A stretch of 64,000 nt of DNA, from NCBI GenBank assembly GCA_958295905.1, contig OY282382.1, positions 3,000,001 through 3,064,000 on the forward strand, read 5' to 3'. A program made the translations under genes and the position numbers. The notes below the pieces were generated by a model. It had not been told where the DNA came from. It saw only the letters and a program-made list of their open reading frames with translations, and made no database searches. Source of the DNA: an uncultured Vicinamibacterales bacterium (GTDB lineage Bacteria; Acidobacteriota; Vicinamibacteria; Vicinamibacterales; UBA8438). Positions 1-64,000 of this stretch are shown here, one piece after another. The first letter of the stretch is position 1, and each line of letters starts with the position of its first letter.

Positions 1-120
1 CCTTGGCGGGGTGACCTCGTCGACCCGCCCGAGCGCTTCGAGAACGGGATTCTGCAGGTCCCGGACGGTCCCGGCATCGGCGTCACGCTGAACGATGCCC
101 TCGCCCGGGAACATGCCTGA
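1..120 (+). CDS. C-terminal end of an enolase-superfamily enzyme (mandelate racemase / muconate lactonizing type), partial
   Basis: Frame 1 is open from the first base to TGA at 118-120 and encodes the last 39 residues of a protein that starts before the window. The tail contains LQVPDGPGIGVTLND, which resembles the extreme C-terminus of mandelate racemase/muconate lactonizing enzymes, where a PxGPGLGVE(L/V)D signature precedes the stop. Such enzymes abstract an alpha proton from a carboxylate using Mg2+. The catalytic part lies outside the window, so the substrate cannot be named. The assignment rests only on this short tail. Confidence 0.5.
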   Translation, partial: PWRGDLVDPPERFENGILQVPDGPGIGVTLNDALAREHA

Positions 121-1747
<1,627 letters not shown>

Positions 1748-1987
1748 TCCCCGGCGTCCGCGCCGCAGGGCCGCTGATCGATGACGGCGTCGCCACCTTC
1801 ATCGAGGCGCAGCCCATGATTTCCGTCGGGCGCGTCGGTGACACGGCGGGGTGGTTCCCGTCCGGGTTCCGAGGGCTCGAGGCGAAACCGCGGGGCGGTC
1901 GCCGCGGGCTCCCGGACGTTCAAGCCTCTCTCGATGCCGACTGATCGAGGCGTCCGTTGCCTCGGCGGGCCGGCCGGCCGTCCAGAC

Positions 1988-2326
1988 ATGTCGACCCTGA
2001 AACGGATCTTCCTGGCGGCGAACGCCGTAGAAGCGCACATGCTCAAGGACCTGCTCGCGCAGGAGGCCATCGAGGCGGTGGTGCGCGGAGACGATTTCGT
2101 GCCGTTGCAGGGCGGCAGTCTGTTTCGCATGGAGACCCGCCCCTCGGTCTGGGTGCTCGATGACGAGCGGCTGGTCCGCGCCCGCGAGCTGGCGGCCGAG
2201 TTCGGGGGTGGCCCGCTGCCGGCGGCGCGGCGGCCGGCGACTTGGCGCTGCCGGTGCGGCGAGACGATGGAGGCGCAGTTCACGGCGTGCTGGAACTGCG
2301 GGCGGGTCCCGTCCGAAGAACCGTGA
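1988..2326 (+). CDS. DUF2007 domain protein with C-terminal zinc ribbon
   Basis: A 112-residue cytosolic protein. The N-terminal part (roughly residues 3-75: LKRIFLAANAVEAHMLKDLL, then GDDFVP and RPSVWVLDDERLVRARELA) matches the DUF2007 pattern of a small alpha/beta domain often annotated as a putative signal-transducing protein. The C-terminus holds two cysteine pairs (CRCG and CWNCG) separated by about 12 residues, a typical zinc ribbon. The ATG at 1988 is the first codon of the conserved domain; an upstream in-frame ATG at 1838 would add unrelated low-complexity sequence. The 240-bp spacer after enolase holds no recognisable gene. The precise role is unknown; the family assignment is fairly sure. 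Confidence 0.8.
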   Translation: MSTLKRIFLAANAVEAHMLKDLLAQEAIEAVVRGDDFVPLQGGSLFRMETRPSVWVLDDERLVRARELAAEFGGGPLPAARRPATWRCRCGETMEAQFTACWNCGRVPSEEP

Positions 2327-2428
2327 AAGGGTGCGCACCACGCTACCGCAGGCGGTTCGACGGGGTCCGCGCCGTTCTGCGGCGCAGACTCCCGGCCCCC
2401 CGGAGCCGCCGCGCGCCGGGCAAGACGA

Positions 2429-3748
2429 TCAGAGCGGTTCGAGAAAGCCCTCGTAGGTAATCGTCTCGCCCGGCAGCGTCATGACCTCGAACTCCAGCGG
2501 CATGTAGCCGGGGTAGCGGATCTCGATGTGGTGCGGCCCTTCTTCGAGACGCAACCGCTGGAAGATGCCGTCGTAGTTGTCGACCCGGCCGGCGTAGTAG
2601 CCGTCGACGTGCACCTCCGCGAAGCGGGGCCGGATCTTCAGGCGCAGGCTGCCGGTGTAGTCGTAGCGGGGGCCCCAGTCATAGGCGGCGTAGCCGTACC
2701 GATGGCCGTAGTGGCCGTACCAGTACGGATCGTAGTACCGCCGGCCGGACCCCACGGCGACGCCGAGGCTGAACGTGTTGTAGCCGGGAAAGTAGAAGTA
2801 GCTTCCGTAGAGGTGCGGGACGCCGTAGCGGTGCCGGCCGCGGTAGCGGCGGTGTCCTCGGTGGCCCCGCCGGCCGCCGTCGACGTAGTTGTTGATGACG
2901 ATCGGGCGTGACGCCAGCGGCGCGTCCGCTCGCCGGACGGCGTTGCCGCGCGGAGCGCGCCGATCGACGGCCGGGCCCCGGCGGCCCGTCCTGCGCCCCG
3001 GAACCGCGTCCGCGATGCCGCCGCGGGACCGGCCGTTGCCGATGGCGCCGCTGCCCGGCGCGCCGCGCGGACGTGCGACCCGGGCGCCGGTACGGTCCAC
3101 GACGCCGGTGCGGCCGCCGTTCCGCGCCGCGGTTCCACCGACGCGGCGATTGGGCGTGCGCGCCACGGCTCGGGCGCCGCGGGTGTCGCGGGGGGCTGTC
3201 GCGTCCGCACGCCGGCGGGTGGCGGTGCGCTCGGGGACGGTCCGGGTGGTCGTCCGCGGGGCCGTCCCGCCGATGCGGCGATTGGGCCTGCGGTCTACGG
3301 CTCGGGTGCGGCCGGCGTCGCGGGGGGCCGTCGTGCCGACCCGCCGGCGGGTGGCGGTGCGTTCGGGGGCCGTGCGGGTGGCCGTCCGCGGGGCCGTCCC
3401 GCCGATGCGGCGTCCCGGGGCGGACCTGCCCGCGGTACGCGGCGCCGCGGCGCCGGCGCGCGCGGGCGCGGAGGTCCGGGGGGTTGCGCGCCGCACCGCT
3501 CGGCGCCGGGTCGGCGGGGCCGCGGCGGCGGGTCCGGCTCCCGCCGGCCGGCGCGGCTGGGCCATGCGCCGGGGCGGCGCCGAGCGGGCCGGGGCCGCTC
3601 GTTGCGGCGCCCGCTGGGGCGCGCGTTGCGCCTGCGCGGGCCGGGCCCCGCGTTCTCGGGCGCGGCTCTGGCCTGCCGCCGCGCCGGCTGGGACGGACCA
3701 GGCCGCGGCCAGAATCAGAGTGCAGAGCGCAGGTGCGAGACGTTTCAT
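2429..3748 (-). CDS. Secreted PEGA-domain protein with Arg/Ala/Thr/Pro repeat region
   Basis: A 439-residue exported protein. Residues 1-25 form a signal peptide (MKRLAPALCTLILAAAWSVP). Residues about 30-270 are low-complexity and basic, with imperfect tandem units of about 33-35 residues built on APERTATRRR, APRDxGRxRAVDRxPNRRIGG and TAPRT. After a Tyr/Gly-rich linker (RYYDPYWYGHYGHRYGY) the C-terminal 75 residues form a PEGA domain (SLRLKIRPRFAEVHVDGYYA, GPHHIEIRYPGYMP), a beta-rich module of surface and envelope proteins. GGGAGGAAGGGA precedes the ATG. The function is not known; a cell-envelope or surface structural role is inferred from the PEGA domain and export. Repeat-number variation between strains would be expected. 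Confidence 0.85.
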   Translation of the reverse strand: MKRLAPALCTLILAAAWSVPAGAAAGQSRARERGARPAQAQRAPQRAPQRAAPARSAPPRRMAQPRRPAGAGPAAAAPPTRRRAVRRATPRTSAPARAGAAAPRTAGRSAPGRRIGGTAPRTATRTAPERTATRRRVGTTAPRDAGRTRAVDRRPNRRIGGTAPRTTTRTVPERTATRRRADATAPRDTRGARAVARTPNRRVGGTAARNGGRTGVVDRTGARVARPRGAPGSGAIGNGRSRGGIADAVPGRRTGRRGPAVDRRAPRGNAVRRADAPLASRPIVINNYVDGGRRGHRGHRRYRGRHRYGVPHLYGSYFYFPGYNTFSLGVAVGSGRRYYDPYWYGHYGHRYGYAAYDWGPRYDYTGSLRLKIRPRFAEVHVDGYYAGRVDNYDGIFQRLRLEEGPHHIEIRYPGYMPLEFEVMTLPGETITYEGFLEPL

Positions 3749-4090
3749 GGCGATTCCCTTCCTCCCGTCGACCCCTTCGGTCCGCGAGCCGGACCGTCGT
3801 CACCATTGACAAGCACGCTGCGTGCCAACTGTCGCCCCGCCCCGGCCTTCGCAGAACCGCTCGGCGACAGGCCGCCGGGCGCCGGCGCGGCCGCTCCCGG
3901 TGTCCCTGCCAGGTGGCAGGGTGTCCGTTCGGGAGCACGGTTCTCGGGAGCGGGTGTTGAAGCCCGTGTTCGACCGACACCCGCGGTGGCGCAGACGCCC
4001 CCGGGCGGCCGGTCGCGCGGGGCGCCGCGGGTTCCCGGTTCCCCGCCCGCTCCGAACTGTACCACGCGGAACGCCACGCGCGGTCCGGCG

Positions 4091-4262
4091 AGGCATCCCA
4101 CGCTGACGGCGCGTGACGGCCCGCCCGCGATCGAGGGGTCACCACCGTCTTGCCGACCGGCCGGCGCCGCGTGAGACCCACGATTCCGCACGTCCGGAGC
4201 CCCGGGACCCGCCACGATTCCGCCTGCGCACGGCGGTGGCGGAGCGTGGGATGGTCCTGCTA
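4091..4262 (+). mobile_element. MITE-like element, family 1, copy A
   Basis: About 172 bp, non-coding. It begins with the CATCCCACGCT core at 4094-4104 and ends with the inverted core AGCGTGGGATG at 4243-4253 plus GTCCTG. The 9-bp sequence GGTCCGGCG stands directly on both sides (4082-4090 and 4263-4271), as expected of a target-site duplication. The outermost bases of the left end have drifted from the CAGGAG seen in other copies. Inside are a short hairpin with a TCGAGG loop region and two ACGATTCCGC direct repeats. Related copies lie near 20195, 23766, 33712, 37212 and 50723. Confidence 0.85.
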
Positions 4263-4433
4263 GGTCCGGCGGGAAGTCTCCTGCCGTGGCGCGGTTTATG
4301 CTATTGTCTTGCTGGCCTCTGTTTGGCTGGCATCCGTCCGCCCATGGTGGAAGTCCCGCGAGCATGGGCTCGCAGGCAGAATGCCCGACTATGGACCGGT
4401 CGCTGGAGCGACGACGAGAAGGGACAACCAGCC

Positions 4434-4655
4434 ATGGGTTTCTGCGAGCATTGTGAGGGCCAGCGATTCGACCGGGCACAGGTGCTCCGCCAACTCAGGC
4501 AGACGCGCGCCCGGCTCCGGGATGACTCGGCGTCGTGGACGGCCGACGAGGCCTTGATGATCGCCATCAAGTCCGTGCGCGCCCTCGAGATTCCCCATCT
4601 CGATTCGGTCGACGATCTGCTGGACGAGACCATCGACGATCAGGTCGTCCACTAG
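4434..4655 (+). CDS. Small hypothetical protein, acidic C-terminus
   Basis: A 73-residue protein starting MGFCEHCEGQRFDRAQVLRQ. It has one CxxC pair near the N-terminus, a basic helix (LRQTRARLRDD) and an acidic tail (DSVDDLLDETIDDQ). The ATG at 4434 follows AAGGGACAACCAGCC, an acceptable ribosome-binding site, and the upstream extension of the frame only reads through the MITE copy, so the internal ATG is preferred. Codon third positions are GC-rich, as in real genes here. No family was recognised. A single CxxC is not enough for a zinc site unless the protein dimerises. Confidence 0.55.
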   Translation: MGFCEHCEGQRFDRAQVLRQLRQTRARLRDDSASWTADEALMIAIKSVRALEIPHLDSVDDLLDETIDDQVVH

Positions 4656-4660
4656 GAGTC

Positions 4661-4680
4661 TGCGCCGTAGAACGGCGCCG
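4661..4680. repeat. Small hairpin repeat GCGCCGTAGAACGGCGC
   Basis: A 17-bp palindrome-like unit with a TAGAA centre directly follows the small gene ending at 4655. The same unit, in the same GAGNCTGCGCCGTAGAACGGCGC context, recurs at 15621-15640, and with TGGAA in the centre at 288 and 371. It may act as a REP-like sequence or a weak terminator. Confidence 0.5.
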
Positions 4681-4825
4681 CCTCCCGAAGGACGCGCCGA
4701 CTCCCTGGAGGGTTGTTGGGCGCAATCGGAGCCGCAGGCGACGATTTCCCGGGCTGGTCCCGTCCGGGGGCGGTGGCCGCCTCGGCGCTGCGCGCGGTTC
4801 GCCGCGGGTCCTTCCTGTCCGCCCG

Positions 4826-6283
4826 TCAGCGGGCGCCGGCTATCTCCGTCACGACCCGGTACACATACTCGACGAAGAGGCCCAGCGCCTCGATAGAGAG
4901 CCGTTCGTCCGTTCCGTGGACGCCGCTCCGATCGTCCCGGATCAGGCCGATGCCGTAGGTCTGCACCCCCCGGGCGCGGAGCTGGGCCGAGTCGGTGGCG
5001 GCCACCAGCATCGTCGGCAGGGTGATCGCCTCCGGGAACATCCGGCGTTGCACCCGTTCCAGAGTGAGGAACATCTCGCTGTCGAGGCGCGAGGGCGGGG
5101 CGGCCGGCCGCATGCTCGTGGGGGGCGTGACCTGCACCGCCGGGTCGTCGATGAGCTGGCGAAGCGTCGCCAGGAAGCCGTCCAGGTCCTCGTCGGGCAG
5201 GGCGCGGACGTCGAGCTCCGCCTCGGCCTCGGCGGGGATCACGTTCCGGCGGAACCCGCCGCGGATGATGTTGGGCGAGATGGTGGTCTGGAGCATCGCG
5301 CTGACGCCGATGTCCGTCTCTCGCAGCGTCTGGCGGATGGACTCGCTCAGCCTTGGATTCTCAAGGTTCCTGTACCGGAAGGCCACGTCCCGCGGGCTGA
5401 TGTCGGCCAGTCGGTCGAGGTAGGCGCGGGTGGTCTCGTTCAACCGCATCGGCGGCTGGTAGGCCCCCGCCTTGGCCACCGCAGCGGCCAGCCGCACGAT
5501 GGGGTTGTCGAGCCTGGGGGCCGAGCCGTGGCCGGCGGTGCCGCGGGCCACGAGGCGGATGCCGCGCCAGGGCACCTTCTCGGTGGTGGCGACGCTCACG
5601 ACGTCGACGGTTCCGTCCGACACCGACATGCGCCCTCCTTCGTTCAGGGCGAACTCCGCATCGATGGCGTCGAAGTGGCGGTCGACGATGAAATCTATCC
5701 CGACCTCGGTCGTCCCCTCTTCACCCGCTTCGGCCAGCAGAATGACGTCGCGGGCCAGCGGGACCCGGTGACGCTGCAGCAGGAGCAGCACCTGCACCAT
5801 CCCGGCGAGCTGGCCCTTGTCGTCGGAGGCGCCGCGGCCGTAGAGATGGCCGTCGCGGATGATCCCGCCGAAGGGGTCGACGGTCCAGTCGTCCCGTTCG
5901 ACGCCGACCACGTCGGTGTGGGCCATCAGCAGGATCGGACGCTTCGACCCGTCGCCGCGCAGGCGGGCGACGAGGTTCGCGCGGGAGGGATCGAGGGCGA
6001 GAACCGTCGAGGCGATGCCCGCCTCGTCGAGCACCGTCTCGACGATCTCGACGACCTGCGTCTCGTTCCCCGGCGGGCTGCTGGTGTCGATGCGCACCAG
6101 CGCCTGCAGCAGGGCCGCCGCGTCGTCCCGAGCCCGCGCGAAGTCCGGTTCCTGGGCAGCGAGGCCGGCGGCGCCGGCCGCCGACCACAGCGCGAGCGTG
6201 GTCACCATCCGCCGAATGGCGGACAGCGGCGAGGCTGTCCGCGTGGCGGGGTTTCGGCGGCGAAGTCGGCCGGCGCTGGACAT
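4826..6283 (-). CDS. M20 family zinc metallopeptidase (carboxypeptidase S / dipeptidase type), exported
   Basis: A 485-residue enzyme. Residues 1-45 hold a basic start and a hydrophobic stretch (MVTTLALWSAAGAAGLAAQ) that fits a signal peptide; the ATG at 6208 (residue 26) is an alternative start giving a more compact leader. M20 landmarks appear in order: LLMAHTDVVGV (first zinc His/Asp), GRGASDDKG (bridging Asp), LLAEAGEEGT (catalytic and metal Glu pair), the dimerisation domain with ARGTAGHGSAP, and a C-terminal SGVHGTDERLS zinc His. It should hydrolyse small peptides or N-acyl amino acids in the periplasm. No operon partner; the upstream neighbour is MITE family 2 copy 1. The 78 bp between them show no clear promoter. 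Confidence 0.9.
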   Translation of the reverse strand: MSSAGRLRRRNPATRTASPLSAIRRMVTTLALWSAAGAAGLAAQEPDFARARDDAAALLQALVRIDTSSPPGNETQVVEIVETVLDEAGIASTVLALDPSRANLVARLRGDGSKRPILLMAHTDVVGVERDDWTVDPFGGIIRDGHLYGRGASDDKGQLAGMVQVLLLLQRHRVPLARDVILLAEAGEEGTTEVGIDFIVDRHFDAIDAEFALNEGGRMSVSDGTVDVVSVATTEKVPWRGIRLVARGTAGHGSAPRLDNPIVRLAAAVAKAGAYQPPMRLNETTRAYLDRLADISPRDVAFRYRNLENPRLSESIRQTLRETDIGVSAMLQTTISPNIIRGGFRRNVIPAEAEAELDVRALPDEDLDGFLATLRQLIDDPAVQVTPPTSMRPAAPPSRLDSEMFLTLERVQRRMFPEAITLPTMLVAATDSAQLRARGVQTYGIGLIRDDRSGVHGTDERLSIEALGLFVEYVYRVVTEIAGAR

Positions 6284-6326
6284 GAGGTGCTATTGTGACG
6301 CGGTTCGCAACGTGCGGCAACCGCGG

Positions 6327-6508
6327 GGCGCACGTTGCGAAAGTGAGACGCCGGCACTGGAGGTATCCGACGCCGCTGGCTCCGAGGCGTTCTATCGCGC
6401 CAAGGCCCGAAGGGGCCCGTTCGGAGGGCCTCGAGGCCGAGAAACGAGATCGAAATCGCCGATCTGACCGTGACAGGGCAGTCGTCCCGCAAAGCTGACG
6501 TGCACCCC
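6327..6508. mobile_element. MITE-like element, family 2, copy 1
   Basis: About 182 bp, non-coding. It starts GGCGCACGTTGCGAAAGTGAG and ends TGACGTGCACCCC, so the ends are imperfect inverted repeats. The octamer AACCGCGG lies on both sides (6319-6326 and 6509-6516), consistent with an 8-bp target-site duplication. The inner part (GAGGCGTTCTATCGCGCCAA and GGCCTCGAGGCCGA) is shared with copies at about 11883 and 50530. Confidence 0.65.
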
Positions 6509-6605
6509 AACCGCGGCCACCGCGGAGCGCATCCGGTCCCGATCCCGCGGCGTGCGCCGCGCCGGCGGCCCGGACGGGCCGCGGTGGCGACAGCAGAGTG
6601 AGCCC

Positions 6606-7142
6606 ATGGCCGACAGACCCGTCCTTCCCCTGCTCGCGGGCGATTTCCTGCGGGTCTCCCGGCATCAGCTCGATACCCGCCGGCAACGCATCGAAGCCTG
6701 TCTCGCCCGGTTGACCAACGCGCAGATCTGGACCCGCCGCCACGACGTCGAGAACGCCGTCGGCAATCTCGTCCTGCATCTGTGCGGAAACATCGAGCAG
6801 TGGATCGTCGGCGGCGTGGGGGGGAAGGCGGTGACCCGCGACCGCGACGCCGAGTTCGACCGGCGCGACGCGATACCCGCGGCCGAGCTCGCGGCCCGGC
6901 TGAGGGCCGTCGTCCGCGCCGCCGATGCGGTGCTCGAGACCCTGACCCCCGACGACCTCGCCGAGCCTCGTTCCATCCAGGGCTACGACGTGACCGTGCT
7001 CCACGCGGTCTATCACGTCGTCGAGCACCTCGCCGAGCACACCGGTCAGATCATCTGGGCCACCAAGGGCCTGACCGGGCGCCATCTCGGGTTCTACGAC
7101 TACCTGGACGATGCCGCCGATTCGACCGGCCGAATGCCATAG
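6606..7142 (+). CDS. DinB / DUF1572-like four-helix protein
   Basis: A 178-residue cytosolic protein. It has the DinB-superfamily layout: a helix with the first histidine (AVGNLVLHLCGNIEQWI, around residue 60), and a late helix with HAVYHVVEHLAEHTGQI (around residues 137-155) supplying the remaining histidines of the usual three-His metal site. Relatives are metal-dependent thiol transferases or proteins of unknown role. The start at 6606 (MADRPVLPLL) fits the domain length. It stands alone, downstream of a MITE copy. The family is confident; the substrate is not known. Confidence 0.8.
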   Translation: MADRPVLPLLAGDFLRVSRHQLDTRRQRIEACLARLTNAQIWTRRHDVENAVGNLVLHLCGNIEQWIVGGVGGKAVTRDRDAEFDRRDAIPAAELAARLRAVVRAADAVLETLTPDDLAEPRSIQGYDVTVLHAVYHVVEHLAEHTGQIIWATKGLTGRHLGFYDYLDDAADSTGRMP

Positions 7143-7273
7143 CGTCCGTCACCCCCGCCCGGCGGCCGGCAAGTCCGTGGGGGGTCCCCGCCGCCTTCGA
7201 GCGGCGATGCGCCCCGCTTGACTGCGTTGTTCGGTTGCTTACGCCTGAACCGTCATGATCGGGAACGCCGATC

Positions 7274-7813
7274 ACCCCGACGCCCCGAAACGTCGGGACC
7301 TGTTCCGCAGCAATCGGCGCCCCTCCTCACGCCCTGTCAGTCGGGCGCCCGGCCGCTCTCGGTGCGGCGCGGGGTTTCGCGCCGGGCGGCCAGTCGGCCG
7401 GCAGTTCGTCGGAGGGGTCGGGGAAGTAGACCCGCGACAGGTCGTTCAACGCCACCCCGACGCCCCGAAACGTCGGGACCTGTTTCGCAGCAATCGGCGC
7501 CCCTCCTCACGCCTTGCCAGTCGGGCGTCCGGCCGCTCTCGGTGCGGCGCGGGGTTTCGCGCCGGGCGGCCAGTCGGCCGGCAGTTCGTCGGAGGGGTCG
7601 GGGAAGTAGACCCGCGACAGGTCGTTCAACGCCACCGCGACGCCCCGAAACGTCGGGACCTGTTTCGCAGCAATCGGCGCCCTCCTCACGCCTTGTCAGT
7701 CGGGCGCCCGGCCGCTCTCGGGGCGGCGCGGGGTTTCGCCGCGGGCGGCCAAGCGGCCGGCAGTTTGTCGGAGGGGTCGGGGAAGTAGACCCGCGACAGG
7801 TAGTTCAACGCCA
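7274..7813. repeat. Three direct 180-bp repeats derived from the 3' end of the DUF983 gene
   Basis: Units start near 7274, 7454 and 7634 and are over 90% alike by eye. The third unit is the original: it contains the last part of the minus-strand DUF983 gene (stop at 7686) plus its downstream hairpin. The other two repeat the gene tail (GGGTCTACTTCCCCGACC in minus orientation) without the rest of the gene. Each unit has a hairpin of the type CCCGACG-CCCCGAAA-CGTCGGG (for example 7278-7299), a likely terminator for the minus strand. This is a clear tandem amplification of a gene end and its spacer. Confidence 0.9.
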
Positions 7814-8171
7814 CTGCGATGCCCTGGCGCTGCGGCATCGTCGCCACCAGGGGCGCCGCCATCGCCGCGAAGAAGAGCAGCGCCTGCGGCCAGGTCGGGG
7901 TGCGCAGGCCGAAGAAGACGATCAGGATCAGCCCGATCGCGATCGGGATGCGGTCCATCACGATCCAGTAGAGCCAAGTGTCGCCCTGGTTGCGCAGGTA
8001 TCGCAGTCCGCAGACGCAGCACCGATCGTGCAGCGTGATCCACCGGACGAAGAGCGGTCCCCGGCCGCAATGGGGGCAACGCCGCTGCGCGCCCCGCCGG
8101 AGCGTGCGGCGAATGCCCGGATGCGTCTTCTCGAGCCCGGTCCGGGCGGTGTTGTCGCGTCTTGCCGTCAT
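7686..8171 (-). CDS. DUF983 family membrane protein
   Basis: A 161-residue protein. The N-terminal zinc-ribbon-like segment RCPHCGRGPLF with a second pair CCVCG is followed by two hydrophobic helices (WIVMDRIPIAIGLILIVFFG and WPQALLFFAAMAAPLVATM), the DUF983 layout. DUF983 proteins are small inner-membrane proteins of unknown function. The tail after residue about 130 is Pro/Ala/Arg-rich and lies within the tandem repeat. The gene is divergent from the K+ channel gene with about 45 bp between starts, so both promoters must lie in or near this short gap; TTTATAGT at 8178 reads towards the channel gene. Confidence 0.85.
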   Translation of the reverse strand: MTARRDNTARTGLEKTHPGIRRTLRRGAQRRCPHCGRGPLFVRWITLHDRCCVCGLRYLRNQGDTWLYWIVMDRIPIAIGLILIVFFGLRTPTWPQALLFFAAMAAPLVATMPQRQGIAVALNYLSRVYFPDPSDKLPAAWPPAAKPRAAPRAAGRPTDKA

Positions 8172-8215
8172 GGCCGGTTTATAGTGGGCGTCCGTATCCC
8201 CGCCGAGAGCCAGCC

Positions 8216-9100
8216 GTGGTCAGCCCCCAGCCCGCCGTCGAGCCCCGCGCGACCGTCGTGGCGACGCCGTCCCGGCTTCTGTGCGCGACCATGTCGGTCC
8301 TGGGACTGTTCGCGGCCGGCGCCGCGGGCTACCGGCTGGTCGAGGGGGTGCCCTGGTGGGACGCGTTCTACATGACCGTCATCACCATCACCACCGTCGG
8401 TTTCGGCCACGTGTTTCCGCTGTCCCCGGCCGGCGAGGCGCTGACGGTGGCGCTGCTCGGGGCCGGCATCGGGGTGTTCCTGTTTCTGGCGTCCGAGGTC
8501 GGCCGGTCGATCATGGAAGGCGAGCTGAGGCGCTATCTGGGGCATGTCCGGAGGGTCCGTATGATCGAACGCATGAGCGGTCACGACATCGTCTGCGGCT
8601 ACGGGCGCATGGGCCGCGCCGCTGTCGACGCCCTGCGCCGGGCCGGCCGGCAGGTCGTGGTGGTCGAAGCCCGGAGCGGGGAGGCCGGGGAGCTGGCCGC
8701 GGCGGGGCGCCCGGTGGTCACCGGGGACGCCACGAGCGAGGCGTCGCTGCGCGCCGCCAACGTCGAGCAGGCCCGCGGGCTCGTCTGCTGTCTCGCCGAC
8801 GACGCCCACAACCTCTACACGGTGCTGACCGCGCGGTCGCTGAACCCGAACCTGGTCATCGCGGCCCGGGCCGCCGGCGAGGGCGCCGAGCAGCGGATTC
8901 TGCAGGCCGGCGCCGACCGGGTGGTGAATCCCTATCAGCTCGGGGGGACGCATCTCGCCCATCTGCTCGTCGAGCCGGCGCGCGCTCAGAGCGCTTCGTC
9001 GGGTGCGCCGCCGGCGCCGCCCGGCCCGTCGGGGCCGTTCGAGAGCCGGACCGGCGCTTCCCCGCCCGCACCCGGCACCCCCTCGTTCAACGAACCCTGA
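8216..9100 (+). CDS. Two-TM potassium channel with TrkA-N (RCK) NAD-binding domain
   Basis: Inner-membrane K+ channel protein. The N-terminal helix (LLCATMSVLGLFAAGAAGYRL) and second helix (LTVALLGAGIGVFLFLASEVG) flank a pore loop with the selectivity filter TVGFG near residues 58-63. A Rossmann TrkA-N domain follows (DIVCGYGRMGRAAVDALRRAG, VVVVEA, VTGDATSE), which normally gates the pore in response to ligand. No TrkA-C domain is visible; the protein ends in a Pro/Ser-rich tail that overlaps larE. I prefer GTG at 8216, just after a TATAGT box, over ATG at 8162, which would lie inside the divergent DUF983 gene. It may be a voltage-independent MthK/Kch-like channel. Confidence 0.85.
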   Translation: MVSPQPAVEPRATVVATPSRLLCATMSVLGLFAAGAAGYRLVEGVPWWDAFYMTVITITTVGFGHVFPLSPAGEALTVALLGAGIGVFLFLASEVGRSIMEGELRRYLGHVRRVRMIERMSGHDIVCGYGRMGRAAVDALRRAGRQVVVVEARSGEAGELAAAGRPVVTGDATSEASLRAANVEQARGLVCCLADDAHNLYTVLTARSLNPNLVIAARAAGEGAEQRILQAGADRVVNPYQLGGTHLAHLLVEPARAQSASSGAPPAPPGPSGPFESRTGASPPAPGTPSFNEP

Positions 9101-9942
9101 CGATAGCCCCGGGGGTCGACCGTCACCCGCGCGAAGCCGGCGTCCCGCAACCGCCGCAAGACCTCGGCGCGGACGCCCGCGCTGCGCAGCCGGGGAATTT
9201 CGTGCGGCTCCACCTCGACACGGGCGGTGGCGTCGTGAAACCGCACCCGGCACACCCGGAACCCCAGCTCGCGCAGGACCCGCTCGCCCGCGGCCACCCG
9301 CGCCAGCCGGTCCGGGGTGATCGCGGTGCCGTAGGGGAAGCGGCTCGACAGGCACGCGAGGGCCGGCTTGTCCCACACCGGGAGCGCCAGCCGCCGCGCC
9401 GCCTCGCGGATGTCCGCCTTGCCGAAGCCCGCCTCGTCGAGGGGCGAGCGGACCCCCTGCCCGCGCGCGGCCAGGCGGCCGGGACGGTGGTCGCCGCGGT
9501 CGTCGGCGTTGAACCCGTCGAGGACGTGGACCGCCCCGAGGCGGGCCGCCTCGGCCACCGCCACCGAGTACACCTCGAGTTTGCAGAAATAGCAGCGATT
9601 GACGGGGTTCGACGCGTACCGCGCGTCGTCCAGCTCGTGGGTCTCCACGAGCACGTGGCGGACCCCGAGATGCCGCGCCAAGCGTGCGGCGCCGGCCCGT
9701 TCCTCGGGGGCCAGGCTCGGCGAGACCGCGGTGAGGGCCGTCGCCCGGTCTCCCAGGGCGCGGGCGGCCTCCGCCAGGAGGTAGCCCGAATCGACGCCGC
9801 CCGAGAAGCAGACGACCGCCCGATCGAACTCGGCCAGCCGGGTCCGCAGCCCGGCGATCCGGTCGCCGAGGCCCGCCGGCGCCGCGTCGGGCGGGACCGC
9901 GGCCGCATCGCGGCACCGCGGCCAAGAGTCGGCGTCACGCAT
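8986..9942 (-). CDS. larE: LarE-like ATP-dependent sacrificial sulfur transferase
   Basis: A 318-residue cytosolic PP-loop enzyme. CFSGGVDSGYLL near residue 50 is the ATP pyrophosphatase loop, and NPVNRCYFCKLEVYS is the conserved LarE segment. In Lactobacillus LarE, sulfur from a protein cysteine goes to the nickel-pincer cofactor of lactate racemase. ALACLSSRFPYGTAITP and the terminal GYRQGSLNEG also fit LarE. The ATG at 9942 is chosen because of GGAG just upstream; the longer frame from 10113 adds Arg-rich sequence. The last 30 residues run past the usual end and share 115 bp with the convergent channel gene. No larB or larC is visible, so the substrate system could differ. Confidence 0.87.
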   Translation of the reverse strand: MRDADSWPRCRDAAAVPPDAAPAGLGDRIAGLRTRLAEFDRAVVCFSGGVDSGYLLAEAARALGDRATALTAVSPSLAPEERAGAARLARHLGVRHVLVETHELDDARYASNPVNRCYFCKLEVYSVAVAEAARLGAVHVLDGFNADDRGDHRPGRLAARGQGVRSPLDEAGFGKADIREAARRLALPVWDKPALACLSSRFPYGTAITPDRLARVAAGERVLRELGFRVCRVRFHDATARVEVEPHEIPRLRSAGVRAEVLRRLRDAGFARVTVDPRGYRQGSLNEGVPGAGGEAPVRLSNGPDGPGGAGGAPDEAL

Positions 9943-10256
9943 GATCTCCAGTATAGCCTTCTCCCTCGACCGGCGGCTCGCTCGTCCGCGGCGGGAGGCG
10001 CGCCCGGGGGCCGACCGCGGCACCGCCCGCTGACATCCGCGCCGCGCTTCGTCAACGGCGCGACCGGTCGACGACGCCGCGGCGGATCCGTGGCGCAAGC
10101 GGGGGCGGGGCACTGGATGCTGCCGCCCATCAGCCCCAGGCCGGCGGATCCGTGGCGCGCGGGGGCGGGCATCAGCCCGACCCCGATTCGACTCGGGGAG
10201 CTTCCGGCGTCCCCCGGGCGGCGCCGGCGGCGGCCGGGCCGGGATGGCGCCTCGGC
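9943..10256. repeat. Intergenic spacer with a direct repeat
   Basis: No gene is seen. The block GGCGGATCCGTGGCGC followed by a GGGGGCGGG(C)A tract occurs at about 10080-10110 and again at about 10142-10170. The copies are 62 bp apart, another case of local spacer duplication. Confidence 0.5.
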
Positions 10257-10262
10257 TATAAT
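10257..10262 (+). promoter_or_regulatory. TATAAT -10 element upstream of the antiporter gene
   Basis: TATAAT is a perfect -10 match in a very GC-rich background, 170 bp before the antiporter start. No convincing -35 element is seen, so it is only a candidate promoter with a long leader. Confidence 0.35.
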
Positions 10263-10431
10263 CAGCGCCGACCGGCGGCCGGCTCCGGTTCGAGGGCGTC
10301 CGAGCCGTAATCGACGGCGGCGGCGGCGGGGCGGGTCACGCCGCGGCGACGGCTTCGAGCGCCGCGGCCCGTCATCCGTCCCGCCCGTGCCGACCGGCCT
10401 TCTGTTCCCGGCAGAGAGGCGTTACCGACTC

Positions 10432-11388
10432 GTGCTCTACGACATCGTCCTCATCGTCCTCGGTCTCGGTCTGGTCGCGAAGGGCGGCGACCTGTTCGTC
10501 GACTCGAGCATCTACATCGGACAGGCGCTGCGAATCCCCCGGTTCGTCATCGGCGGGACGCTGGTGAGCCTGGCCACCACCACCCCCGAGCTGGTGGTCT
10601 CGGCGATGGCGAGCAGCGTCGGCGACACCGGCATCGCGCTGGGGAACGCGATCGGGTCCTGCATCTGCAACATCGGGCTGATCGTCGGCACCGTCTCCCT
10701 GCTGACCCCGGTGGAGGTGGAGAAGCGCGACTTCGTCCGACGGGCGGCGTGGATGGTCTCGGCCGGGGTGCTCGTCGTCGTCTTCACCTGGGACCGGACG
10801 CTGAGCCGTCCCCTCGCCGCGGTCCTGCTGGCCCTGGCGTTCGCGTACCTCGCCTGGGACTATCTCGGCATCCGCCGCCGGCGCGCCGAGACCGCGGGCG
10901 GCCCCGAGCCGGAGACGAGCGGGCTGACCCGGGCCATCGGCCTGTTCGTCCTCGGGGCGGCCCTCATCGTGGTCGGCAGCCGTTTCCTCGTCGACTCGGG
11001 TCAGGCGCTGGCCGCGGCCCTCGGGGTCCCGTCGGTCATCATCGGGCTGTCGGTGGTGGCCATCGGGACGTCGCTGCCCGAGCTGGTGACCGGGGTCTCC
11101 GCGGCTCGCAAGGGGGTCCCGGACCTGTCGCTGGGCAACATCCTCGGCGCGAACGTCCTCAACCTCTACCTCATCGTCGGCCTGTCCGGCGCCATCAACC
11201 CGTTGTCGCTCGACGTCTTCACCCAGGTGTACTCGTACGGCTGGCTCGGCGTGTTCTTCGCCGCGGTCCTCGGTCTGACCGCGCGCACCGGCCACTTCCA
11301 CCGCCGCGGGGGCCTGCTCCTGCTGGCCCTCTACGCCGTCTACGTGACCGGTCTCGTCCTCGTGCCGGCGCTCTCGTCGGGCGCGTGA
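10432..11388 (+). CDS. Calcium/sodium antiporter (CaCA family, YrbG-like)
   Basis: A 318-residue inner-membrane cation exchanger with about ten hydrophobic helices. It has two inverted homologous halves, each with an alpha-repeat: GGTLVSLATTTPELVVS with GNAIGSCICNIGLI in the first half, and GLSVVAIGTSLPELVTG with GNILGANVLNLYLI in the second. These PEL and GN motifs supply the ion-binding acidic and polar residues. A cytosolic loop around residues 145-165 (RRRRAETAGG) joins the halves. GTG at 10432 (MLYDIVLIV) starts the first helix; upstream in-frame codons only add non-membrane sequence. Expected role: Ca2+ extrusion driven by Na+ or H+. Confidence 0.92.
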   Translation: MLYDIVLIVLGLGLVAKGGDLFVDSSIYIGQALRIPRFVIGGTLVSLATTTPELVVSAMASSVGDTGIALGNAIGSCICNIGLIVGTVSLLTPVEVEKRDFVRRAAWMVSAGVLVVVFTWDRTLSRPLAAVLLALAFAYLAWDYLGIRRRRAETAGGPEPETSGLTRAIGLFVLGAALIVVGSRFLVDSGQALAAALGVPSVIIGLSVVAIGTSLPELVTGVSAARKGVPDLSLGNILGANVLNLYLIVGLSGAINPLSLDVFTQVYSYGWLGVFFAAVLGLTARTGHFHRRGGLLLLALYAVYVTGLVLVPALSSGA

Positions 11389-11611
11389 GCGTGCCGCGCC
11401 GGTCTGTCCCCGCGCCGGCCGGCAGCCGCCCGACGCGCCCGCCGGCGATGGTCCGCGGACGACGGCGCCGTTGCCTTCGCCGCGGCGGCGGGCAGACGGC
11501 GTTGCGCCGAGTCCGCCGGGTTGGTGGTCAGGCCGGTCAGGCGCCCCGATCCTTGATTACCGGGCTGCGCCGGCGAGGGCCGTCCGTCCGGCGTGGTGGG
11601 GGGCGGCCGCG
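11389..11611. other. Spacer with a duplicated CCCGATC-TTGATTACCGGG-like block
   Basis: No gene is seen. CCCGATCCTTGATTACCGGG at about 11547 and CCCGATCTTCGACTACCGGG at about 11620 are near-copies 73 bp apart. They resemble the spacer duplications found elsewhere in the window. Confidence 0.4.
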
Positions 11612-11827
11612 TCACGCGGCCCGATCTTCGACTACCGGGATTACAAAGAGGTTGACCGAGTGCCTCCATCTTCCCAAGAACCCCCGTATTCGTTGGTGAA
11701 GATGCCGGCACTCCGATCCCGTGCGGCCAGCCGCCGTCGCCGCCTCCCCCTCGCGCCGCCCGTAGAGCTTCAGGATCAGTTCGCGCCGCGGGCGGGTATC
11801 GGCGATGAGCGCCTGCGGGGGAGCCAT
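11612..11827 (-). CDS. Short hypothetical ORF, possibly a truncated gene
   Basis: A 71-residue reading frame. The first 35 residues (MAPPQALIADTRPRRELILK, then LYGRREGE) have GC-rich third positions and look coding. They faintly resemble the N-terminus of PaaX-type regulators (PRxLIL-LYG), but no further conservation is seen. The second half loses the codon bias and runs through the duplicated spacer block. No clear ribosome-binding site. Best read as a decayed or truncated gene; the family hint is weak. Confidence 0.25.
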   Translation of the reverse strand: MAPPQALIADTRPRRELILKLYGRREGEAATAAGRTGSECRHLHQRIRGFLGRWRHSVNLFVIPVVEDRAA

Positions 11828-11882
11828 TCATCCGCTCAGCAGGCCGGGCGTCGCCGAACGTGTCAACCTGCAACGAGACGGC

Positions 11883-12074
11883 GGGTGCACGTCAAGAAAT
11901 GAGACGGTGCCGTTGGGGGGTATCCGGCGCGGGCGGTCCCGAGGCGTCCCATCGCGTCGAAGCCCGTAAGGCCCGTTTCGGAGGCCTCGAGGCCGCGAAC
12001 GGGATCGGAATCGCCAATCTGGCAGCGACGGGGCGGTCGTCTCACAAGCCATGCGAAGCCGCATCAGGTGCGCC
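11883..12074. mobile_element. MITE-like element, family 2, copy 2 (degenerate)
   Basis: The left end GGGTGCACGTCAAGAAATGAG and inner GAGGCGTCCCATCGCGTCGA and GGCCTCGAGGCCGCGAA match the family. The right end (ATCAGGTGCGCC) has decayed and no flanking duplication is readable. The downstream HicB-like gene starts 48 bp later. Confidence 0.55.
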
Positions 12075-12121
12075 AAGTTCGCCGGATCAGGCTGAAGTAC
12101 GGACTTGGCCGGGGAGGAGTG

Positions 12122-12367
12122 ATGCGCAAGTACGAGATCATCCTTTGCTGGAGTAACGACGATGACGCGTTCGTCGCCGAAGTTCCGGAACTCCCCGGCT
12201 GCATGGCGCACGGCCGCACGCAGGAGACGGCGCTCAGAGAGATCAAGGAGGCGATGCGCCTCTGGATCGAGACGGCGCGCGGGTGCGGCGATCCGGTGCC
12301 GGAACCGAAGGGCGGGCGGCTGATGCCCGCCTCAGCCAGACCGGTTTCCCCGCCAAGGCGCGGATGA
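12122..12367 (+). CDS. HicB-like antitoxin-type protein (orphan)
   Basis: An 81-residue protein with the HicB/UPF0150 half-RNase-H fold signature: YEIILCWSNDDDAFVAEVPE, LPGCMAHGRTQETALREIKE, AMRLWIETARGCGDPVPEP. HicB proteins neutralise HicA mRNA interferases. GGGGAGGAGTG directly precedes the ATG. No HicA gene is visible on either side, and no C-terminal DNA-binding helix is present, so it is either a solitary HicB domain or the survivor of a broken toxin-antitoxin pair. A MITE copy ends just upstream. Confidence 0.8.
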   Translation: MRKYEIILCWSNDDDAFVAEVPELPGCMAHGRTQETALREIKEAMRLWIETARGCGDPVPEPKGGRLMPASARPVSPPRRG

Positions 12368-12445
12368 AACGCCGTTCGAGCCCGATCTCGAGACCCTCCC
12401 TCGTCCGGGGCGAACACGCACGGATACGGGTATCGCGTCAGAAAT

Positions 12446-15400
12446 TCACGGCGTTGCGCCCGGTGCCGCCGGCCGGCGGAGGATGGGGTAGACCGAACCG
12501 GCCGCGGTCACGTGGTCGTCGACCAGGTTCCAGTTCACGATGCCGTCGTCGGACCGGGGCTCCAGCAGCGCGAACAAGAGGCGTCCGAGCGGCTGGTCCA
12601 CGGGCACGACCAGGGTACCGGCGGGCAACACGCGCTCCACCGGGGTCCAGTCGCCGGTGGCCAGACGTTCGCGGTGGCCCTGGAAGGGGCGGTCGGCGAC
12701 AGACGAGGCGCGCACGACGAACTCCTGCAGATCCAGCATCGTGTCGGCGGCGAGGGGGGCGCCGTCGACGCCGTGGGCGGCGAGGAGGTCGACGACCGCG
12801 GTGAGGTCCGCCGGCACGTAGTAGGCGGCGGGGGCGAGCTCGTCGCCGTCCTCGGCGGCCGCGAACGTGCCGTACTCGTGCATCGGCGTCGGCTGCGCCA
12901 CGTCGAGGCGGCGCCGCATCGGGGCTCGGGTGTACGGGTTCTGCACCTCCTCGGTGCGTCCCAGCAGGATCTCGACGGGGCCGGCCGACGGCACGGGCAC
13001 GGCGCGGGTCGCGAGCCGGGCGCCGGCGACCGGGGCCGCGTCGGCGGTTTCGACGAGAGCGGCGATGGCCCCGGCGCGGTCGTGGGCGAACGTCAGCGCT
13101 TCCTCCACGAACCGCAGCGAGGCGTGGACGCGTTCGTCGAACGGCGCGTAGGCGTAGGCCTCGCCGAGCAGCGCGACCCGGTTGCGGAGTCCGACGTAGT
13201 TGTTGTTGAACCGCGGCCGGTGATCGAACGTGCGCCAGCTCGGCTCGGTCCCGGCCGCGGGCGGGAGGTTGCCGTAATAGTAGAAGCGCCAGCCGTCGGA
13301 CTGCTCGACGGCGCGGGTGATCGCGGGCAGCCATTCGTCGCGGAGGAGGGCGTCGATAGCGGGATGGGTATTGGGGTGGAGCGGCGGCGAGTAGGTCAGA
13401 TGATAGGCGTGCTCGGTGCCGTTGGTGGTGTGGAGGTCGATGACCACGTGCGGGTCGTAGGCTTCGTACGCGCGGGCGAGGGCCCGGGCCTCGGGCGACT
13501 CCAGCTTCATGTGGTCGCGGTTGAGGTCGAGGCCCTGGGCGTTGGTCCGTTCGCCCTGGCCCGCGAACGGGCCGAACTGATAGGGCCGGGTGTCGGGCCC
13601 CATGCGCTCGTGGCCGTCGGCGTTGTAGATGGGGGCGACGAGCAGGGTCATCGACGACGACCACGCGGCGTGGGCGCCCCCCGCGAGGTCCCGCAGCAGC
13701 ATCAGCAGCGCTTCCTTGCCCGCGACCTCGCCGCCGTGGATGGCCCCCTGCAGCCAGACGCGGAGGCGGCCGGCGTCGATGACCGAGGCGGGCCGCGCAT
13801 CGGCCGTGTCCCCGACGACGGCGAGGGGCAGGGGGCGGCCCTCCACCGTCGACCCGAAGGTGGTGGCGTGGATGCGATCGGACCCCTCTGCGGCCAGGGT
13901 CACGAACTGGACGACCTCGCCGTACCCGGTGGTCTGCTCGTAGCCGGTGCGCTCCGCGCGCGTGGGCGGCAGGGCCCCCGCTTCCCGGTCTCCCGGTGCG
14001 CACCCCGCCAACGGGGCGGCCGCCAGCACGGCCGCCGCCAGCAGGCCGGCCGCCCCGGGAGCCGGCGGCCGGCCGCCGCGCCGCACCGGGACCGGTCGCC
14101 CGCCGCGCCGCGCCGGGACCGGTCGCCCGCCGCGGAACTCTTCCCACCGGATGCTGGAAGCGGCCATCACCGGCACCCCGCAATCCGTTCGGCGGCGGCG
14201 TCCGCCGCGCTGTGCCGGGACGGTCGCCCGCCGCGGAACTCTTCCCACCGGATGCTGGAAGCGGCCACCGGCACCTCGCAATCCGTTCGGCGTCGTTGTC
14301 GTCCGCCGCGCTGCTCGGGGACCGGCCGCCCGTCGCGGGACTCTTTCCACCGGATGCTGGAAGCGGCCATCACCGGCACCCCGCATCCGTTCGGCGGCGG
14401 CGTCGACGTCCGCCTCGGTGGTCCCGCGGCCGACGCTGAACCGGACCGCGCCGTGACCGACGGCCGGCGGGATCCCCATGGCCGCGAGCACCGGCGAGAT
14501 CGCGCGTTCTCCGGTGTGGCACGCGGAACCGGTCGAGGCCGCGATCTCCGGCATCTGCGCGAGGATCTCGTCGCCGTAGCGGCCGGTGAAGCCGACGTTG
14601 AGGGTATTGGGCAGCCGCAACGTCGGGTGGCCGTTCAGCAAGATGCGGTCGCCCAGCCGCGCCCGCAGTCCGTTCCACAGGCGGTCGCGCAGGCGGCGCT
14701 GGCGGTCCCCGCAGGGGTCGGTCTCGGCGAGCCGGCAGGCGGCTCCCAGGCCGGCCGCGAGGAGCGCGCTCTCGGTGCCGGCCCGCCGGCCGTCCTCGTG
14801 GCCGCCGCCGTGCACGAGCGGGGTCAGCTCGACACCGCGCCGGACGAACAGGGCGCCGACGCCCTTGGGGGCGTACAGCTTGTGTCCGGCCAGGCTGAGC
14901 AGATCGACGCCGAGTTCGCGCACCCGTACGGGGATCTTGCCCGCTGACTGGGCCGCATCGGTATGAAAGAGAACGCCGTGGTCGCGCGCGATGTGCGCGA
15001 TCTCGGCGATCGGCTGAACCGTCCCGACCTCGTTGTTGGCGTGCATCACGCTGACGAGCGCGGTGTCGGGGGCGATGGCCCGACGGACGTCGTCGGGGTC
15101 GACGAGGCCGTGACCGTCAACCGGCACCGCCGTGACCCGCGCCCCCAGGGTCTCGACGAAACGGCAGGGCTCGAGAATGGCCGGATGCTCCACCGCGGTG
15201 GTGACGATGTGCGGCGGGGACGCGGCGCCGAGGACCACGCCCTTGATGACTTGGTTGTTCGCCTCGCTGCCGCCGCTGGTCAGCACGATCTCGGCGGGGT
15301 CGCAGCCGAGCAGCGACGCGATGCGGCGGCGGGCGGCGCCGACCGCATCACGGGCCGGGCGCCCGGCCCAGTGTCCGCTCGACGGATTGCCGAAGTCCTC

Positions 15401-15493
15401 GTCGAGCAGGGGCCGCATCGCGGCCGACACCGCCGGGGCGATGGGGGTGCTCGCGTTGTGGTCGAGATAGATGCGCGTTGGATCTTCTGGCAC
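12446..15493 (-). CDS. Cysteine desulfurase (NifS/IscS-like) joined in frame to an exported M14 metallopeptidase
   Basis: One uninterrupted 1015-codon frame. Residues 1-370 are a complete PLP-dependent cysteine desulfurase: IYLDHNASTPIAP, HANNEVGTVQPIAEIA, HTDAAQSAGK, SLAGHKLYAPKGVG (PLP lysine), and the catalytic-cysteine loop STGSACHTGE. It would release sulfur from cysteine. Residues about 375-440 are translations of a 100-bp tandem repeat (GDGRFQHPVERVPRR twice, then MAASSIRWEEFRGG). From residue about 443 there is an Arg-rich leader, a hydrophobic stretch and lipobox-like LAGC, then an M14 carboxypeptidase domain with QGAIHGGEVAGKE (zinc His/Glu), LDLNRD and DLHTTNG. An internal ATG at 14167 could start the peptidase separately, which makes more sense for an exported lipoprotein. 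The two activities have no known link, so the missing stop codon is probably a by-product of repeat expansion. Confidence 0.75.
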   Translation of the reverse strand: MPEDPTRIYLDHNASTPIAPAVSAAMRPLLDEDFGNPSSGHWAGRPARDAVGAARRRIASLLGCDPAEIVLTSGGSEANNQVIKGVVLGAASPPHIVTTAVEHPAILEPCRFVETLGARVTAVPVDGHGLVDPDDVRRAIAPDTALVSVMHANNEVGTVQPIAEIAHIARDHGVLFHTDAAQSAGKIPVRVRELGVDLLSLAGHKLYAPKGVGALFVRRGVELTPLVHGGGHEDGRRAGTESALLAAGLGAACRLAETDPCGDRQRRLRDRLWNGLRARLGDRILLNGHPTLRLPNTLNVGFTGRYGDEILAQMPEIAASTGSACHTGERAISPVLAAMGIPPAVGHGAVRFSVGRGTTEADVDAAAERMRGAGDGRFQHPVERVPRRAAGPRAARRTTTTPNGLRGAGGRFQHPVGRVPRRATVPAQRGGRRRRTDCGVPVMAASSIRWEEFRGGRPVPARRGGRPVPVRRGGRPPAPGAAGLLAAAVLAAAPLAGCAPGDREAGALPPTRAERTGYEQTTGYGEVVQFVTLAAEGSDRIHATTFGSTVEGRPLPLAVVGDTADARPASVIDAGRLRVWLQGAIHGGEVAGKEALLMLLRDLAGGAHAAWSSSMTLLVAPIYNADGHERMGPDTRPYQFGPFAGQGERTNAQGLDLNRDHMKLESPEARALARAYEAYDPHVVIDLHTTNGTEHAYHLTYSPPLHPNTHPAIDALLRDEWLPAITRAVEQSDGWRFYYYGNLPPAAGTEPSWRTFDHRPRFNNNYVGLRNRVALLGEAYAYAPFDERVHASLRFVEEALTFAHDRAGAIAALVETADAAPVAGARLATRAVPVPSAGPVEILLGRTEEVQNPYTRAPMRRRLDVAQPTPMHEYGTFAAAEDGDELAPAAYYVPADLTAVVDLLAAHGVDGAPLAADTMLDLQEFVVRASSVADRPFQGHRERLATGDWTPVERVLPAGTLVVPVDQPLGRLLFALLEPRSDDGIVNWNLVDDHVTAAGSVYPILRRPAAPGATP
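14120..14400. repeat. Three imperfect ~100-bp tandem repeats at the desulfurase/peptidase junction
   Basis: CGGTCGCCCGCCGCGGAACT and CCACCGGATGCTGGAAGCGG recur near 14121, 14221 and 14320. Spacings of about 101 and 100 bp shift the reading frame between units. A shorter 30-bp tandem of CCGCCGCGCCGC-CCGGGACCGGTCG adjoins at about 14085-14130. The repeats replace the expected desulfurase stop codon and contain the likely start of the peptidase gene. Confidence 0.8.
14165..14167 (-). promoter_or_regulatory. Internal ATG, likely independent start of the M14 peptidase
   Basis: ATG at 14167 in the same frame would give MAASSIRWEEFRGG, Arg-rich residues, then the hydrophobic segment GLLAAAVLAAAPLAGC. 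This is a plausible lipoprotein signal. Without this start the signal would sit in the middle of the desulfurase fusion, where it could not work. No strong ribosome-binding site is seen. Confidence 0.45.
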
Positions 15494-15911
15494 CGGGGCC
15501 TCTTCCGGGGAACCTCGTGGCGGCGCCGGCCGTAGTGGTCAGAGAAGCTCGGTGCGATCCCACGCGGACCGGGACCGGGTGCCGCCGCCGACCGGGAGCC
15601 TATTGTATCGGCTGAGAGCCTGCGCCGTAGAACGGCGCGGCCTTGGGCAGGGCGGGTCGGGTGCCGGGCGGCGTTTCGGAGAACGGCGGCGTCGACCCGG
15701 ATTCCCGCGGCGAACCCCGGGTTGCGCCGTGGCCCGCGGGGGGTGCCGGCGGGCTGAGAGGCGGCCCGTTTCGACCAAGCCGGACGAGGGCGCTTTCGGC
15801 GGACGCGGCGGTGGAGCGACCGCAGCCGGACGGGATGGCGCGCCGGTCGAACGCAGCCGGCGCCGTCACGGGCCTCCGGGCGTGCGGGTGGCTCGACGGG
15901 AGGGGCGCGGA
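15494..15911. other. Spacer between divergent genes, with one hairpin repeat
   Basis: Holds the GCGCCGTAGAACGGCGC hairpin at 15621-15640 and otherwise GC-rich sequence without a gene. TATTGTAT at 15601 is a possible -10 region for the plus strand. No strong -35 was found. Confidence 0.4.
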
Positions 15912-16937
15912 ATGACGATCGAACTCCGGCGGCGGCGCTTTCGGCCCCGACTCGTGGCCGTCGGCGTGTTGCTCGCGGCCGCCGCGGCGTCGCCGCCCGC
16001 CGCGGGCGCCGGGCAGGCTGGTTCCGCCGGCGGCGCGCCGGTCGTTTCGGCCGGCGCGGGGCAGTCCGGTAACGAGATCGACCGGTTCATGGAGCGGGTG
16101 CTCGAGAACCGCGACGCCTCGTGGTGCCGTGTCGGCGACTTCGTCCTGCGCGAGGTCGAGACGCTGGCCGTCGAGGGTCCGGCCGAGCTGCCGATCGCCG
16201 GTTTCCGGCGCGAGTACGAGTGGTACGTCCGGGACGTCGTCGTCGTGCGCAGTCCGCGGCGCTTCGACGGGGTGGACATCGGCGAGGTCCGGCGCCGCGA
16301 GTATGAGGAGGCTTGGCTGCGGCGGCGCGAACGCCGGGCGGCGGGCCGCCGGGAAGAGGAAGACGCCGAAGCGGCGGCCGGACGGGGTCCCGGGGGGCGG
16401 GAGACGGACGTGGGGGACGCGGGGCCGCTGGCGCCCGAGTTCATCTCCGACGCCTACTACTTCATGGAGTTCGAGTTCGAGCCGGGGAACTACTACTTGG
16501 CCGGCTACGAAACGCTGGCGGGCCGGGAGGTCGTGAAGATCGAGTACTACCCCACCGACCTCTTCGACGGCGACGCGGAGGCGGACGACTCTGAGCGCGA
16601 ACGGCGCATCGCGCAGGGGTTCGCCAAGACTTCCCTCGTGACCCTCTGGATCGACCCCGACGTCCACCAGGTCGTCCAGTACACCTTCGACAACGTCGGC
16701 CTCGACTTCCTCCCCGGCCGCTGGCTCGTGCGCGTCGACGGGTGGCACGCGTCCATCGAGATGACGCAGCCGATCGGCGGCGTCTGGCTGCCCCGCCGGA
16801 TGACCCTGTCCGGCCGCGCGACGACGGCGCTGGGGGCGTTCGAGCTGCGGTTCACCCGCGACTATACCGACTATCGAGAGGCGCTCACGGGCGGGCGGCT
16901 GGTCGGCCCCGGGGATGCGCCCGGAGACGGGCGATGA
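15912..16937 (+). CDS. Exported protein of unknown family, coupled to an Omp85 gene
   Basis: A 341-residue protein with an N-terminal signal peptide (RPRLVAVGVLLAAAAASPPAAG). The mature part is acidic and aromatic. It has a charged coiled-coil-like insert near residues 130-165 (RREYEEAWLRRRERR) and a beta-rich second half (YYFMEFEFEPGNYYLAGYET, VTLWIDPDVHQVVQYTFDNV, IEMTQPIGGVWLPRRMTL), recalling LolA-like or outer-membrane lipoprotein-sorting folds used by secreted Acidobacteria proteins. Its stop overlaps the start of the Omp85 gene by ATGA, so the two are translationally coupled and probably act together at the outer membrane. The ATG at 15912 opens the signal peptide. Confidence 0.7.
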   Translation: MTIELRRRRFRPRLVAVGVLLAAAAASPPAAGAGQAGSAGGAPVVSAGAGQSGNEIDRFMERVLENRDASWCRVGDFVLREVETLAVEGPAELPIAGFRREYEWYVRDVVVVRSPRRFDGVDIGEVRRREYEEAWLRRRERRAAGRREEEDAEAAAGRGPGGRETDVGDAGPLAPEFISDAYYFMEFEFEPGNYYLAGYETLAGREVVKIEYYPTDLFDGDAEADDSERERRIAQGFAKTSLVTLWIDPDVHQVVQYTFDNVGLDFLPGRWLVRVDGWHASIEMTQPIGGVWLPRRMTLSGRATTALGAFELRFTRDYTDYREALTGGRLVGPGDAPGDGR

Positions 16938-18412
16938 TCCGCGGCCCCGCCCGGCCCGGGGTCCGCGGCGGGACCGCGTGCCGCCCGGGTCGAGCCCGGC
17001 GGGGCCGCCGCCGCGGGCTCCTCGGCGCGGCGCCCGCGGCGACGCCGCCGCCGCGAACACCAATGCAACCCCGGCCAGCGTGTCGCCGGGGGCTCCTCGG
17101 CGCGGCGCTCGCGGTGTTGCTCGCCTCGCCGCCGGTTCCGGCGCAGCCCCCCGCGGGGCTCGCGGCGCTGCTCGCTGCGGTGCCGGCCCCGGCGCAACCC
17201 CCCGCGCCGGCCCCGTCCCCCGCGCCGGAGGTCGTCGGCGAGCTGCGGGTGCACGGGAACCACTCGACCCCCGACGCGGACGTCCTGCACCTGGCCGGCG
17301 TCGCCCTCGGCGACCCGGTGGAGCCCGACACCCTGGACCGGATTGCGGCTCGACTGCGCGCGAGCGGCCGGTTCGAGTCAGTCGAAGTCCGGAAGCGCTA
17401 CACGTCGCTCGTGCGGCGCGAAGCGGTGGCGCTGATTCTGCTCGTGCGCGAACGCCCCGGAGCCTCGGACGCGGCGCGCGGGGGCCTGGGCCGCGCGCTC
17501 GGCTTCCTGGCGCGGCGCACCATGTTCCTGCCGATCCTGGACTACGCCGAGGGGCACGGATACAGCTACGGCGCCCGGTTCAGGCTGGTCGACCCGCTCG
17601 GCGCGCGGAGCAGCGCGTCGGTTCCGTTGACCTGGGGCGGGACGCGGCAGGCCGGCCTTGCCCTCGAGAAGCGGTTCGAGACCGGCGTGCTGCACACGGT
17701 GCGGGGCGGGGCGGCGGCGACGCGCCAGGAGAACCAGCACTACCGCGAGCACGACCGGCGGCTCTCGGTGTGGGTCGGGGCCGACCGCCGCCTCGCGGGT
17801 CCGCTGCGCGTGGCCGCGCGGGCCGAGTGGAGCGACGTGGGTTTCGGGACCATCGCCGAGACGGCGGCGACCTACCGCGTCGGGGTCGAGCTCGATACCC
17901 GCCGGAACCCGGGGTTTTCCCGCGATGCGGTGATGGCGCACGCCGGGTGGCAGTGGCTCGACCGCACCGGCGGGGCCGGCGTCGTCGCCCAGCCGCAGGC
18001 CGACCTGCGCGGGTTCGTGGGGCTGTCCGGGCAGGCGGTGCTGGGGCTGCGGGTTCTGTACCAGGGGGCGGGCGGCCCGCTCCCGGCCTACGCCCAGCCC
18101 CTGCTCGGCGGCCGCGCGTCGGTGCGGGGGCATCGGTTCGGACACCGCGCCGGCGACCGCTTGGCTGCCGCCTCGGCCGAGCTGCGGTTCCCGGTGACCT
18201 CGCCGCTGAGCTTCGGCACGGTCGGCGTCCGGGTGTTCTTCGACACCGGGGCCGTGTACGACGCCGGTGAAGACCTGTATCGGACCCGCTTCAGCCAGGG
18301 TGCCGGCGCCGGCGTCTTTTTCAATGCGGCGTTCGTCAACCTGCAGCTCGACGCGGCCCACGACCTCGACAGCGGCGCCCGGCTCCACTTCGGGACCGGC
18401 GTGAGCTTCTGA
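16934..18412 (+). CDS. Omp85/BamA-TamA-like outer-membrane protein with one POTRA domain
   Basis: About 492 residues. A Pro/Ala/Arg-rich leader is followed by a POTRA-like domain at about residues 95-175 (VVGELRVHGNHSTPDADVLH, IAARLRASGRFESVEVRKRY), then a C-terminal beta-barrel ending in LHFGTGVSF with a terminal Phe, and LGGRASVRGHRFG, equivalent to the Omp85 VRGY/F motif. Such proteins insert or translocate outer-membrane proteins. The ATG at 16934 overlaps the preceding stop (ATGA) and has GGAGA upstream. ATG at 17063 would start directly before a better signal peptide (RRGLLGAALAVLLASPPVPA). The extra 43 residues look like a duplication of that segment (RRGLLGAAPA). Confidence 0.82.
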   Translation: MIRGPARPGVRGGTACRPGRARRGRRRGLLGAAPAATPPPRTPMQPRPACRRGLLGAALAVLLASPPVPAQPPAGLAALLAAVPAPAQPPAPAPSPAPEVVGELRVHGNHSTPDADVLHLAGVALGDPVEPDTLDRIAARLRASGRFESVEVRKRYTSLVRREAVALILLVRERPGASDAARGGLGRALGFLARRTMFLPILDYAEGHGYSYGARFRLVDPLGARSSASVPLTWGGTRQAGLALEKRFETGVLHTVRGGAAATRQENQHYREHDRRLSVWVGADRRLAGPLRVAARAEWSDVGFGTIAETAATYRVGVELDTRRNPGFSRDAVMAHAGWQWLDRTGGAGVVAQPQADLRGFVGLSGQAVLGLRVLYQGAGGPLPAYAQPLLGGRASVRGHRFGHRAGDRLAAASAELRFPVTSPLSFGTVGVRVFFDTGAVYDAGEDLYRTRFSQGAGAGVFFNAAFVNLQLDAAHDLDSGARLHFGTGVSF

Positions 18413-18790
18413 CGGCCGCGCCGCAACCTGCGGACCGACCCCGCGCGCGACCTTGACGGCGGTGCCCGGCTCCACTTCGGGACCGGCCTCGGCTTTGACC
18501 CGCCGCCCGCGCAGGGGTGGGGTAGGGGCGCCGCCGGCCACTGCCGCCCCGCGCCCGCGGCCTGCGGCGGGACGCGCCCGGCCGGGACGACCCGCCGATC
18601 GGGACCGGCCTCGGCTTTGACCGCCGCGCCGTCCGGGGTGGGGCGGGAGGCCGCCGGCCACTGCCGGCCCGCACACGCGGCCCGCGGCGGGACGCGCCCG
18701 GCCGGGACGACCCGCCGATCGGGGCCGGCCTCGGCTTTGACCGCCGCGCCGCCCGGGGCGGGAGGCCGCCGGCCACTGCCGGCCCGCGCG
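18413..18790. repeat. Tandem copies of the Omp85 gene 3' end and spacer
   Basis: Directly after the stop, GACCTTGACGGCGGTGCCCGG plus CTCCACTTCGGGACCGGC repeats the last coding bases of the Omp85 gene (18363-18404). Then GGGACCGGCCTCGGCTTTGACC with GCCGGCCACTGCCGGCCCGC recurs about every 120 bp (near 18479, 18600 and 18720). As with the DUF983 gene, the tail of the neighbouring gene seeded a decaying tandem array. Confidence 0.8.
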
Positions 18791-18798
18791 CCGGGAGG

Positions 18799-18804
18799 TA
18801 TAAT
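18799..18804 (+). promoter_or_regulatory. TATAAT -10 box of the HAD gene, leaderless transcript likely
   Basis: Perfect TATAAT only 12 bp before the ATG at 18816. With the usual 6-8 bp to the transcription start, the 5' untranslated region would be 0-6 bases, so the mRNA is probably leaderless. There is no room for a ribosome-binding site. Confidence 0.6.
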
Positions 18805-18815
18805 CCGCCGGCACG

Positions 18816-19457
18816 ATGGCGCGGCTCTCGACCTATCTGTTCGATCTGGACGGGACGTTGATCGATTCGATCGAACTGATCATGTCCTCGTTCCGCCACA
18901 CCATGCTGACGCATCGCGGCGCCGTGCCCCCCGACGGCGAGTGGCGCGCCGGGTTCGGCCGGCCCCTCCGGCCGCAGCTCGCCGGCTATGCGCGGGACGC
19001 GGACGAGGTGACGCGGATGGTCGCCACCTACCGCGCCCACAACCTGGAGAACCACGACCGGCTCGTGAAGCCGTACGCGGGCATCCCGGGCGTCGTCGCC
19101 GAGCTGGTCGCGCGCGGCGTGCGGCTGGGCATCGTCACCAGCAAGAACCGGCCGGCGGCCGAGCAGGGCTTGCGCCACTGCGGCCTGGACGGCTTCTTCG
19201 GCATGCTGGTGACGTCGGACGACGTGACCGAGCACAAGCCGCACCCGGCACCGGTGCTCGCGGCGTTGGCGCGTCTCGAGGCGCGGCCGGCGGAGGCCGT
19301 CTTCATCGGCGACTCGCCGCACGACTGCGAGGCGGGCCGGGCGGCGGGGGTGTGGACGGCGGCGGCGCTGTGGGGTCCGTTCTCCCGCGCGTCTCTCGAC
19401 CCGCACGGTCCGGATCATTGGCTGGAGCGTCCCGAAGCGATTCTGGGGCTGCGGTGA
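18816..19457 (+). CDS. HAD-family phosphatase (phosphoglycolate phosphatase / PpaX type)
   Basis: A 213-residue cytosolic hydrolase. Motif I is FDLDGTLIDS near residue 9 (nucleophile Asp), motif II is IVTSKN, the lysine of motif III is in EHKPHP, and motif IV is VFIGDSPHDCEAG. A helical cap lies between motifs I and II, the subclass of Gph/PpaX. It would remove phosphate from small metabolites such as 2-phosphoglycolate or pyrophosphate; the exact substrate is not readable. The start is fixed by the motif spacing and by the -10 box 12 bp upstream. Confidence 0.9.
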   Translation: MARLSTYLFDLDGTLIDSIELIMSSFRHTMLTHRGAVPPDGEWRAGFGRPLRPQLAGYARDADEVTRMVATYRAHNLENHDRLVKPYAGIPGVVAELVARGVRLGIVTSKNRPAAEQGLRHCGLDGFFGMLVTSDDVTEHKPHPAPVLAALARLEARPAEAVFIGDSPHDCEAGRAAGVWTAAALWGPFSRASLDPHGPDHWLERPEAILGLR

Positions 19458-19572
19458 GCGGCCTGGACGCCGGACTCGGCACCCGTGGCGGCACCCCGCG
19501 CCGCACCGAGCCCCGGCGTACCGGGCAGGCTGCAAGTGCGCTCGGGGGCTGCAAGGTCGCCCGTGCGGCACG

Positions 19573-19648
19573 GTGTGACGAGGGCGCATACTGGTGGGAC
19601 ACCGGGGAGTCACGCAGTCGGGGGGGTGCCGCCGGTCGAATGCGGCGG
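19573..19648. repeat. Dispersed spacer repeat, family 3, copy 1
   Basis: TGTGACGAGGGCGCATACTGG with ACGCAGTCGGGGGGGTGCCGCCGGTCGAATGCGGCG resembles 23061-23140, where TGCCGCCGGTCGAATAAAGCGGCG occurs. The shared core can fold as GCCGC...GCGGC. Only two copies are seen and the ends are unclear. Confidence 0.4.
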
Positions 19649-19697
19649 AGTCCTCTGTCACGGGCTGTCGGCGTTCCCACCACAACGTGAGGCAGGC

Positions 19698-20138
19698 ATG
19701 ACCAGTGTCCCCCGGGGCTATCGGTTGTTCGATTACGTCGACCCGTTCGAGGATCTGGTCGGGCCGCTGTGCTATCGGGAGGACGAGGACGGCCGGCTGC
19801 GGTTCGCGTTCGAGGCCCGGCCGAAGCACGCCAACACCGCCGGACAGCTCCACGGCGGCATCCTCATGACCTTCGCCGACTTCGCGCTGTGTCTGACCGC
19901 GATCCACGGCCTGCCCGGCGAACGGTGCGTCACCGTGTCGCTCGGCTGCGAGTTCACCGCCCCCGGTGAGGTCGGGGACTTCGTCGAGTCGACGGCGGAG
20001 GTCGTCCGGCGCACCCGGTCGCTGACCTTCGTCCGCGGGCAGGTCTCGGCGGGGGAGCGGACGCTGCTCAACTACAGCGGCATCGTGAAGCGCCTGCCGC
20101 GCTCGACCGGGACCGTCCGCGGCCAGCCGTCTGGTTGA
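19698..20138 (+). CDS. PaaI-family hotdog thioesterase
   Basis: A 146-residue cytosolic protein with a single hotdog domain. The signature AGQLHGGILMTFADFALCLTA (residues about 50-70) contains the HGG motif and the helix residues used by PaaI/YigI thioesterases. A central beta strand TVSLGCEFTAPGEVGDFVES follows. It should hydrolyse acyl-CoA thioesters. The ATG at 19698 has GAGGCAGGC upstream; a longer frame from 19485 lacks domain similarity. Not in an operon; followed by a MITE copy. Confidence 0.87.
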   Translation: MTSVPRGYRLFDYVDPFEDLVGPLCYREDEDGRLRFAFEARPKHANTAGQLHGGILMTFADFALCLTAIHGLPGERCVTVSLGCEFTAPGEVGDFVESTAEVVRRTRSLTFVRGQVSAGERTLLNYSGIVKRLPRSTGTVRGQPSG

Positions 20139-20194
20139 TGTTGCGGGGGGCGGCAAGAAGAAAACTGACGCGTGGAACCGCGCGAGGCCGAGAG

Positions 20195-20368
20195 CAGGAG
20201 CATCCCACGCTGACTGCGCGTGACGGTCCGCCCCCCGATTCGAGGGGTCGCCACCGTCTTGCCGATCGGCCGGTGCCGCGTGAGACCCACGATTCCGCAC
20301 GTCCGGAGCCCCAGGACCTGCCACGATTCTGCCTGCGCACGGCGGTGGCGGAGCGTGGGATGGTTCTG
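20195..20368 (+). mobile_element. MITE-like element, family 1, copy B
   Basis: Begins CAGGAGCATCCCACGCT and ends AGCGTGGGATGGTTCTG, 17-bp near-perfect terminal inverted repeats. The 9-mer GGCCGAGAG flanks it on both sides (20186-20194 and 20369-20377). No coding content of its own. Confidence 0.88.
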
Positions 20369-20414
20369 GGCCGAGAGCGGCCCCTTTCCGACGTTACGCG
20401 GTAGAATGAGAAGC

Positions 20415-20591
20415 ATGGAAGTGGAGCAGGTGCTGCTGGTGATTGCGGCGGGGGGGGCCTTGTGGAACGGCTGGCAGATTGCGCGGCTGTCGGGCCGCGT
20501 GGATGCGCTCGAATCCACGATGCAGACGGTGTTGACCCTCCTGGCCGGCCGAGCGCCGGAATCCACCAACCGGCCGTCTCCGCAATCCTGA
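20415..20591 (+). CDS. Small single-TM protein
   Basis: A 58-residue protein with one N-terminal membrane helix (VLLVIAAGGALWNGWQIARL) and a short heptad-like helix (LSGRVDALESTMQTVLTLLA). TAGAAT at 20402-20407 may be its -10 box, placing the start codon within a few bases of the transcript start. No family recognised. It resembles in layout the coiled-coil membrane protein at 45932-46273. Confidence 0.5.
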   Translation: MEVEQVLLVIAAGGALWNGWQIARLSGRVDALESTMQTVLTLLAGRAPESTNRPSPQS

Positions 20592-20808
20592 AAGACCGCG
20601 ACCCCGGCGGACTCTTCGCCTGCGGGCCGTTCGCCCGCGCAGGTAGGCGGGTGCGTGCCGGATGCGGCGGTACCGCTTGCCGAGTCCGCGGAGCTCCGTA
20701 GGAACTTCCGGGTCCTGCCCCACGCCGGTCGAGCCTCCGCCTGAACGGTGTCTCCATCAGCCGTGCGGCAGGTCGGGGGCTTGCGCGACCCTCAGGCCGC
20801 GCGGCGGC

Positions 20809-20814
20809 TATAAT
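20809..20814 (+). promoter_or_regulatory. TATAAT -10 box of the first PQQ dehydrogenase
   Basis: Perfect TATAAT 45 bp before the ATG at 20859, in an otherwise GC-rich stretch; it gives a leader of about 38 bases containing GAAGGAGG. No clear -35. Confidence 0.55.
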
Positions 20815-20858
20815 CGAACCTCATCGTTGGCGGACCTGTTCTCGAAGGAGGCTCTCAG

Positions 20859-22820
20859 ATGCGTCCCCGCGCAATGTTGTCGATGACCGTGACCGCACTC
20901 GTGGCGGCGACCGCCGCCGCGTTCGCCCAGCAGGGGGCGGTGGACGGCGAGTGGCGAAGCTTCGGAGCCGATCTCGGCAGCACCAAGTACTCGTCGCTCG
21001 ACCAGATCTCGGCCGACAACGTCGGACAGCTCGAGATCGCCTGGCGACGTCCGATCGTCGATCCGTCCTACTTGGAGATGGACCCGAATCTCCGCTTCTC
21101 GAACGTCTCCACCGCCGCCCCCCTCATCGTGGGGGACACCGGCTACGTGCCGAACGCGGTCGGTCTCGTCGAGGCCTACGACGTGACCACCGGCGAGACC
21201 CGCTGGGCCCAGACGCCGTTCGGGGGCCCCGACGACCTGCGCGGCGCCGGCACCCGCGGCGTCGCCTACTGGACCGACGGCGCCGAGGCGCGCATCATCG
21301 TCCAGCGCGGCGAGTATCTCTATGCTCTGCATCCGGACACCGGCGAGCTGTTCCCCGGCTTCGGTGACGGCGGCCGCGTGCATCTCACCATCGGGCTCGC
21401 CGAGGGGGCGCGCTACCGGTGGGGCGGCGCCCCGACGGTGGTGCGGGACGTGATCGTCGTCGGCCAGTCGATGTCCGACACGTTCCAGACCAAGGAAGCG
21501 ATTCGCGGCGACGTGCGGGCGTTCGACGTGCGGACCGGCGCGCTGCGCTGGGTGTTCCACACCGTCCCCCAGGCCGGCGAGTTCGGCACCGACACCTGGA
21601 CCGACGACTCCTGGCAGTACTCGGGGCACGCGCCGGTGTGGTCGCTGTTCAGCGCCGACGAAGAGCTCGGTTACCTCTACATGCCGGTCACCTCGCCGAC
21701 CAACGACATGTACGGCGGTCACCGCGGCGGCGACAACCTGTACGGCCAGAGCATCGTCTGCGTCGACGCCGAGACCGGCGAGCGCATCTGGCACTTCCAG
21801 ACCGTGCACCACGGGCTGTGGGACTACGATCCGCCGGCCGCGCCGATCCTGATGGACATCACCGTCGACGGCCGCGGGATCAAGGCGGTGACGCAGCTCA
21901 CCAAGCAGGCGTTCGCCTTCGTTTTCGATCGGGCTACCGGCGAGCCGGTGTGGCCGATCGAGGAACGGCCGGTGCCGCAGTCGGCGACCCCGGGCGAACT
22001 GACCGCGCTCACCCAGCCGTTCCCGACGAAGCCTCCGGCGTTCGACCGGCAGGGGGCGACCATCGACAACCTGATCGACTTCACCCCCGAGCTGCGCGCC
22101 GAGGCGGTCGCCATCACCGACCGCTACGTCATCGGCCCGATGTTCACGCCGCCGTCGGTCAAGGGCGACGGCCCGAACGACAAGCAGGGGACGATTCAGC
22201 TTCCGGGGTCCCAGGGCGGCTCGGACGTCCAGGGGGGCGCTTTCGACCCCGAGACGGGCATGCTCTACATCCCCTCGATCACGTCGCCGTTCGTGGCCGA
22301 CATCATCGAGGGCAACCCCGACCGCACCAACCTCGCCTATATCAAGGGGAGCCGCCAGTGGATCGGCGGCCCGCGGGGACTGCCGCTCTTCAAGCCGCCC
22401 TACGGGCGCATCACCGCGATCGACATGAACCGCGGCGAGATCGTCTGGATGACCCCCAACGGCGACGGCCCGCGGAACCACCCCGCGATTCGGCACCTCG
22501 ACCTCGGGAAGCTCGGCGTCCCGGGGCGTCCCGCGCCGCTGCTGACGAAGACGCTGCTGTTCATCGGGGAGGGGTCGACGAATCTGCCGGGGGGTGCCCG
22601 CGTGCCCGACGGCATGCCCCCGCAGATCGTGACCAACTACGGCGGCCGCATCTTCCGGGCCTATGACAAGGCCACCGGCGAGGTCGTCTGGGAGACCGAG
22701 CTGCCGGCCGGCACCATCGCACCGCCGGTCACCTATCTGGCGGGCGGGAAGCAGTATGTGCTGGTGGCGTCAGGGGATGTCGAGACCCCCGGCGAAACGC
22801 TGGCTTTCGCCCTGCCCTGA
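20859..22820 (+). CDS. PQQ-dependent dehydrogenase, soluble periplasmic (membrane-GDH-like beta-propeller)
   Basis: A 653-residue exported quinoprotein. A signal peptide ends near AFAQ. The eight-bladed propeller is seen from repeats such as VEAYDVTTGETRWAQ, VRAFDVRTGALRWVFH and IFRAYDKATGEVVWETELPA. HHGLWDYDPPAAPIL is the membrane-glucose-dehydrogenase-type active-site segment with the catalytic Asp; PVTYLAGGKQYVLVA is the usual last strand. It has no cytochrome site and no membrane helices. Expected reaction: oxidation of an alcohol or sugar with PQQ, passing electrons to a separate acceptor. GAAGGAGG lies 7 bases before the ATG. No PQQ synthesis genes are in the window. Confidence 0.9.
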   Translation: MRPRAMLSMTVTALVAATAAAFAQQGAVDGEWRSFGADLGSTKYSSLDQISADNVGQLEIAWRRPIVDPSYLEMDPNLRFSNVSTAAPLIVGDTGYVPNAVGLVEAYDVTTGETRWAQTPFGGPDDLRGAGTRGVAYWTDGAEARIIVQRGEYLYALHPDTGELFPGFGDGGRVHLTIGLAEGARYRWGGAPTVVRDVIVVGQSMSDTFQTKEAIRGDVRAFDVRTGALRWVFHTVPQAGEFGTDTWTDDSWQYSGHAPVWSLFSADEELGYLYMPVTSPTNDMYGGHRGGDNLYGQSIVCVDAETGERIWHFQTVHHGLWDYDPPAAPILMDITVDGRGIKAVTQLTKQAFAFVFDRATGEPVWPIEERPVPQSATPGELTALTQPFPTKPPAFDRQGATIDNLIDFTPELRAEAVAITDRYVIGPMFTPPSVKGDGPNDKQGTIQLPGSQGGSDVQGGAFDPETGMLYIPSITSPFVADIIEGNPDRTNLAYIKGSRQWIGGPRGLPLFKPPYGRITAIDMNRGEIVWMTPNGDGPRNHPAIRHLDLGKLGVPGRPAPLLTKTLLFIGEGSTNLPGGARVPDGMPPQIVTNYGGRIFRAYDKATGEVVWETELPAGTIAPPVTYLAGGKQYVLVASGDVETPGETLAFALP

Positions 22821-22824
22821 CGGC

Positions 22825-22847
22825 CCGGCGGGCGCAGCGCCCGCCGG
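22825..22847 (+). terminator. Perfect 11-bp hairpin after the PQQ gene
   Basis: CCGGCGGGCGC-A-GCGCCCGCCGG starts 5 bp after the stop codon. There is no U-tract, so termination would be of the GC-hairpin type. Confidence 0.55.
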
Positions 22848-22945
22848 TGTCCGCCGGAGCCGAGAGTCCGCGGTGCGGCGGGGCGGTCTCGCGGCTGGCC
22901 AGCGCCCGCTGGTGTCCGCCGGAGCCGAGAGTCCGCGGCGGCGCC
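22837..22945. repeat. 65-bp tandem duplication in the spacer
   Basis: GCGCCCGCYGGTGTCCGCCGG plus AGCCGAGAGTCCGCGG occurs at 22837 and 22902. The first copy overlaps the terminator hairpin. The rest of the spacer to 23060 is GC-rich with no gene seen. Confidence 0.65.
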
Positions 22946-23060
22946 GCGGGCTTCTTGGCCGGCCGTGATGAACCCCCCCGCGTTGCGCCCGAGACCGGGG
23001 AGTGCGCCTGCGGGCCGCAAGAGCGCGCCCGCGGGCGAAGAACACCCCTGCTTGACAAGG

Positions 23061-23140
23061 CGTGACGAGGGAGCACGGCTGGACACATGCGGCCGAGGAA
23101 CAACGCAGTCAGGCAGGATGCCGCCGGTCGAATAAAGCGG
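23061..23140. repeat. Dispersed spacer repeat, family 3, copy 2
   Basis: GCGTGACGAGGGAGCACGGCTGG and TGCCGCCGGTCGAATAAAGCGGCG match the block at 19573-19648. It lies just downstream of the RRM gene (minus strand) and its GCCGC/GCGGC arms could act as that gene's terminator. Confidence 0.4.
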
Positions 23141-23161
23141 CGCCTTCGCCGCGCGGGCCGC

Positions 23162-23533
23162 TTAGAACCCGCGCTTGCGGCCGCGGAGGCCCCGGCGGCT
23201 GCCCTTGGGCTTTGCCGCCCGCCGCCCGAAGTCCATCGGCGGCGGGCCGTCGTCCATGAAGCTCGGTCCCATGGGAGGCCGCGGCGCCCGATCCCGGGCT
23301 TCGCTGACCCGGAGATTCCTGCCGTTGAGTTCCTTGCCGTCCAGTTTCTCGATGGCTTGGGAGACCGACGCGGCATCCCCGAACTCGACGAAGGCGAACC
23401 CCCGCGGCTTCTCGGTGGCGCGGTCTACGGGGAGGAACACCTCCGTGACCTGACCGACCTGTCCGAACAGCGTTTCCAGGTCTGTCTGTGACGTTTCGTA
23501 GCTGAGGTTGCCGACGAAGATGCGTGAAGAAAT
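23162..23533 (-). CDS. RRM-type RNA-binding protein with an apparent ATT start codon
   Basis: A 123-residue cytosolic protein. A single RRM fills residues 4-80: RNP2 IFVGNL at 5-10 and RNP1 RGFAFVEF at 44-51, then a Pro/Gly/Arg-rich tail ending RRGLRGRKRGF. Bacterial RRM proteins of this size bind RNA. In the frame, TGA lies six codons before the ATT at 23533 and no ATG, GTG or TTG occurs before codon 32, which would remove RNP2. GGGAGG stands 6 bases before the ATT, ideal spacing, and the protein would then begin (M)SSRIFVGNL like its relatives. ATT initiation, as known for infC, is therefore likely and suggests translational control. A sequencing error is the alternative. Confidence 0.85.
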   Translation of the reverse strand: MSSRIFVGNLSYETSQTDLETLFGQVGQVTEVFLPVDRATEKPRGFAFVEFGDAASVSQAIEKLDGKELNGRNLRVSEARDRAPRPPMGPSFMDDGPPPMDFGRRAAKPKGSRRGLRGRKRGF

Positions 23534-23765
23534 GGTATGCCTCCCTTGTCAAGCGGCGCCGTTCCAAAATGCGGCACCGCAACCGGTGCCGGCTCCGCTT
23601 CGTCGTTGCGCGGTGTCCGCCGATCGTAACGCCCGTCCTGTTGTGGTGCGGAATGTAACACGAACCGTCCGCTAACATCGGCGGCGCGCGGAACGTGCTC
23701 AGCTCGATTAGCATACCCCGTCACCGCCGCAAACGCAAAGCCGGCCGGGTTCGGCCGGCGGGGTG

Positions 23766-23919
23766 CCGGAGCATCCCACGCTGACTGCGCGTGACGGCCC
23801 GCCCCCCGATTCGAGGGGGCACCACCGTCTTGCCGACCGCCCGGCGCCGCGTGAGACCCACGATGCCGCACGTCCGGAGCCCCGGGACCCGCCACGATGC
23901 CGCCTGCGCACGGCGGTGG
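23766..23919 (+). mobile_element. MITE-like element, family 1, copy C, right end lost
   Basis: Starts CCGGAGCATCCCACGCTGACTGCG and follows the family to CACGGCGGTGG at 23919, where it breaks off into unrelated sequence (GTTGCGATCC). The right terminal repeat is missing and no flanking duplication can be read, so this copy is a fixed, truncated relic. Confidence 0.8.
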
Positions 23920-23994
23920 GTTGCGATCCATTGACAGCCCGCGGGAAGCGGGCCCCTGAGGGTTGCGGAAAGCGGAATTGTAAACGAAACGCGT

Positions 23995-24249
23995 TCAACT
24001 CAGGGCAGGTATGGCCTGTCGGGCACCGTCTTCATCGATTCCGAAATAGCGAATCAGTTGGCGAACGTGTCCGATCTCGATTTCGGGGTTCTCTCGTTTG
24101 CCGTGACGCCCGAGAGGAAGCCCGCGGTAGGTCTTCCCGCCGTAGCGGACCCAGTGCCTGTGCTTCTTCTTCTCGATGCCGGCCCCGGGGGCGCACTCGC
24201 CGAGCATCCGGCGAATGTCCTTGAACCGGACGATGGTGAAGGACGACAC
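23995..24249 (-). CDS. HicA-like mRNA-interferase-type toxin
   Basis: An 84-residue basic protein. FKDIRRMLGECAPGA, then KKHRHWVRYGGKTYRGLPLG and ENPEIEIGHVRQLIRYFGID, gives the alpha-beta-beta-beta-alpha order of the dsRBD-like HicA fold; the His of KKHRHW would match the catalytic His of HicA. The start is GTG at 24249. It lies directly downstream of a HicB-like gene on the same strand, with a 32-bp tandem duplication at the junction. HicA proteins cleave mRNA and are neutralised by HicB. The assignment is by pattern only; catalytic competence is not shown. Confidence 0.55.
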   Translation of the reverse strand: MSSFTIVRFKDIRRMLGECAPGAGIEKKKHRHWVRYGGKTYRGLPLGRHGKRENPEIEIGHVRQLIRYFGIDEDGARQAIPALS

Positions 24250-24292
24250 GCCTATGGCCTGACGATGGTGAAGGACGACACGCCTATGGCCT
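24229..24292. repeat. 32-bp tandem duplication at the toxin start
   Basis: GACGATGGTGAAGGACGACA followed by CGCCTATGGCC appears at 24229 and 24261. It covers the GTG start of the HicA-like gene and creates a second possible start in another frame. The duplication may alter coupling between the two genes. Confidence 0.8.
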
Positions 24293-24296
24293 ATGG

Positions 24297-24797
24297 CTAT
24301 GCCGCGAGGGCGGGCGCCTGGTCGAGCTCGTTGAGGGCCGTCGTGAAGTCAGCCTGTGTCTTCTTGACGATGTCGATGGAGATGGGAGTCTCGGCAGGCA
24401 ATTCGTCCCTATCACGGGCGGCCGTTCCCAAGACGAACCGATGGGCGCGGTGGGCTTCGACAGCCTCCCGCCAAGCGGTTTCCACGGGCGCATTGGCTTG
24501 GTTGATGAAGTGCCGCGTCTGGGCCGCGAAATCATCGAAGCTCGACGCGTCCTCGGCGATGTCGAACAAGACGGCCGTGAACGACTGCCGGAATGCGGCA
24601 TGGGCCTCCGGGATGGTTGCGCCAGAGGCGGCGAGATCGCCCGGGTTGACCCCGTACATCCAGGCGCCCTGCTGCTCCTCGACGGCGAGCACGCGCCCGC
24701 GGACACGCACTTCGGCCAAAAGCCCGGCACCGTAGACGATGTCGCGATACGTGAAGATGAGCGGCAGTTCGACTTGAGAACCGTTCTGCAGAGGCAT
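24297..24797 (-). CDS. HicB-like protein, probable antitoxin partner
   Basis: A 166-residue acidic protein (MPLQNGSQVELPLIFTYRDI). The N-terminal half has beta strands with VRGRVLAVEEQQGAWMYGVN and a HicB-like helix GATIPEAHAAFRQSFTAVLF; the rest is helical and acidic. It precedes the HicA-like gene on the same strand by 47 bp, an antitoxin-toxin order. I could not recognise a DNA-binding motif. The pairing supports the function more than the sequence itself does. Confidence 0.5.
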   Translation of the reverse strand: MPLQNGSQVELPLIFTYRDIVYGAGLLAEVRVRGRVLAVEEQQGAWMYGVNPGDLAASGATIPEAHAAFRQSFTAVLFDIAEDASSFDDFAAQTRHFINQANAPVETAWREAVEAHRAHRFVLGTAARDRDELPAETPISIDIVKKTQADFTTALNELDQAPALAA

Positions 24798-24952
24798 GTT
24801 CCCTCACCGAAGCCGAATCGGCGTCGCGGAGAGTATTGTAGTCAGGGCTTCTGGTCGAGATCAACTGAGATCAACGCACCTGCCCACCCACCCGCTGGGG
24901 GTGAACGTCAGGAAGTGAGGCTCGCAAGTGCTCAAGGCCCTGCGCCATCAAC

Positions 24953-27352
24953 CTACGTGCGCAGGGCGACGGCCGGATCGACCCGCATCGCGCGACGGGC
25001 GGGAACGAGAATCGCCGCCGCGCCGGCCACGCCCAGAATCAGCAGCGACAAGCCGAGCAAGCCGACCACCCCGGTCGTGTCCAGATCTGCGACGCGGCTG
25101 CCAGCCAGCCGCCAGCTTCCGACGGCGATGCCCGCCCCGACCGCGGTCCCCCAAGCCATCGTCAGGCCGCCATCTGCGAGCAGCAGTCGGACCACGTCCC
25201 CCGGCCGGGCGCCGAGCGCCATGCGGATGCCTATCTCCCGCCGGCGCAGTCCGACCAACCGGGCGGCGGCGCCGTACAGGCCCAGCCCGACCAGTACGAG
25301 GCCGACCCCTCCGAACGCTCCGACCCCCGCCGCGGCGCGCCGATCCTGCGACAGCACCGCGTCGACGAAGTCACCCAGCGTCGAGACGTCATGCGTCAGC
25401 ACCTCGGGGTCGAGCGCCCCGATCCGCGCGCGCGCCGCCGACGTCATCGACCTCGGCGGCAGGTCGGTCCGCACCAGCAGATGACTGCTGGGCATGGCGT
25501 CGTCCGGCGGGAAATAGACGATCGGCTCCATGCCCGGCTCCGGACCTCGGTGCGCCCGTTCGGCCTCGCCCACGATGCGGTAGCGGGTGTCGCCCACGAC
25601 TCCGACGACATCGTAGGTTCTGTTGTAGGACACCGACCGGAGACGCTGACCGGTCGGATCGCGGGCCGGCCACAGCATCGCGGCCAGCCGTTGGCTGACG
25701 ACCACCTCGCGTCGCCGGCCCTCCTCCTCCGAGAACCCGCGGCCGTGCACGACAGGGATGCCCAGGGCGCTGAAGAACCGGCGGTCCACGTAGTTCGCGA
25801 GCACCATCCTTGATTCCTGCGAACCGTCGCCGGGCGCCACCTCGTCCTCGAACGTGAAGCTGTCGAACGGCACGAAGAGCGCCCAGCTCGCGACGCGCAC
25901 GCCCGGCAGGGCCGCCATGTCGCGCAACAGGGCGCGCCGGAACGCCGGGGCCGTCGTTTCCGTGTAGCCGGCTTGGCGAAGCGGCAGCCTGACGCTCAGG
26001 ACGCCGGCGGGGTCGAACCCGTGGTCGGTCCGCAGCCGGTGCTGCAGGTTCTGCACGAGCACCAGCGCGCCGCAGACGAGGGCCAGCGACAGGGCGACCT
26101 GGATGGTCAGGAACGTGCGCATCAGCGCAGAGCGGGTCGTCGCCCCGCGCGGGGCGGCCATCGGGTGAATGGCGCCGGCCGTCTCCATCCGGTGAACGCG
26201 GACCGCCGTCAGCCCTCCGGCGGCGACCGGCACCGCGAGGGCCAGCCCCGCCACACCGGCGAACGTCCAGGGACCGGCGGTCAGGGGCGGCACGACGCCC
26301 GCGAGCTCGAGCAGGGCAAGGGCGCCCCGCGCCGCGGCGAGGCTGCACGCGCCGGCCAGCCCGCCCAGCAGCAGGTGCTCGACCGCCTGCTGGCGGGCGA
26401 TGCGCCACCAGCGCGCGCCTTGCATCAGGCGCACCGCCAACTCGCCGCGCCGCGATTCGGCCGCCGCCAGCAGCAGGATGGTGACGTTGGCCAAGGCGAT
26501 CAGGAAGACCGCCGCGACCGCCAGTTGCAGCAGGCCGAGACCCTGTCCGACGGACGTCCGGCGATCCGGTGCCAACGCGGTCCGCGCCAGGGGCGCAACG
26601 TCGATGTTCCGGACGTGGGGATAATCGTTGTCGCGCGGATACTCCGCGATCAGGGCGTCCACGAGCCGGCTCACCGCGATGCGCAGTCCGGCCGGCGGCG
26701 TGTCGTCCCGCCGGGCGAAGACCGTCACCCACGGGGGTGTCCGGTTCTCGAGCAGGTCGGCGAGATCGGCGCGTACCGCGGGCAGGAGCGACAGCGGCGT
26801 CCACACGTCGGGCGCGTAGTCGAGCGTGGTGCCCCGGAAGGCGGCCGGGGCGACGCCGACGACCGTGACCGCCACGTCGTTCAGCCGCAGCGTCCGGCCG
26901 ATGATCGCCGGGTCGGAGGCGTAGGCGGCGCGCCAGAAGCGTTCGCTGATGACCGCCGTGCGGGTATCCGCCGGCTGCGCCGAGTCGGCGTCGAAGGTGC
27001 GGCCCCGGATCGCGGCGACCCCCAGTACGGCGAAGTAGTTGGCGGCCACGAACGCCCCCTGAACGGGTTCGGGCGCGCCCTCCGTCAACGTCATCCGCTG
27101 GTTGAAGAACGCCGCCACGCCTTCCACCCCGTCAAGCCGATCGACGAACGATCGGTAGTTGGGGTACGAGAGGCGGCCGAACGAAACGAGGGTCCGAGGC
27201 CGGTCGACGGCCAGCGGTGAAATCAGCAGGCGCTCGACGCCGGTGAAGACGACGGCGTTACCGGCGATGCCGATGGTGAGCAACAGGACGACGGCGACCG
27301 GGTGCAGCGGCCGCCGCCGCCAGCCGCGCCAGGCGAGGCGCACGTCGGTCAC
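24953..27352 (-). CDS. ADOP-type FtsX-like permease (MacB-like ABC transporter subunit)
   Basis: A 799-residue inner-membrane protein. It has an N-terminal helix after VRLAWRGWRRRPLHP, a large periplasmic MacB_PCD domain (VAANYFAVLGVAAIRGRTFD, VISERFWRAAY), three FtsX-type helices around residues 275-390, a second periplasmic domain (SALGIPVVHGRGFSEEEG, VVSQRLAAMLWPARDPTG) and a C-terminal FtsX set (RREIGIRMALGA). This duplicated layout is the Acidobacterial duplicated orphaned permease (ADOP) family. GTG at 27352 has GGAGGGTGA upstream. The family usually lacks a linked ATPase and none is seen here. Substrate unknown; export of a peptide or lipophilic compound is typical of MacB relatives. 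Confidence 0.9.
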   Translation of the reverse strand: MTDVRLAWRGWRRRPLHPVAVVLLLTIGIAGNAVVFTGVERLLISPLAVDRPRTLVSFGRLSYPNYRSFVDRLDGVEGVAAFFNQRMTLTEGAPEPVQGAFVAANYFAVLGVAAIRGRTFDADSAQPADTRTAVISERFWRAAYASDPAIIGRTLRLNDVAVTVVGVAPAAFRGTTLDYAPDVWTPLSLLPAVRADLADLLENRTPPWVTVFARRDDTPPAGLRIAVSRLVDALIAEYPRDNDYPHVRNIDVAPLARTALAPDRRTSVGQGLGLLQLAVAAVFLIALANVTILLLAAAESRRGELAVRLMQGARWWRIARQQAVEHLLLGGLAGACSLAAARGALALLELAGVVPPLTAGPWTFAGVAGLALAVPVAAGGLTAVRVHRMETAGAIHPMAAPRGATTRSALMRTFLTIQVALSLALVCGALVLVQNLQHRLRTDHGFDPAGVLSVRLPLRQAGYTETTAPAFRRALLRDMAALPGVRVASWALFVPFDSFTFEDEVAPGDGSQESRMVLANYVDRRFFSALGIPVVHGRGFSEEEGRRREVVVSQRLAAMLWPARDPTGQRLRSVSYNRTYDVVGVVGDTRYRIVGEAERAHRGPEPGMEPIVYFPPDDAMPSSHLLVRTDLPPRSMTSAARARIGALDPEVLTHDVSTLGDFVDAVLSQDRRAAAGVGAFGGVGLVLVGLGLYGAAARLVGLRRREIGIRMALGARPGDVVRLLLADGGLTMAWGTAVGAGIAVGSWRLAGSRVADLDTTGVVGLLGLSLLILGVAGAAAILVPARRAMRVDPAVALRT

Positions 27353-27379
27353 TGAGTCACCCTCCTGCCTCCGCCCCGG

Positions 27380-27511
27380 TTAGAGCGGGCCGGCGTCCAG
27401 CTCGATGATGGACCAAGTCGGGCAGCCGAGCGGCGCGAACAAGAGCAACGCGGCGGCCGGAGAACCGCCAAGGTTGAACGAACTCGCATGTCGCACCTCC
27501 CTTGTTGCCAT
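27380..27511 (-). CDS. Possible small leader ORF upstream of the ADOP permease
   Basis: A 43-codon frame (MATREVRHASSFNLGGSPAA, hydrophobic stretch ALLLFAPLGC) with GC-rich third positions. A second frame, 27349-27489, begins at an ATG behind a strong AAGGGAGGT site and ends by overlapping the permease GTG (GTGA), but its codon bias is poor. TATACA near 27545 (minus strand) could be the promoter. Either frame may be a translated leader; neither matches a known family. Low confidence. Confidence 0.3.
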   Translation of the reverse strand: MATREVRHASSFNLGGSPAAALLLFAPLGCPTWSIIELDAGPL

Positions 27512-27763
27512 GGCCCGTCCGTCCGATCGTTCCGGGCCGCCTACTGTATAGAGGGTCCGACGAGGGGATCGATTACAGATTATTTTGCGGACCGGCCCGG
27601 AGAATGTCCTGGGCCGTGCTGGCTGGGTGTTCTTGGGACGCTTCCGTTGGGGGGCCTCGGCGCCACGGGATGCCCCGGGGGGCGGCCACGCCGCGTCCGG
27701 ACAGCGGCGGCGCCCCGCTTTCCGGACGCGCGCCCCGGGTTCGGCGGCGGCGGGGTGCAGTAT
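27512..27763. other. Spacer with an AT-richer segment
   Basis: Holds GATTACAGATTATTTTG at about 27570-27586, one of the few AT-rich patches in the window, and otherwise GC-rich sequence. No gene is seen. It may hold promoter elements for the neighbouring genes. Confidence 0.35.
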
Positions 27764-27870
27764 CATCGAAAGGCGGCGGCGACGCAGAGGCGCGACGATC
27801 GCCCGTCGTCGCGCTGGTAGTGGCCGTCCTGGTCCATCGAGAGGCGGCGGCGACGCAGAGGCGCGACGAT
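27764..27870. repeat. 71-bp direct duplication of the region upstream of the next gene
   Basis: CATCGARAGGCGGCGGCGAC plus GCAGAGGCGCGACGAT occurs at 27764 and 27835; the second copy runs into the ATG at 27869. Here a 5' flank rather than a 3' end has been duplicated. Confidence 0.75.
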
Positions 27871-28138
27871 GATCACCATTCTCAACCTGACCTCCCGGTT
27901 CCTCAGAATCCATCTCTACCGCGGGAAGGTGCTGCGGCTGGGGCCCCGGAAGGAAGGCCAGATCTCCTCCCAGGACGCCGTCGGCGACACCGTGAAGCAG
28001 CTCGTGGCCGCCGGTACGGTCAAGGTCATGGGGGAGGGGCCGCAGGCGGGGGCCGCGTCCCCGGCCAACCCGGCGGCGCGGACCAACCTGCACGGGCACC
28101 ATCCCCGCCTGTCGGGCGGCCGGCGCGGTGACCGATGA
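27869..28138 (+). CDS. Small hypothetical protein
   Basis: An 89-residue protein. The first 55 residues (MITILNLTSRFLRIHLYRGK, LRLGPRKEGQISSQDAVG, VKQLVAAGTVKVM) look like a compact beta-rich domain with a short amphipathic helix. The remainder is a Pro/Ala/His/Arg tail. AGAGGCGCGACG precedes the ATG. A strong hairpin follows the stop. No family recognised. Confidence 0.6.
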   Translation: MITILNLTSRFLRIHLYRGKVLRLGPRKEGQISSQDAVGDTVKQLVAAGTVKVMGEGPQAGAASPANPAARTNLHGHHPRLSGGRRGDR

Positions 28139-28139
28139 G

Positions 28140-28178
28140 CGCCGGCCGGTGCGGCGCGCCGCGTCGCACCGGCCGGCG
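28140..28178 (+). terminator. Strong GC hairpin after the small hypothetical gene
   Basis: CGCCGGCCGGTGCG and CGCACCGGCCGGCG form a perfect 14-bp stem with an 11-base loop, starting 2 bp after the stop. No U-tract. Confidence 0.6.
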
Positions 28179-28230
28179 GGGATGCATCGCCGGCCGGCGG
28201 CGGCGGGGGCCTCCGGCGCGGGCCGACAGG

Positions 28231-28236
28231 TATAAT
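28231..28236 (+). promoter_or_regulatory. TATAAT -10 box of the second PQQ dehydrogenase
   Basis: TATAAT 43 bp before the PQQ gene start. The context AGGTATAATCCGSCGG is almost identical to the -10 region at 18797-18809, which supports a shared promoter type. Confidence 0.6.
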
Positions 28237-28278
28237 CCGGCGGTTTCCGGTTGGGGAGAGTCGAGGGAGGTTCAACCG

Positions 28279-30402
28279 ATGGCGCAGATGCCGACAGGTC
28301 TGACGGCCGGGCTGGTCAGCTTGGTGCTCGCCGCGTCGCCCGGGGCGGTCCGGGCCGCGCAGGACGGCCCGTGGCAGACGTACGGCACCGAGAACGGCGA
28401 ATGGCGGAGCTACGCGGGCAACATCGCCGGCCAGAAGTACTCGCCGCTCGACCAGATCGACGGGACCAACTTCAGCGATCTGGAGATCGCCTGGCGCTGG
28501 CAGTCGGTCGACGCCATGGTCAGCCGCACGATGCCCGACGGCAGCGAGTGGTGGGCGCCGCTCGAGACCATCGTCGCCTCGCTCGAAGAGGACAATCCGA
28601 ATCTCTATCGGCGGGGGCATCCTCCGCGGCCCGGCGGCATGCAGGCGACGCCCCTCATGGTCGGCGGGGTGCTCTACTTCAACACCGCGATCTCCCAGGG
28701 GGTGGCGGTCGATGCGGCCACCGGGGAGACCCTGTGGGTCTTCAATCCGAAGAGCTACGAGGAGGGCACCACCCCGATGAGCGGTACCTTCCGCCAGCGG
28801 GGGGTGGCCTACTGGACCGACGGCGGGGGGGACGAGCGCATCTTTTGGGGCACCGGCGCCGGCTATCTGGTCTGCGTCGACGCCGGCACCGGAGAACCCT
28901 GCCCGGACTTCGGTCCCGACGGCGGCGGGAAGGTCGATGCGATGGTCGGTCTGCCGCGGGCCGAGCGTGAGGAGCGCGACTACCTGAACGCGATGCTCTA
29001 CGGTATCCACTCGCCGCCCATCGTGGTGCGCGACCGGGTGATCCACGGCTCGCAGGTGGCCGACCGCCGGATCACGAAGGAAGCGGTGCCGGGCTGGGTG
29101 CGGGCCTGGGACGTCAAGACCGGGTCCCACGCCTGGGACTTCCACACCGTGCCCAACAGCGCCGACGAGTTCGGCGCCGACACCTGGCTGAACGAGTCGT
29201 GGCGGTACTCGGGCAACGCCAACGTCTGGTCGATGCTGGCCGGCGACAACGAGCTGGGGCACGTCTATCTGCCGACCGGCACCGCCACCAACGACTACTA
29301 CGGCATCGACCGGCCCGGCGACAACCTGTTCTCGGAGACGATCGTCGCCGTCGATGTCGAGACCGGACAGCGTGTCTGGCACTTCCAGGCGGTGCACCAC
29401 GGCCTGTGGGACTACGACTTTCCGACCCATCCGAACTTGGTGGACATCACCGTGGACGGGCGCGGCGTCAAGGCGCTCGCGCAGGTCAGCAAGCAGGGGT
29501 TCGTCTATACGTTCGACCGGGTGACCGGCGAGCCGGTGTGGCCGATCGATGAACGTCCCGTGCCCACCGACACCAACATGCCCGGCGAGTACGTCTCGCC
29601 GACCCAGCCGTTTCCGACCCGGCCCGCGCCGTTCGAGTATCAGGGCGTGACCCTCGACGATCTCGTCGACTTCACGCCCGAGATCCGGGAGATGGCCGTC
29701 GCGGCGGTGCAGCCGTACCGGCTCGGGCCGCTGTTCACGCCGATCTCCCGGCCGGTCGAGGGCGGTTGGCAGGGAACCCTGATGCGTCCGCCGGACGCCG
29801 GCGCCGCGACCTGGGCGGGGGCTGCCGTCGACCCGGAGACCGGCGTGCTCTACGTGCCGTCGAGGAACAACGCGGTCGTCATCTCGATGTACGAGCCGGA
29901 TCCGGCGCTCGGCGCCACCGTGGCCTACACGCACGGCGCCCCGGAAAGGGATCGGCTGGCCGGCCGCGGTCTGGGGCCGTCGCGGAGCGGCAACCTCATG
30001 CCGCGGGGCCTGCCCCTGCTCAAGCCGCCCTACTCGCGGATGACCGCCATCGACATGAACACGGGGGACCACGTCTGGATGGCGCCGCTCGGGGACGGCG
30101 ACCGGTACCGGAACCACCCGATGCTCCGGGACTTGGACCTGCCGCCTCTGGGCGGCGACGGGTGGGGCGGTCCGGTGCTCACGAGCACGCTGGTCATCAG
30201 CGCCCTCTCGGCGGGCGGCAGCGACGGGGGGCCGCGTCTGGTCGCACGGTCGAAGGAGACCGGCGAGGAGCTGGGCTCGGTCGATCTGCCCACCGGCGCC
30301 CTGGGGACGCCGATGACCTACCTGGTCGACGGGCGCCAGCACATCGCGCTCCCGATCGGGGGGCGCCCCCCGGAGATGATTGCGTTGCGTCTGCCGGAGT
30401 AA
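28279..30402 (+). CDS. PQQ-dependent dehydrogenase, soluble periplasmic (second paralogue)
   Basis: A 707-residue exported quinoprotein with a signal peptide (MPTGLTAGLVSLVLAASPGA). It shares the layout of the 20.9-kb paralogue: WRSYAGNIAGQKYSPLDQID, HHGLWDYDFPTHPNL with the active-site Asp, GLPLLKPPYSRMTAIDMNTG and the final PMTYLVDGRQHIALP strand. It is longer by about 54 residues, mainly insertions in early blades (residues about 60-110). Likely an alcohol or sugar dehydrogenase feeding the respiratory chain. GGGAGGTTCAACCG precedes the ATG. The SMP-30 lipoprotein gene follows after 37 bp on the same strand, so they are probably cotranscribed. Confidence 0.9.
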   Translation: MAQMPTGLTAGLVSLVLAASPGAVRAAQDGPWQTYGTENGEWRSYAGNIAGQKYSPLDQIDGTNFSDLEIAWRWQSVDAMVSRTMPDGSEWWAPLETIVASLEEDNPNLYRRGHPPRPGGMQATPLMVGGVLYFNTAISQGVAVDAATGETLWVFNPKSYEEGTTPMSGTFRQRGVAYWTDGGGDERIFWGTGAGYLVCVDAGTGEPCPDFGPDGGGKVDAMVGLPRAEREERDYLNAMLYGIHSPPIVVRDRVIHGSQVADRRITKEAVPGWVRAWDVKTGSHAWDFHTVPNSADEFGADTWLNESWRYSGNANVWSMLAGDNELGHVYLPTGTATNDYYGIDRPGDNLFSETIVAVDVETGQRVWHFQAVHHGLWDYDFPTHPNLVDITVDGRGVKALAQVSKQGFVYTFDRVTGEPVWPIDERPVPTDTNMPGEYVSPTQPFPTRPAPFEYQGVTLDDLVDFTPEIREMAVAAVQPYRLGPLFTPISRPVEGGWQGTLMRPPDAGAATWAGAAVDPETGVLYVPSRNNAVVISMYEPDPALGATVAYTHGAPERDRLAGRGLGPSRSGNLMPRGLPLLKPPYSRMTAIDMNTGDHVWMAPLGDGDRYRNHPMLRDLDLPPLGGDGWGGPVLTSTLVISALSAGGSDGGPRLVARSKETGEELGSVDLPTGALGTPMTYLVDGRQHIALPIGGRPPEMIALRLPE

Positions 30403-30439
30403 TCCTACGACCTCACACCTCAGACCGGGGAGCTGTTGC

Positions 30440-31567
30440 ATGAAGAGATCTGCTATCGGGGTGATCGCGGTTCTACTGCCTGTCCTGTCGGCGTGCGGCT
30501 CCGACCCGCAGTTCGTGGGGACCGCCCATGTCCTGCGGGTGCTGGAGAGCCTCGAGACCCAGCAGGCGGCCACCGCCGAGAGCATCGCGGCGCTGCAGGA
30601 CAGTGTGGGAGCTATGGAGGCGTCCCTGAGCGCCGGCTCCGGGACGCCGGATACGGATGCCGCCGCCCCCGCCGAGCCGGCGCGGGCGCTCGCGGTCGAG
30701 ACCACCGTCGCGTTCACCGAGGGCCCGACGGTGGCCGAGGACGGCGCCGTCTACTTCACCGACCTCGGCAACAACCGCATCATGCGGTGGTCGGCCGACG
30801 GCCAGCTCTCCACGTTTCGCCAGCCCAGCAACCGCGCCAACGGACTGATCTTCGACAGCGAATGGCGCCTGCTGGCGTGCGAGGGCGGGGACGGCGAGAC
30901 CGGCCTGCCGCGCGTCACCCGCACCGACCTGGCGACCGGCGAGGTCGAGGTGCTGGCCGATGCGTTCGAAGGCCGGGAGTTGCACCAGCCGAACGACCTG
31001 ACCATCGACGGGCAGGGGCGCATCTACTTCACGGACCGGCCCGGGCCGAACCCGACGCCGAACCAGACCGGCGTGCACGGGGTGTACCGCATCGACCCCG
31101 ACGGCGCCATCGCGCGCATTCTGACCGAGCCGGAGGTGATGCGGCCGAACGGCATCGTGATCTCGCCGGACGACACCACGTTGTACGTCATCGAGACCGA
31201 GCAGGCCGAGGGCGGGCCCCGGTTGATCCGGGCCTACGACTTGAGCCCCGGGGGCACCGTCGGCAACATGCGCATCTTCCACGATTTCCATCCGGGCCGC
31301 AGCGGCGACGGGATGACCATCGACAGCGCCGGCAACCTCTACGTGGCGGCCGGGTTGAACCGGACGCGCGGCACCAGCGAGACCCTCGACACCGTGGCCG
31401 GCGTCCATGTGTTCTCGCCGGCCGGCGAGTTGATCGAGCACATCCCGGTGCCGGAAGACACGATTACCAACGCCGCCTTCGGCGGGCCCGATCTGCGCAC
31501 GTTGTACATCACCGCGGGCAAGACGCTGTTCAGCGTCCGAACTGACGTCGACGGGACCCGCCGGTGA
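30440..31567 (+). CDS. SMP-30/gluconolactonase-like lipoprotein
   Basis: A 375-residue lipoprotein: leader MKRSAIGVIAVLLPVLSAC with lipobox LSAC, a coiled-coil linker (VLRVLESLETQQAATAESIA), then a six-bladed beta-propeller from residue about 80. SMP-30 hallmarks are FTEGPTVAEDGAVYFTDL (metal Glu), LHQPNDLTIDGQGRIYFTD (Asn/Asp metal ligands), MRPNGIVISPDDTTLYVIET and GDGMTIDSAGNLYVA. Family members hydrolyse sugar lactones with Ca2+ or Zn2+. Just downstream of a PQQ dehydrogenase, it could hydrolyse the aldonolactone made in the periplasm; that pairing is inference. Confidence 0.88.
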   Translation: MKRSAIGVIAVLLPVLSACGSDPQFVGTAHVLRVLESLETQQAATAESIAALQDSVGAMEASLSAGSGTPDTDAAAPAEPARALAVETTVAFTEGPTVAEDGAVYFTDLGNNRIMRWSADGQLSTFRQPSNRANGLIFDSEWRLLACEGGDGETGLPRVTRTDLATGEVEVLADAFEGRELHQPNDLTIDGQGRIYFTDRPGPNPTPNQTGVHGVYRIDPDGAIARILTEPEVMRPNGIVISPDDTTLYVIETEQAEGGPRLIRAYDLSPGGTVGNMRIFHDFHPGRSGDGMTIDSAGNLYVAAGLNRTRGTSETLDTVAGVHVFSPAGELIEHIPVPEDTITNAAFGGPDLRTLYITAGKTLFSVRTDVDGTRR

Positions 31568-31589
31568 CGGCTGGAGGTTGGCGGCTGTC

Positions 31590-32108
31590 GTGAACGAGAC
31601 GGAATCGGCGGGCGAATCGCGGTTCCAGATCTGGCGGTGGGAGTCGATCAACCGGCACGAGGGCGAGCTGTACCTGCGGCGGCTGCGCGTGGTCTCCTGC
31701 CGGTGGTTCGGCATCTACGTCCACTGGTTCCACGCCAGCGACGACGATTCGCTGCACGATCACCCGTGGTGGTTCCTGACGGTCATCCTCCGGGGCGGCT
31801 ACTGGGAGTACACGGGCCCGCCCGACGGGACGGCGGTCGTCAGGCGGTGGCATCCCCCCGGGGCCGTCCGGCTGCGTTCGGCACGCTGGTTGCACCGCGT
31901 GGAGATCGACCCGGCGCGGCGGCCGATGACCGTCGTGTTGCGTGGCCCGCGGATTCGCCGGTGGGGGTTCCAGACCCCTTCCGGATGGATTCCGTGGCCC
32001 GAGCACAAGGACCATCGGGCCCGGTCCACACCACCGGCGGGGACGTCGTCCGCGTCGAGGCGGGCAGCCGCATGGCGGCCGTTCGCCGATACGGGAAACA
32101 CGCGTTGA
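31590..32108 (+). CDS. Cupin-like protein of unknown function
   Basis: A 172-residue cytosolic protein. SLHDHPWWFLTVILRGGYWE near residue 50 and PPGAVRLRSARWLHRVEI near residue 90 form the two cupin motifs with HxH and a late His. Trp and Arg are unusually frequent. GTG at 31590 has GGAGG 13 bases upstream; a TTG at 31578 is possible but would overlap that site. The last 40 residues are Arg/Ser/Thr-rich. It follows the SMP-30 gene by 22 bp and may be in the same transcript. Enzymatic or sugar-binding roles are both possible. Confidence 0.7.
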   Translation: MNETESAGESRFQIWRWESINRHEGELYLRRLRVVSCRWFGIYVHWFHASDDDSLHDHPWWFLTVILRGGYWEYTGPPDGTAVVRRWHPPGAVRLRSARWLHRVEIDPARRPMTVVLRGPRIRRWGFQTPSGWIPWPEHKDHRARSTPPAGTSSASRRAAAWRPFADTGNTR

Positions 32109-32151
32109 CGCCGCCGGTCCGCGGCGGCGCGGTCACAGGGGAGGTCTGGGG

Positions 32152-33198
32152 ATGAAGTTGCGGTGGATGGCCGGCGCCGGCGCGGCGCTCGTGGTGACCC
32201 TGGCGGCGGTGGCCCCCGCCGCGGGGCAGTGGGTTCCGAAACGGGTCGAGTCCGACGGCTCCGCGATCCCGCGGACGCCCTGGGGAGCCCCGGATCTGCA
32301 GGGCCTGTGGAACAACTCGACGACCACGCCGCTCGAACGGTTGACGGAGGAGGAGCGGGCGCAGAGCCGTCGGGCGCAGCGGGCGGTGATCGAGGCGACC
32401 GGGGGCACCGGGGCGGGCTGGCTGGAGCAGGCCGGCCGGATCGATCGCGAGGCGTTGATCGTGGACCCGCCGGACGGCCGCATGCGGATGACCGAGCAGG
32501 GCGTCGAACGGCTGATCGCCCGCGAGAACGCGCGCGCCGGCCGCGGCGAGGCCGACTCCTGGCTTGACCGGAACAACTGGGAGCGCTGTATCTCGCGGAC
32601 CCTGCCGACGGCGATGATCCCGACCCTGTACAACGCCAACTACCAGATATTCCAGACGCCGGATCACTTCGTGCTGCTGATGGAGATGATCCACGAGGCG
32701 CGCATCGTGCCGCTGGACGGGCGGAATCACGCGCCCGGCGCCATTCGCCAATGGCTCGGCGACGCGCGCGGGTACTGGGAGGGCGACACCCTCGTCGTCG
32801 AGACCCGCCATTTCAACGGCAAGCTGGACGGCGGCGACTACCAGCCGTCGCACGTGACCCCGACCGGCCCCCGCGGGTCGGGCGAGACCCTGACCCTCGT
32901 CGAGCGGTTCACCCTGGTCGATGCCAACACCATCGACTACCGCGTGACCGTGGAGGATCCCGAGACTTTCGCGGCGCCGTACACGGCCGCCATTCCCATG
33001 CAGCGGTCCGCGGACGACGTGACCCTCTTCGAGTACGCCTGCCACGAGGGCAACCACGCCATGGTGAACCTGCTCCACGCCGGCCGGGCCGACGAGCAAC
33101 TGGCGCTCGACGCCGCGGCGCTCGTCTCGCGGCAGCGGATCGAGGCCGGGCACCCGGGCGTGCGCGAGCCGGCCGTGCCGTTCGCCCCGATCCGTTAG
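32152..33198 (+). CDS. Exported TPWG-PDLQG family protein (first paralogue)
   Basis: A 348-residue exported protein with signal peptide (MAGAGAALVVTLAAVAPAAG). The mature start IPRTPWGAPDLQGLWNNSTT is shared with the gene at 44808-45788, as are TPLER, LIVDPPDGR, QIFQTPDH, EMIHEARIVPLD, WEGDTLVVE and the late FEYACHEGN. The protein is rich in Trp and acidic residues and has no catalytic signature that I recognise. Many paralogues of this type occur beside quinoprotein genes in Acidobacteria; the function is unknown. GGGGAGGTCTGGGG precedes the ATG. It follows the cupin-like gene by 43 bp. Confidence 0.8.
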   Translation: MKLRWMAGAGAALVVTLAAVAPAAGQWVPKRVESDGSAIPRTPWGAPDLQGLWNNSTTTPLERLTEEERAQSRRAQRAVIEATGGTGAGWLEQAGRIDREALIVDPPDGRMRMTEQGVERLIARENARAGRGEADSWLDRNNWERCISRTLPTAMIPTLYNANYQIFQTPDHFVLLMEMIHEARIVPLDGRNHAPGAIRQWLGDARGYWEGDTLVVETRHFNGKLDGGDYQPSHVTPTGPRGSGETLTLVERFTLVDANTIDYRVTVEDPETFAAPYTAAIPMQRSADDVTLFEYACHEGNHAMVNLLHAGRADEQLALDAAALVSRQRIEAGHPGVREPAVPFAPIR

Positions 33199-33242
33199 TT
33201 GTCGTCAGGGTTGGGGCTGGCGCGGTCTCGTTCCGCCGCGCC

Positions 33243-33467
33243 TCAGGCGTGCCGCGCCATGTGGCAGACCGTGCACACCAGCGCCGGCTGGCCGCCGGGT
33301 GGCTCGTCCAACTTGAGCCACCCCTCGTCCATCGGCTGCCGGCAGTCGCAGCAGCGCCCGTCCTGCCGGCGGTAGATCCGCTGGCGGATATTCCACGGCC
33401 GCTTTCGACGCACGGTCACCAGATACAGCGCCGCCAGGATGCCGAGCCCGAGCACGAGCGCAATCAT
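33243..33467 (-). CDS. Small membrane-anchored zinc-ribbon / HNH-like protein
   Basis: A 74-residue protein: an N-terminal helix (MIALVLGLGILAALYLVTV), a basic segment (RRKRPWNIRQRIYRRQ), then two cysteine pairs (GRCCDCRQ and LVCTVCHMARH) that can bind one zinc. The DGRCCDC...CTVCH pattern recalls the treble clef of HNH nucleases, but the middle lacks the usual His-Asn residues. The ATG at 33467 starts the helix; the longer frame from 33593 adds unrelated sequence. The role is unknown. Confidence 0.6.
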   Translation of the reverse strand: MIALVLGLGILAALYLVTVRRKRPWNIRQRIYRRQDGRCCDCRQPMDEGWLKLDEPPGGQPALVCTVCHMARHA

Positions 33468-33711
33468 GTCTGCCTGGCCCGGAGAGCGTCGCCTGCAGCT
33501 CCGCTCACCGCCCAACCAACCTTCCAGGAGTCCGGGCGCAGACTCCCAGCCGCCCGTGGTGAACCCGCGTAGCGCCGAGAGCGGCGGAGGCACTGCTCGA
33601 AGGCGGCGGGGGTTTTCGCCGCGGGCTAATCCGGGGCGCGACGGGTTCGCCCGCCCGCGTCAACTATATCTCACCTGCCGGCAGCCGAACAGCGGGGCGC
33701 GAAGACGACGC

Positions 33712-33883
33712 AGGAGCATCCCACGCTGACGGCGCGTGACGGCCCGCCCCCGATTCGAGGGGGCGCCACCGTCTTGCCGACCGGCCGGCGCCGCGTGAGA
33801 CCCGCGATTCCGCACGTCCGGGGTCCCAGGACCCGCCGCGATTCTGCCTGCGCACGGCGGTGGCGGAGCGTGGGATGGTCCTG
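33712..33883 (+). mobile_element. MITE-like element, family 1, copy D (best preserved)
   Basis: 172 bp from CAGGAGCATCCCACGCT to AGCGTGGGATGGTCCTG. The terminal inverted repeats match at 16 of 17 positions. GAAGACGACG lies directly on both sides (33702-33711 and 33884-33893), a perfect 10-bp target-site duplication. Inside, CGCCCCC-GATTCGA-GGGGGCG forms a hairpin and CCGCC-TGCGCAC-GGCGG a second. No ORF of its own. Confidence 0.93.
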
Positions 33884-33898
33884 GAAGACGACGGCCAT

Positions 33899-33965
33899 GA
33901 CCGCCGCACGGGCGTAGACCGACCTACGGTCCACCGCCACACGGGCGTAGACCGATCTGCGGTCC
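33899..33965. repeat. 33-bp tandem duplication after the response-regulator gene
   Basis: CCGCCRCACGGGCGTAGACCG followed by AYCTRCGGTCC is present twice, directly downstream of the lytR-like stop at 33973. It may stem from the same spacer-duplication process as other arrays here. Confidence 0.7.
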
Positions 33966-33972
33966 GCGACGC

Positions 33973-34728
33973 TCAGAGCAGTTCTTTCAGCCGGGCGTAG
34001 CCGACCCGGCTCACCGGGAGCTCGGTCCCGTCGTTCAGGACGGCGACGTGACGGTGCCGGGTCGCGAGGTCCAGTCTCGCGAGCCGGTCGAGGTTGAGGA
34101 TGAAAGATCGATGGATTCTCACGAACCGCCCCGGGTCGAGCCGGCCTTCGAGATCCCCCAGGGGCTGCTGCTTCAGCCGCTCCCGGCCCTGCACCATCAA
34201 GCCGATGTAGTCGTCCCGGGCCTGCACGTAGTCGACGTTCGCCACGGGAATGACGTCCACCTTCGAGCCGGATCGAATCAGGATGCGCTCGAGATAAGCG
34301 CCGGCGGGCCGCGCGCCCGCGACGAGGGGGGCGACCGGCGTCCGCTCCGCGCGGGCGATCCGGGCCCGCGCCTCGTGCAGGGCCTCGGCGAACCGCTCCG
34401 GCCCGAACGGCTTGAGCAGGTAGTCGACCGCGTGGACGTCGAACGCGCGCAGCGCGTAGGTGTCGTAGGCGGTGACGAAGATCACGTGGGCGTCCGGGCC
34501 GATGAGCTCGAGGACCTCGAACCCGTCCAGCTTCGGCATCCGGACGTCCAGAAAGACGAGGTCGGGCTTCATGTCGTTGACGGCCCGGACCGCCTCGAAC
34601 CCGTTGGCGCATTCGGCGACGATCTCCACGTCCGGGTGCCCGGCCGCGTACTCCTTGACCGCCGCCCGCGAGAGCGCCTCGTCGTCCACCACGATCGCCC
34701 GGATTCGCGTCCGCGGCTCGGCGCTCAT
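33973..34728 (-). CDS. LytTR-type response regulator
   Basis: A 251-residue DNA-binding regulator. The receiver domain (residues 8-125) carries VVDDEALSR, phospho-acceptor Asp in LVFLDVRMP, FVTAYD and the lysine in YLLKPFGP. A LytTR domain (residues about 150-250) follows: ILIRSGSKVDVIPVANVDYV, RFVRIHRSFILNLDRLARL. It binds promoter DNA after phosphorylation by the adjacent kinase. Its start overlaps the kinase stop by ATGA, so the pair is translationally coupled. It is the last gene of a four-gene minus-strand operon. Confidence 0.93.
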   Translation of the reverse strand: MSAEPRTRIRAIVVDDEALSRAAVKEYAAGHPDVEIVAECANGFEAVRAVNDMKPDLVFLDVRMPKLDGFEVLELIGPDAHVIFVTAYDTYALRAFDVHAVDYLLKPFGPERFAEALHEARARIARAERTPVAPLVAGARPAGAYLERILIRSGSKVDVIPVANVDYVQARDDYIGLMVQGRERLKQQPLGDLEGRLDPGRFVRIHRSFILNLDRLARLDLATRHRHVAVLNDGTELPVSRVGYARLKELL

Positions 34729-35804
34729 GGCTCGCGCTCCCGGGCGCCGTCCCGCCGCGGAATCCGAACGTCGACGCGAAACGAGCCGGGGTCGCGGACG
34801 ACCCGCACCGCCGCGTCGCCCCCGAACCGCGTGGCCAGCCGCTGCCGGACGTTGGCCAGTCCGACGCCGGTCCCGCCGCGCGCGGCGGCGTCGACGTCCG
34901 CCGGATTCAGGACGCTCAGATACAGATGAGCGGCATCGCATCGGGCCGTCACCCGCACGGCGCCGCCGTCGACCCGCGAGTGAACGCCGTGCCGCACCGC
35001 GTTCTCGACCAGGGGCTGCAGAATCAGAGGAGGAATCAGACACGATCCGCACCCGGGCTCCTCGACGACTTCTCCGGCGAGACGCGCCCCGAAGCGTACC
35101 CGTTCGATGTCGAGATACGCGCGGACCATGTCCATCTCTTCCGCAATCCGGATCTCGTCCTTCCCGCCGAGACGCACGCTGCTGCGAAAGAAGTCGGCCA
35201 GCAACAGGCACATGCGCCGGGCGCCGGGCGGGTCGGTGGTCGTCAACGCGCTGATCGACTGGAGGCTGTTGAAGAGGAAGTGGGGATCGATCTGCGCGCG
35301 CAGGGCCCTGAGCTCGGCTTCGCGCGCCATCACTTCGAAGCCGAGCTCGCGCGTTTCCGCGCGGCGCGAGGTCTCGAACGCGATCAGCAGGTAGTGGAAC
35401 AGACTCGATATCCAGAACAGCAGCACCCCCGCGGCGGCGACCGCGGCGGCCTGGGAGCGGTAGTCGCGCACCGGTTCCCCGAACGCGGGGTAGTTGCCGA
35501 GGACCCGGGTCCACCCCTCCCAGACGAGCATCCAGACCGCGGCCGCGAGCATTCCCGCGCCCGTGTGCGCGGCGAGAATCCGGGGCGCGGAACGGGCGGC
35601 CAGCGGCGTGACCCGGCAGACGTACCAGGCCGAGAGGCAGACGAACGCATGGACGATGCCGGGCGGCGCGACGATGACCAGCGCCGCGCCGAGGTCGACG
35701 GCGGGGCTCGCCGTCGACCAGGCGACCGCGAGGAGCAGCGCGATGGGCGCCCAGGACGCCAGGTACAGCGCCTGCCGCTGCCGGGAGGCGAGAATCGGAT
35801 GCAC
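34725..35804 (-). CDS. LytS/YehU-type sensor histidine kinase
   Basis: A 359-residue inner-membrane kinase. Four hydrophobic helices occupy residues 1-150 (APIALLLAVAWSTASPAVDL, LVIVAPPGIVHAFVCLSAWY). The His_kinase domain has the LytS phospho-acceptor motif LRAQIDPHFLFNSLQSISAL near residue 175 and an ATP-binding domain with LQPLVENAVRHGV and GGTGVGLANVRQRL. No extracellular sensor domain is visible, so a partner such as the LiaF-like proteins upstream may sense envelope state. One base separates it from the LiaF-like gene before it. Confidence 0.92.
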   Translation of the reverse strand: MHPILASRQRQALYLASWAPIALLLAVAWSTASPAVDLGAALVIVAPPGIVHAFVCLSAWYVCRVTPLAARSAPRILAAHTGAGMLAAAVWMLVWEGWTRVLGNYPAFGEPVRDYRSQAAAVAAAGVLLFWISSLFHYLLIAFETSRRAETRELGFEVMAREAELRALRAQIDPHFLFNSLQSISALTTTDPPGARRMCLLLADFFRSSVRLGGKDEIRIAEEMDMVRAYLDIERVRFGARLAGEVVEEPGCGSCLIPPLILQPLVENAVRHGVHSRVDGGAVRVTARCDAAHLYLSVLNPADVDAAARGGTGVGLANVRQRLATRFGGDAAVRVVRDPGSFRVDVRIPRRDGAREREP

Positions 35805-35805
35805 G

Positions 35806-36252
35806 TCAGTTCCTGACGTCCAGCCGGCCCATCAGCACCGCGCCGCGGAGGACCAGCCGCGGCGCCGGCGGCCCCTCCGGCCGGGCGGCGCGGATGTCCG
35901 CCGCGCCGAAGGCCTCGACCATTTCGGAGACGACGGTCCAGTCGTCCGGTATTCGGAGTCCGACCCGCCCCATCACCACGTCCACCTCGATGACGGCCTC
36001 GTCGCCCGCCATCGCCGCGCCGCGCAGGTCGAGATCCACCCGTCCCATGACGGCGGCGACTTCGCCCCCGCGGAACGCGTCCGACGTGTTGCGCTGATCG
36101 ACGCGGCTCATGAACGCGGCGTGCCCGATGCGGGTCGCGTGCGGGGACGCGGACGGCGCCCGCGTCGCGGCCGACTCGGCGATCAGCACGCCGAGTCCGA
36201 TGATCGCGGCGATTCCGACAATGCCTCGTCCGACATAGGGTCCTCTGGTCAT
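35806..36252 (-). CDS. LiaF-like toastrack-domain membrane protein (short paralogue)
   Basis: A 148-residue protein with one N-terminal membrane helix (GRGIVGIAAIIGLGVLIAES) and a beta-rich repeat domain: FRGGEVAAVMGRVDLDLRGA, EVDVVMGRVGLRIPDDWTVV, LVLRGAVLMGRLDVRN. The MGRV(D/G)L repeats are the LiaF/VloF-type C-terminal domain, which in Firmicutes inhibits a LiaSR two-component system. Here it lies between a longer LiaF-like gene and a LytS/LytR pair. A regulatory role on the kinase is inferred from order. Confidence 0.8.
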   Translation of the reverse strand: MTRGPYVGRGIVGIAAIIGLGVLIAESAATRAPSASPHATRIGHAAFMSRVDQRNTSDAFRGGEVAAVMGRVDLDLRGAAMAGDEAVIEVDVVMGRVGLRIPDDWTVVSEMVEAFGAADIRAARPEGPPAPRLVLRGAVLMGRLDVRN

Positions 36253-36301
36253 CCCGCTTCTCCCTGTGGATGCTCGATCTCGATGCGGTTTCGCACGTCG
36301 A

Positions 36302-37042
36302 TCAGTTCCTGATCTCGAGGCCGGCCATGAGGACGGTACCGTCGACGATGAGCCGCTTCGTCGGTTCGGCCGTGCCCCCGCGCGTCTTGTCCTCGACCCC
36401 GCCCATGATCGGAATGACCTTGACCTCGAGCGCCCAGGTGTCCGGGATGCGGATCTCGACGCTGCCCCACATCGCGAAAGCGTGCACGACGGCCTCGTCG
36501 CCGGCGATGTCCGCCTCCGTCAGATCGAGCTCGACGCCGCCCATGAGCGCCGTCGCCGACCCGCCGCGGAAATCGGCGGTGTGAATCCGCCGCTCGACCC
36601 CGCCGAGGAAGGCGAAACAGGTCTCGGCGCCGCCGGCGCCTTCGGCCGGGGGTCGGGCATCCGATCGGGACCGCGTCAACATCATCAAGCCGAACACGAT
36701 CAGCAGCAGCGGCCAGAGCCGCCAGACGTCGACCGCGAGCACGTCCAGGCTGTTCAGCAGCAGCACGCCTCCCACGCCCGCGAGCACCGTGCCGTTGACG
36801 GCGGTGCCGCGATCCCGCGCCTCGAACAGGCGCCTGACGCCGAACCCGATGAGGAGCACCGGCCAGAACCGCAGGATCTGCCCGCTCTCCACCAGATCCA
36901 GGTTGTCGAGCAGCAGCACGACCCCGATGGCCGCGATCACCAGCCCCGGAAAGTGCAGCCCGGCCCGGCCGCGGCGTTCCCGGAGGCGCGGGCCGGGCCC
37001 GCCCCGTGCGGCTTCGTCGTTTCTCGTCAATCGCTGTGTCAA
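36302..37042 (-). CDS. LiaF-like membrane protein with four TM helices and toastrack domain, TTG start
   Basis: A 246-residue inner-membrane protein. Two helix pairs (FPGLVIAAIGVVLLLDNLDL, FWPVLLIGFGVRRLF; TVLAGVGGVLLLNSLDVLAV, LWPLLLIVFGLMML) are followed by the beta-repeat domain (FLGGVERRIHTADFRGGSAT, ALMGGVELDLTEADI, MWGSVEIRIPDTWALEV, GTVLMAGLEIRN). This is the complete YvqF/LiaF architecture. TTG at 37042 is chosen because AGGAGG lies 8 bases upstream; no ATG fits. First gene of the operon LiaF-like, short LiaF-like, kinase, regulator, which probably responds to cell-envelope stress. Confidence 0.83.
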   Translation of the reverse strand: MTQRLTRNDEAARGGPGPRLRERRGRAGLHFPGLVIAAIGVVLLLDNLDLVESGQILRFWPVLLIGFGVRRLFEARDRGTAVNGTVLAGVGGVLLLNSLDVLAVDVWRLWPLLLIVFGLMMLTRSRSDARPPAEGAGGAETCFAFLGGVERRIHTADFRGGSATALMGGVELDLTEADIAGDEAVVHAFAMWGSVEIRIPDTWALEVKVIPIMGGVEDKTRGGTAEPTKRLIVDGTVLMAGLEIRN

Positions 37043-37211
37043 CCCTTCCACCTCCTCTGATGATCCGTTCTCATTCGACCCTACGGGAGGGGTTCGGCCG
37101 GCGCAACCGCCATTCGGTGAACGGCGGATCCGGACCGGTGAACGGCCCACGCGCCGGCCTTGAGCGACCCGGGGTCGGCAGATGCCCTGCCGCGAATCGG
37201 CGGGCCGGGGG

Positions 37212-37385
37212 CAGGACCATCCCACGCTCCGCCACCGCCGTGCGCAGGCGGAATCGTGGCGGGTCCTGGGGCTCCGGACGAGCGGAATCGTGGGGCTCAC
37301 GCGGCACCGGCCGGTCGACAAGACGGTGGCGACCCCGCGAATCGGGGGGCGAGCCGTCACGCGCAGTCAGCGTGGGAGGCGCCTG
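37212..37385 (-). mobile_element. MITE-like element, family 1, copy E (inverted orientation)
   Basis: Reads CAGGACCATCCCACGCT on the left and AGCGTGGGAGGCGCCTG on the right, the reverse of other copies. GGCCGGGGG is present on both sides (37203-37211 and 37386-37394), a 9-bp target-site duplication. The internal sequence is the reverse complement of copies A-D. Confidence 0.87.
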
Positions 37386-37439
37386 GGCCGGGGGGGGAAC
37401 GATGGATGCGATTGTGAATGCTTGCTATGCTGCCCCCTG

Positions 37440-37557
37440 GGCGGACCACGGTTCCGCTCGACGGACGGGCTCGTCGCGCGCGTGCGCCGGGCGGCTGGCG
37501 GGATCGCCGAATCACGAGGAACTCCCGAGCGGGCTCGTCGCGCGCGTGCGCCGGGAG
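37440..37557. repeat. Degenerate duplication of CTCGTCGCGCGCGTGCGCCGGG
   Basis: GGGCTCGTCGCGCGCGTGCG occurs near 37469 and 37530, about 61 bp apart, next to the larger 97-bp tandem repeat. Confidence 0.5.
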
Positions 37558-37752
37558 GCGGCGGCTCTCGGCGTCCGTGTGCTCGCGTTCATCGGTCGGC
37601 CGTAGCAGGACGCGGTCATGCGGGCCGATGAGGGCGGCGCCGAAGCCGTTCCGGGCGGCGGCTCTCGGCGTCCGTGTGCTCGCGTTCATCGGTCGGCCGT
37701 AGCAGGACGCGGTCATGCGGGCCGATGAGGGCGGCGCCGAAGCCGTTCCGTG
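37558..37752. repeat. 97-bp perfect tandem duplication
   Basis: Two units (37561-37654 and 37658-37751) are nearly identical, including GCGGCTCTCGGCGTCCGTGT and GGCGGCGCCGAAGCCGTTCC. On the minus strand each unit reads NGFGAALIGPHDRVLLRPTD, which looks like the N-terminal strand of a NUDIX-type protein, but no full domain follows. It is probably an amplified gene fragment. Confidence 0.75.
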
Positions 37753-37904
37753 TGATCCCGTCCGGCGGCCGATCGCATCCGGCAATCGCGGTCGGCCGCC
37801 CGCGCCCGCTCGGCATTGATGGATGATGCCGGGCGGCGTTCGATTCGCCGCGATCGCCGAGGCGGGCCGCAACGTGCCGATACAGGCGAGGGGGAGACAG
37901 GACC

Positions 37905-39689
37905 ATGGCGCAGCCGAGACTCGTATCCGTCGGCGTTCTCGCCAGTCTGGCGTGGCTGGCATGCTCGTTTCCGGCGACGGCCGGCCAACCGCAGGAGTTC
38001 GTGCCCATCACGGACGAGATGCTCCGCGACCCGGACCCCGCGGACTGGCTGATGGCGTACCGCACCTACGATTTCCAGGCCTTCAGCCCGCTCGACGAGA
38101 TCACGCGCGAGAACGTCGGCCGGCTCCGCCTCGCCTGGATGCGCGCGATGGACGAGGGGGACCAGGAGATCCGGCCCCTCGTCCACGACGGGGTGATGTA
38201 CATCGCCCACCCCGGCGCCGACCGTCTCCAGGCGCTCGACGCCACCACCGGCGACCTGATCTGGGACTTCGAGCGCGAGCTGCCGGCCGACCTGCGCCAG
38301 TATGCGCAGCTCGGAGCCCGCACGCGCAACCTCGCGCTCTACGGCAACCACGTCTATCACCTGACCCAGGACGCCCACATCATCGCCGTCGACGCCCGCA
38401 CCGGCGAGCTCGCCTGGGAGTCGCAGACGGCGGACTACCGCGACGGCATCACCCACTCGTCGGGCGCGGTGATCATCAACGGCATGGTGGTCAGCGGGCG
38501 GACGTGCAGCCCCGGCAGCCTCGAGGCCCGCTGCTTCGTCGCGGCCCACGACGCCGGCACCGGCGCCGAGCGCTGGCGGACCTACACCGCGGCCGGCGCC
38601 GACGATCCCGGCGGCGGCACCTGGGGCGCGCTGCCCACCGCCCGCCGCGTCCACGTCTCGCCGTGGGGCGTGCCGGGCAGCTACGACCCCGAGCTGAACC
38701 GGGTGTTCTGGGGCGTCGCGGTGCCGCTGCCCTATACCCGCCTCGTCCGCCGCGGGACCTGGGACGTCGGCGACACCACGCCGTGCGAGCTGTACTCGAA
38801 CTCGACCCTGGCGATGAACGCCGACACCGGCGCCATCGACTGGCACTACCAGTACCTCCCGTGCGACGACTGGGACCAGGACTTCGTGCAGGAGCGCACC
38901 CTCATCGACACGGTGGTCGACCCCGACCCCGACGCGGTGCGCTGGATCAACCCGAAGCTGGCCGGCGTCGCCGAGGAGCGCAAGGTCGTGGTGGTCCTCG
39001 GCGAGCCCGGCGGCCTGTTCGTCAACGACCGCGAGACCGGCGAGTTCCTCTGGGCCGACCCGCTTCCGTTCGACAGCACCGAGCGGTTCGTCATCTCGGA
39101 CGTCGACGTGGAGACCGGCGCGGTCACCATCAACATGGACCTCGTGGCGCGCGAGCCCGGCGACCAGTTCATCATCTGCGGCCACAACGTGAAGGGCTGG
39201 TGGTCGTGGTCGTACAGCCCGGTGACCGGGATGCTCTACATCCCGTTCAACCGCTCCTGCCTGAACCAGACCCTCAATCCCCGGACCGTCTCGGGCACCG
39301 GCCCCCGGTTCTCGATTCCCGACCCCGACATCGGGCCCGACGGCGACCTCACCGAGGTGCGGGCCATCGACATCTCCACCGGCCGCGAGGTCTGGCGCTA
39401 CAGCCAGCGGGCGCCGAATGCCGGCACGACCCTCGCCACCGCCGGCAACGTCGTCTTCTTCGGCGACTCGAACCGGCGTTTCCGGGCCTTCGACGCCGAG
39501 ACCGGCGACGTCCTCTGGGAAACGATCCTGGGCAGCCAGATCAGCGGCTACCCGGTGACCTACGCGGCCGGCGGCCGGCAGTACGTGACGGTGCCCGTCG
39601 GCGGCGTCGGCAACCGGCTGCGCACCTACGCGCCGGAGCTCGAGGCCCCCACCGGGAGCAACATGCTCGTGACGTTCACCTTGCCGTGA
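37905..39689 (+). CDS. PQQ-dependent alcohol dehydrogenase-like quinoprotein (third paralogue)
   Basis: A 594-residue exported quinoprotein, signal peptide ending near PATAG. It belongs to the methanol/ethanol-dehydrogenase branch rather than the glucose-dehydrogenase branch: WLMAYRTYDFQAFSPLDEIT at the start, LPCDDWDQDFVQER as active-site Asp segment, and blades such as LQALDATTGDLIWDFERELP and FRAFDAETGDVLWETILGSQ. No heme site, so a separate cytochrome must take the electrons. It ends NMLVTFTLP; decayed copies of this end lie at 44681 and 44758. GGGGAGACAGGACC precedes the ATG. Confidence 0.9.
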   Translation: MAQPRLVSVGVLASLAWLACSFPATAGQPQEFVPITDEMLRDPDPADWLMAYRTYDFQAFSPLDEITRENVGRLRLAWMRAMDEGDQEIRPLVHDGVMYIAHPGADRLQALDATTGDLIWDFERELPADLRQYAQLGARTRNLALYGNHVYHLTQDAHIIAVDARTGELAWESQTADYRDGITHSSGAVIINGMVVSGRTCSPGSLEARCFVAAHDAGTGAERWRTYTAAGADDPGGGTWGALPTARRVHVSPWGVPGSYDPELNRVFWGVAVPLPYTRLVRRGTWDVGDTTPCELYSNSTLAMNADTGAIDWHYQYLPCDDWDQDFVQERTLIDTVVDPDPDAVRWINPKLAGVAEERKVVVVLGEPGGLFVNDRETGEFLWADPLPFDSTERFVISDVDVETGAVTINMDLVAREPGDQFIICGHNVKGWWSWSYSPVTGMLYIPFNRSCLNQTLNPRTVSGTGPRFSIPDPDIGPDGDLTEVRAIDISTGREVWRYSQRAPNAGTTLATAGNVVFFGDSNRRFRAFDAETGDVLWETILGSQISGYPVTYAAGGRQYVTVPVGGVGNRLRTYAPELEAPTGSNMLVTFTLP

Positions 39690-39705
39690 GCGACAGGACA
39701 TTCGT

Positions 39706-39748
39706 CGTCCCGCCGGACCGTCAACCAAGGCGGCGGCCCGGCGGGACG
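39706..39748 (+). terminator. 11-bp stem-loop after the third PQQ gene
   Basis: CGTCCCGCCGG pairs perfectly with CCGGCGGGACG across a 21-base loop, 17 bp after the stop codon. The spacer that follows, to 39949, shows no gene. Confidence 0.5.
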
Positions 39749-39949
39749 AGGCCATCCGCCGCGGGCGGGGTCGCGTCATTGAACGGAGACCATCGGAATG
39801 GGAGCCACGCACGCGGAGGCGGCCGAGTGAGGGATGAATCGAGGTGACTCGACCTGCGTACTACGCGCACAGCACGCCGGGGGATCGACAACGGTGGCAG
39901 CGACGCTGTCGGCGGCGAGGGAGACTTCCGGGCGGCGGCGCGGCCCGGC

Positions 39950-39955
39950 TATACT
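39950..39955 (+). promoter_or_regulatory. TATACT -10 box upstream of the GlcG/HbpS-like gene
   Basis: TATACT in the context CGGCTATACTGAGG, 68 bp before the ATG at 40023. It resembles the TATACT at 59363. Confidence 0.45.
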
Positions 39956-40022
39956 GAGGGCCTCGATACCGATCCGGACACCGCGGATCTCCATTCACAC
40001 TCACTGCTGGAGGAACGTCATC

Positions 40023-40508
40023 ATGCGTGCGCACCGTTGTCTCACCGCCCCCTGCCTCGCCCTCGCGCTGGCCGCCGCTCCCGCCGCCGCCCAGGTCGAG
40101 GACCGGCCCATGCTCACCAGCGCCGCCGCCATGACCATGGTCCACGGCTGCCTGACCAAGGCGGCGGAAGAAGGGTGGCGCATGCACATCGCCATCATGG
40201 ACAACCACGGCAACCTGAAGGCGTACCACCGGATGGACGACGCCCAGCTGCTGTCGCACGACGTGGCGATGGCCAAGGCCCGTAGCTCGTCCACGAGCCC
40301 GCGGTCGACGCGGCAGTGGGGCGAGATGGCCTTCGGCAACGGCGTCTCCGCCGCCGCCTTCGTCCCCGGCCTCAACTACTTCGAGGGCGGGCTGCCCATC
40401 ATGACCGCCGACGGCGGGCACGTCGGCGGCATCGGGGTCAGCGGCGACACCGGCGCCAACGACGCCATCTGCGCCCAGGCCGGCATCGACGCCGCCGGCC
40501 TGAACTGA
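40023..40508 (+). CDS. Exported GlcG/HbpS family protein
   Basis: A 161-residue protein with signal peptide (CLTAPCLALALAAAPAAAQV). The GlcG/HbpS (DUF336) pattern follows: MTMVHGCLTKAAEEGWRMHI, IMDNHGNLKAYHRMDDAQLL, VAMAKARSS, GGLPIMTADGGHVGGIGVSG and a final AQAGIDAA. Relatives bind heme or degradation products and form octamers; some are linked to alcohol or glycolate metabolism. The gene stands between a quinoprotein and an esterase gene. GGAGGAACGTCATC precedes the ATG. Confidence 0.87.
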   Translation: MRAHRCLTAPCLALALAAAPAAAQVEDRPMLTSAAAMTMVHGCLTKAAEEGWRMHIAIMDNHGNLKAYHRMDDAQLLSHDVAMAKARSSSTSPRSTRQWGEMAFGNGVSAAAFVPGLNYFEGGLPIMTADGGHVGGIGVSGDTGANDAICAQAGIDAAGLN

Positions 40509-40635
40509 TCGAGCCGCGCCGCCGGCGACCGGGCGATTCCCGCACGGTCGCCGGCGGGCCGGGCCGGCCGGCGGCGGACGGATGCCGGGTCGACACCGGG
40601 GGCGCGCCCGCGCCGAATGCAGGAAGGCAACTGCC

Positions 40636-41610
40636 ATGCAGAAGCGACAAGCGTGGATTGGCGGTCTCGCCGCGGCGGCCTTGGCAGGCGCGGCCGCAGC
40701 GGCCGCAGCGCCCGCGGCGGCGCAGGCGCCGGACGTGGCCGCGAAGTTCGTCCAGGTGGCGAGCAGCTACCGGTTGACGCCCAACGTCACCTACCTGCGC
40801 GCGGGCGGCGTGGACCTCAAGCTGGACGTCTACCGGGCGCCCGGCGCGGGCCCGAGCCCGACCCTGCTCTACATCCACGGCGGCGGATGGACCAACGGCA
40901 GCAAGGAGAGCTCCGCCCTGACCTTCCTGCCCTGGCTGGAGATGGGCTGGCACGTCGTCAACGCCGAGTACCGCATGGCCGACGACGCCCACGCCCCGGC
41001 CGCCGTCGAGGACTGCCGCTGCGCCCTCCGCTGGATCTACCGGAACGCGGCGCAGTACGGCTTCGACCTCGACCGCATCGTCGTGAGCGGCAACTCCGCC
41101 GGCGGGCACCTCGCGCTCACCACCGGCATGCTGCCGGCCTCGGCCGGGCTCGACCGCCAGTGCCCCGGCGACCGCCGCCGGACCTGGACGACGGGCGCAA
41201 CATCCACGGTCGAACTGGAGGTGGCGGCGATCGTCAACTGGTACGGCATCACCGACGTGGTGGATCTGATGCATGGCCCGCCGGGCACGTCGGGGAACTT
41301 CACCGAGGCGTGGCTCGGAAGCCGCGTGGACCGCGGCGAAGTCGCGGCCCGGGTGTCGCCCCTGACCTGGGTGCGGCCGGGCCTGCCCCCGGTGCTGACC
41401 ATCCACGGCGACGCCGACAGCATCGTGCCGCACGCCCACGCCGTCCGCCTGCACGAGGCCCTCGACGGGGCCGGGGCGCCGAACCGGCTGCTAACCATCG
41501 AAGGCGGCGGCCACGGCGGCTTCAGCCTCGCAGAGAATCTGCGCATCTACGCGACCATCCGGTCGTTCCTGCAGGCGCATGGCCTCGGCCCCGCGCCTTC
41601 CGGCGACTGA
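40636..41610 (+). CDS. Exported alpha/beta hydrolase (HSL-like esterase)
   Basis: A 324-residue exported hydrolase, signal peptide ending near PAAAQA. IHGGGWTNGS is the oxyanion-hole motif of the HSL/carboxylesterase group. GNSAGGHLAL (around residue 155) holds the nucleophile Ser; LTIHGDADSIVPHAHA the acid Asp; GGGHGGFS the catalytic His. It should cleave short-chain esters in the periplasm. AGGAAGGCAACTGCC precedes the ATG. A GGCCGGCGCGCGCCGGCC palindrome lies between its stop and the ATPase gene 26 bp downstream and may end its transcript. Confidence 0.9.
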   Translation: MQKRQAWIGGLAAAALAGAAAAAAAPAAAQAPDVAAKFVQVASSYRLTPNVTYLRAGGVDLKLDVYRAPGAGPSPTLLYIHGGGWTNGSKESSALTFLPWLEMGWHVVNAEYRMADDAHAPAAVEDCRCALRWIYRNAAQYGFDLDRIVVSGNSAGGHLALTTGMLPASAGLDRQCPGDRRRTWTTGATSTVELEVAAIVNWYGITDVVDLMHGPPGTSGNFTEAWLGSRVDRGEVAARVSPLTWVRPGLPPVLTIHGDADSIVPHAHAVRLHEALDGAGAPNRLLTIEGGGHGGFSLAENLRIYATIRSFLQAHGLGPAPSGD

Positions 41611-41636
41611 CCGGCCGGCGCGCGCCGGCCCCTGGC

Positions 41637-42773
41637 ATGAAGCTCCTGACCCTGCGCGCCCGGTCGTACCGCAGCCTGCGCGACGCCGACATCGCGCTGA
41701 ACGATCTCGACGTGTTCATCGGCGCCAACGCGTCCGGGAAGAGCACCGTTCTCGACGCGCTCCGTTTCCTGCACGAAGGCGTCCGGGCGCGCGACTTCCG
41801 GACGCCCGCCTTCTCGCGCGGTGGCATCCTCCACATGGCCTGGAAGGGCGAAGAGGCGAATCGCATCGAGTTGACCGTGCGGCTGGAACACGACGCGCGG
41901 CGGTACGAGTGGTCCCTGCGGCTGGTCAGAAGCGGCAAGTACGACTTCTACGTCGAGGAGCACGTCGACGATCTGCGGGACGGCTCTCCGCCCATCCGCC
42001 TGCTCGACGCCAGCCGCGGCGAAGGCTGGTGGTGGTCCGGCGAAGACGGGAAAGTGGCCCTGCAGCAGGACCCGACCGCGTGCGCCCTCGCCGCGGCGGC
42101 CGCTGATGTATCGTTCCCGGCGCGGGAAGCCGCGCAGTTCATCGGGCGCTGGGGATTCTTCGACCCGAACCCGTTCCTGCTCCGCCGCGACTGGACCGGA
42201 CTGGAATCGGGCCGCTTCGACCACTATGGCCGGAACCTCGGCGAAACGCTCCACGCGCTCGACAGGTCTGCGCCTGACGCCCTGAAACGGATCGTGGACG
42301 CGACCCGGGCCGTCGTCGGCCTCCCGTCGAACATCAAGCCCCGGGAGTCGGAAGAAGGCCGCTTCTATTTCGTGCAGGAAGAACCTGGACTGCGATATCC
42401 CGTGCACCAGATGGGGATCTCCAGCGGCACGTTACGCATGCTGGCGCTGATGACCGCGCTCTTCGCAGAGCCCGACGCCAACCTGATCGGCATCGAGGAA
42501 CCCGAGAACTACGTGCATCCCGCCGCCCTGGCCGCTTTCGTGAACCATCTGCTGAACGCGCAGGACCGCATCCAGTTCGTGGTGACCACGCATTCTCCCC
42601 TGCTGCTCGATTTCCTCGACCGGCCCGACGCCGTCCGCGTCGTGCGCCACGACCACGGACAAGGCACGACCGTCGTGGTCGCCAAGGATCCGGACGGCGT
42701 GCGAAAAGCCCTCGATGAGTCGGGCTTCGGTCTCGGCGAGTTCCATCAAACCACGGGATTCGGGAGTGCCTGA
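41637..42773 (+). CDS. ABC/SMC-like AAA ATPase (OLD / PARIS-AriA-like), putative defence gene
   Basis: A 378-residue cytosolic ATPase. Walker A GANASGKST lies at residues about 29-37 after LKLLTLRARSYRSLRD-type strands; an ABC-signature-like SSGTLRM, Walker B NLIGIEEPENYVHP and H-loop VVTTHSPLL follow. This is the AAA_15/AAA_21 class found in OLD, RecF-like and abortive-infection systems. The gene overlaps the DUF4276 gene and both form a two-gene cassette next to other mobile or decayed genes. In PARIS a similar ATPase holds and releases a Toprim nuclease; the same logic is plausible here but unproven. Confidence 0.85.
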   Translation: MKLLTLRARSYRSLRDADIALNDLDVFIGANASGKSTVLDALRFLHEGVRARDFRTPAFSRGGILHMAWKGEEANRIELTVRLEHDARRYEWSLRLVRSGKYDFYVEEHVDDLRDGSPPIRLLDASRGEGWWWSGEDGKVALQQDPTACALAAAAADVSFPAREAAQFIGRWGFFDPNPFLLRRDWTGLESGRFDHYGRNLGETLHALDRSAPDALKRIVDATRAVVGLPSNIKPRESEEGRFYFVQEEPGLRYPVHQMGISSGTLRMLALMTALFAEPDANLIGIEEPENYVHPAALAAFVNHLLNAQDRIQFVVTTHSPLLLDFLDRPDAVRVVRHDHGQGTTVVVAKDPDGVRKALDESGFGLGEFHQTTGFGSA

Positions 42774-43359
42774 CGCATCGAAGCGCGTCATCGTCATCGC
42801 TTCCGGCGAAACCGAAAGACGCGCCCTGCCGCATCTGGTTCGATGCCTGCGCGGCCGCGGAATCGTCGTGGACGACGTGCGCATCCCGCCGAGCAACCGG
42901 CCGCTCACCCCCGATATGGCGACAAACCTCATCAAGGCAACGTGGTACGAAACCTCCGACGCCCAACCCGACAAGTTCGTCGTAGTAGTGGATACCGACC
43001 GAAAAGAGCCGAATGACGTCCTGCAGCCGTTCCGGGAACGACTACCGGCACAGGTACACGGCGTCACGGCGGACGTCCTGTGCGCATACGCGCAGGAACA
43101 TCTCGAAGCGTGGTATTTCGCCGACGCCGACAACCTCAGACCCCACGTCGGCCGGAATCTCGGAAGTGTGGACACGTCAAAACCCGACGGCATCCAGAAT
43201 CCAAAATCGCATTTGAAGAATATCCTGGGAGATCGCGTCTATACGGCGCGTGTTTCAGAAGAGATCGCCCGCCGGCTCGATGCGGGGACGATCGCGCAGC
43301 GCAGTCCCAGCTTCAAGGGATTCCTGGACGCGGTCGCGAATGGCTCCGGAGGCGGGTAG
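42766..43359 (+). CDS. DUF4276 / RloB-like Toprim-type protein, partner of the ATPase
   Basis: A 197-residue protein. Toprim-like residues are visible: GETE near residue 16 (SKRVIVIASGETERR, catalytic Glu), VVVVDTDRKEPND near residue 75 (DxD) and AYAQEHLEAWYFAD with the conserved E/W pair. The rest (KSHLKNIL, SEEIARRLD, RSPSFKGFLDAV) is typical of DUF4276. GTG at 42766 gives the domain an immediate start and an 8-bp overlap with the ATPase gene; ATG at 42715 is an alternative with a 17-residue extension. It is probably the nuclease effector of the pair. Codon use is less GC-biased than in neighbours, a hint of transfer. Confidence 0.83.
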   Translation: MPDASKRVIVIASGETERRALPHLVRCLRGRGIVVDDVRIPPSNRPLTPDMATNLIKATWYETSDAQPDKFVVVVDTDRKEPNDVLQPFRERLPAQVHGVTADVLCAYAQEHLEAWYFADADNLRPHVGRNLGSVDTSKPDGIQNPKSHLKNILGDRVYTARVSEEIARRLDAGTIAQRSPSFKGFLDAVANGSGGG

Positions 43360-43361
43360 TG

Positions 43362-43610
43362 GTGACGGGCGACCGGCACGACAGCGCGTTCCTCGGCCTG
43401 CCGCGCGCCGACGACGGCCGCCCCGTCGACGTCACCTTCAACTCCGGCTACACGCTGGTCGCCGCCGGCGCGCAGTTCCGCGTGCGCGCCGGACTGACGC
43501 TGTTCCTGCAGGTGGGCAACCTGACGGACACGGTCTACGACCACGCGCTCGGGTACCCCGGCCTGCCGCGCGCGTTCGCGGCCGGAGGACGCTTCGACAT
43601 CGGAGGCTGA
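43362..43610 (+). pseudogene. C-terminal remnant of a TonB-dependent receptor
   Basis: Directly after the DUF4276 stop, a frame without its own proper start encodes FNSGYTLVAAGAQFRVRAGL, TLFLQVGNLTDTVYDHALGY and RAFAAGGRFDIGG, the last two barrel strands of a TonB-dependent receptor (NLTD-x-Y motif, terminal aromatic strand). A complete receptor would need over 600 more residues. The junction at about 43360 suggests the ATPase/DUF4276 cassette replaced or interrupted the receptor gene. Confidence 0.65.
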
Positions 43611-43896
43611 GCGCGCGCCAGCGTGGTCACGCGCCGCCACGGTGCGTCTGGGCTCGCGGCCTCCCCACCCACGAGCCGCCCTGCATCTTGCTGACTCCTC
43701 CCTGGACAAGGGGTCGGTTTTCACTGTCGCCAGGGGGTCGGTTTTCACTGTCGCCGGACACGCGGGACGCGCGGTCGGACGCGCCTGACAGCGGGTGTGA
43801 GGTTGCCCCGATTCCGCGGACAGGTTAACGCTTTCGGGGTTCACATCGCAGCGTGTCCCTGTTTGATGTGGTTTCCGTGTGAATAATTGAATCTCC
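43611..43896. other. Spacer with a 23-bp tandem duplication
   Basis: GGGTCGGTTTTCACTGTCGCC occurs at 43711 and 43734. An AT-richer patch (GTGTGAATAATTGAATCTCC) lies near 43878. No gene is seen. The AT-rich patch borders the truncation point of the DUF262 gene. Confidence 0.45.
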
Positions 43897-44187
43897 TCAA
43901 ATGCGTGTGGGTAGGGGCGGTGCCAGGAGGCAAATGGTGGCCAACCGCTGCTGGCCGTCGATGACGAAGAACTCGCGGTCACTCTGCGGCTGCACGACCA
44001 GGGCCCCCAGGTAATGACGGCCGTCGGGCTCGCCGCGCAGTTCGACGATGTCGTTCCAGAGGTCTTCCCATTCCTGCTGGGTCCAAGCGTAGTCGCGCTG
44101 ATAGGTTGGGACACGATAAGTCTTGCCGTTGCCGATCAGCTCCAGGAAGCTGGTCGTTTTCGTATCGAGAAAATGGGCTCGGCTCAT
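43897..44187 (-). pseudogene. Truncated DUF262 (GmrSD-like) gene, N-terminal fragment
   Basis: Encodes 96 residues starting MSRAHFLDTKTTSFLELIGN, then YRVPTYQRDYAWTQQEWEDL and REFFVIDGQQRLATICLL, the DUF262 ParB-like motifs including DGQQR. Full proteins are 500-700 residues; here the frame breaks after about 88 residues and ends in unrelated codons. DUF262 proteins are part of GmrSD-type restriction of modified DNA and BREX-linked enzymes. Its ATG overlaps the stop of the HicB-like gene by ATGA. Confidence 0.75.
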
Positions 44188-44510
44188 GAGTCGCGGCGAC
44201 CTTCCCTGCGTCCCGACCGGGCAGCCGGCAAGAACGAGCGCGCGTAGCGCCCGCCGACGCCCTGGAGACGATGGAGCCGGGCCGCTATGGCCAACGATAC
44301 CGTGACGCGCCATGGCGCTCGCCGCGTCAGAAAACGCCCGCGTTCCTCCGCTGGCAACTCGGCGGCACGTTCCACGTGCATGTCGATGCAGGTCTGGAGC
44401 GACGCCACGACCGCCGGAAGAGATTCGCCGTCCACGGCGATGTCGAGATCCAGGCAGATGGCGTGCCACCGTTGGCCGCGTCTGTAGGCATGGCAGCGCA
44501 ACACGGTCAT
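44184..44510 (-). CDS. HicB-like / DUF1902-type small protein
   Basis: A 108-residue protein. MTVLRCHAYRRGQRWHAICL, DLDIAVDGESLPAVVASLQT and CIDMHVERAAELPAEE give the HicB-type beta-beta-beta-alpha order. The C-terminal 30 residues are Arg-rich. It overlaps the DUF262 fragment by 4 bp and was probably cotranscribed with it. No HicA neighbour is seen. It may be a regulator or a remnant. Confidence 0.55.
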   Translation of the reverse strand: MTVLRCHAYRRGQRWHAICLDLDIAVDGESLPAVVASLQTCIDMHVERAAELPAEERGRFLTRRAPWRVTVSLAIAARLHRLQGVGGRYARSFLPAARSGRREGRRDS

Positions 44511-44669
44511 GTCGGCGCCGCGGGCCGCCGGGCGGCGCCCCGCCATCGGCAGACTGCCTAACACACTCGTGCTTCCAGCGGCGGGGGAGATGCGGGCGCA
44601 CGGTCGAGCCGGTGTCCTGCGACACGATGACGCTTTCGGCCGCGCGCGGGATTCTCGGGGTGCGCCGAC

Positions 44670-44790
44670 CAAGCGCAACATGCTCGTGACGTTCACGCTG
44701 CCGTGACGTCGGACGTGGCGGCGCTCCATGGCGACGTCCAAGACGGCCAGGACGGCGCAACATGGCTCGTGACGTTCACGCTGCCGTAAC
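44670..44790 (+). pseudogene. Two decayed copies of a PQQ-dehydrogenase 3' end
   Basis: GCAACATGCTCGTGACGTTC at 44679 and GCAACATGGCTCGTGACGTT at 44757 match the end of the 37.9-kb PQQ gene (39660-39689), which encodes NMLVTFTLP and stop. The bases before them do not align. They look like tandem relics of a lost paralogue's tail, 78 bp apart. Confidence 0.6.
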
Positions 44791-44807
44791 CGCGCCGGCG
44801 CCGGCCG

Positions 44808-45788
44808 CTACTGCTGTCCTCCGCTGTCGCCGGCGGCGAGCTCCTCGGCGCGGGCGCCGCGGAGGACGTTGGCGATGCTGTAGTTGCCCTCGTGGCAGGC
44901 GTACTCGAACAGCGGGCCCTGGGTGACGCCGCGGGACGCCTGGTTGGTCGTCAGCGGGATGCGGACGCTCCAGGGGCTCGTGAACTTCGCGGGGTCGGTC
45001 AGGGTGAACTCGTACTCCAGGGTGTCGGCGTCGACGCGGGTGAAGCGCTCGACGAGGCGCATGGTGTGCGTCGGCATGCGCCACGTCTGGGCCCAGCGGT
45101 CGGCGTTGCCGTCGATGAAGTGGGTCGACTCGACGACGAGGGTGTCGCCGTCCCAGCGCCCGCGCATGTCGCCGTTCCACTGGCGGATACCGTTGCGCGG
45201 CCGGTCGGCGATGGGGATGATGCGGCGGTCGCGGAACATCTCGTGCACGATGACGACGTGGTCGGGGGTCTGCAGGATCTGGTGGTTCGGGTTGTAGCCG
45301 AGCCAGAACATCGGCACCCCGTCCGACAGGCACCGCTCGCCGGTGTCGACGTCGACCCACGAGTTGCGGGCCCCGTTCACCCGGTACCGCGCCTGCAACC
45401 GGCCCCGTTCGCGCATCTCCGGCGTGTAGGGGACGCGTCCGTCCGGCGGGTCGACGATCAGGGCCGTCCGCCGGTCGGGCACGAGGCGCGTGCCGGGGTC
45501 GAACCACGTCTGGTTGTAGGTGCCGGGGTCGCCCTCGCGCGGCACCCGCTCGACGAACCGGTTCTCGTCGGCGCCCTTCTCCAGGGCGGCCGCCTCCTCC
45601 TCGGTCAGGAACGCTTGGCCGGCGAACTGCGCCGGCCGCTCCAGCGGCGTCAGCGTCGAGCCGGTCCAGACGCCTTGCAGGTCGGGATCGCCCCAGGGTG
45701 TTCGCAGGTCCGCGGACTGGGCGCCGGCGGGGGGTGCCAGGCCCACGGCGCCGAGTAACGTCACGATAGCGGCGGTCTTGACTGACAT
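44808..45788 (-). CDS. Exported TPWG-PDLQG family protein (second paralogue)
   Basis: A 326-residue exported protein, signal peptide MSVKTAAIVTLLGAVGLAPP. Mature start LRTPWGDPDLQGVWTGSTLT, TPLERP, ALIVDPPDGR, HQILQTPDHVVIVHEMFRDR, WDGDTLVVESTHF and GPLFEYACHEGNYSIANVL match the paralogue at 32152-33198 in the same order. Its position next to decayed PQQ gene ends repeats the association with quinoproteins. GGAGGCTCGAAG precedes the ATG. The function is unknown. Confidence 0.82.
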   Translation of the reverse strand: MSVKTAAIVTLLGAVGLAPPAGAQSADLRTPWGDPDLQGVWTGSTLTPLERPAQFAGQAFLTEEEAAALEKGADENRFVERVPREGDPGTYNQTWFDPGTRLVPDRRTALIVDPPDGRVPYTPEMRERGRLQARYRVNGARNSWVDVDTGERCLSDGVPMFWLGYNPNHQILQTPDHVVIVHEMFRDRRIIPIADRPRNGIRQWNGDMRGRWDGDTLVVESTHFIDGNADRWAQTWRMPTHTMRLVERFTRVDADTLEYEFTLTDPAKFTSPWSVRIPLTTNQASRGVTQGPLFEYACHEGNYSIANVLRGARAEELAAGDSGGQQ

Positions 45789-45931
45789 CTTCGAGCCTCC
45801 CTGTCCGTGCAGCGCGTGAGGTATCCGGGTCGCGGGGCGGCGCGCGGTCTCAACCACCGCCTTGGGGGTGACGACCCCCCGACATGGTAGCGCGTGCCGG
45901 GCGGAATTTGCACCCCGGGCGCCGGAGCTCG

Positions 45932-46273
45932 TCACGCGGTGTCGCGGTCCCGGCGGCCGGCGAGGAAGCCCTCCAGGGAACCCTCCATCTTCGCCATCCG
46001 TTCCCGCAACTCGGCGATCTCGCGCAGCACCGCATCGAACCGTTTGTCGATGCGTTCGTGGAGGTCTCTGTTCGCCGCGTCGAGGCGCTCGTTGAAGCCC
46101 CTTGTCGTTGCGTCGAGGCGGTCGTTGAGGCTCTTCGCGGTTGCGTCGAGGCGGTCGTTGAAGCCCTTCGCGGTCGCGTCTAGGCGCTCGTGAAGCTTTC
46201 GGATGTCGTTCCGCAGCCACGCGAACAGGGCCACGATCAGGGCGGGTGTGAGCAGGCTCGTGAGCTCGGGCAT
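45932..46273 (-). CDS. Membrane-anchored protein with 11-residue coiled-coil repeats
   Basis: A 113-residue protein. One helix (LTSLLTPALIVALFAWLRND) is followed by a long amphipathic helix of 11-residue units: LHERLDATAKG, FNDRLDATAKS, LNDRLDATTRG, FNERLDAANRD, LHERIDKRFDA. The DNA also repeats at 33 bp. A parallel coiled coil emerging from the membrane is likely. The repeat period and simple sequence make copy-number change easy. No family name; a structural or tethering role is inferred. Confidence 0.65.
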   Translation of the reverse strand: MPELTSLLTPALIVALFAWLRNDIRKLHERLDATAKGFNDRLDATAKSLNDRLDATTRGFNERLDAANRDLHERIDKRFDAVLREIAELRERMAKMEGSLEGFLAGRRDRDTA

Positions 46274-46417
46274 CTCGCGGTCCGACCGGGGCGTTTGCGG
46301 CCCGTCACCGGAGCCTGCGGGCCGACGGGCGTACCGCCCGCGGACTCCCCGTACCGCATAGTACCACGCGCGGTCCGGCCGGTCCGGGCGGGAGTCCCCG
46401 CGAGCTTCCGGAGAGCG

Positions 46418-46771
46418 TTACGCGCGCCCCACCTGCTGTCGCAGCGCGTCGGCGGTGATCTGGTTGTGGGATCCGTGCCACCGGACGCGTCCCCGTTCGA
46501 GGACGAACGCCTGCGGCGACTCGTGCCGCACGCCCAGCCGTTCGGCCGCTTCGTTCGACAGCGGACGCTGCTCTATCACCTTGAGGACGAACACCGGCCA
46601 CTCGGGATGGTCCCCGCCGAACGCCATGACCTCGTCGATGACGTAGGCCGACACCGGGCAACGCGTACTGTGCTTGAACAGCACCGCCCGCGGGCTGTCG
46701 ATGACTGCCTCCAGCGCCGCGGCGTCATCCACTTCGCGGAGGAGCGGCGTGTCTGGTCGCTCTGATGGCAT
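46418..46771 (-). CDS. YtxJ-like monothiol bacilliredoxin
   Basis: A 117-residue thioredoxin-fold protein. LFKHSTRCPVSAYVIDEVMA (residues about 32-51) has the KHSxxCP(I/V)S motif of YtxJ/BrxC, whose single cysteine resolves mixed disulfides with bacillithiol. VFVLKVIEQRPLSNEAAERL, HESPQAFVLERGRVRWHGSH and a terminal helix complete the fold. Acidobacteria have been reported to carry bacillithiol-type genes, which fits. No operon partner is seen. Confidence 0.85.
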   Translation of the reverse strand: MPSERPDTPLLREVDDAAALEAVIDSPRAVLFKHSTRCPVSAYVIDEVMAFGGDHPEWPVFVLKVIEQRPLSNEAAERLGVRHESPQAFVLERGRVRWHGSHNQITADALRQQVGRA

Positions 46772-46855
46772 GCTCGCCTTCTCGTCGCCGGCCGGGTGTC
46801 GGCCCCGAGTCAGCCGGTCCTTGGGTTGAATGCGTTCACGCGGCGGGTATACCGG

Positions 46856-49216
46856 TTACGGCTCCAGCGCGGTGCCGGGCGCGGTGCCGGCGATGAACGC
46901 TTCCTGAATGGCGTTGCCGGCCCAGGGTGCGACCTCCCCGGTATCGGGATCCACCTGGGCGAACACGATGTTGGCGGGCGGCGCGAAACGGTCCTCGGGG
47001 CCGGCTTCGCGGCCGTCGATGTGGGCCCGCATGAAGTCGATCCAGATCGGCAGGGCGACCCGCGCGCCCTGCTCGTCGTAGCCCAGCGTGACCTTCTCGT
47101 CGTAGCCGACCCAGACCCCGACCGTGACGTCCGGGTCGAAGCCCACGAACCAAGCGTCCGTGTAGTCGTCCATGGTGCCGGTCTTGCCGCCCAGCGGCCA
47201 CCCCAGCCGGCTCGCCCGGATGCCGGTGCCGCGCTTGACCACGCCTTCCATCAGGCTGGTCATGATGTAGGCGGTGTCGGCGGGCACCGCGTCCTGGGGC
47301 ACGGGCAGGTTCTCTTCCAGCGTCTCGCCTTCCCGGTCGACGATGCGGTCGATCTGATAGGGGACCATCCGCACCCCCCGGTTGGGGAAGACGGAGTATG
47401 CGCTGGTCACCTCCGCCAGCGTCGCCTCCGCCGATCCTAGGGCCACCGAGAGGTAGGGCGGCGTCTCCGAGGTGAACCCGAGCCGGCGCGCGAAGTCGAG
47501 CACGACCTGCGGGCCGATCTCGTTCATGATCCAGACGGCCGGGACGTTGCGCGACTTCTCGAGCGCGTACCGGAGCGTGATCGGACCCGCGTAGGTGTGA
47601 TCGTAGTTGGTGGGGGCGTAGCGTGGCTGTCCCGGCCCCACGTTATAGCTGATCGGCTCGTCCCGCACGATGGACGTGGCGGTGTACCCCTGGTCGATGG
47701 CGGCGGCGTAGAGCACGCCCTTGAAGAGCGAGCCGAGCTGCCGGTAGGCCTGGGTCGCGCGGTTGAACTTGCTGCGGTCGAAGTCGTAGCCGCCGACCAT
47801 CGCGAGGATGCGGCCGGTCCCGTTCTCGATGGCGAGGAGCGCGCCCTCCGCCAGCGGCTCCTGCTCGAGCTCGGCTTCGACCACGGGCCGGTCGCCGGTG
47901 GTGTCCAGCGCCGTCACTTCGACCTCGATGAGGTCGCCCGCGGCGACCACCTCGTCGGCGCGCTTCCCGCCGAGGCCCCGGAACCCTGCGAAACCGCCCG
48001 CCGGGGTCCTGCGGTACCCCTTGGGCACGACCCGTGCGGCGTACGCCCCGAAGCGCACCTGCATCGCCTCCGGGCCGGCGCCGGTGACGACCGCCGGCAC
48101 GATGTCTCCCGCGCGGATCGGCAGCCGCCAGCGGTAGTGCTCGTAGTCCGCGAGTATGTCCGCCGGCGCGCGGTAGTCGCCGTCCGCGGCGGCCTCGGCG
48201 AGAATGTTGCGCGCGGGGGGCCTGAACCCGCGGCGCTTGTCGTGGGCGCGCAGCCCCGCCTCGACCGCCCGGTTGGCCGCCTCCTGCAGCTTGACGTCGA
48301 GCGTCGTATGAACGGTGAGCCCTTGCTCGTAGAGCCGCGCCACCCCGTACTCCCGCTCGAGGTGCTGGCGGACCTCCTCGATGAAGTAGGGCGCCTTGGA
48401 GTTGCTCCGCTCCTGCCGCTCGGCCAGCACGATGGGCCGGGCCGTCGCCTCGTCCGCTTCCGCCTGGCTGACGTAACCCTCGTCGACCATCCGTCGCAGG
48501 GTGCGGTTGCGGCGGCTCAGGGCGAGGTCCATGTTGACCAGCGGGCTCCACCGCGCCGGCGTCGGGAAGGTGCCGACGATGGTGGCCGCCTCGCCGAGAT
48601 CGAGCTCCGTCGCCGGCTTGTCGAAGTACAGGCGTGACGCGGCTTCGACCCCGAAGGCGCTGTGCCGGGCCGTGCCCAGCCAGATCTGGTTGGCGTAGAG
48701 CGTGAGGATCTCCCGCTTCGTGTAGCGCTTCTCGATCTGAATCGTGTAGAAGGCTTCGACGAGCTTGCGTTGCCACGTCTTCTGGAGGCCGAGGCTCTCG
48801 CCCCCCAGCGTGACGTTGCGGGCGAGCTGCATGGTGATGGTGCTGGCCCCCGCCGCCGTCAGATCGCCCTGGAGGATGTTCGAGAACAGCGTCATGACGA
48901 TGCGGGGGATGTTGAAGCCGACGTGGCTGAAGAAGTCGCCGTCCTCGGCCGCGATAATCGCATTCCGCAACACCGCGGGAATCTCGTCGTAGGTGAGGAT
49001 GACCCGCCGCTCGGTGGCGTATTCTCCGATGAGCTGGCCGTCGCGGGCGTGAATCCGGGTGATGGTGCCGGGCGAGTAGTCGTCGAGTTCGGCGATTATC
49101 GCGAGGTCCTGCGAGTAGGCGAAGAGCACGCCCGAGACGAGGCCCACGGTGGCAATGGAGGTGAAGGCGACGACCACGGCCGCGCGGCGGGCGTAGAGGC
49201 TTCTGATCTCGTCCAT
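46856..49216 (-). CDS. mrcA: Class A penicillin-binding protein 1A (bifunctional peptidoglycan synthase)
   Basis: A 786-residue inner-membrane enzyme with a single N-terminal helix (AAVVVAFTSIATVGLVSGVL). The GT51 glycosyltransferase (residues about 60-235) has AIIAAEDGDFFSHVG (catalytic Glu), GASTITMQLARN and KREILTLYANQIWLG. The transpeptidase has SLFK in QLGSLFKGVLYAA (SxxK), SRN and KTGT. It polymerises and crosslinks peptidoglycan. The residue before GS is Leu instead of the usual Pro (RQPGS). TATAAT at 49238-49243 (minus strand) lies 22 bp before the ATG, leaving a short leader with GAAGGACGGGAAC. Confidence 0.95.
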   Translation of the reverse strand: MDEIRSLYARRAAVVVAFTSIATVGLVSGVLFAYSQDLAIIAELDDYSPGTITRIHARDGQLIGEYATERRVILTYDEIPAVLRNAIIAAEDGDFFSHVGFNIPRIVMTLFSNILQGDLTAAGASTITMQLARNVTLGGESLGLQKTWQRKLVEAFYTIQIEKRYTKREILTLYANQIWLGTARHSAFGVEAASRLYFDKPATELDLGEAATIVGTFPTPARWSPLVNMDLALSRRNRTLRRMVDEGYVSQAEADEATARPIVLAERQERSNSKAPYFIEEVRQHLEREYGVARLYEQGLTVHTTLDVKLQEAANRAVEAGLRAHDKRRGFRPPARNILAEAAADGDYRAPADILADYEHYRWRLPIRAGDIVPAVVTGAGPEAMQVRFGAYAARVVPKGYRRTPAGGFAGFRGLGGKRADEVVAAGDLIEVEVTALDTTGDRPVVEAELEQEPLAEGALLAIENGTGRILAMVGGYDFDRSKFNRATQAYRQLGSLFKGVLYAAAIDQGYTATSIVRDEPISYNVGPGQPRYAPTNYDHTYAGPITLRYALEKSRNVPAVWIMNEIGPQVVLDFARRLGFTSETPPYLSVALGSAEATLAEVTSAYSVFPNRGVRMVPYQIDRIVDREGETLEENLPVPQDAVPADTAYIMTSLMEGVVKRGTGIRASRLGWPLGGKTGTMDDYTDAWFVGFDPDVTVGVWVGYDEKVTLGYDEQGARVALPIWIDFMRAHIDGREAGPEDRFAPPANIVFAQVDPDTGEVAPWAGNAIQEAFIAGTAPGTALEP

Positions 49217-49237
49217 CCTGTTCCCGTCCTTCGAGCA

Positions 49238-49243
49238 ATTATA
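49238..49243 (-). promoter_or_regulatory. TATAAT -10 box of the PBP1A gene
   Basis: Reverse complement reads TATAAT, 22 bases before the start codon. The predicted leader is about 15 bases. Confidence 0.5.
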
Positions 49244-49255
49244 CCGGCTCGCCGG

Positions 49256-49625
49256 CAGACTTCGGCCGCAAACTCTCTACTCCTGTTGTCGGATCATCCC
49301 CGCCGGCCGGCCAGTGGCGCCGCGGTGCGTGCCCGTTCGGCGGGCCCGCATCCGTCGCGCTCCGGCGGACATCGGCCGCAATCTCTACGCTGGGTTGTCG
49401 GATCATCCCGTGGACGTCCGGTGGCGCCGGGGTGTCGTTCCGGTTCGGCGGGCCCCGTATCCGTTGCGCCGGGTCGCGGGCTTCGTTCGCGGCGCGGCTG
49501 CGGAACGGGGTCGTTCCGGTTCGGCGGGTCCGCATCCGTTGCGCCGTCGACCGGCCCCGGGTCGACCCCGACGAACCGATGTCGTTCCGGTTCGGCGGGC
49601 CCCGCATCCGTTGCGCCCCCCGCTC
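49256..49625. repeat. Array of imperfect spacer repeats before the racemase-like gene
   Basis: GTCGTTCCGGTTCGGCGGG and ATCCGTTGCGCC occur at about 49434, 49507 and 49579, with a decayed copy at 49325. Separately, CGGCCGCAA-TCTCTAC with GTTGTCGGATCATCCC is duplicated at about 49263 and 49376. The array sits between PBP1A and the 3' end of the racemase-like gene. No gene is seen. Confidence 0.75.
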
Positions 49626-49645
49626 GGCGGCCGGCCGCGGCCGGA

Positions 49646-50311
49646 TCAACGTCCGGCGATCAGCTTCCGCAGCCGGGCCACGCCCGCGCCGGCGGGGCCG
49701 GCCACCGGACCGGCGTGCGCGGCCGCGGCCCCCGGGAGGATGCGCTCCATCGAGAACTGCGCGAAGAGGATGGCGGCGCCCCCGTCCACCGCGCCGACCG
49801 CGTCGAGCACGAGGCGGTCGTGGCTCTCGGGGTCGCCGCTGATCAGCGCGTCCATCGCGCCGTCCACCGCCTGGCGGGTTATCGACAGCCCGCGGTTCCG
49901 GGCCGCCGCCTCCCGCCCCAGCGCTTCCGCCAGCAGCGTCGCCGAGTCGGGGGCGGTGGCCAGGACGTGCAGAGGGCGATCGAGCTCGAACGCCCGCTCG
50001 ACGATGCCCTCGAACGACGTCGCCACCGGAATGTCCATGCCCACCCGGGCCTGCCGGACCGCGTCGCCGAAGAACGACCCGGTCATGATGATGCCCTCGG
50101 CCCCCGTCTCCGCGCTGTAGCGCACGAGGCGATGGATGCGGGAGGCGAGCTCGGCGTCGTCGGCGGCCCCGAGGTTGCGGTCGAGGTACAGCGACCCGTC
50201 GAGGAGATGCGCGACGTCGGCGGCCGGCCATCCGCGATCGAACGCGAGCTGGGTGGTGGGGATGGCGTTCATGAGGGCGTGGATCGCCCCGATGCGATAG
50301 CGCTGCTGCAT
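49646..50311 (-). CDS. Asp/Glu/hydantoin racemase-superfamily protein
   Basis: A 221-residue cytosolic protein. IGAIHALMNAIPTTQLAFDR at the N-terminus, GAEGIIMTGSFFGDAVRQAR in the middle (the usual cysteine of T-C-S-S is replaced: TGSFFG), and SHDRLVLDAVGAVDGGAAIL near the C-terminus, where the second cysteine is also not evident (AILFAQFS). The fold fits Asp/Glu racemases, but without the two catalytic cysteines racemase activity is doubtful. GAAGGAGCCTTCACC precedes the ATG. Confidence 0.7.
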   Translation of the reverse strand: MQQRYRIGAIHALMNAIPTTQLAFDRGWPAADVAHLLDGSLYLDRNLGAADDAELASRIHRLVRYSAETGAEGIIMTGSFFGDAVRQARVGMDIPVATSFEGIVERAFELDRPLHVLATAPDSATLLAEALGREAAARNRGLSITRQAVDGAMDALISGDPESHDRLVLDAVGAVDGGAAILFAQFSMERILPGAAAAHAGPVAGPAGAGVARLRKLIAGR

Positions 50312-50529
50312 GGTGAAGGCTCCTTCGTCGAGATTGAATGCGGGTCGTGTCGCGGTCGCCGAGCCGTGCTCACCCGAGCTCGGCCGTCTTCGCCGGCGTC
50401 TCCGCGCCGTGTTGCGGCACCGCCGCCCCGGCGAACTTTCCGGGAGTCGGCGCCGCCGGCTGGAGTCGGCGCCGTGACTGCGGCGTAGACCCCTGCGTTC
50501 CGTACCGGCCGGGACCATCCGCCCGGCCC
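50312..50529. other. Spacer without a recognisable gene
   Basis: GC-rich with two GGAGTCGGCGCCG motifs near 50450 and 50465. No gene or strong promoter is seen. Confidence 0.4.
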
Positions 50530-50715
50530 CGGGTGCGCGTCAATGAAGGTGAGGCGCCGCCGCCGGGAATATCCGGCGTGGCTGGTCCCCGAGGCATGCC
50601 ATGGCGCCAAGGCCCCCGACAGGCCCGTTCGGGAGGTCACGACGCCGAGAACGGCACGGAAATCGCCAACCTGACCGTGCCCAGGGGCCGTCATTGCACG
50701 AATCTGACGTGCGCC
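50530..50715. mobile_element. MITE-like element, family 2, copy 3
   Basis: Begins GGGTGCGCGTCAATGAAGGTGAG and ends ATCTGACGTGCGCC. CCCGGCCC flanks both ends (50522-50529 and 50716-50723), a possible 8-bp target duplication, though the sequence is simple. A family 1 element starts within 8 bp of its right end. Confidence 0.65.
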
Positions 50716-50722
50716 CCCGGCC

Positions 50723-50895
50723 CAGGGGCATCCCACGCTGACGGCGCGTGACGGCCCGCCCCCGATTCGAGGGGGCGACACCGTCTTGCCGACCGGCCGG
50801 CGCCGCGTGAGACCCACGATTCCGCACGTCCGGAGCCCCGGGACCGCCGCGATTTCCGCCTGCGCACGGCGGTGGCGGAGCGTGGGATGGTCCTG
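50723..50895 (+). mobile_element. MITE-like element, family 1, copy F
   Basis: Runs from CAGGGGCATCCCACGCT to AGCGTGGGATGGTCCTG. GCCCCCGGCC lies on both sides (50713-50722 and 50896-50905), a perfect 10-bp duplication. The left target copy lies in the right end and flank of family 2 copy 3, so this element inserted later. The stretch from 50906 to 51097 contains CGGGACACCCGGTGTCCCG (50953-50971), a palindrome of 9-bp arms, and no gene. Confidence 0.9.
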
Positions 50896-51097
50896 GCCCC
50901 CGGCCCCGGCCGCGTTCCCCTGCCGACGCCCGACGGGATACCATTGGCGTGTCGGGACACCCGGTGTCCCGCCATCGGTGGACATCTGGGTACTCACCCC
51001 GAACCGAAGTGGGGTTCCCAGGCGGAAGAAGCGCATCGTTCGGCCCAAGTCCGTCTATGCAAAGATGATGACGTGACGAACCAATCAGGAGGAATCG

Positions 51098-52141
51098 ATG
51101 AACCGATCCAGAATCGCGTTGCTGGCCGTCGTCCTCGGCCTCAGCGGAACGGTGACCCTGCAGACGCTCCAGAGCGGGCAGGCCGTCGAGATGATGGCCG
51201 CCGCCGCGGGTGATTTTCTCGCGTCGCTCCCCGAGGCGCAACAGGCGCAGGCGACCTTCGCGTTCGATTCGGACGAGCGCTCGCGCCACCACTTCATTCC
51301 ACCCGAGGTGTTCGAGCGCCACGGCGTGTCCTACGCGGACCTCGGCTTCGAGCAGAAGGTGCGGGCCCAAGACCTGCTCCGCTCCGGGCTGAGCCGGCAG
51401 GGCTACCTGACCGCCCAGCAGATCATGGAGGTCGAGGGCATTCTCGGCGTCCTCGTGGAAGGGGAGGGGCGGCGCTTCTCACGCGACCCCGAGGCCTACT
51501 GGGTGTCGGTGTTCGGGACGCCGTCGACCACCGGCACGTGGGGATGGCGCTGGGAAGGACACCACCTCTCGCTGCACTTCACCGTCGTCGACGGGGCGGT
51601 CACCGTGAGCACGCCGACCTTCCTGGGCGCGAACCCCGCCACCGTGCCCTCGGGCGCCCGAAAAGGGCTCCGGGCGATGAGGGCGCAGGAGGACACCGCG
51701 CGCGACCTCCTCGCCTCGCTCGATGCGGGCCAGCGCGAAGTGGCCATCTTCGACGACGTGGCGCCGACGAACGTGGTCACGGGCGCCGACCTCGTGGTCG
51801 ACCCGCTCGACCCGATCGGCATCCCGGGGGCCGATCTGTCGTCCGGCCAGCAGGAGATGCTGATGGCGGTCGTCGACTCGTACATCGGGCTCATGGCCGA
51901 CGACATCGCCGGGCTCCGCCGGGCCGAGGTCGCCGCGGGGGGCGTCGAGAACACCTGGTTCGCGTGGGCCGGTCCGACCGAGCGGGGCGAGGTGGCCTAC
52001 TACCGCGTGCAGGGGCCGAACTTCTTGATCGAGTTCGACAACACGCAGGAAGACCCGAACCACATCCACGCGGCGTTCCGGGACTTCGACGGCGATCTCG
52101 GCCGCGACCTCCTGCGGGAGCACGTGGCGCAGGACCACTGA
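51098..52141 (+). CDS. DUF3500 exported protein
   Basis: A 347-residue exported protein with signal peptide MNRSRIALLAVVLGLSGTV. DUF3500 features are ATFAFDSDERSRHHFIPPEV, SRQGYLTAQQIMEVEGIL, WGWRWEGHHLSLHFTVVDG, TPTFLGANPATVPSGARKGL and FLIEFDNTQEDPNHIHAAFR with paired histidines near the end. Such proteins are exported and of unknown role. AGGAGGAATCG precedes the ATG. The last coding bases are duplicated downstream (52190-52220). Confidence 0.88.
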   Translation: MNRSRIALLAVVLGLSGTVTLQTLQSGQAVEMMAAAAGDFLASLPEAQQAQATFAFDSDERSRHHFIPPEVFERHGVSYADLGFEQKVRAQDLLRSGLSRQGYLTAQQIMEVEGILGVLVEGEGRRFSRDPEAYWVSVFGTPSTTGTWGWRWEGHHLSLHFTVVDGAVTVSTPTFLGANPATVPSGARKGLRAMRAQEDTARDLLASLDAGQREVAIFDDVAPTNVVTGADLVVDPLDPIGIPGADLSSGQQEMLMAVVDSYIGLMADDIAGLRRAEVAAGGVENTWFAWAGPTERGEVAYYRVQGPNFLIEFDNTQEDPNHIHAAFRDFDGDLGRDLLREHVAQDH

Positions 52142-52220
52142 TTCCGGACATCTCGACCACCGCCGTCCGCACCCTCCGGCGGCGGCGCGCGGGAGCACGT
52201 GGCGCAGGGCCGCTGATTCC
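52125..52220. repeat. Duplicated DUF3500 gene end
   Basis: GCGGGAGCACGTGGCGCAGG with CCACTGATTCCGGAC at 52116-52150 recurs as GCGGGAGCACGTGGCGCAGG plus GCCGCTGATTCCGGAC at 52189-52224. The first copy contains the gene's real stop. Confidence 0.85.
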
Positions 52221-52226
52221 GGACGG

Positions 52227-52262
52227 CCGTGGGCACCCGTCGCCGGCGACGGGTGCCCACGG
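52227..52262. terminator. Perfect 36-bp palindrome (18-bp arms)
   Basis: CCGTGGGCACCCGTCGCC followed at once by its reverse complement. It lies 85 bp after the DUF3500 stop and can form a long hairpin or cruciform. It could terminate transcription from both sides. Confidence 0.6.
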
Positions 52263-52321
52263 CTCCGGTTGCCCCCCAACAAACCGCCGGCGGTCTGCGC
52301 GTGCCCATCGCGCGGACCGCC

Positions 52322-52363
52322 GTTCAGCCTGCCGGCGCGCGGCGCCGCGTCGGCGGGCTGAAC
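52322..52363. terminator. Hairpin GTTCAGCC...GGCTGAAC in the convergent spacer
   Basis: GTTCAGCCTGCCGGCG pairs with CGTCGGCGGGCTGAAC with few mismatches. It uses a copy of the PQQ gene end (see the array at 52341-52560) as one arm. Confidence 0.5.
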
Positions 52364-52560
52364 GCCCGTGGCGGGATCCGGTGTGCGGGCACCGCAGCCA
52401 AGGGTGGTGCCGCGTCACCGCGTCGGCAGGCTGAAATGCTCATCACGGGATCTGGTCTGCGGGCACCGCAGCCAAGGTCACCGCGTCGGCGGGCTGAACG
52501 CCCGTGGCGGGATCCGGTCTGCGGCAACCGCGGTCAAAGGTCACCGCGTCACCGCGTCGG
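52341..52560. repeat. Array of copies of the PQQ-gene 3' end
   Basis: CCGCGTCGGCRGGCTGAACG at about 52345, 52422 and 52484 repeats the end of the minus-strand PQQ gene (at about 52552). GGGATCYGGTSTGCGGGCAC with CGCAGCCAAG is shared by the units. Spacing is about 60-78 bp. Another example of tail amplification. Confidence 0.85.
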
Positions 52561-54609
52561 CAGGCTGAACGCCCGGTACTCCGATCCGGACGGCGGCCCC
52601 CGCCGGCCGCCGCCGGCCGCGATGACCACGTACTGCCGGCCGCCGGCGGTGTAGGTCACCGGCGTCGAGAAGCCCGCCGCCGGCAGCTCCGCCCGCCACA
52701 GTTCCTCGCCGGTGCGGACGTCGAAGGCGCGGAACTTCCGGTCCGGCGTCGCCCCGATGAAGACGAGTCCGCCGGCGGTGACCACCGGACCCCCGTAGTT
52801 CTCCGCCCCGTACCCCAGACCCTCGTGGCCGAGATAGTCGCCGAACGGCACTTGCCAGTCGAAGTCGCCGGTGGCGAGATCGATGGACGTGAGGGTGCCC
52901 CAGGGCGGCGTGTTGCCGGGCAGGCCCTCGTGGTCGCGGACCCAGCGGTATCCGCCGTGGGCGTAGCGGACCTCGGTGCTCGGCGTCTCCGCCGCCCGCG
53001 CCTCCTCCGGCGCCGCGAGATGGCGCAGCACGCCCCGGCGCTCGATCTCCTCGAGATGGGCGAACGACGGCATGCGGCCCCGCCCTTCGCGCAGGATGGC
53101 GTCGATCCCGGCCCGGCCGAGCCGGTCGACCACGCCGCCGAGGCTCGGGCCGTTCGAGGTCCCTTCGAGGTCGGGGCCGTGGCAGGTCCCGCAGTGCTCG
53201 GCGTACACGCCGCCGTCGCTGTAGCCGACGGGAATTTCGTACATCTGCAGGATGCCGCCGATCTCCGACATGTTGACGATCAGCCGGTTGGCGCCGGGGT
53301 CGAACGCAGAGCCGCCCCACTCGGCCCCCCCATCGTAGCCGGGGAAGAAAAGGGTGCCGTCGAGGGTCGGCGGCGCCCACGGGCGGAGATCGAAGTCCGC
53401 GATGATCTCCTGCACGTAGGCGGTCGCCTCCGGGCTGCGGGTGGTCAGCTCGAACACCTGGCGGGTCACCGCGACGGCCGAGACCGGCTCCGTCGGGGCG
53501 GGCACCTCGCCCGGCAGTTCGCTGGGCAGGGTTTCCTCCTCGATGATCTCGTAGAGCGATTCGCCGGTGTCGCGGTCGAAAACGTACAGGTGGCCCGACT
53601 TCGTGGTCACCGCGACCGCGTCGATGACCGCCCCGTCGCGCTCCAGCTCGACCAGGGTCGGCGGCGAGGGCAGGTCGCGGTCCCAGATGTCGTGCCGCAC
53701 CACCTGGAAATGCCAGCGCAGTTCGCCGGTCCGGGCATCGAGGGCGAGCAGGCAGTTGGCGTACAGGTTGTCGCCGGGGCGGTGTCCGCCGTAGAAGTCC
53801 GGCGTGGCCGACCCGGTGGGGACGAACAGCACGCCGCGCTCCTCGTCGAGGGTCATCGCGGTCCACGCGTTCGCGCCGCCGGCGTTCTCCAGCGACCCGG
53901 GCGCCCACGTCTCCGCCCCCGGGTCGTCGGGCCGCGGGATGCTGTCGAACTGCCACTCGAGGTCGCCGGAGCCGGCGTCGAACGCGCGGATGCTGCCCGG
54001 GAGGGCCCCGTCGCCCTCGGATGTGGAGAAGCCGAACACGAGCCGGTCCTCGAACACCACGCCGGGCGCGGTCACCGTCAGCGGGCCCGACTCGCCGGGC
54101 GGCGTGAGATCGAGGCGGCCGCCGTCGCCGAACGCCTCGACGGGCTCGCCCGTCGCCGGGTCGAGGGCGATCAGGATGCGGCCGGCGGTGTAGAACAGGC
54201 GGGGGCCGCCGTCGCCGTCCCACCACATCAGGCCGCGCTGCGCCGCCCCCGGCAGCCCCGGATCGTGCCGCCACCGCTCGGCCCCGGTGGCCGCATCGAG
54301 GGCGAAGGCGACGAGCCGCGGCGACAGTCCGTACAGCACCCCGTCGAGCACGAGGGGGCTCGTGTACATCGTGGAGCCGCCTTCACGCAGCTCCCCGGAG
54401 TCGTAGGTCCAGGCCACCTCGAGGTCCTGGACGTTGCCGCGGTCGATCTGGTCCAGCGGGGAGTAGTGCGACCGGCCGGCGTCGCCGAGATAGACCGGCC
54501 AGTCGGTGTCCTGGCCCCGGACGTCCGGGGCGGCTCCGGCGATCCCGGCCAGGGCGATGCTGAGCGCGGCGAGGCCGCGGCGAAGGTTGCGGGCACGGGT
54601 TGCAGGCAT
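52549..54609 (-). CDS. PQQ-dependent dehydrogenase with inserted cytochrome c motif (fourth paralogue)
   Basis: A 686-residue exported quinoprotein, signal peptide LAALSIALAGIAGAAPDVRG. It has glucose-dehydrogenase-type landmarks (PVYLGDAGRSHYSPLDQID, VVRHDIWDRDLPSPPTL, PVTYTAGGRQYVVIAAGG). Between blades, near residue 472, AEHCGTCHGPDLEGTSNGPS carries a CxxCH heme site with MPSFAHL as a possible axial Met, so a cytochrome c domain of about 80 residues is inserted. This would let electrons leave PQQ through an internal heme. GGGAAGGACCTGCC precedes the ATG. TAGAAT at about 54728 (minus strand) is a weak promoter candidate. Confidence 0.9.
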   Translation of the reverse strand: MPATRARNLRRGLAALSIALAGIAGAAPDVRGQDTDWPVYLGDAGRSHYSPLDQIDRGNVQDLEVAWTYDSGELREGGSTMYTSPLVLDGVLYGLSPRLVAFALDAATGAERWRHDPGLPGAAQRGLMWWDGDGGPRLFYTAGRILIALDPATGEPVEAFGDGGRLDLTPPGESGPLTVTAPGVVFEDRLVFGFSTSEGDGALPGSIRAFDAGSGDLEWQFDSIPRPDDPGAETWAPGSLENAGGANAWTAMTLDEERGVLFVPTGSATPDFYGGHRPGDNLYANCLLALDARTGELRWHFQVVRHDIWDRDLPSPPTLVELERDGAVIDAVAVTTKSGHLYVFDRDTGESLYEIIEEETLPSELPGEVPAPTEPVSAVAVTRQVFELTTRSPEATAYVQEIIADFDLRPWAPPTLDGTLFFPGYDGGAEWGGSAFDPGANRLIVNMSEIGGILQMYEIPVGYSDGGVYAEHCGTCHGPDLEGTSNGPSLGGVVDRLGRAGIDAILREGRGRMPSFAHLEEIERRGVLRHLAAPEEARAAETPSTEVRYAHGGYRWVRDHEGLPGNTPPWGTLTSIDLATGDFDWQVPFGDYLGHEGLGYGAENYGGPVVTAGGLVFIGATPDRKFRAFDVRTGEELWRAELPAAGFSTPVTYTAGGRQYVVIAAGGGRRGPPSGSEYRAFSLPTR

Positions 54610-54999
54610 GGCAGGTCCTTCCCAATCGTTGGCGGAGGCGATCCGCGCGGGTATCGCGGACCGCGGGGCGCCGCGGGCGGCGGGGGAGTCGAACACGGCG
54701 AACAGGGTCGGTCCGACCGCAGTCTTCACTATTCTAGCGGGGCTCCGCCTCAAACCGACGAGGCCTGTGGGGCTGCGCAGTCGCGGAGGCCTGAGGCCGC
54801 TCCCATGGCCGCGAACAAAACACGATCAGAAACTTGACCCAAACTGTAAAGATCCTCCAGGAGGGTCGGGCGGCCACGCCCTCGTCCGCCGCGGCGGGCG
54901 TCGTGAGCCGATCGCGGCGCGTTCCGCGCATTGTCTGTACGACGGCGGCCGGCCGGGTCGCGGCTTGCGGAAGCGGTTCGTGGAATTCGGAGGGCGACG
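54610..54999. other. Spacer between divergent genes
   Basis: About 390 bp between the PQQ and START-like gene starts. TAGAAT on the minus strand (54728-54733) could be a -10 for the PQQ gene. No gene is seen. Confidence 0.4.
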
Positions 55000-55824
55000 A
55001 TGAGACCGACGGCTTCGACGGCGATCGGGGGCATGGCCCTGGCGGTCTCGGCGGCCGCCGCCGCGGCGGAGCTGAAGCCGCAGACGGTCCGCGCTTTCGA
55101 TCGCTACGTGCAACTGACCGAAGAGCGCATGCGGGCGGAGATAGACGGCGAGGCGCCGTTCCTGTGGATCGACCGCCTTGCGGACGCGGATCGGGACGAG
55201 GCGCTTGCGCGGCTCCGCTCCGGCGAGGTCGTCGTCGAACGGCTCGAGACGCGGGATGGACGAGACGAGGTCGACATCCCCTCCGGCATGGTGCACCACT
55301 GGGTCGGCACCATCCTCCTGTCCGGCGTCACCCTCGACCGGACCATCGCGATGGTCCGGGACTACGACCGCTACCCCCGGATCTATGCGCCCGACGTCCT
55401 CGCGTCCGAAATCCGGGCGCGGGAGGACAACCGTTTCGACGTCTACTTGCGGCTCTACACCAAGAAGGTCCTGACGTGGGTGGCCGACACGGAACACCAA
55501 GTCGAGTACGTCGCCGTCGGCGACACGCGCATGCACGTGCCGAGCCGCAGCACGCGCATCCTGGAGATCGAACACCCCGATACGCCGGAGGAACGCGCGA
55601 AGCCGGAAGGGAACGACCGCGGGCTCGCGTGGCGGCTGAACAACTACTGCTCGTTCGAGGAGCGCGGCGGGGGGACCCTCATGCAGTGCGAGTCGATCAC
55701 CCTCACCCGGGGCCTCCCGTTCCTCCTCGGCGTCGTCGTCCGGCCGTTCGTGACGAGCGTGCCGCGGGAGAAGCTGACCGTCACCCTGGAGGCGGCGCGG
55801 CGCCATCTCACGACCGGTTCGTGA
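55000..55824 (+). CDS. Exported START/SRPBCC-like protein
   Basis: A 274-residue protein with a signal peptide (AIGGMALAVSAAAAAAELKP). After a helical N-terminus (FDRYVQLTEERMRAEIDGEA) it has a helix-grip pattern: HHWVGTILLSGVTLDRTIAM, VRDYDRYPRIYAPDVLASEI, LRLYTKKVLTWVADTEHQVE, TLMQCESITLTRGLPFLLGV and a long C-terminal helix. That is a START/polyketide-cyclase-type ligand-binding fold, here exported. Ligand unknown. CGGAGGGCGACG precedes the ATG. Confidence 0.7.
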   Translation: MRPTASTAIGGMALAVSAAAAAAELKPQTVRAFDRYVQLTEERMRAEIDGEAPFLWIDRLADADRDEALARLRSGEVVVERLETRDGRDEVDIPSGMVHHWVGTILLSGVTLDRTIAMVRDYDRYPRIYAPDVLASEIRAREDNRFDVYLRLYTKKVLTWVADTEHQVEYVAVGDTRMHVPSRSTRILEIEHPDTPEERAKPEGNDRGLAWRLNNYCSFEERGGGTLMQCESITLTRGLPFLLGVVVRPFVTSVPREKLTVTLEAARRHLTTGS

Positions 55825-55980
55825 CCCCGGCCACTTCACGCGGGGCCGGGCGGCCGGGCGGTGGGACGCGGACTCGACAGGTCGACCGCGGCGCAGACCG
55901 CCACCCTCCGCACCGGCGGCGATTCCGCCCCAGGCCGGCGATCGCCGAACCGGTATCGGTCGGACGCTCCCCGGACGCCG

Positions 55981-57537
55981 TCACGGCGGGTCGGAGGGGC
56001 GGCCCAGGAACGCGGCGCGGGTCGTGGCGGGTTCGATGACGAGGAACGTGATGGCGCTGACGATGCCCACCCCCGCGGTCAGGCTGGCCCAGGCGGGGCG
56101 GGCCTCGGCCAGCAGGGCGGTCGCGGCCAGCAGCAGGACGGCGAACACGCAGTCCGCGGCGCGGATCCAGGGCGCGACCCGCGCCTGCTGGAGGCCGAGC
56201 TGGACGGGTGTGAACCGCTCCGTGAACGAGAGGTGGAACCGGAGGTTCGCGGCGACGAGCACCGCGGCGAGGGCCAGGAAGAACACCCCCGATCCCCACG
56301 GCGCGGGCGCCCACTCCCGGACCCGCCACAGGGGGTACAGCATCGCGTAGTAGACCAGCCCGGCCGTGCGTTGATGGAACTGCCACCACCACACCGGGCT
56401 GAACCGCTCCGCGCGGGCCGGGTCGTCCGCGGCGCGGGCGTCGCCCCCGGCCGCCGGCCGGGCCGTCGATTCTGCGGGACCCCCGCGGGCCCGTTCGAGA
56501 TCGTCGACCAGCGCCCGCGTCGCCGCGTACCGCCGCGCGGGCTCCTTCTGCAGGCACCGGTGGATGATGCTCCGCATGGCCGGCGGACAGGCCGGCGCGG
56601 CCTGCAGGAGGTCCGGCGGGGCCGCTTCGAGCACCCGCGCGACCATCGACACCGGGTTCGAGGCGCTGAACGGATGCCGGCCGGTGGCGAGTTCGAACAG
56701 CAGCACCCCGAAGGCGAAGATGTCGGTGCGGACGTCGACCGCCCCGCCCCGAATCTGCTCCGGCGCCATGTAGCCCGGGGTGCCCAGCATCGCGCCCGGC
56801 GCGGTGAGCTGCGTGGTCGAGGCGGCGGCGCCGGCCTGCGGATCGTCGAAGCGGGCGAGTCCGAAGTCGACGAGCTTGATGCCGGCGTCCGCGGTGCGGA
56901 TCACGTTGTCCGGCTTCAGGTCCCGATGCAGGACGTTCCCTTCGTGGGCGGCCGCGAGAGCGCGGGCAACCTCGATCGCGGTGTCGAGGAGGGCGGCCGC
57001 CGGCAGCGCTCCGCCGGCCAGCTCCTGCCGCAACGTCGCGCCCGGCACGTACTCGCTCACGATGCACAGGGTGTCGTCGAACTCCTCGAGCGCATAGACG
57101 GTGGCGATGCCGGGATGGGCCAGGCTGGCCGCGGCGCGCGCCTCGCGGCGCAGGCGCCGCCGCCGGCGCTCGTCCCGGGTGAACGGCGCGGGCAGCGCCT
57201 TGATCGCCACCAGCCGGCCGAGCCGCGTGTCCTCGGCGAGGTGCACCACCCCCATGCCGCCCCCGCCGAGCTTCCGGGTGATCCGGTACGGACCGAGCCG
57301 CCGGCCGGCGAGCGGATCGCGCTCGGCCGTCTCCCCGCGCGCGAGCGTCTCCCCGGCCGGGGTCGGCACGGCCGCGGGGGAGCTGGTCTCGTGGTGCGCG
57401 AGAAGCGACTCGACCTCGGCCCGCAACGCCGGATCCCCGCGGCAGGCGTCGTCGAGGAACCGGGCGCGCTCCTCGGCGCCCTGCTCCAGAGCCCCGTGAA
57501 ACAGCTCGCCGACCCGCTGCCAGCGCTCAGGATCCAC
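55981..57537 (-). CDS. Membrane-anchored Ser/Thr protein kinase (PknB-like)
   Basis: A 518-residue kinase. Residues 1-55 (VGELFHGALEQGAEERARFL, LRAEVESLLAHHE) are the N-terminal extension typical of Acidobacteria kinases linked to ECF factors. The kinase domain has LGGGGMGVVHLAED, VAIKALP (ATP lysine), LHRDLKPDN, DFGLARF and GTPGYMAPEQIR. The C-terminus holds about four hydrophobic helices (YYAMLYPLWRV, GVFFLALAAVLVAANLRF, DCVFAVLLLAATALLAEA, SLTAGVGIVSAITFLVIE). It overlaps the ECF sigma gene by 11 bp, so the pair is coupled and the kinase may act on the sigma factor. Confidence 0.93.
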   Translation of the reverse strand: MDPERWQRVGELFHGALEQGAEERARFLDDACRGDPALRAEVESLLAHHETSSPAAVPTPAGETLARGETAERDPLAGRRLGPYRITRKLGGGGMGVVHLAEDTRLGRLVAIKALPAPFTRDERRRRRLRREARAAASLAHPGIATVYALEEFDDTLCIVSEYVPGATLRQELAGGALPAAALLDTAIEVARALAAAHEGNVLHRDLKPDNVIRTADAGIKLVDFGLARFDDPQAGAAASTTQLTAPGAMLGTPGYMAPEQIRGGAVDVRTDIFAFGVLLFELATGRHPFSASNPVSMVARVLEAAPPDLLQAAPACPPAMRSIIHRCLQKEPARRYAATRALVDDLERARGGPAESTARPAAGGDARAADDPARAERFSPVWWWQFHQRTAGLVYYAMLYPLWRVREWAPAPWGSGVFFLALAAVLVAANLRFHLSFTERFTPVQLGLQQARVAPWIRAADCVFAVLLLAATALLAEARPAWASLTAGVGIVSAITFLVIEPATTRAAFLGRPSDPP

Positions 57538-58141
57538 CGTGCCGCCCGGCTCCCTTCGGTCCGGCCGCCAGCTCCCGTTGAAGCCAGGCCCTGGCCAGCG
57601 TCCAGTCGCGCTTGACGGTGGCCGCCGACACGCCCGTCGCCTCGGCCGTTTCCTCGACCGTCATCCCGCCGAAGAACCGCAGTTCGACGATTCGGGCCTG
57701 CCGGGCGTCGAGGGCCGCGAGGGTCGACAGCGCGCGGTCGATGGCGAGCAGGTCGACGGTCGCTCCCGGCCCGGCGACGAGCGCTTCGTCCAGGGTCACC
57801 TGCACGCGGTCGCCGCCCCGCTTCCGGGCGCCGCGCGCCCGCGCCCGCTCCACCAGCACGCGCCGCATCCCGATCGCGGCGATGGCGAGGAAGTGGGTGC
57901 GGCCCTGCCAGCGGCGGGGCCGGTCGCGGGCCAATCGCAGGTACGCCTCGTGCACGAGGTCCGTGGCCTGGATGCTCGGGGCGCGTTCCTGCCGCACGTA
58001 GCGCCGCGCGAGACGCCGCAGTTCGTCGTAGACGAGCGGCATGAGCTCGGTGACGGCGCCGCTGTCGCCGGACTCCAGCCGGTCGAAGAGGCGGTCGACG
58101 CTGGCCGCGGGGATCGGGGCGGGGGCGCCCGGCTCATTCAT
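57527..58141 (-). CDS. ECF-type RNA polymerase sigma factor
   Basis: A 204-residue protein with sigma-70 region 2 (SGAVTELMPLVYDELRRLAR, QATDLVHEAYLRLARDR, HFLAIAAIGMRRVLVERARA) and region 4 (DARQARIVELRFFGGMTVEE, TGVSAATVKRDWTLARAWLQ). The pattern (PLVYDELRRLA, IQATDLVHEAYL) is that of the ECF group paired with Ser/Thr kinases in Acidobacteria and Planctomycetes. No anti-sigma gene is seen; the overlapping kinase gene probably takes that regulatory place. Confidence 0.93.
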   Translation of the reverse strand: MNEPGAPAPIPAASVDRLFDRLESGDSGAVTELMPLVYDELRRLARRYVRQERAPSIQATDLVHEAYLRLARDRPRRWQGRTHFLAIAAIGMRRVLVERARARGARKRGGDRVQVTLDEALVAGPGATVDLLAIDRALSTLAALDARQARIVELRFFGGMTVEETAEATGVSAATVKRDWTLARAWLQRELAAGPKGAGRHGGS

Positions 58142-58225
58142 GGGGAATCGGCCGCCGGCTGCCGGCGAGCGGCGGTCGGCGGCGCCGCGCCCGTCCGCGA
58201 TGGGTGACCGGCATCGGGACGGCCG

Positions 58226-59287
58226 TCATTCGTCCATCAGCTCGACGCCCTTCCGCGCGAGGTCGCGCACGCGGACGCCGTAGTCGGCGAAGCGGGCGTC
58301 GCGGGTCTGCCCGCGGAGGTACCGGATGTAGATCTGCTGCACGATGACGACCAGCTTGAACACGCCGAAGACGTGATACCACGCGATGCGGTCGAGGTCT
58401 AGGCCGCTGCGGCGGGCGTAGCGCTCGACGACGTCGGCGCGGGTGGGGAATCCCGGGTGGTTCGTCGGCATCCGCGACACGTGGTGCCAGCGCGGGTCGT
58501 CGCCCGGCTCGTTCCAGAAGTTCAGCAGGTACCCCAGGTCCATCAGCGGATCGCCGCGCGTGGCCATGTCCCAGTCGAGGACCGCGGCGGGGGTCGCCGG
58601 GTCGCCCGCGTCGACCATCAGATTGTCGAGCTTGTAGTCGTTGTGAAGCAAGGCGGCGGCCTGCGGCTCGGGGACCCCGGTGTCGAGCCAGCCCAGCATC
58701 CGGTCGACGTCCTCCACGTCCCGGTCCCGGGCCGCGTGCCAGCGGCGGCGCCAACCGTCGAGTTGGCGCTGCGCGAAGCCCTCGGGGCGGCCCAGATCGC
58801 CCAGGCCGACCGCGGCCGGGTCGACGGCGTGCAGATCGGCCAGGACGTCGACGATCATCTCCCCGATGCGCCGCTGCAGGTCGGGGCGGCCGTCGAGGGC
58901 GGGGGGCAGATCGCGGCGAATGACGGCGCCGTGACGCCGCTCCAGGACGTGGAAGTCGACGCCGAGGATATCGGGATCGGTGCAGAGCGCGTAGCTGTAG
59001 GGCGCCAGGGGAAAGGCGTCGCCGAGGCGGGCCAGCACCCGGTGCTCGCGCGCCATGTCGTGGGCGGTGGGGGCGACCGGACCCAGCGGCGGGCGGCGCA
59101 GCACGTACTCGGCCGCGCCGAACCGGAGCAGGTAGGTCAGGTTGGCGTGCCCGCCCCCGAACTGGCGGATCGCCAGCGGCCCCGCCGCCTCCGGCAGCCG
59201 CGCGCGCAGCCACGGCTCGAGCCGCGGGCGGTCGAGCTGCTCGTCGGGCCTGACCGCGATGACCTCGGGATCGACCGTTTCGCGCAC
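58226..59287 (-). CDS. Phosphotransferase-family protein (APH, ACAD10/11-linked type)
   Basis: A 353-residue cytosolic protein with the aminoglycoside-phosphotransferase/choline-kinase fold: IRQFGGGHANLTYLLRFG at the nucleotide loop, EYVLRRPP, ALLHNDYKLDNLMVDAGDP (Brenner HxDxxxxN motif) and AVLDWDMATRGDPLMDLGYL (DxD metal motif). This branch is the one fused to acyl-CoA dehydrogenase in eukaryotic ACAD10/11, where it phosphorylates 4-hydroxyacyl-CoAs. An acyl-CoA dehydrogenase of the matching kind lies 0.8 kb away on the same strand, and a MaoC gene in between on the other. Confidence 0.88.
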   Translation of the reverse strand: MRETVDPEVIAVRPDEQLDRPRLEPWLRARLPEAAGPLAIRQFGGGHANLTYLLRFGAAEYVLRRPPLGPVAPTAHDMAREHRVLARLGDAFPLAPYSYALCTDPDILGVDFHVLERRHGAVIRRDLPPALDGRPDLQRRIGEMIVDVLADLHAVDPAAVGLGDLGRPEGFAQRQLDGWRRRWHAARDRDVEDVDRMLGWLDTGVPEPQAAALLHNDYKLDNLMVDAGDPATPAAVLDWDMATRGDPLMDLGYLLNFWNEPGDDPRWHHVSRMPTNHPGFPTRADVVERYARRSGLDLDRIAWYHVFGVFKLVVIVQQIYIRYLRGQTRDARFADYGVRVRDLARKGVELMDE

Positions 59288-59362
59288 GATGGCGGTTCCC
59301 CGTCAGAAGGAGCCGCGGCGACCGCCCCCGCTTCCCGAGCGGCGATGCATCCCCGGCCGGCC

Positions 59363-59368
59363 TATACT
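59363..59368 (+). promoter_or_regulatory. TATACT -10 box upstream of the MaoC gene
   Basis: TATACT in CGGCCTATACTACC, 89 bp before the ATG at 59457. Resembles the box at 39950. Confidence 0.4.
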
Positions 59369-59456
59369 ACCCGAGCCGCCCGAGCACGACGGCGGTTCTC
59401 GGCGTCAACCGGGACGTCCCGTATCGGCGGCCCGGCAACCGGACAACGGAGCAGGC

Positions 59457-59915
59457 ATGCGTGTGATAGACGGCCTCGACGCGCTCGAGGCCCTGGAGGG
59501 CGCCGAGCTCGGCGCGAGCGGGTGGCTGACGGTGACCCAGGAGATGATCGACCGGTTCGCCGAGGTCACCCTCGACCCGCAGTGGATCCACGTCGACCGC
59601 GCCCGCGCGGCGGCGGAGTCGCCGTGGGGGACGACCATCGCCCACGGATTCCTCACCCTGTCGCTGGTGCCGCACTTCCGGCGGCAGATCTCCGAGGTGC
59701 GCGGGGTCTCCCGCGCCGTCAACTACGGCGTCGACCGGGTCCGGTTCCCCAACGCCGTCAAGACCGGCGCCCGCGTGCGCGGGCGCCAGACGCTGCTGGC
59801 GACGGCCCGCGTGGAACCGGGCGCGGTGCGGTTCACGAGCCGGTTCGTCGTCGAGATCGAGGGCGATCCCAAGCCGGCGTGCGTGGCCGATACCGTCACG
59901 TTCGTCTACGCCTGA
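59457..59915 (+). CDS. MaoC-like dehydratase / (R)-specific enoyl-CoA hydratase
   Basis: A 152-residue hotdog protein. TQEMIDRFAEVTLDPQWIHV near residue 27 contains the Asp/His hydratase motif (D-x-x-x-x-H), and GTTIAHGFLTLSLVPHF the second conserved segment. Such enzymes hydrate enoyl-CoA. The ATG at 59457 fits the domain start; GGAGCAGGC lies just upstream. Its neighbours are a phosphotransferase and an acyl-CoA dehydrogenase, so a role in fatty or hydroxy-acid breakdown is likely. Confidence 0.88.
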   Translation: MRVIDGLDALEALEGAELGASGWLTVTQEMIDRFAEVTLDPQWIHVDRARAAAESPWGTTIAHGFLTLSLVPHFRRQISEVRGVSRAVNYGVDRVRFPNAVKTGARVRGRQTLLATARVEPGAVRFTSRFVVEIEGDPKPACVADTVTFVYA

Positions 59916-59974
59916 GCGGCGGTGTCGCCGCGCCCGACAGCCTGCTGGTGCCTTCCACCGTCGCCGAGGGCTTG

Positions 59975-60070
59975 CGCTGTCGCCGGGGGGCTTGACGATC
60001 ATCGAGACGGCGGCGTTCTTGCCGGGGACGTAGAGCAGGCCGGTCCGCGGGCTGAACGCCGGCGACCCGT
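59975..60070 (-). pseudogene. Fragment of a PQQ-dehydrogenase gene
   Basis: On the minus strand, 60070-59992 reads SPAFSPRTGLLYVPGKNAAV then SMIVKPP, the blade motif seen in intact paralogues as DPETGVLYVPSRNNAV. No start or stop belongs to it and the flanks are unrelated. It is a relic of a lost quinoprotein gene. Confidence 0.6.
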
Positions 60071-60090
60071 CTCGGCGCCGCGCGCGGCCA

Positions 60091-61296
60091 TCACCGAGGG
60101 CGGCTCAGCTCCAGGCGCGCCACCGCGCGGCGGTGCACCTCGTCGGGTCCGTCGGCGAGGCGCAGGGTGCGGGCGTGCGCCCACGCCGCCGACAGGCCGA
60201 AGTCCTCGCAGATGCCCGCGCCGCCGTGCAGTTGAATGGCGCGGTCGATGACGTCGAGGGCCATGTTCGGCGCCACCACCTTGATCATCGCGATCTCGGC
60301 CCGGGCCGCCTTGTTGCCGACGGTGTCCATCCGGTGCGCGGCGTTCAGCGTGAGCAGGCGCGCCTGCTCGATCGCGATACGCGAGTCGGCGATCGCTTCC
60401 ATGACCACCCCCTGATCGGCGAGCGGCCGTCCGAACGCCACCCGGCTCTGCGCGCGCGCGCACATGGCCTCGAGCGACCGTTCGGCGAGCCCGATGAGCC
60501 GCATGCAGTGGTGGATGCGGCCCGGCCCCAGCCGTCCCTGCGCGATCTCGAACCCGCGGCCCTCGCCGAGCACCAGGTTCTCGGCGGGCACCCGGACATC
60601 CTCGAAGGTGATCTCGAAGTGCCCGTGCGGGGCGTCGTCGTAGCCGAAGACGGTCAGGGGCCGGACCAGGGTGATCCCGGGGGCGTCGGCCGGGATCAGG
60701 ATCATCGACTGCTGCCGGTGCTTCTCCGCCGCCGGATCCGTCTTGCCCATCAGGATGAACAGCGCGCAGCGGCTGTCGCCGGCCCCCGACGCCCACCACT
60801 TGTGCGCGTTCACCACGTAATGGCCGCCGTCGCGATCGAGGCGGGCGCTGATGTTGGTGGCGTCCGACGACGCCACCTCGGGCTCGGTCATGGTGTAGGC
60901 GGACCGGATGGCGCCGTCGAGGAGCGGCTCGAGCCACTGTTTCTTCTGGGCGTCGGTGCCGTAGCGGGCCAGCAGCTCCATGTTGCCGGTGTCCGGGGCC
61001 GAGCAGTTGCACGCCTCGGGGGCGATCGGCGACCGTCCGAGGATCTCGCACAGCGGCGCGTACTCCAGGTTGGTCAGCCCCGCCCCGAGATCGCTCTCGG
61101 GGAGGAAGAGGTTCCACAGGCCGGCGGCGCGGGCCCGGGTCTTCAGCTCCGCCATGACCGGGGGGGACTTCCAGCGGTCGGCCGCCGCCGCGAGCTGCTC
61201 GGCGTAGACGGGCTCGTTGGGGTAGATGACCTCGTTCATGAAGTCGAGGATGCGGCGGCGCAGCGCTTCGGTTTTGCGTGAGTACGAGAAGTCCAT
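60091..61296 (-). CDS. Acyl-CoA dehydrogenase (ACAD10/11-like)
   Basis: A 401-residue FAD enzyme. Landmarks: [20 protein letters not shown] at the start, [20 protein letters not shown] and [20 protein letters not shown] in the beta domain that binds FAD and substrate, [40 protein letters not shown], and [19 protein letters not shown] with [15 protein letters not shown] at the C-terminus. In relatives of ACAD10/11 the catalytic base is Asp/Glu in the last segment. It probably oxidises long or modified acyl-CoAs and cooperates with the adjacent phosphotransferase. Confidence 0.92.
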
Positions 61297-61398
61297 GATC
61301 TACACTTTGGGGGTGGCGGCGTGCGTCGGCGTCGCCGACGCTACCGGATGGCGGCACAGGCGGGTGGACAGGGCATGCCGGCGTGGCCGACGCTACAG

Positions 61399-61404
61399 TA
61401 TAGT
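61399..61404 (+). promoter_or_regulatory. TATAGT -10 box upstream of the cytochrome/copper protein gene
   Basis: TATAGT in CTACAGTATAGTCCC, 76 bp before the ATG at 61480. No clear -35. Confidence 0.4.
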
Positions 61405-61479
61405 CCCGGCGATCGACCGATCGCCGGCTTCGGCCCGCCGGTGCGCCGGGCGGGTCGCGAATCCCGGGGAGGGTGACTG

Positions 61480-62754
61480 ATGCGAGTATCGAAGACGGCG
61501 GTCGGCTTGTGCGCAGCGGCGCTGCTGCTGGGGACGGCGGCGGCGGGTGCCGAGGCCGCGGAAGGGGTCCCGACGTTCGCCGGGGACGTGGCGCCGATTC
61601 TCTACGAGAACTGCGTGGCCTGCCATCGGCCGAACCATCTCGCGCCGATGTCGCTGATTACCTACGACGACGTCCGTCCCTGGGCGCGGGCCGTCAAGAC
61701 GAAGGTCGTCTCGCGCGAGATGCCGCCCTGGGGCGCCGACTCCGGCGTCCGCGCCTACAAGAACGACGTGAGCCTGTCGCGGGACGAGATCGACGTCATC
61801 GCGGCGTGGGTCGACGGGGGAGCGCCGCGCGGCAACGAGGCCGACCTGCCCGAGGCGCCGGAGTTCGCCGAGGGGTGGTCCATCGGCGAGCCCGACCTCG
61901 TCTTCACGATGCTCGAGCCGTTCCGGGTGCCCGCCGACGGCACCGTGCCCTATTCCTACGTCACCGTGCCGACAAGCCTGCCGGAGGACACGTGGATCTC
62001 GGCCCACGAATTCCGCCCCGGCGACCGGCGCGTGATCCACCACGTCATCTCCGAGGTCCTCGAGGACGACGGCCTGCCGGCCACGGCCGAGGTGAAGCTG
62101 CAGCGTGACCGCTCGCGGACCCGGGCCCGCGGCGCCAGCGTCGGCGGCTACGTGCCGAACCGGCTGGGCACCGTCTACGAGGACGGCGTCGCGGTGAAGC
62201 TGCCCGCGGGGGCGGACATCGAGGCCCAGATGCACTACACCACGATCGGCGAGCCGGTGCTCGACCGGAGCAGTTGGGGCGTGGTGGTGGCGCCGGTGCC
62301 GCCGTCGGGCGCGGATCGCCGCCGGGCCGGCGGGGGCGCGGTCGCCAACCTCCTGTTCCGCATCGAGCCGGGGAACCCCGCCTACGAGGTCCGGGCGAAG
62401 CGCCGGATCGACGAGCCCGCGTACCTGTCGAGCATGATGCCGCACATGCACGTGCGCGGGAAGTCCGCGAAGTACATCGTCCGCTACCCCGACGGCAGCG
62501 AGGAAGTGGCGCTGTGGGTGCCCAACTACGACTTCAACTGGCAGCTCCGCTACCATCTCGAGGAGCCGATTCTCATGCCCGCCGGCTCGACGCTGGAGGC
62601 GGTGTTCACCTACGACAACTCGGCCAACAACCGGCACAACCCCGACCCCGCGGCCGCGGTGCGCTGGGGCGACCAGACCTGGGAAGAGATGATGCTGGGC
62701 TACTACGGCACCATCGAGGTCCCCGCCGAGGAGACGACGACGAACGAGCCGTGA
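61480..62754 (+). CDS. Exported monoheme cytochrome c / copper type II monooxygenase-like protein
   Basis: A 424-residue exported protein. A signal peptide (VGLCAAALLLGTAAAGAEAA) is followed by a cytochrome c segment with CVACHRPNHLAPMSLITYDD (CxxCH, axial Met) within residues about 40-115. The rest resembles the copper type II ascorbate-dependent monooxygenase fold: VIHHVISEVL, AQMHYTTIGEP, SMMPHMHVRGKSAKYIVRYP and PAGSTLEAVFTYDNSANN. The HxM/HxH sites could bind copper. Such fused proteins are common in Acidobacteria but not characterised; a heme-fed oxidation of an exported substrate is only inferred. GGGGAGGGTG precedes the ATG. Confidence 0.83.
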   Translation: MRVSKTAVGLCAAALLLGTAAAGAEAAEGVPTFAGDVAPILYENCVACHRPNHLAPMSLITYDDVRPWARAVKTKVVSREMPPWGADSGVRAYKNDVSLSRDEIDVIAAWVDGGAPRGNEADLPEAPEFAEGWSIGEPDLVFTMLEPFRVPADGTVPYSYVTVPTSLPEDTWISAHEFRPGDRRVIHHVISEVLEDDGLPATAEVKLQRDRSRTRARGASVGGYVPNRLGTVYEDGVAVKLPAGADIEAQMHYTTIGEPVLDRSSWGVVVAPVPPSGADRRRAGGGAVANLLFRIEPGNPAYEVRAKRRIDEPAYLSSMMPHMHVRGKSAKYIVRYPDGSEEVALWVPNYDFNWQLRYHLEEPILMPAGSTLEAVFTYDNSANNRHNPDPAAAVRWGDQTWEEMMLGYYGTIEVPAEETTTNEP

Positions 62755-62963
62755 GGCTTGGGGCAGCGCTTGGCCCGGCTCGGCGGCGTCCCGTGCGCCG
62801 GACGCCGCCGAGCCCGGGCGGCCGCCGAGATCCGGCGGCGCGGCGACGACGGCGGCCCCGGCAGCCCGTGGCGAAAGTTTCCGCTGCATCCAGTCGAGCG
62901 CTCCCGGCGCCCCGCAGCGTCCGCCCCGGAACAATTATCACCGGACGGCGTTGATGCAGTGCT
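62755..62963. other. Spacer before the transposase remnant
   Basis: GC-rich, no gene seen. GAACAATTATCACC at about 62931 is a small AT-rich patch. Confidence 0.35.
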
Positions 62964-63134
62964 GTGTTCAGCATCGACGCGCTTGCCTGTCCCCGCTGCG
63001 GCGGAAGCCTCGCGCCGGCCGCCTTGATCAAGGACCCGGCGGTGACCGCGCGGATCCTGGGCCGCCTCGGGTTGCCGGCGACGATCCCCGAGCCCGGTCC
63101 CGCGCGTTCGCCTCCACGGTTGCCGGCGTCGTGA
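62964..63134 (+). pseudogene. C-terminal remnant of an IS91-family-like transposase
   Basis: A frame without its own start, ending at TGA 63132-63134, encodes VFSIDALACPRCGGSLAPAA, then LIKDPAVTARILGRLGLPAT and a Pro-rich tail. This is the typical C-terminus of IS91-like (Y2) transposases: RVF-IDxxxCPRCGG followed by DPxVxxRILxHLGLPxxxP. The upstream frame is stopped by TGA at 62952. Only the tail remains. Confidence 0.6.
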
Positions 63135-63468
63135 ACGGCCGCCGCCCGCGCCGCGAGCGGTCGCCGCGCCCCGGCCCGCCGGTCTCGTCCATCCGAGTCA
63201 CTCCGCTTGAAGTGCGCCCTGCGCGCGATCAACCTGCCTGCGCGCCCCGGACGGTGGCGCGCGCTCGACCTTGACAATCGCCTCCCGCGTGGACAGGATG
63301 AGGCCAATCCACGTGAGGATGCTCGACGATCCGCGCCGTCGGGGGGACGTGAGGTTGACCGGGTTTCCCGCCCGCGGCAGGGTTGAAGAACAGGGAGGGA
63401 TGACCGGAATGGCGCTGACTAATCTCGGCCGCAAGCTCCTCCGGCGGGTCGCGTGACGGTAAGTTTCG
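63135..63468. other. Spacer upstream of the second ATPase gene
   Basis: Contains TTGACA at about 63271 (consensus -35) but no good -10 at 17 bp. A short ORF with AGGGAGGG (63387-63456) ends just before the ATPase start; it gives only MTGMALTNLGRKLLRRVA and is not convincing. Confidence 0.35.
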
Positions 63469-64000
63469 ATGCGGATTGAGCAGATCGGGATCAAGAACTA
63501 CCGCGTGTTCCGAGACGTCAAACTGACCCATCTGCCGCCCATGGCGGTTCTCATCGGCGCCAACGGAACGGGCAAATCGACGCTGTTCGACGTGTTCTCG
63601 TTCCTGAAGGACGCCCTCGCCGGCAACGCCGCCTCCGCGGTCGCCCGGCGCGGCGGATTCCGGGAGCTGGCCAGCCGGGGGGAGCGGGGTCCGGTCGGGA
63701 TTACGGTAAAATTTCGGGAGAGTGGTGGCCGCTTGGCTACATACATGCTCGAAGTGATGACTGACGGTCACCGAGTGGTGGTTGGTCGTGAGGTACTGCG
63801 TTATACCCGAAAACCAAGCTCAGGTCGCCCGTGGCACTTCGTCGATTTCTCGCATGGCCGGGGCACAGCAATCACCAACGAGTCCGTTTACGGGACGGGC
63901 GCAGACGAAGCACGGGAAGAATACGAACTTGACGATCCCAGCACCCTGGCGATCAAGGGCCTTGGCCAATTCCGAGAATTTCGTGTCGTCTCGGAATTTC
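63469..64000 (+). CDS. ABC/SMC-like AAA ATPase, partial at window end
   Basis: The frame is open from ATG 63469 to the window edge (177 codons). MRIEQIGIKNYRVFRDVKLT, then Walker A GANGTGKST near residues 30-38 and FDVFSFLKDALAGN, is the start of an AAA_15/AAA_21 ATPase like that at 41637 (MKLLTLRARSYRSLRD, GANASGKST). The following part (SAVARRGGFRELASRGERGP) is the typical RecF/OLD-like lid region. Codon use becomes less GC-biased past about 63700, unlike the neighbourhood. Its partner gene, if any, lies outside. Confidence 0.85.
   Translation, partial: MRIEQIGIKNYRVFRDVKLTHLPPMAVLIGANGTGKSTLFDVFSFLKDALAGNAASAVARRGGFRELASRGERGPVGITVKFRESGGRLATYMLEVMTDGHRVVVGREVLRYTRKPSSGRPWHFVDFSHGRGTAITNESVYGTGADEAREEYELDDPSTLAIKGLGQFREFRVVSEF

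Follow-up and report, generated by a model that had tools for sequence, protein, structure and literature searches.

Within the window, by which we mean the whole 64,000-nucleotide stretch of DNA analysed here, lies a gene for an RRM protein whose elements are collected in Table 1. The assembly containing it has a size of 6.3 Mb, and its named relatives are Vicinamibacterales MAGs, within the Acidobacteriota. The stop-to-stop frame that holds the gene (23548..23162, minus strand) reads QGRHTISSRIFVGNLSYETSQTDLETLFGQVGQ... and closes with a stop codon at 23164-23162. After the in-frame TGA, the codons run CAA GGG AGG CAT ACC ATT TCT TCA CGC ATC TTC GTC GGC AAC, and no ATG, GTG or TTG is found between this TGA and the RRM domain of the window gene. 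The sequence-only reading had proposed that the gene starts at this ATT, with GGGAGG at a favorable distance. Both proposals are borne out, the Shine-Dalgarno being extended to AAGGGAGG and the position of the ATT being occupied by ATT or ATC in orthologues and by ATG or GTG in distant tailed relatives.

Table 1. Elements of the RRM protein gene and their positions in the window.
Feature	Position	Strand	Remark
RRM protein gene	23162..23533	-	123 codons + stop, start codon ATT
ATT initiation codon	23531..23533	-	ATT or ATC in every orthologue, two families
Shine-Dalgarno AAGGGAGG	23540..23547	-	6 nt ahead of ATT
In-frame TGA	23549..23551	-	excludes a same-frame start upstream
RRM_1 domain (PF00076)	23309..23521	-	Pfam match and AlphaFold model, domain pLDDT ~90
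Basic C-terminal tail KPKGSRRGLRGRKRGF	23165..23212	-	family hallmark
GTG, first standard in-frame start codon	23438..23440	-	rejected as main start

The ATT-started protein matches the Pfam RRM_1 profile over positions 1-70 of 70 with 80.5 bits (gathering cut-off 20.7), the match beginning four residues after the ATT, at residue 5. In the AlphaFold2 model, strand beta-1 covers residues 4-8. Regarding the C-terminal basic tail, its core is invariant across the family. Bacterial single-RRM proteins (NF058537; Bacteroides RbpB, PMC11697453) are alike in having one RRM with the RNP1/RNP2 core, while the window protein differs from them by its KGSRR basic tail and its near-cognate start; against the NCBIfam model itself (NF058537, Rbp_regulator) it scores 88.5 bits, under the curated cut-off of 100, which places it outside this family. 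The combination of an RRM and a basic tail may point to an RNA- or ribosome-related role.

A second gene copy (L002), carried by a different contig of this assembly, likewise starts with ATT; two codons upstream it has CAC in place of CAT. A sequencing error behind the ATT is ruled out by this copy and by the ATT or ATC present in all aligned orthologues. The PQQ-dehydrogenase and RRM stretch is about 98-100% identical between the two copies (G000:C2:21500-24712 versus window 21809-25021, L001), and they diverge abruptly near window 23600, shortly before the RRM gene begins, a pattern that would be expected if one copy were a strain variant or had been rearranged.

Start codons in the orthologues and in the tailed family

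The comparison of orthologous codons, which the sequence-only reading had itself suggested as a check, gave a uniform answer in two families of the order (f1, to which the window belongs, and f14): each orthologue found has ATT or ATC in the aligned position, followed by TCT, a short S/T-R stretch and [IVL]FVGNL. An upstream start in a different frame, which that reading had named as a possible refutation, was seen in none of the aligned orthologues. The ATC variant occurs in genus g2 and in one g7 member. Upstream, the Shine-Dalgarno reads AGGGAGG, AAGGAG or AGGAGG, the start lying 5-7 nt behind it, and four orthologues (L009, L010, L012 and L014) have a stop codon immediately ahead of this element. 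Some f1 genomes (G005, G007 and G020) lack the tailed gene, the only RRM seen in them being untailed and ATG-started. In the 22 Vicinamibacterales sequences compared, the second codon is always TCT, despite the existence of six serine codons. This second codon and the purine-pyrimidine-pyrimidine at -3 to -1 (window 23528-23536, and orthologues) may aid AUU/AUC initiation.

The wider tailed set was assembled from a scan of named genomes, a phylum-wide survey using a profile built without the first four residues, and surveys centred on one Methylomirabilota genome and one Binatota genome. Its 76 distinct proteins, to be read as a mixed sample of related sequences and not as independent events, start with ATT (41), ATC (17), ATG (14) or GTG (4), and a near-cognate start is hence conserved at the homologous position across many species (58/76). 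All 76 start codons align with one another, four codons ahead of the RNP2 motif, and the ATG and GTG members indicate that the near-cognate start is dispensable for function in some lineages. Untailed RRMs starting at this same position use ATG, TTG or GTG, save three ATT cases, one cut by a contig edge (L015) and two with diverged tails (L131 and L197). The records of near-cognate members are labelled Acidobacteriota, Methylomirabilota/NC10, Binatota, Rokubacteria, HR30 and, for one MAG, Phycisphaera. Because the tailed family is rare beyond Acidobacteriota (5/95 and 3/148 genomes matching at E 1e-30), horizontal transfer is a possible explanation for its occurrence there.

One pattern of the contig scan held 'IS[ST]R' and might have biased the search toward an N-terminal isoleucine. 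This bias is rejected as the source of the result, as the profile built without the first four residues still finds near-cognate starts: of the tailed or tail-derived members beyond the two closest families, inspected by eye, about 12 had a near-cognate start and 15 a standard one. A separate acidobacterial RRM family, with a mostly acidic tail (L125, L127, L133-L137, L140-L142 and L153), keeps a TTG start right behind a TGA stop (e.g., GGAGAGAGTTGATTGGC). For the window RRM gene, the alignments make AUU almost certainly the true start codon.

Start-codon evolution, the leader and IF3

On a family tree built without the start codon, from 137 columns and with many forks open, the near-cognate state amounts to three changes and the ATT/ATC swaps to ten. 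A switch to ATG is found in few lineages, chiefly Thermoanaerobaculia-type members. Since a drifting codon, or selection for strong initiation, would reach ATG in one step and few lineages did so, the near-cognate codon appears to be kept, which suggests that selection holds it as a translational throttle. A Shine-Dalgarno match of at least 5 nt accompanies 95% of the near-cognate members, 33% of the tailed ATG/GTG members and 65% of the untailed ones; in 54/58 near-cognate members its spacing is 5-7 nt, and the three bases preceding the codon are mostly purine-pyrimidine-pyrimidine.

Beyond the Shine-Dalgarno, no conservation of the leader was found in the Vicinamibacterales sequences compared. 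A structured leader or autoregulatory element was considered and rejected, the stability of the predicted folds not exceeding that of shuffled sequences (z -0.11 and -0.65). As no conserved leader structure was found, the start codon itself is likely the control element. A G+C-rich hairpin followed by UUUU, attenuator-like, lies on the minus strand at window 23573-23590, some 25 nt ahead of the Shine-Dalgarno; it was not seen in the same-genus relative L004.

A mechanism can be proposed in which the AUU of the RRM gene would be read by the ordinary initiator fMet-tRNA, the strong and well-placed Shine-Dalgarno enabling initiation at this codon. IF3, by rejecting initiation complexes with a third-position mismatch, would hold synthesis of the RRM protein low, and this synthesis would vary with the amount of IF3 relative to 30S subunits, as happens with infC. 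Expression of the RRM protein is thus expected to be low. We give a probability of roughly 0.8 to the account as a whole, namely that the AUU start is kept as an IF3-sensitive throttle on the RRM protein.

Several precedents bear on this proposal. The AUU start of Escherichia coli infC allows IF3 to limit its own synthesis, as reviewed elsewhere (PMC5472188, PMC9410913). In vitro, AUU initiation read by the CAU anticodon is lowered by IF3 (PMC10158994). In Streptomyces, the conserved GTC start of sigR is repressed by IF3 and is kept in 32/34 species, the other two having GTT (PMC5472188). In Staphylococcus aureus, ribosome profiling has mapped AUU and AUA starts that are conserved and accompanied by an extended Shine-Dalgarno (PMC13009471). 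By analogy with these three organisms, the RRM gene is probably IF3-dependent as well, and sensitivity of its AUU codon to IF3 is a likely outcome.

Among the relatives read, infC starts nearly always with ATC, ATT or ATA, with a single ACG (L059), and the window's own genome has ATC (L060); for distant genomes, infC starts were obtained for 14/18. In L059, the infC of G008, ACG, an even rarer start, occupies the aligned position and ATT lies one codon upstream. Like the RRM gene, infC has a near-cognate start across phyla and a strong Shine-Dalgarno, and within these genomes the two genes share their start class. It differs in two respects: its product is IF3 itself, whereas any control of the RRM gene by IF3 would act on another gene and would not be autoregulation, and the RRM family also has ATG forms in some lineages, infC still starting with ATT in several of the genomes where the RRM gene has switched to ATG. 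The start class shared with infC, and the failure to find any other conserved leader element, fit the initiation-fidelity control through IF3 that the sequence-only reading had put forward as a possibility.

Another related case is sigR, which is likewise distinct from infC and joins a conserved non-standard start codon to an extensive Shine-Dalgarno (PMC5472188); it is a GTC/GTT case established by experiment in one genus, while the RRM family has AUU/AUC in several phyla and is known from its sequences. The staphylococcal genes cvfC1 (AUU) and ccpN (AUA) show the same association of a conserved near-cognate start with a strong, extended Shine-Dalgarno, in other genes and with the support of ribosome profiling and reporters (PMC13009471), whereas our case is built on genome comparison.

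The strongest competing explanation accepts the AUU start as real and takes it for a fixed low-rate setting without dynamic coupling to IF3, as has been proposed for E. coli pcnB. This gene for poly(A) polymerase has an AUU start that limits expression, according to two papers citing it (PMC9410913, PMC13009471); its product is also an RNA-handling protein limited by AUU, but a different one, and its start is described as an expression limit and not as a switch. A strong Shine-Dalgarno next to a weak codon does resemble a tuned constant rate, and the ATG/GTG lineages have a weaker Shine-Dalgarno, as if an equal output were reached by another route. However, an ATG with a weak Shine-Dalgarno would be the simpler route to a low output, yet ATT/ATC has been kept through ten swaps, and IF3 discrimination does act on such codons in the cited systems. 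We consider a fixed rate a serious contender, at somewhat short of even odds, and regulation proper, as opposed to a fixed low rate, to stand evenly balanced.

Other readings of the ATT codon

A standard start further upstream in the same frame, which would make the ATT an internal isoleucine, is very improbable. ATT and ATC are indeed both isoleucine codons, and in 19/58 near-cognate members a standard start lies upstream in frame or the gene reaches a contig edge, single cases being ambiguous, such as L114 with an ATG two codons upstream. Against this, the window gene is blocked by its TGA, a stop codon lies at most 10 codons upstream in 22/58 near-cognate members, and 39/58 have no in-frame ATG, GTG or TTG at all between the preceding stop and the start codon. 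Moreover, a conserved upstream peptide is absent in the aligned relatives and sister lineages have ATG or GTG at the very same position.

We give equally little credence to a prfB-like programmed frameshift, in which translation would pass into this frame from a different-frame ORF further upstream with the help of a Shine-Dalgarno-like element. Such a motif exists, and a few members have an other-frame ATG just upstream; but neither an upstream ORF nor a shift site is conserved, the other frame is not maintained between genera, the codons following ATT/ATC vary across the family (TCT, AGC, TCG, GGA and CCA), and the spacing of the Shine-Dalgarno is that of an initiation site.

The least probable reading is a 92-residue protein starting at the downstream GTG, the first standard in-frame start: as the sequence-only reading had argued in asking for a start upstream of it, this protein, beginning at residue 32, would lack beta-1 (RNP2), alpha-1 and the greater part of beta-2 in the predicted fold, though the sequence upstream of the GTG is highly conserved as protein.

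Significance of the tailed RRM family

With initiation at AUU and IF3 sensitivity as the favored account, the RRM gene belongs to a known kind, that of genes combining a conserved near-cognate start with a strong Shine-Dalgarno, of which this family is a new case of unusual depth. In the open-licence papers searched, we found no prior report of the tailed RRM family or of its start. Bacterial genes known to start with AUU, AUC or AUA are few and, in the literature surveyed, those other than infC have been described for single species or genera. As a practical consequence, gene finders restricted to ATG, GTG and TTG would truncate, extend or miss the RRM protein in many genomes.

The retention of this start across phyla means that a weak start codon can be maintained by selection over very long periods. 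With its ATT, ATC, ATG and GTG variants, this one gene offers a natural experiment on why weak starts persist. A more speculative extension, which we regard as rather unlikely, is that of an ancient initiation-fidelity regulon, in which IF3 would have been tied to the RRM protein through AUU/AUC since the origin of the tailed family, in several phyla. If such a regulon were real, infC and the RRM gene would rise and fall together, and the RRM protein would perhaps act on ribosomes or on mRNA initiation.
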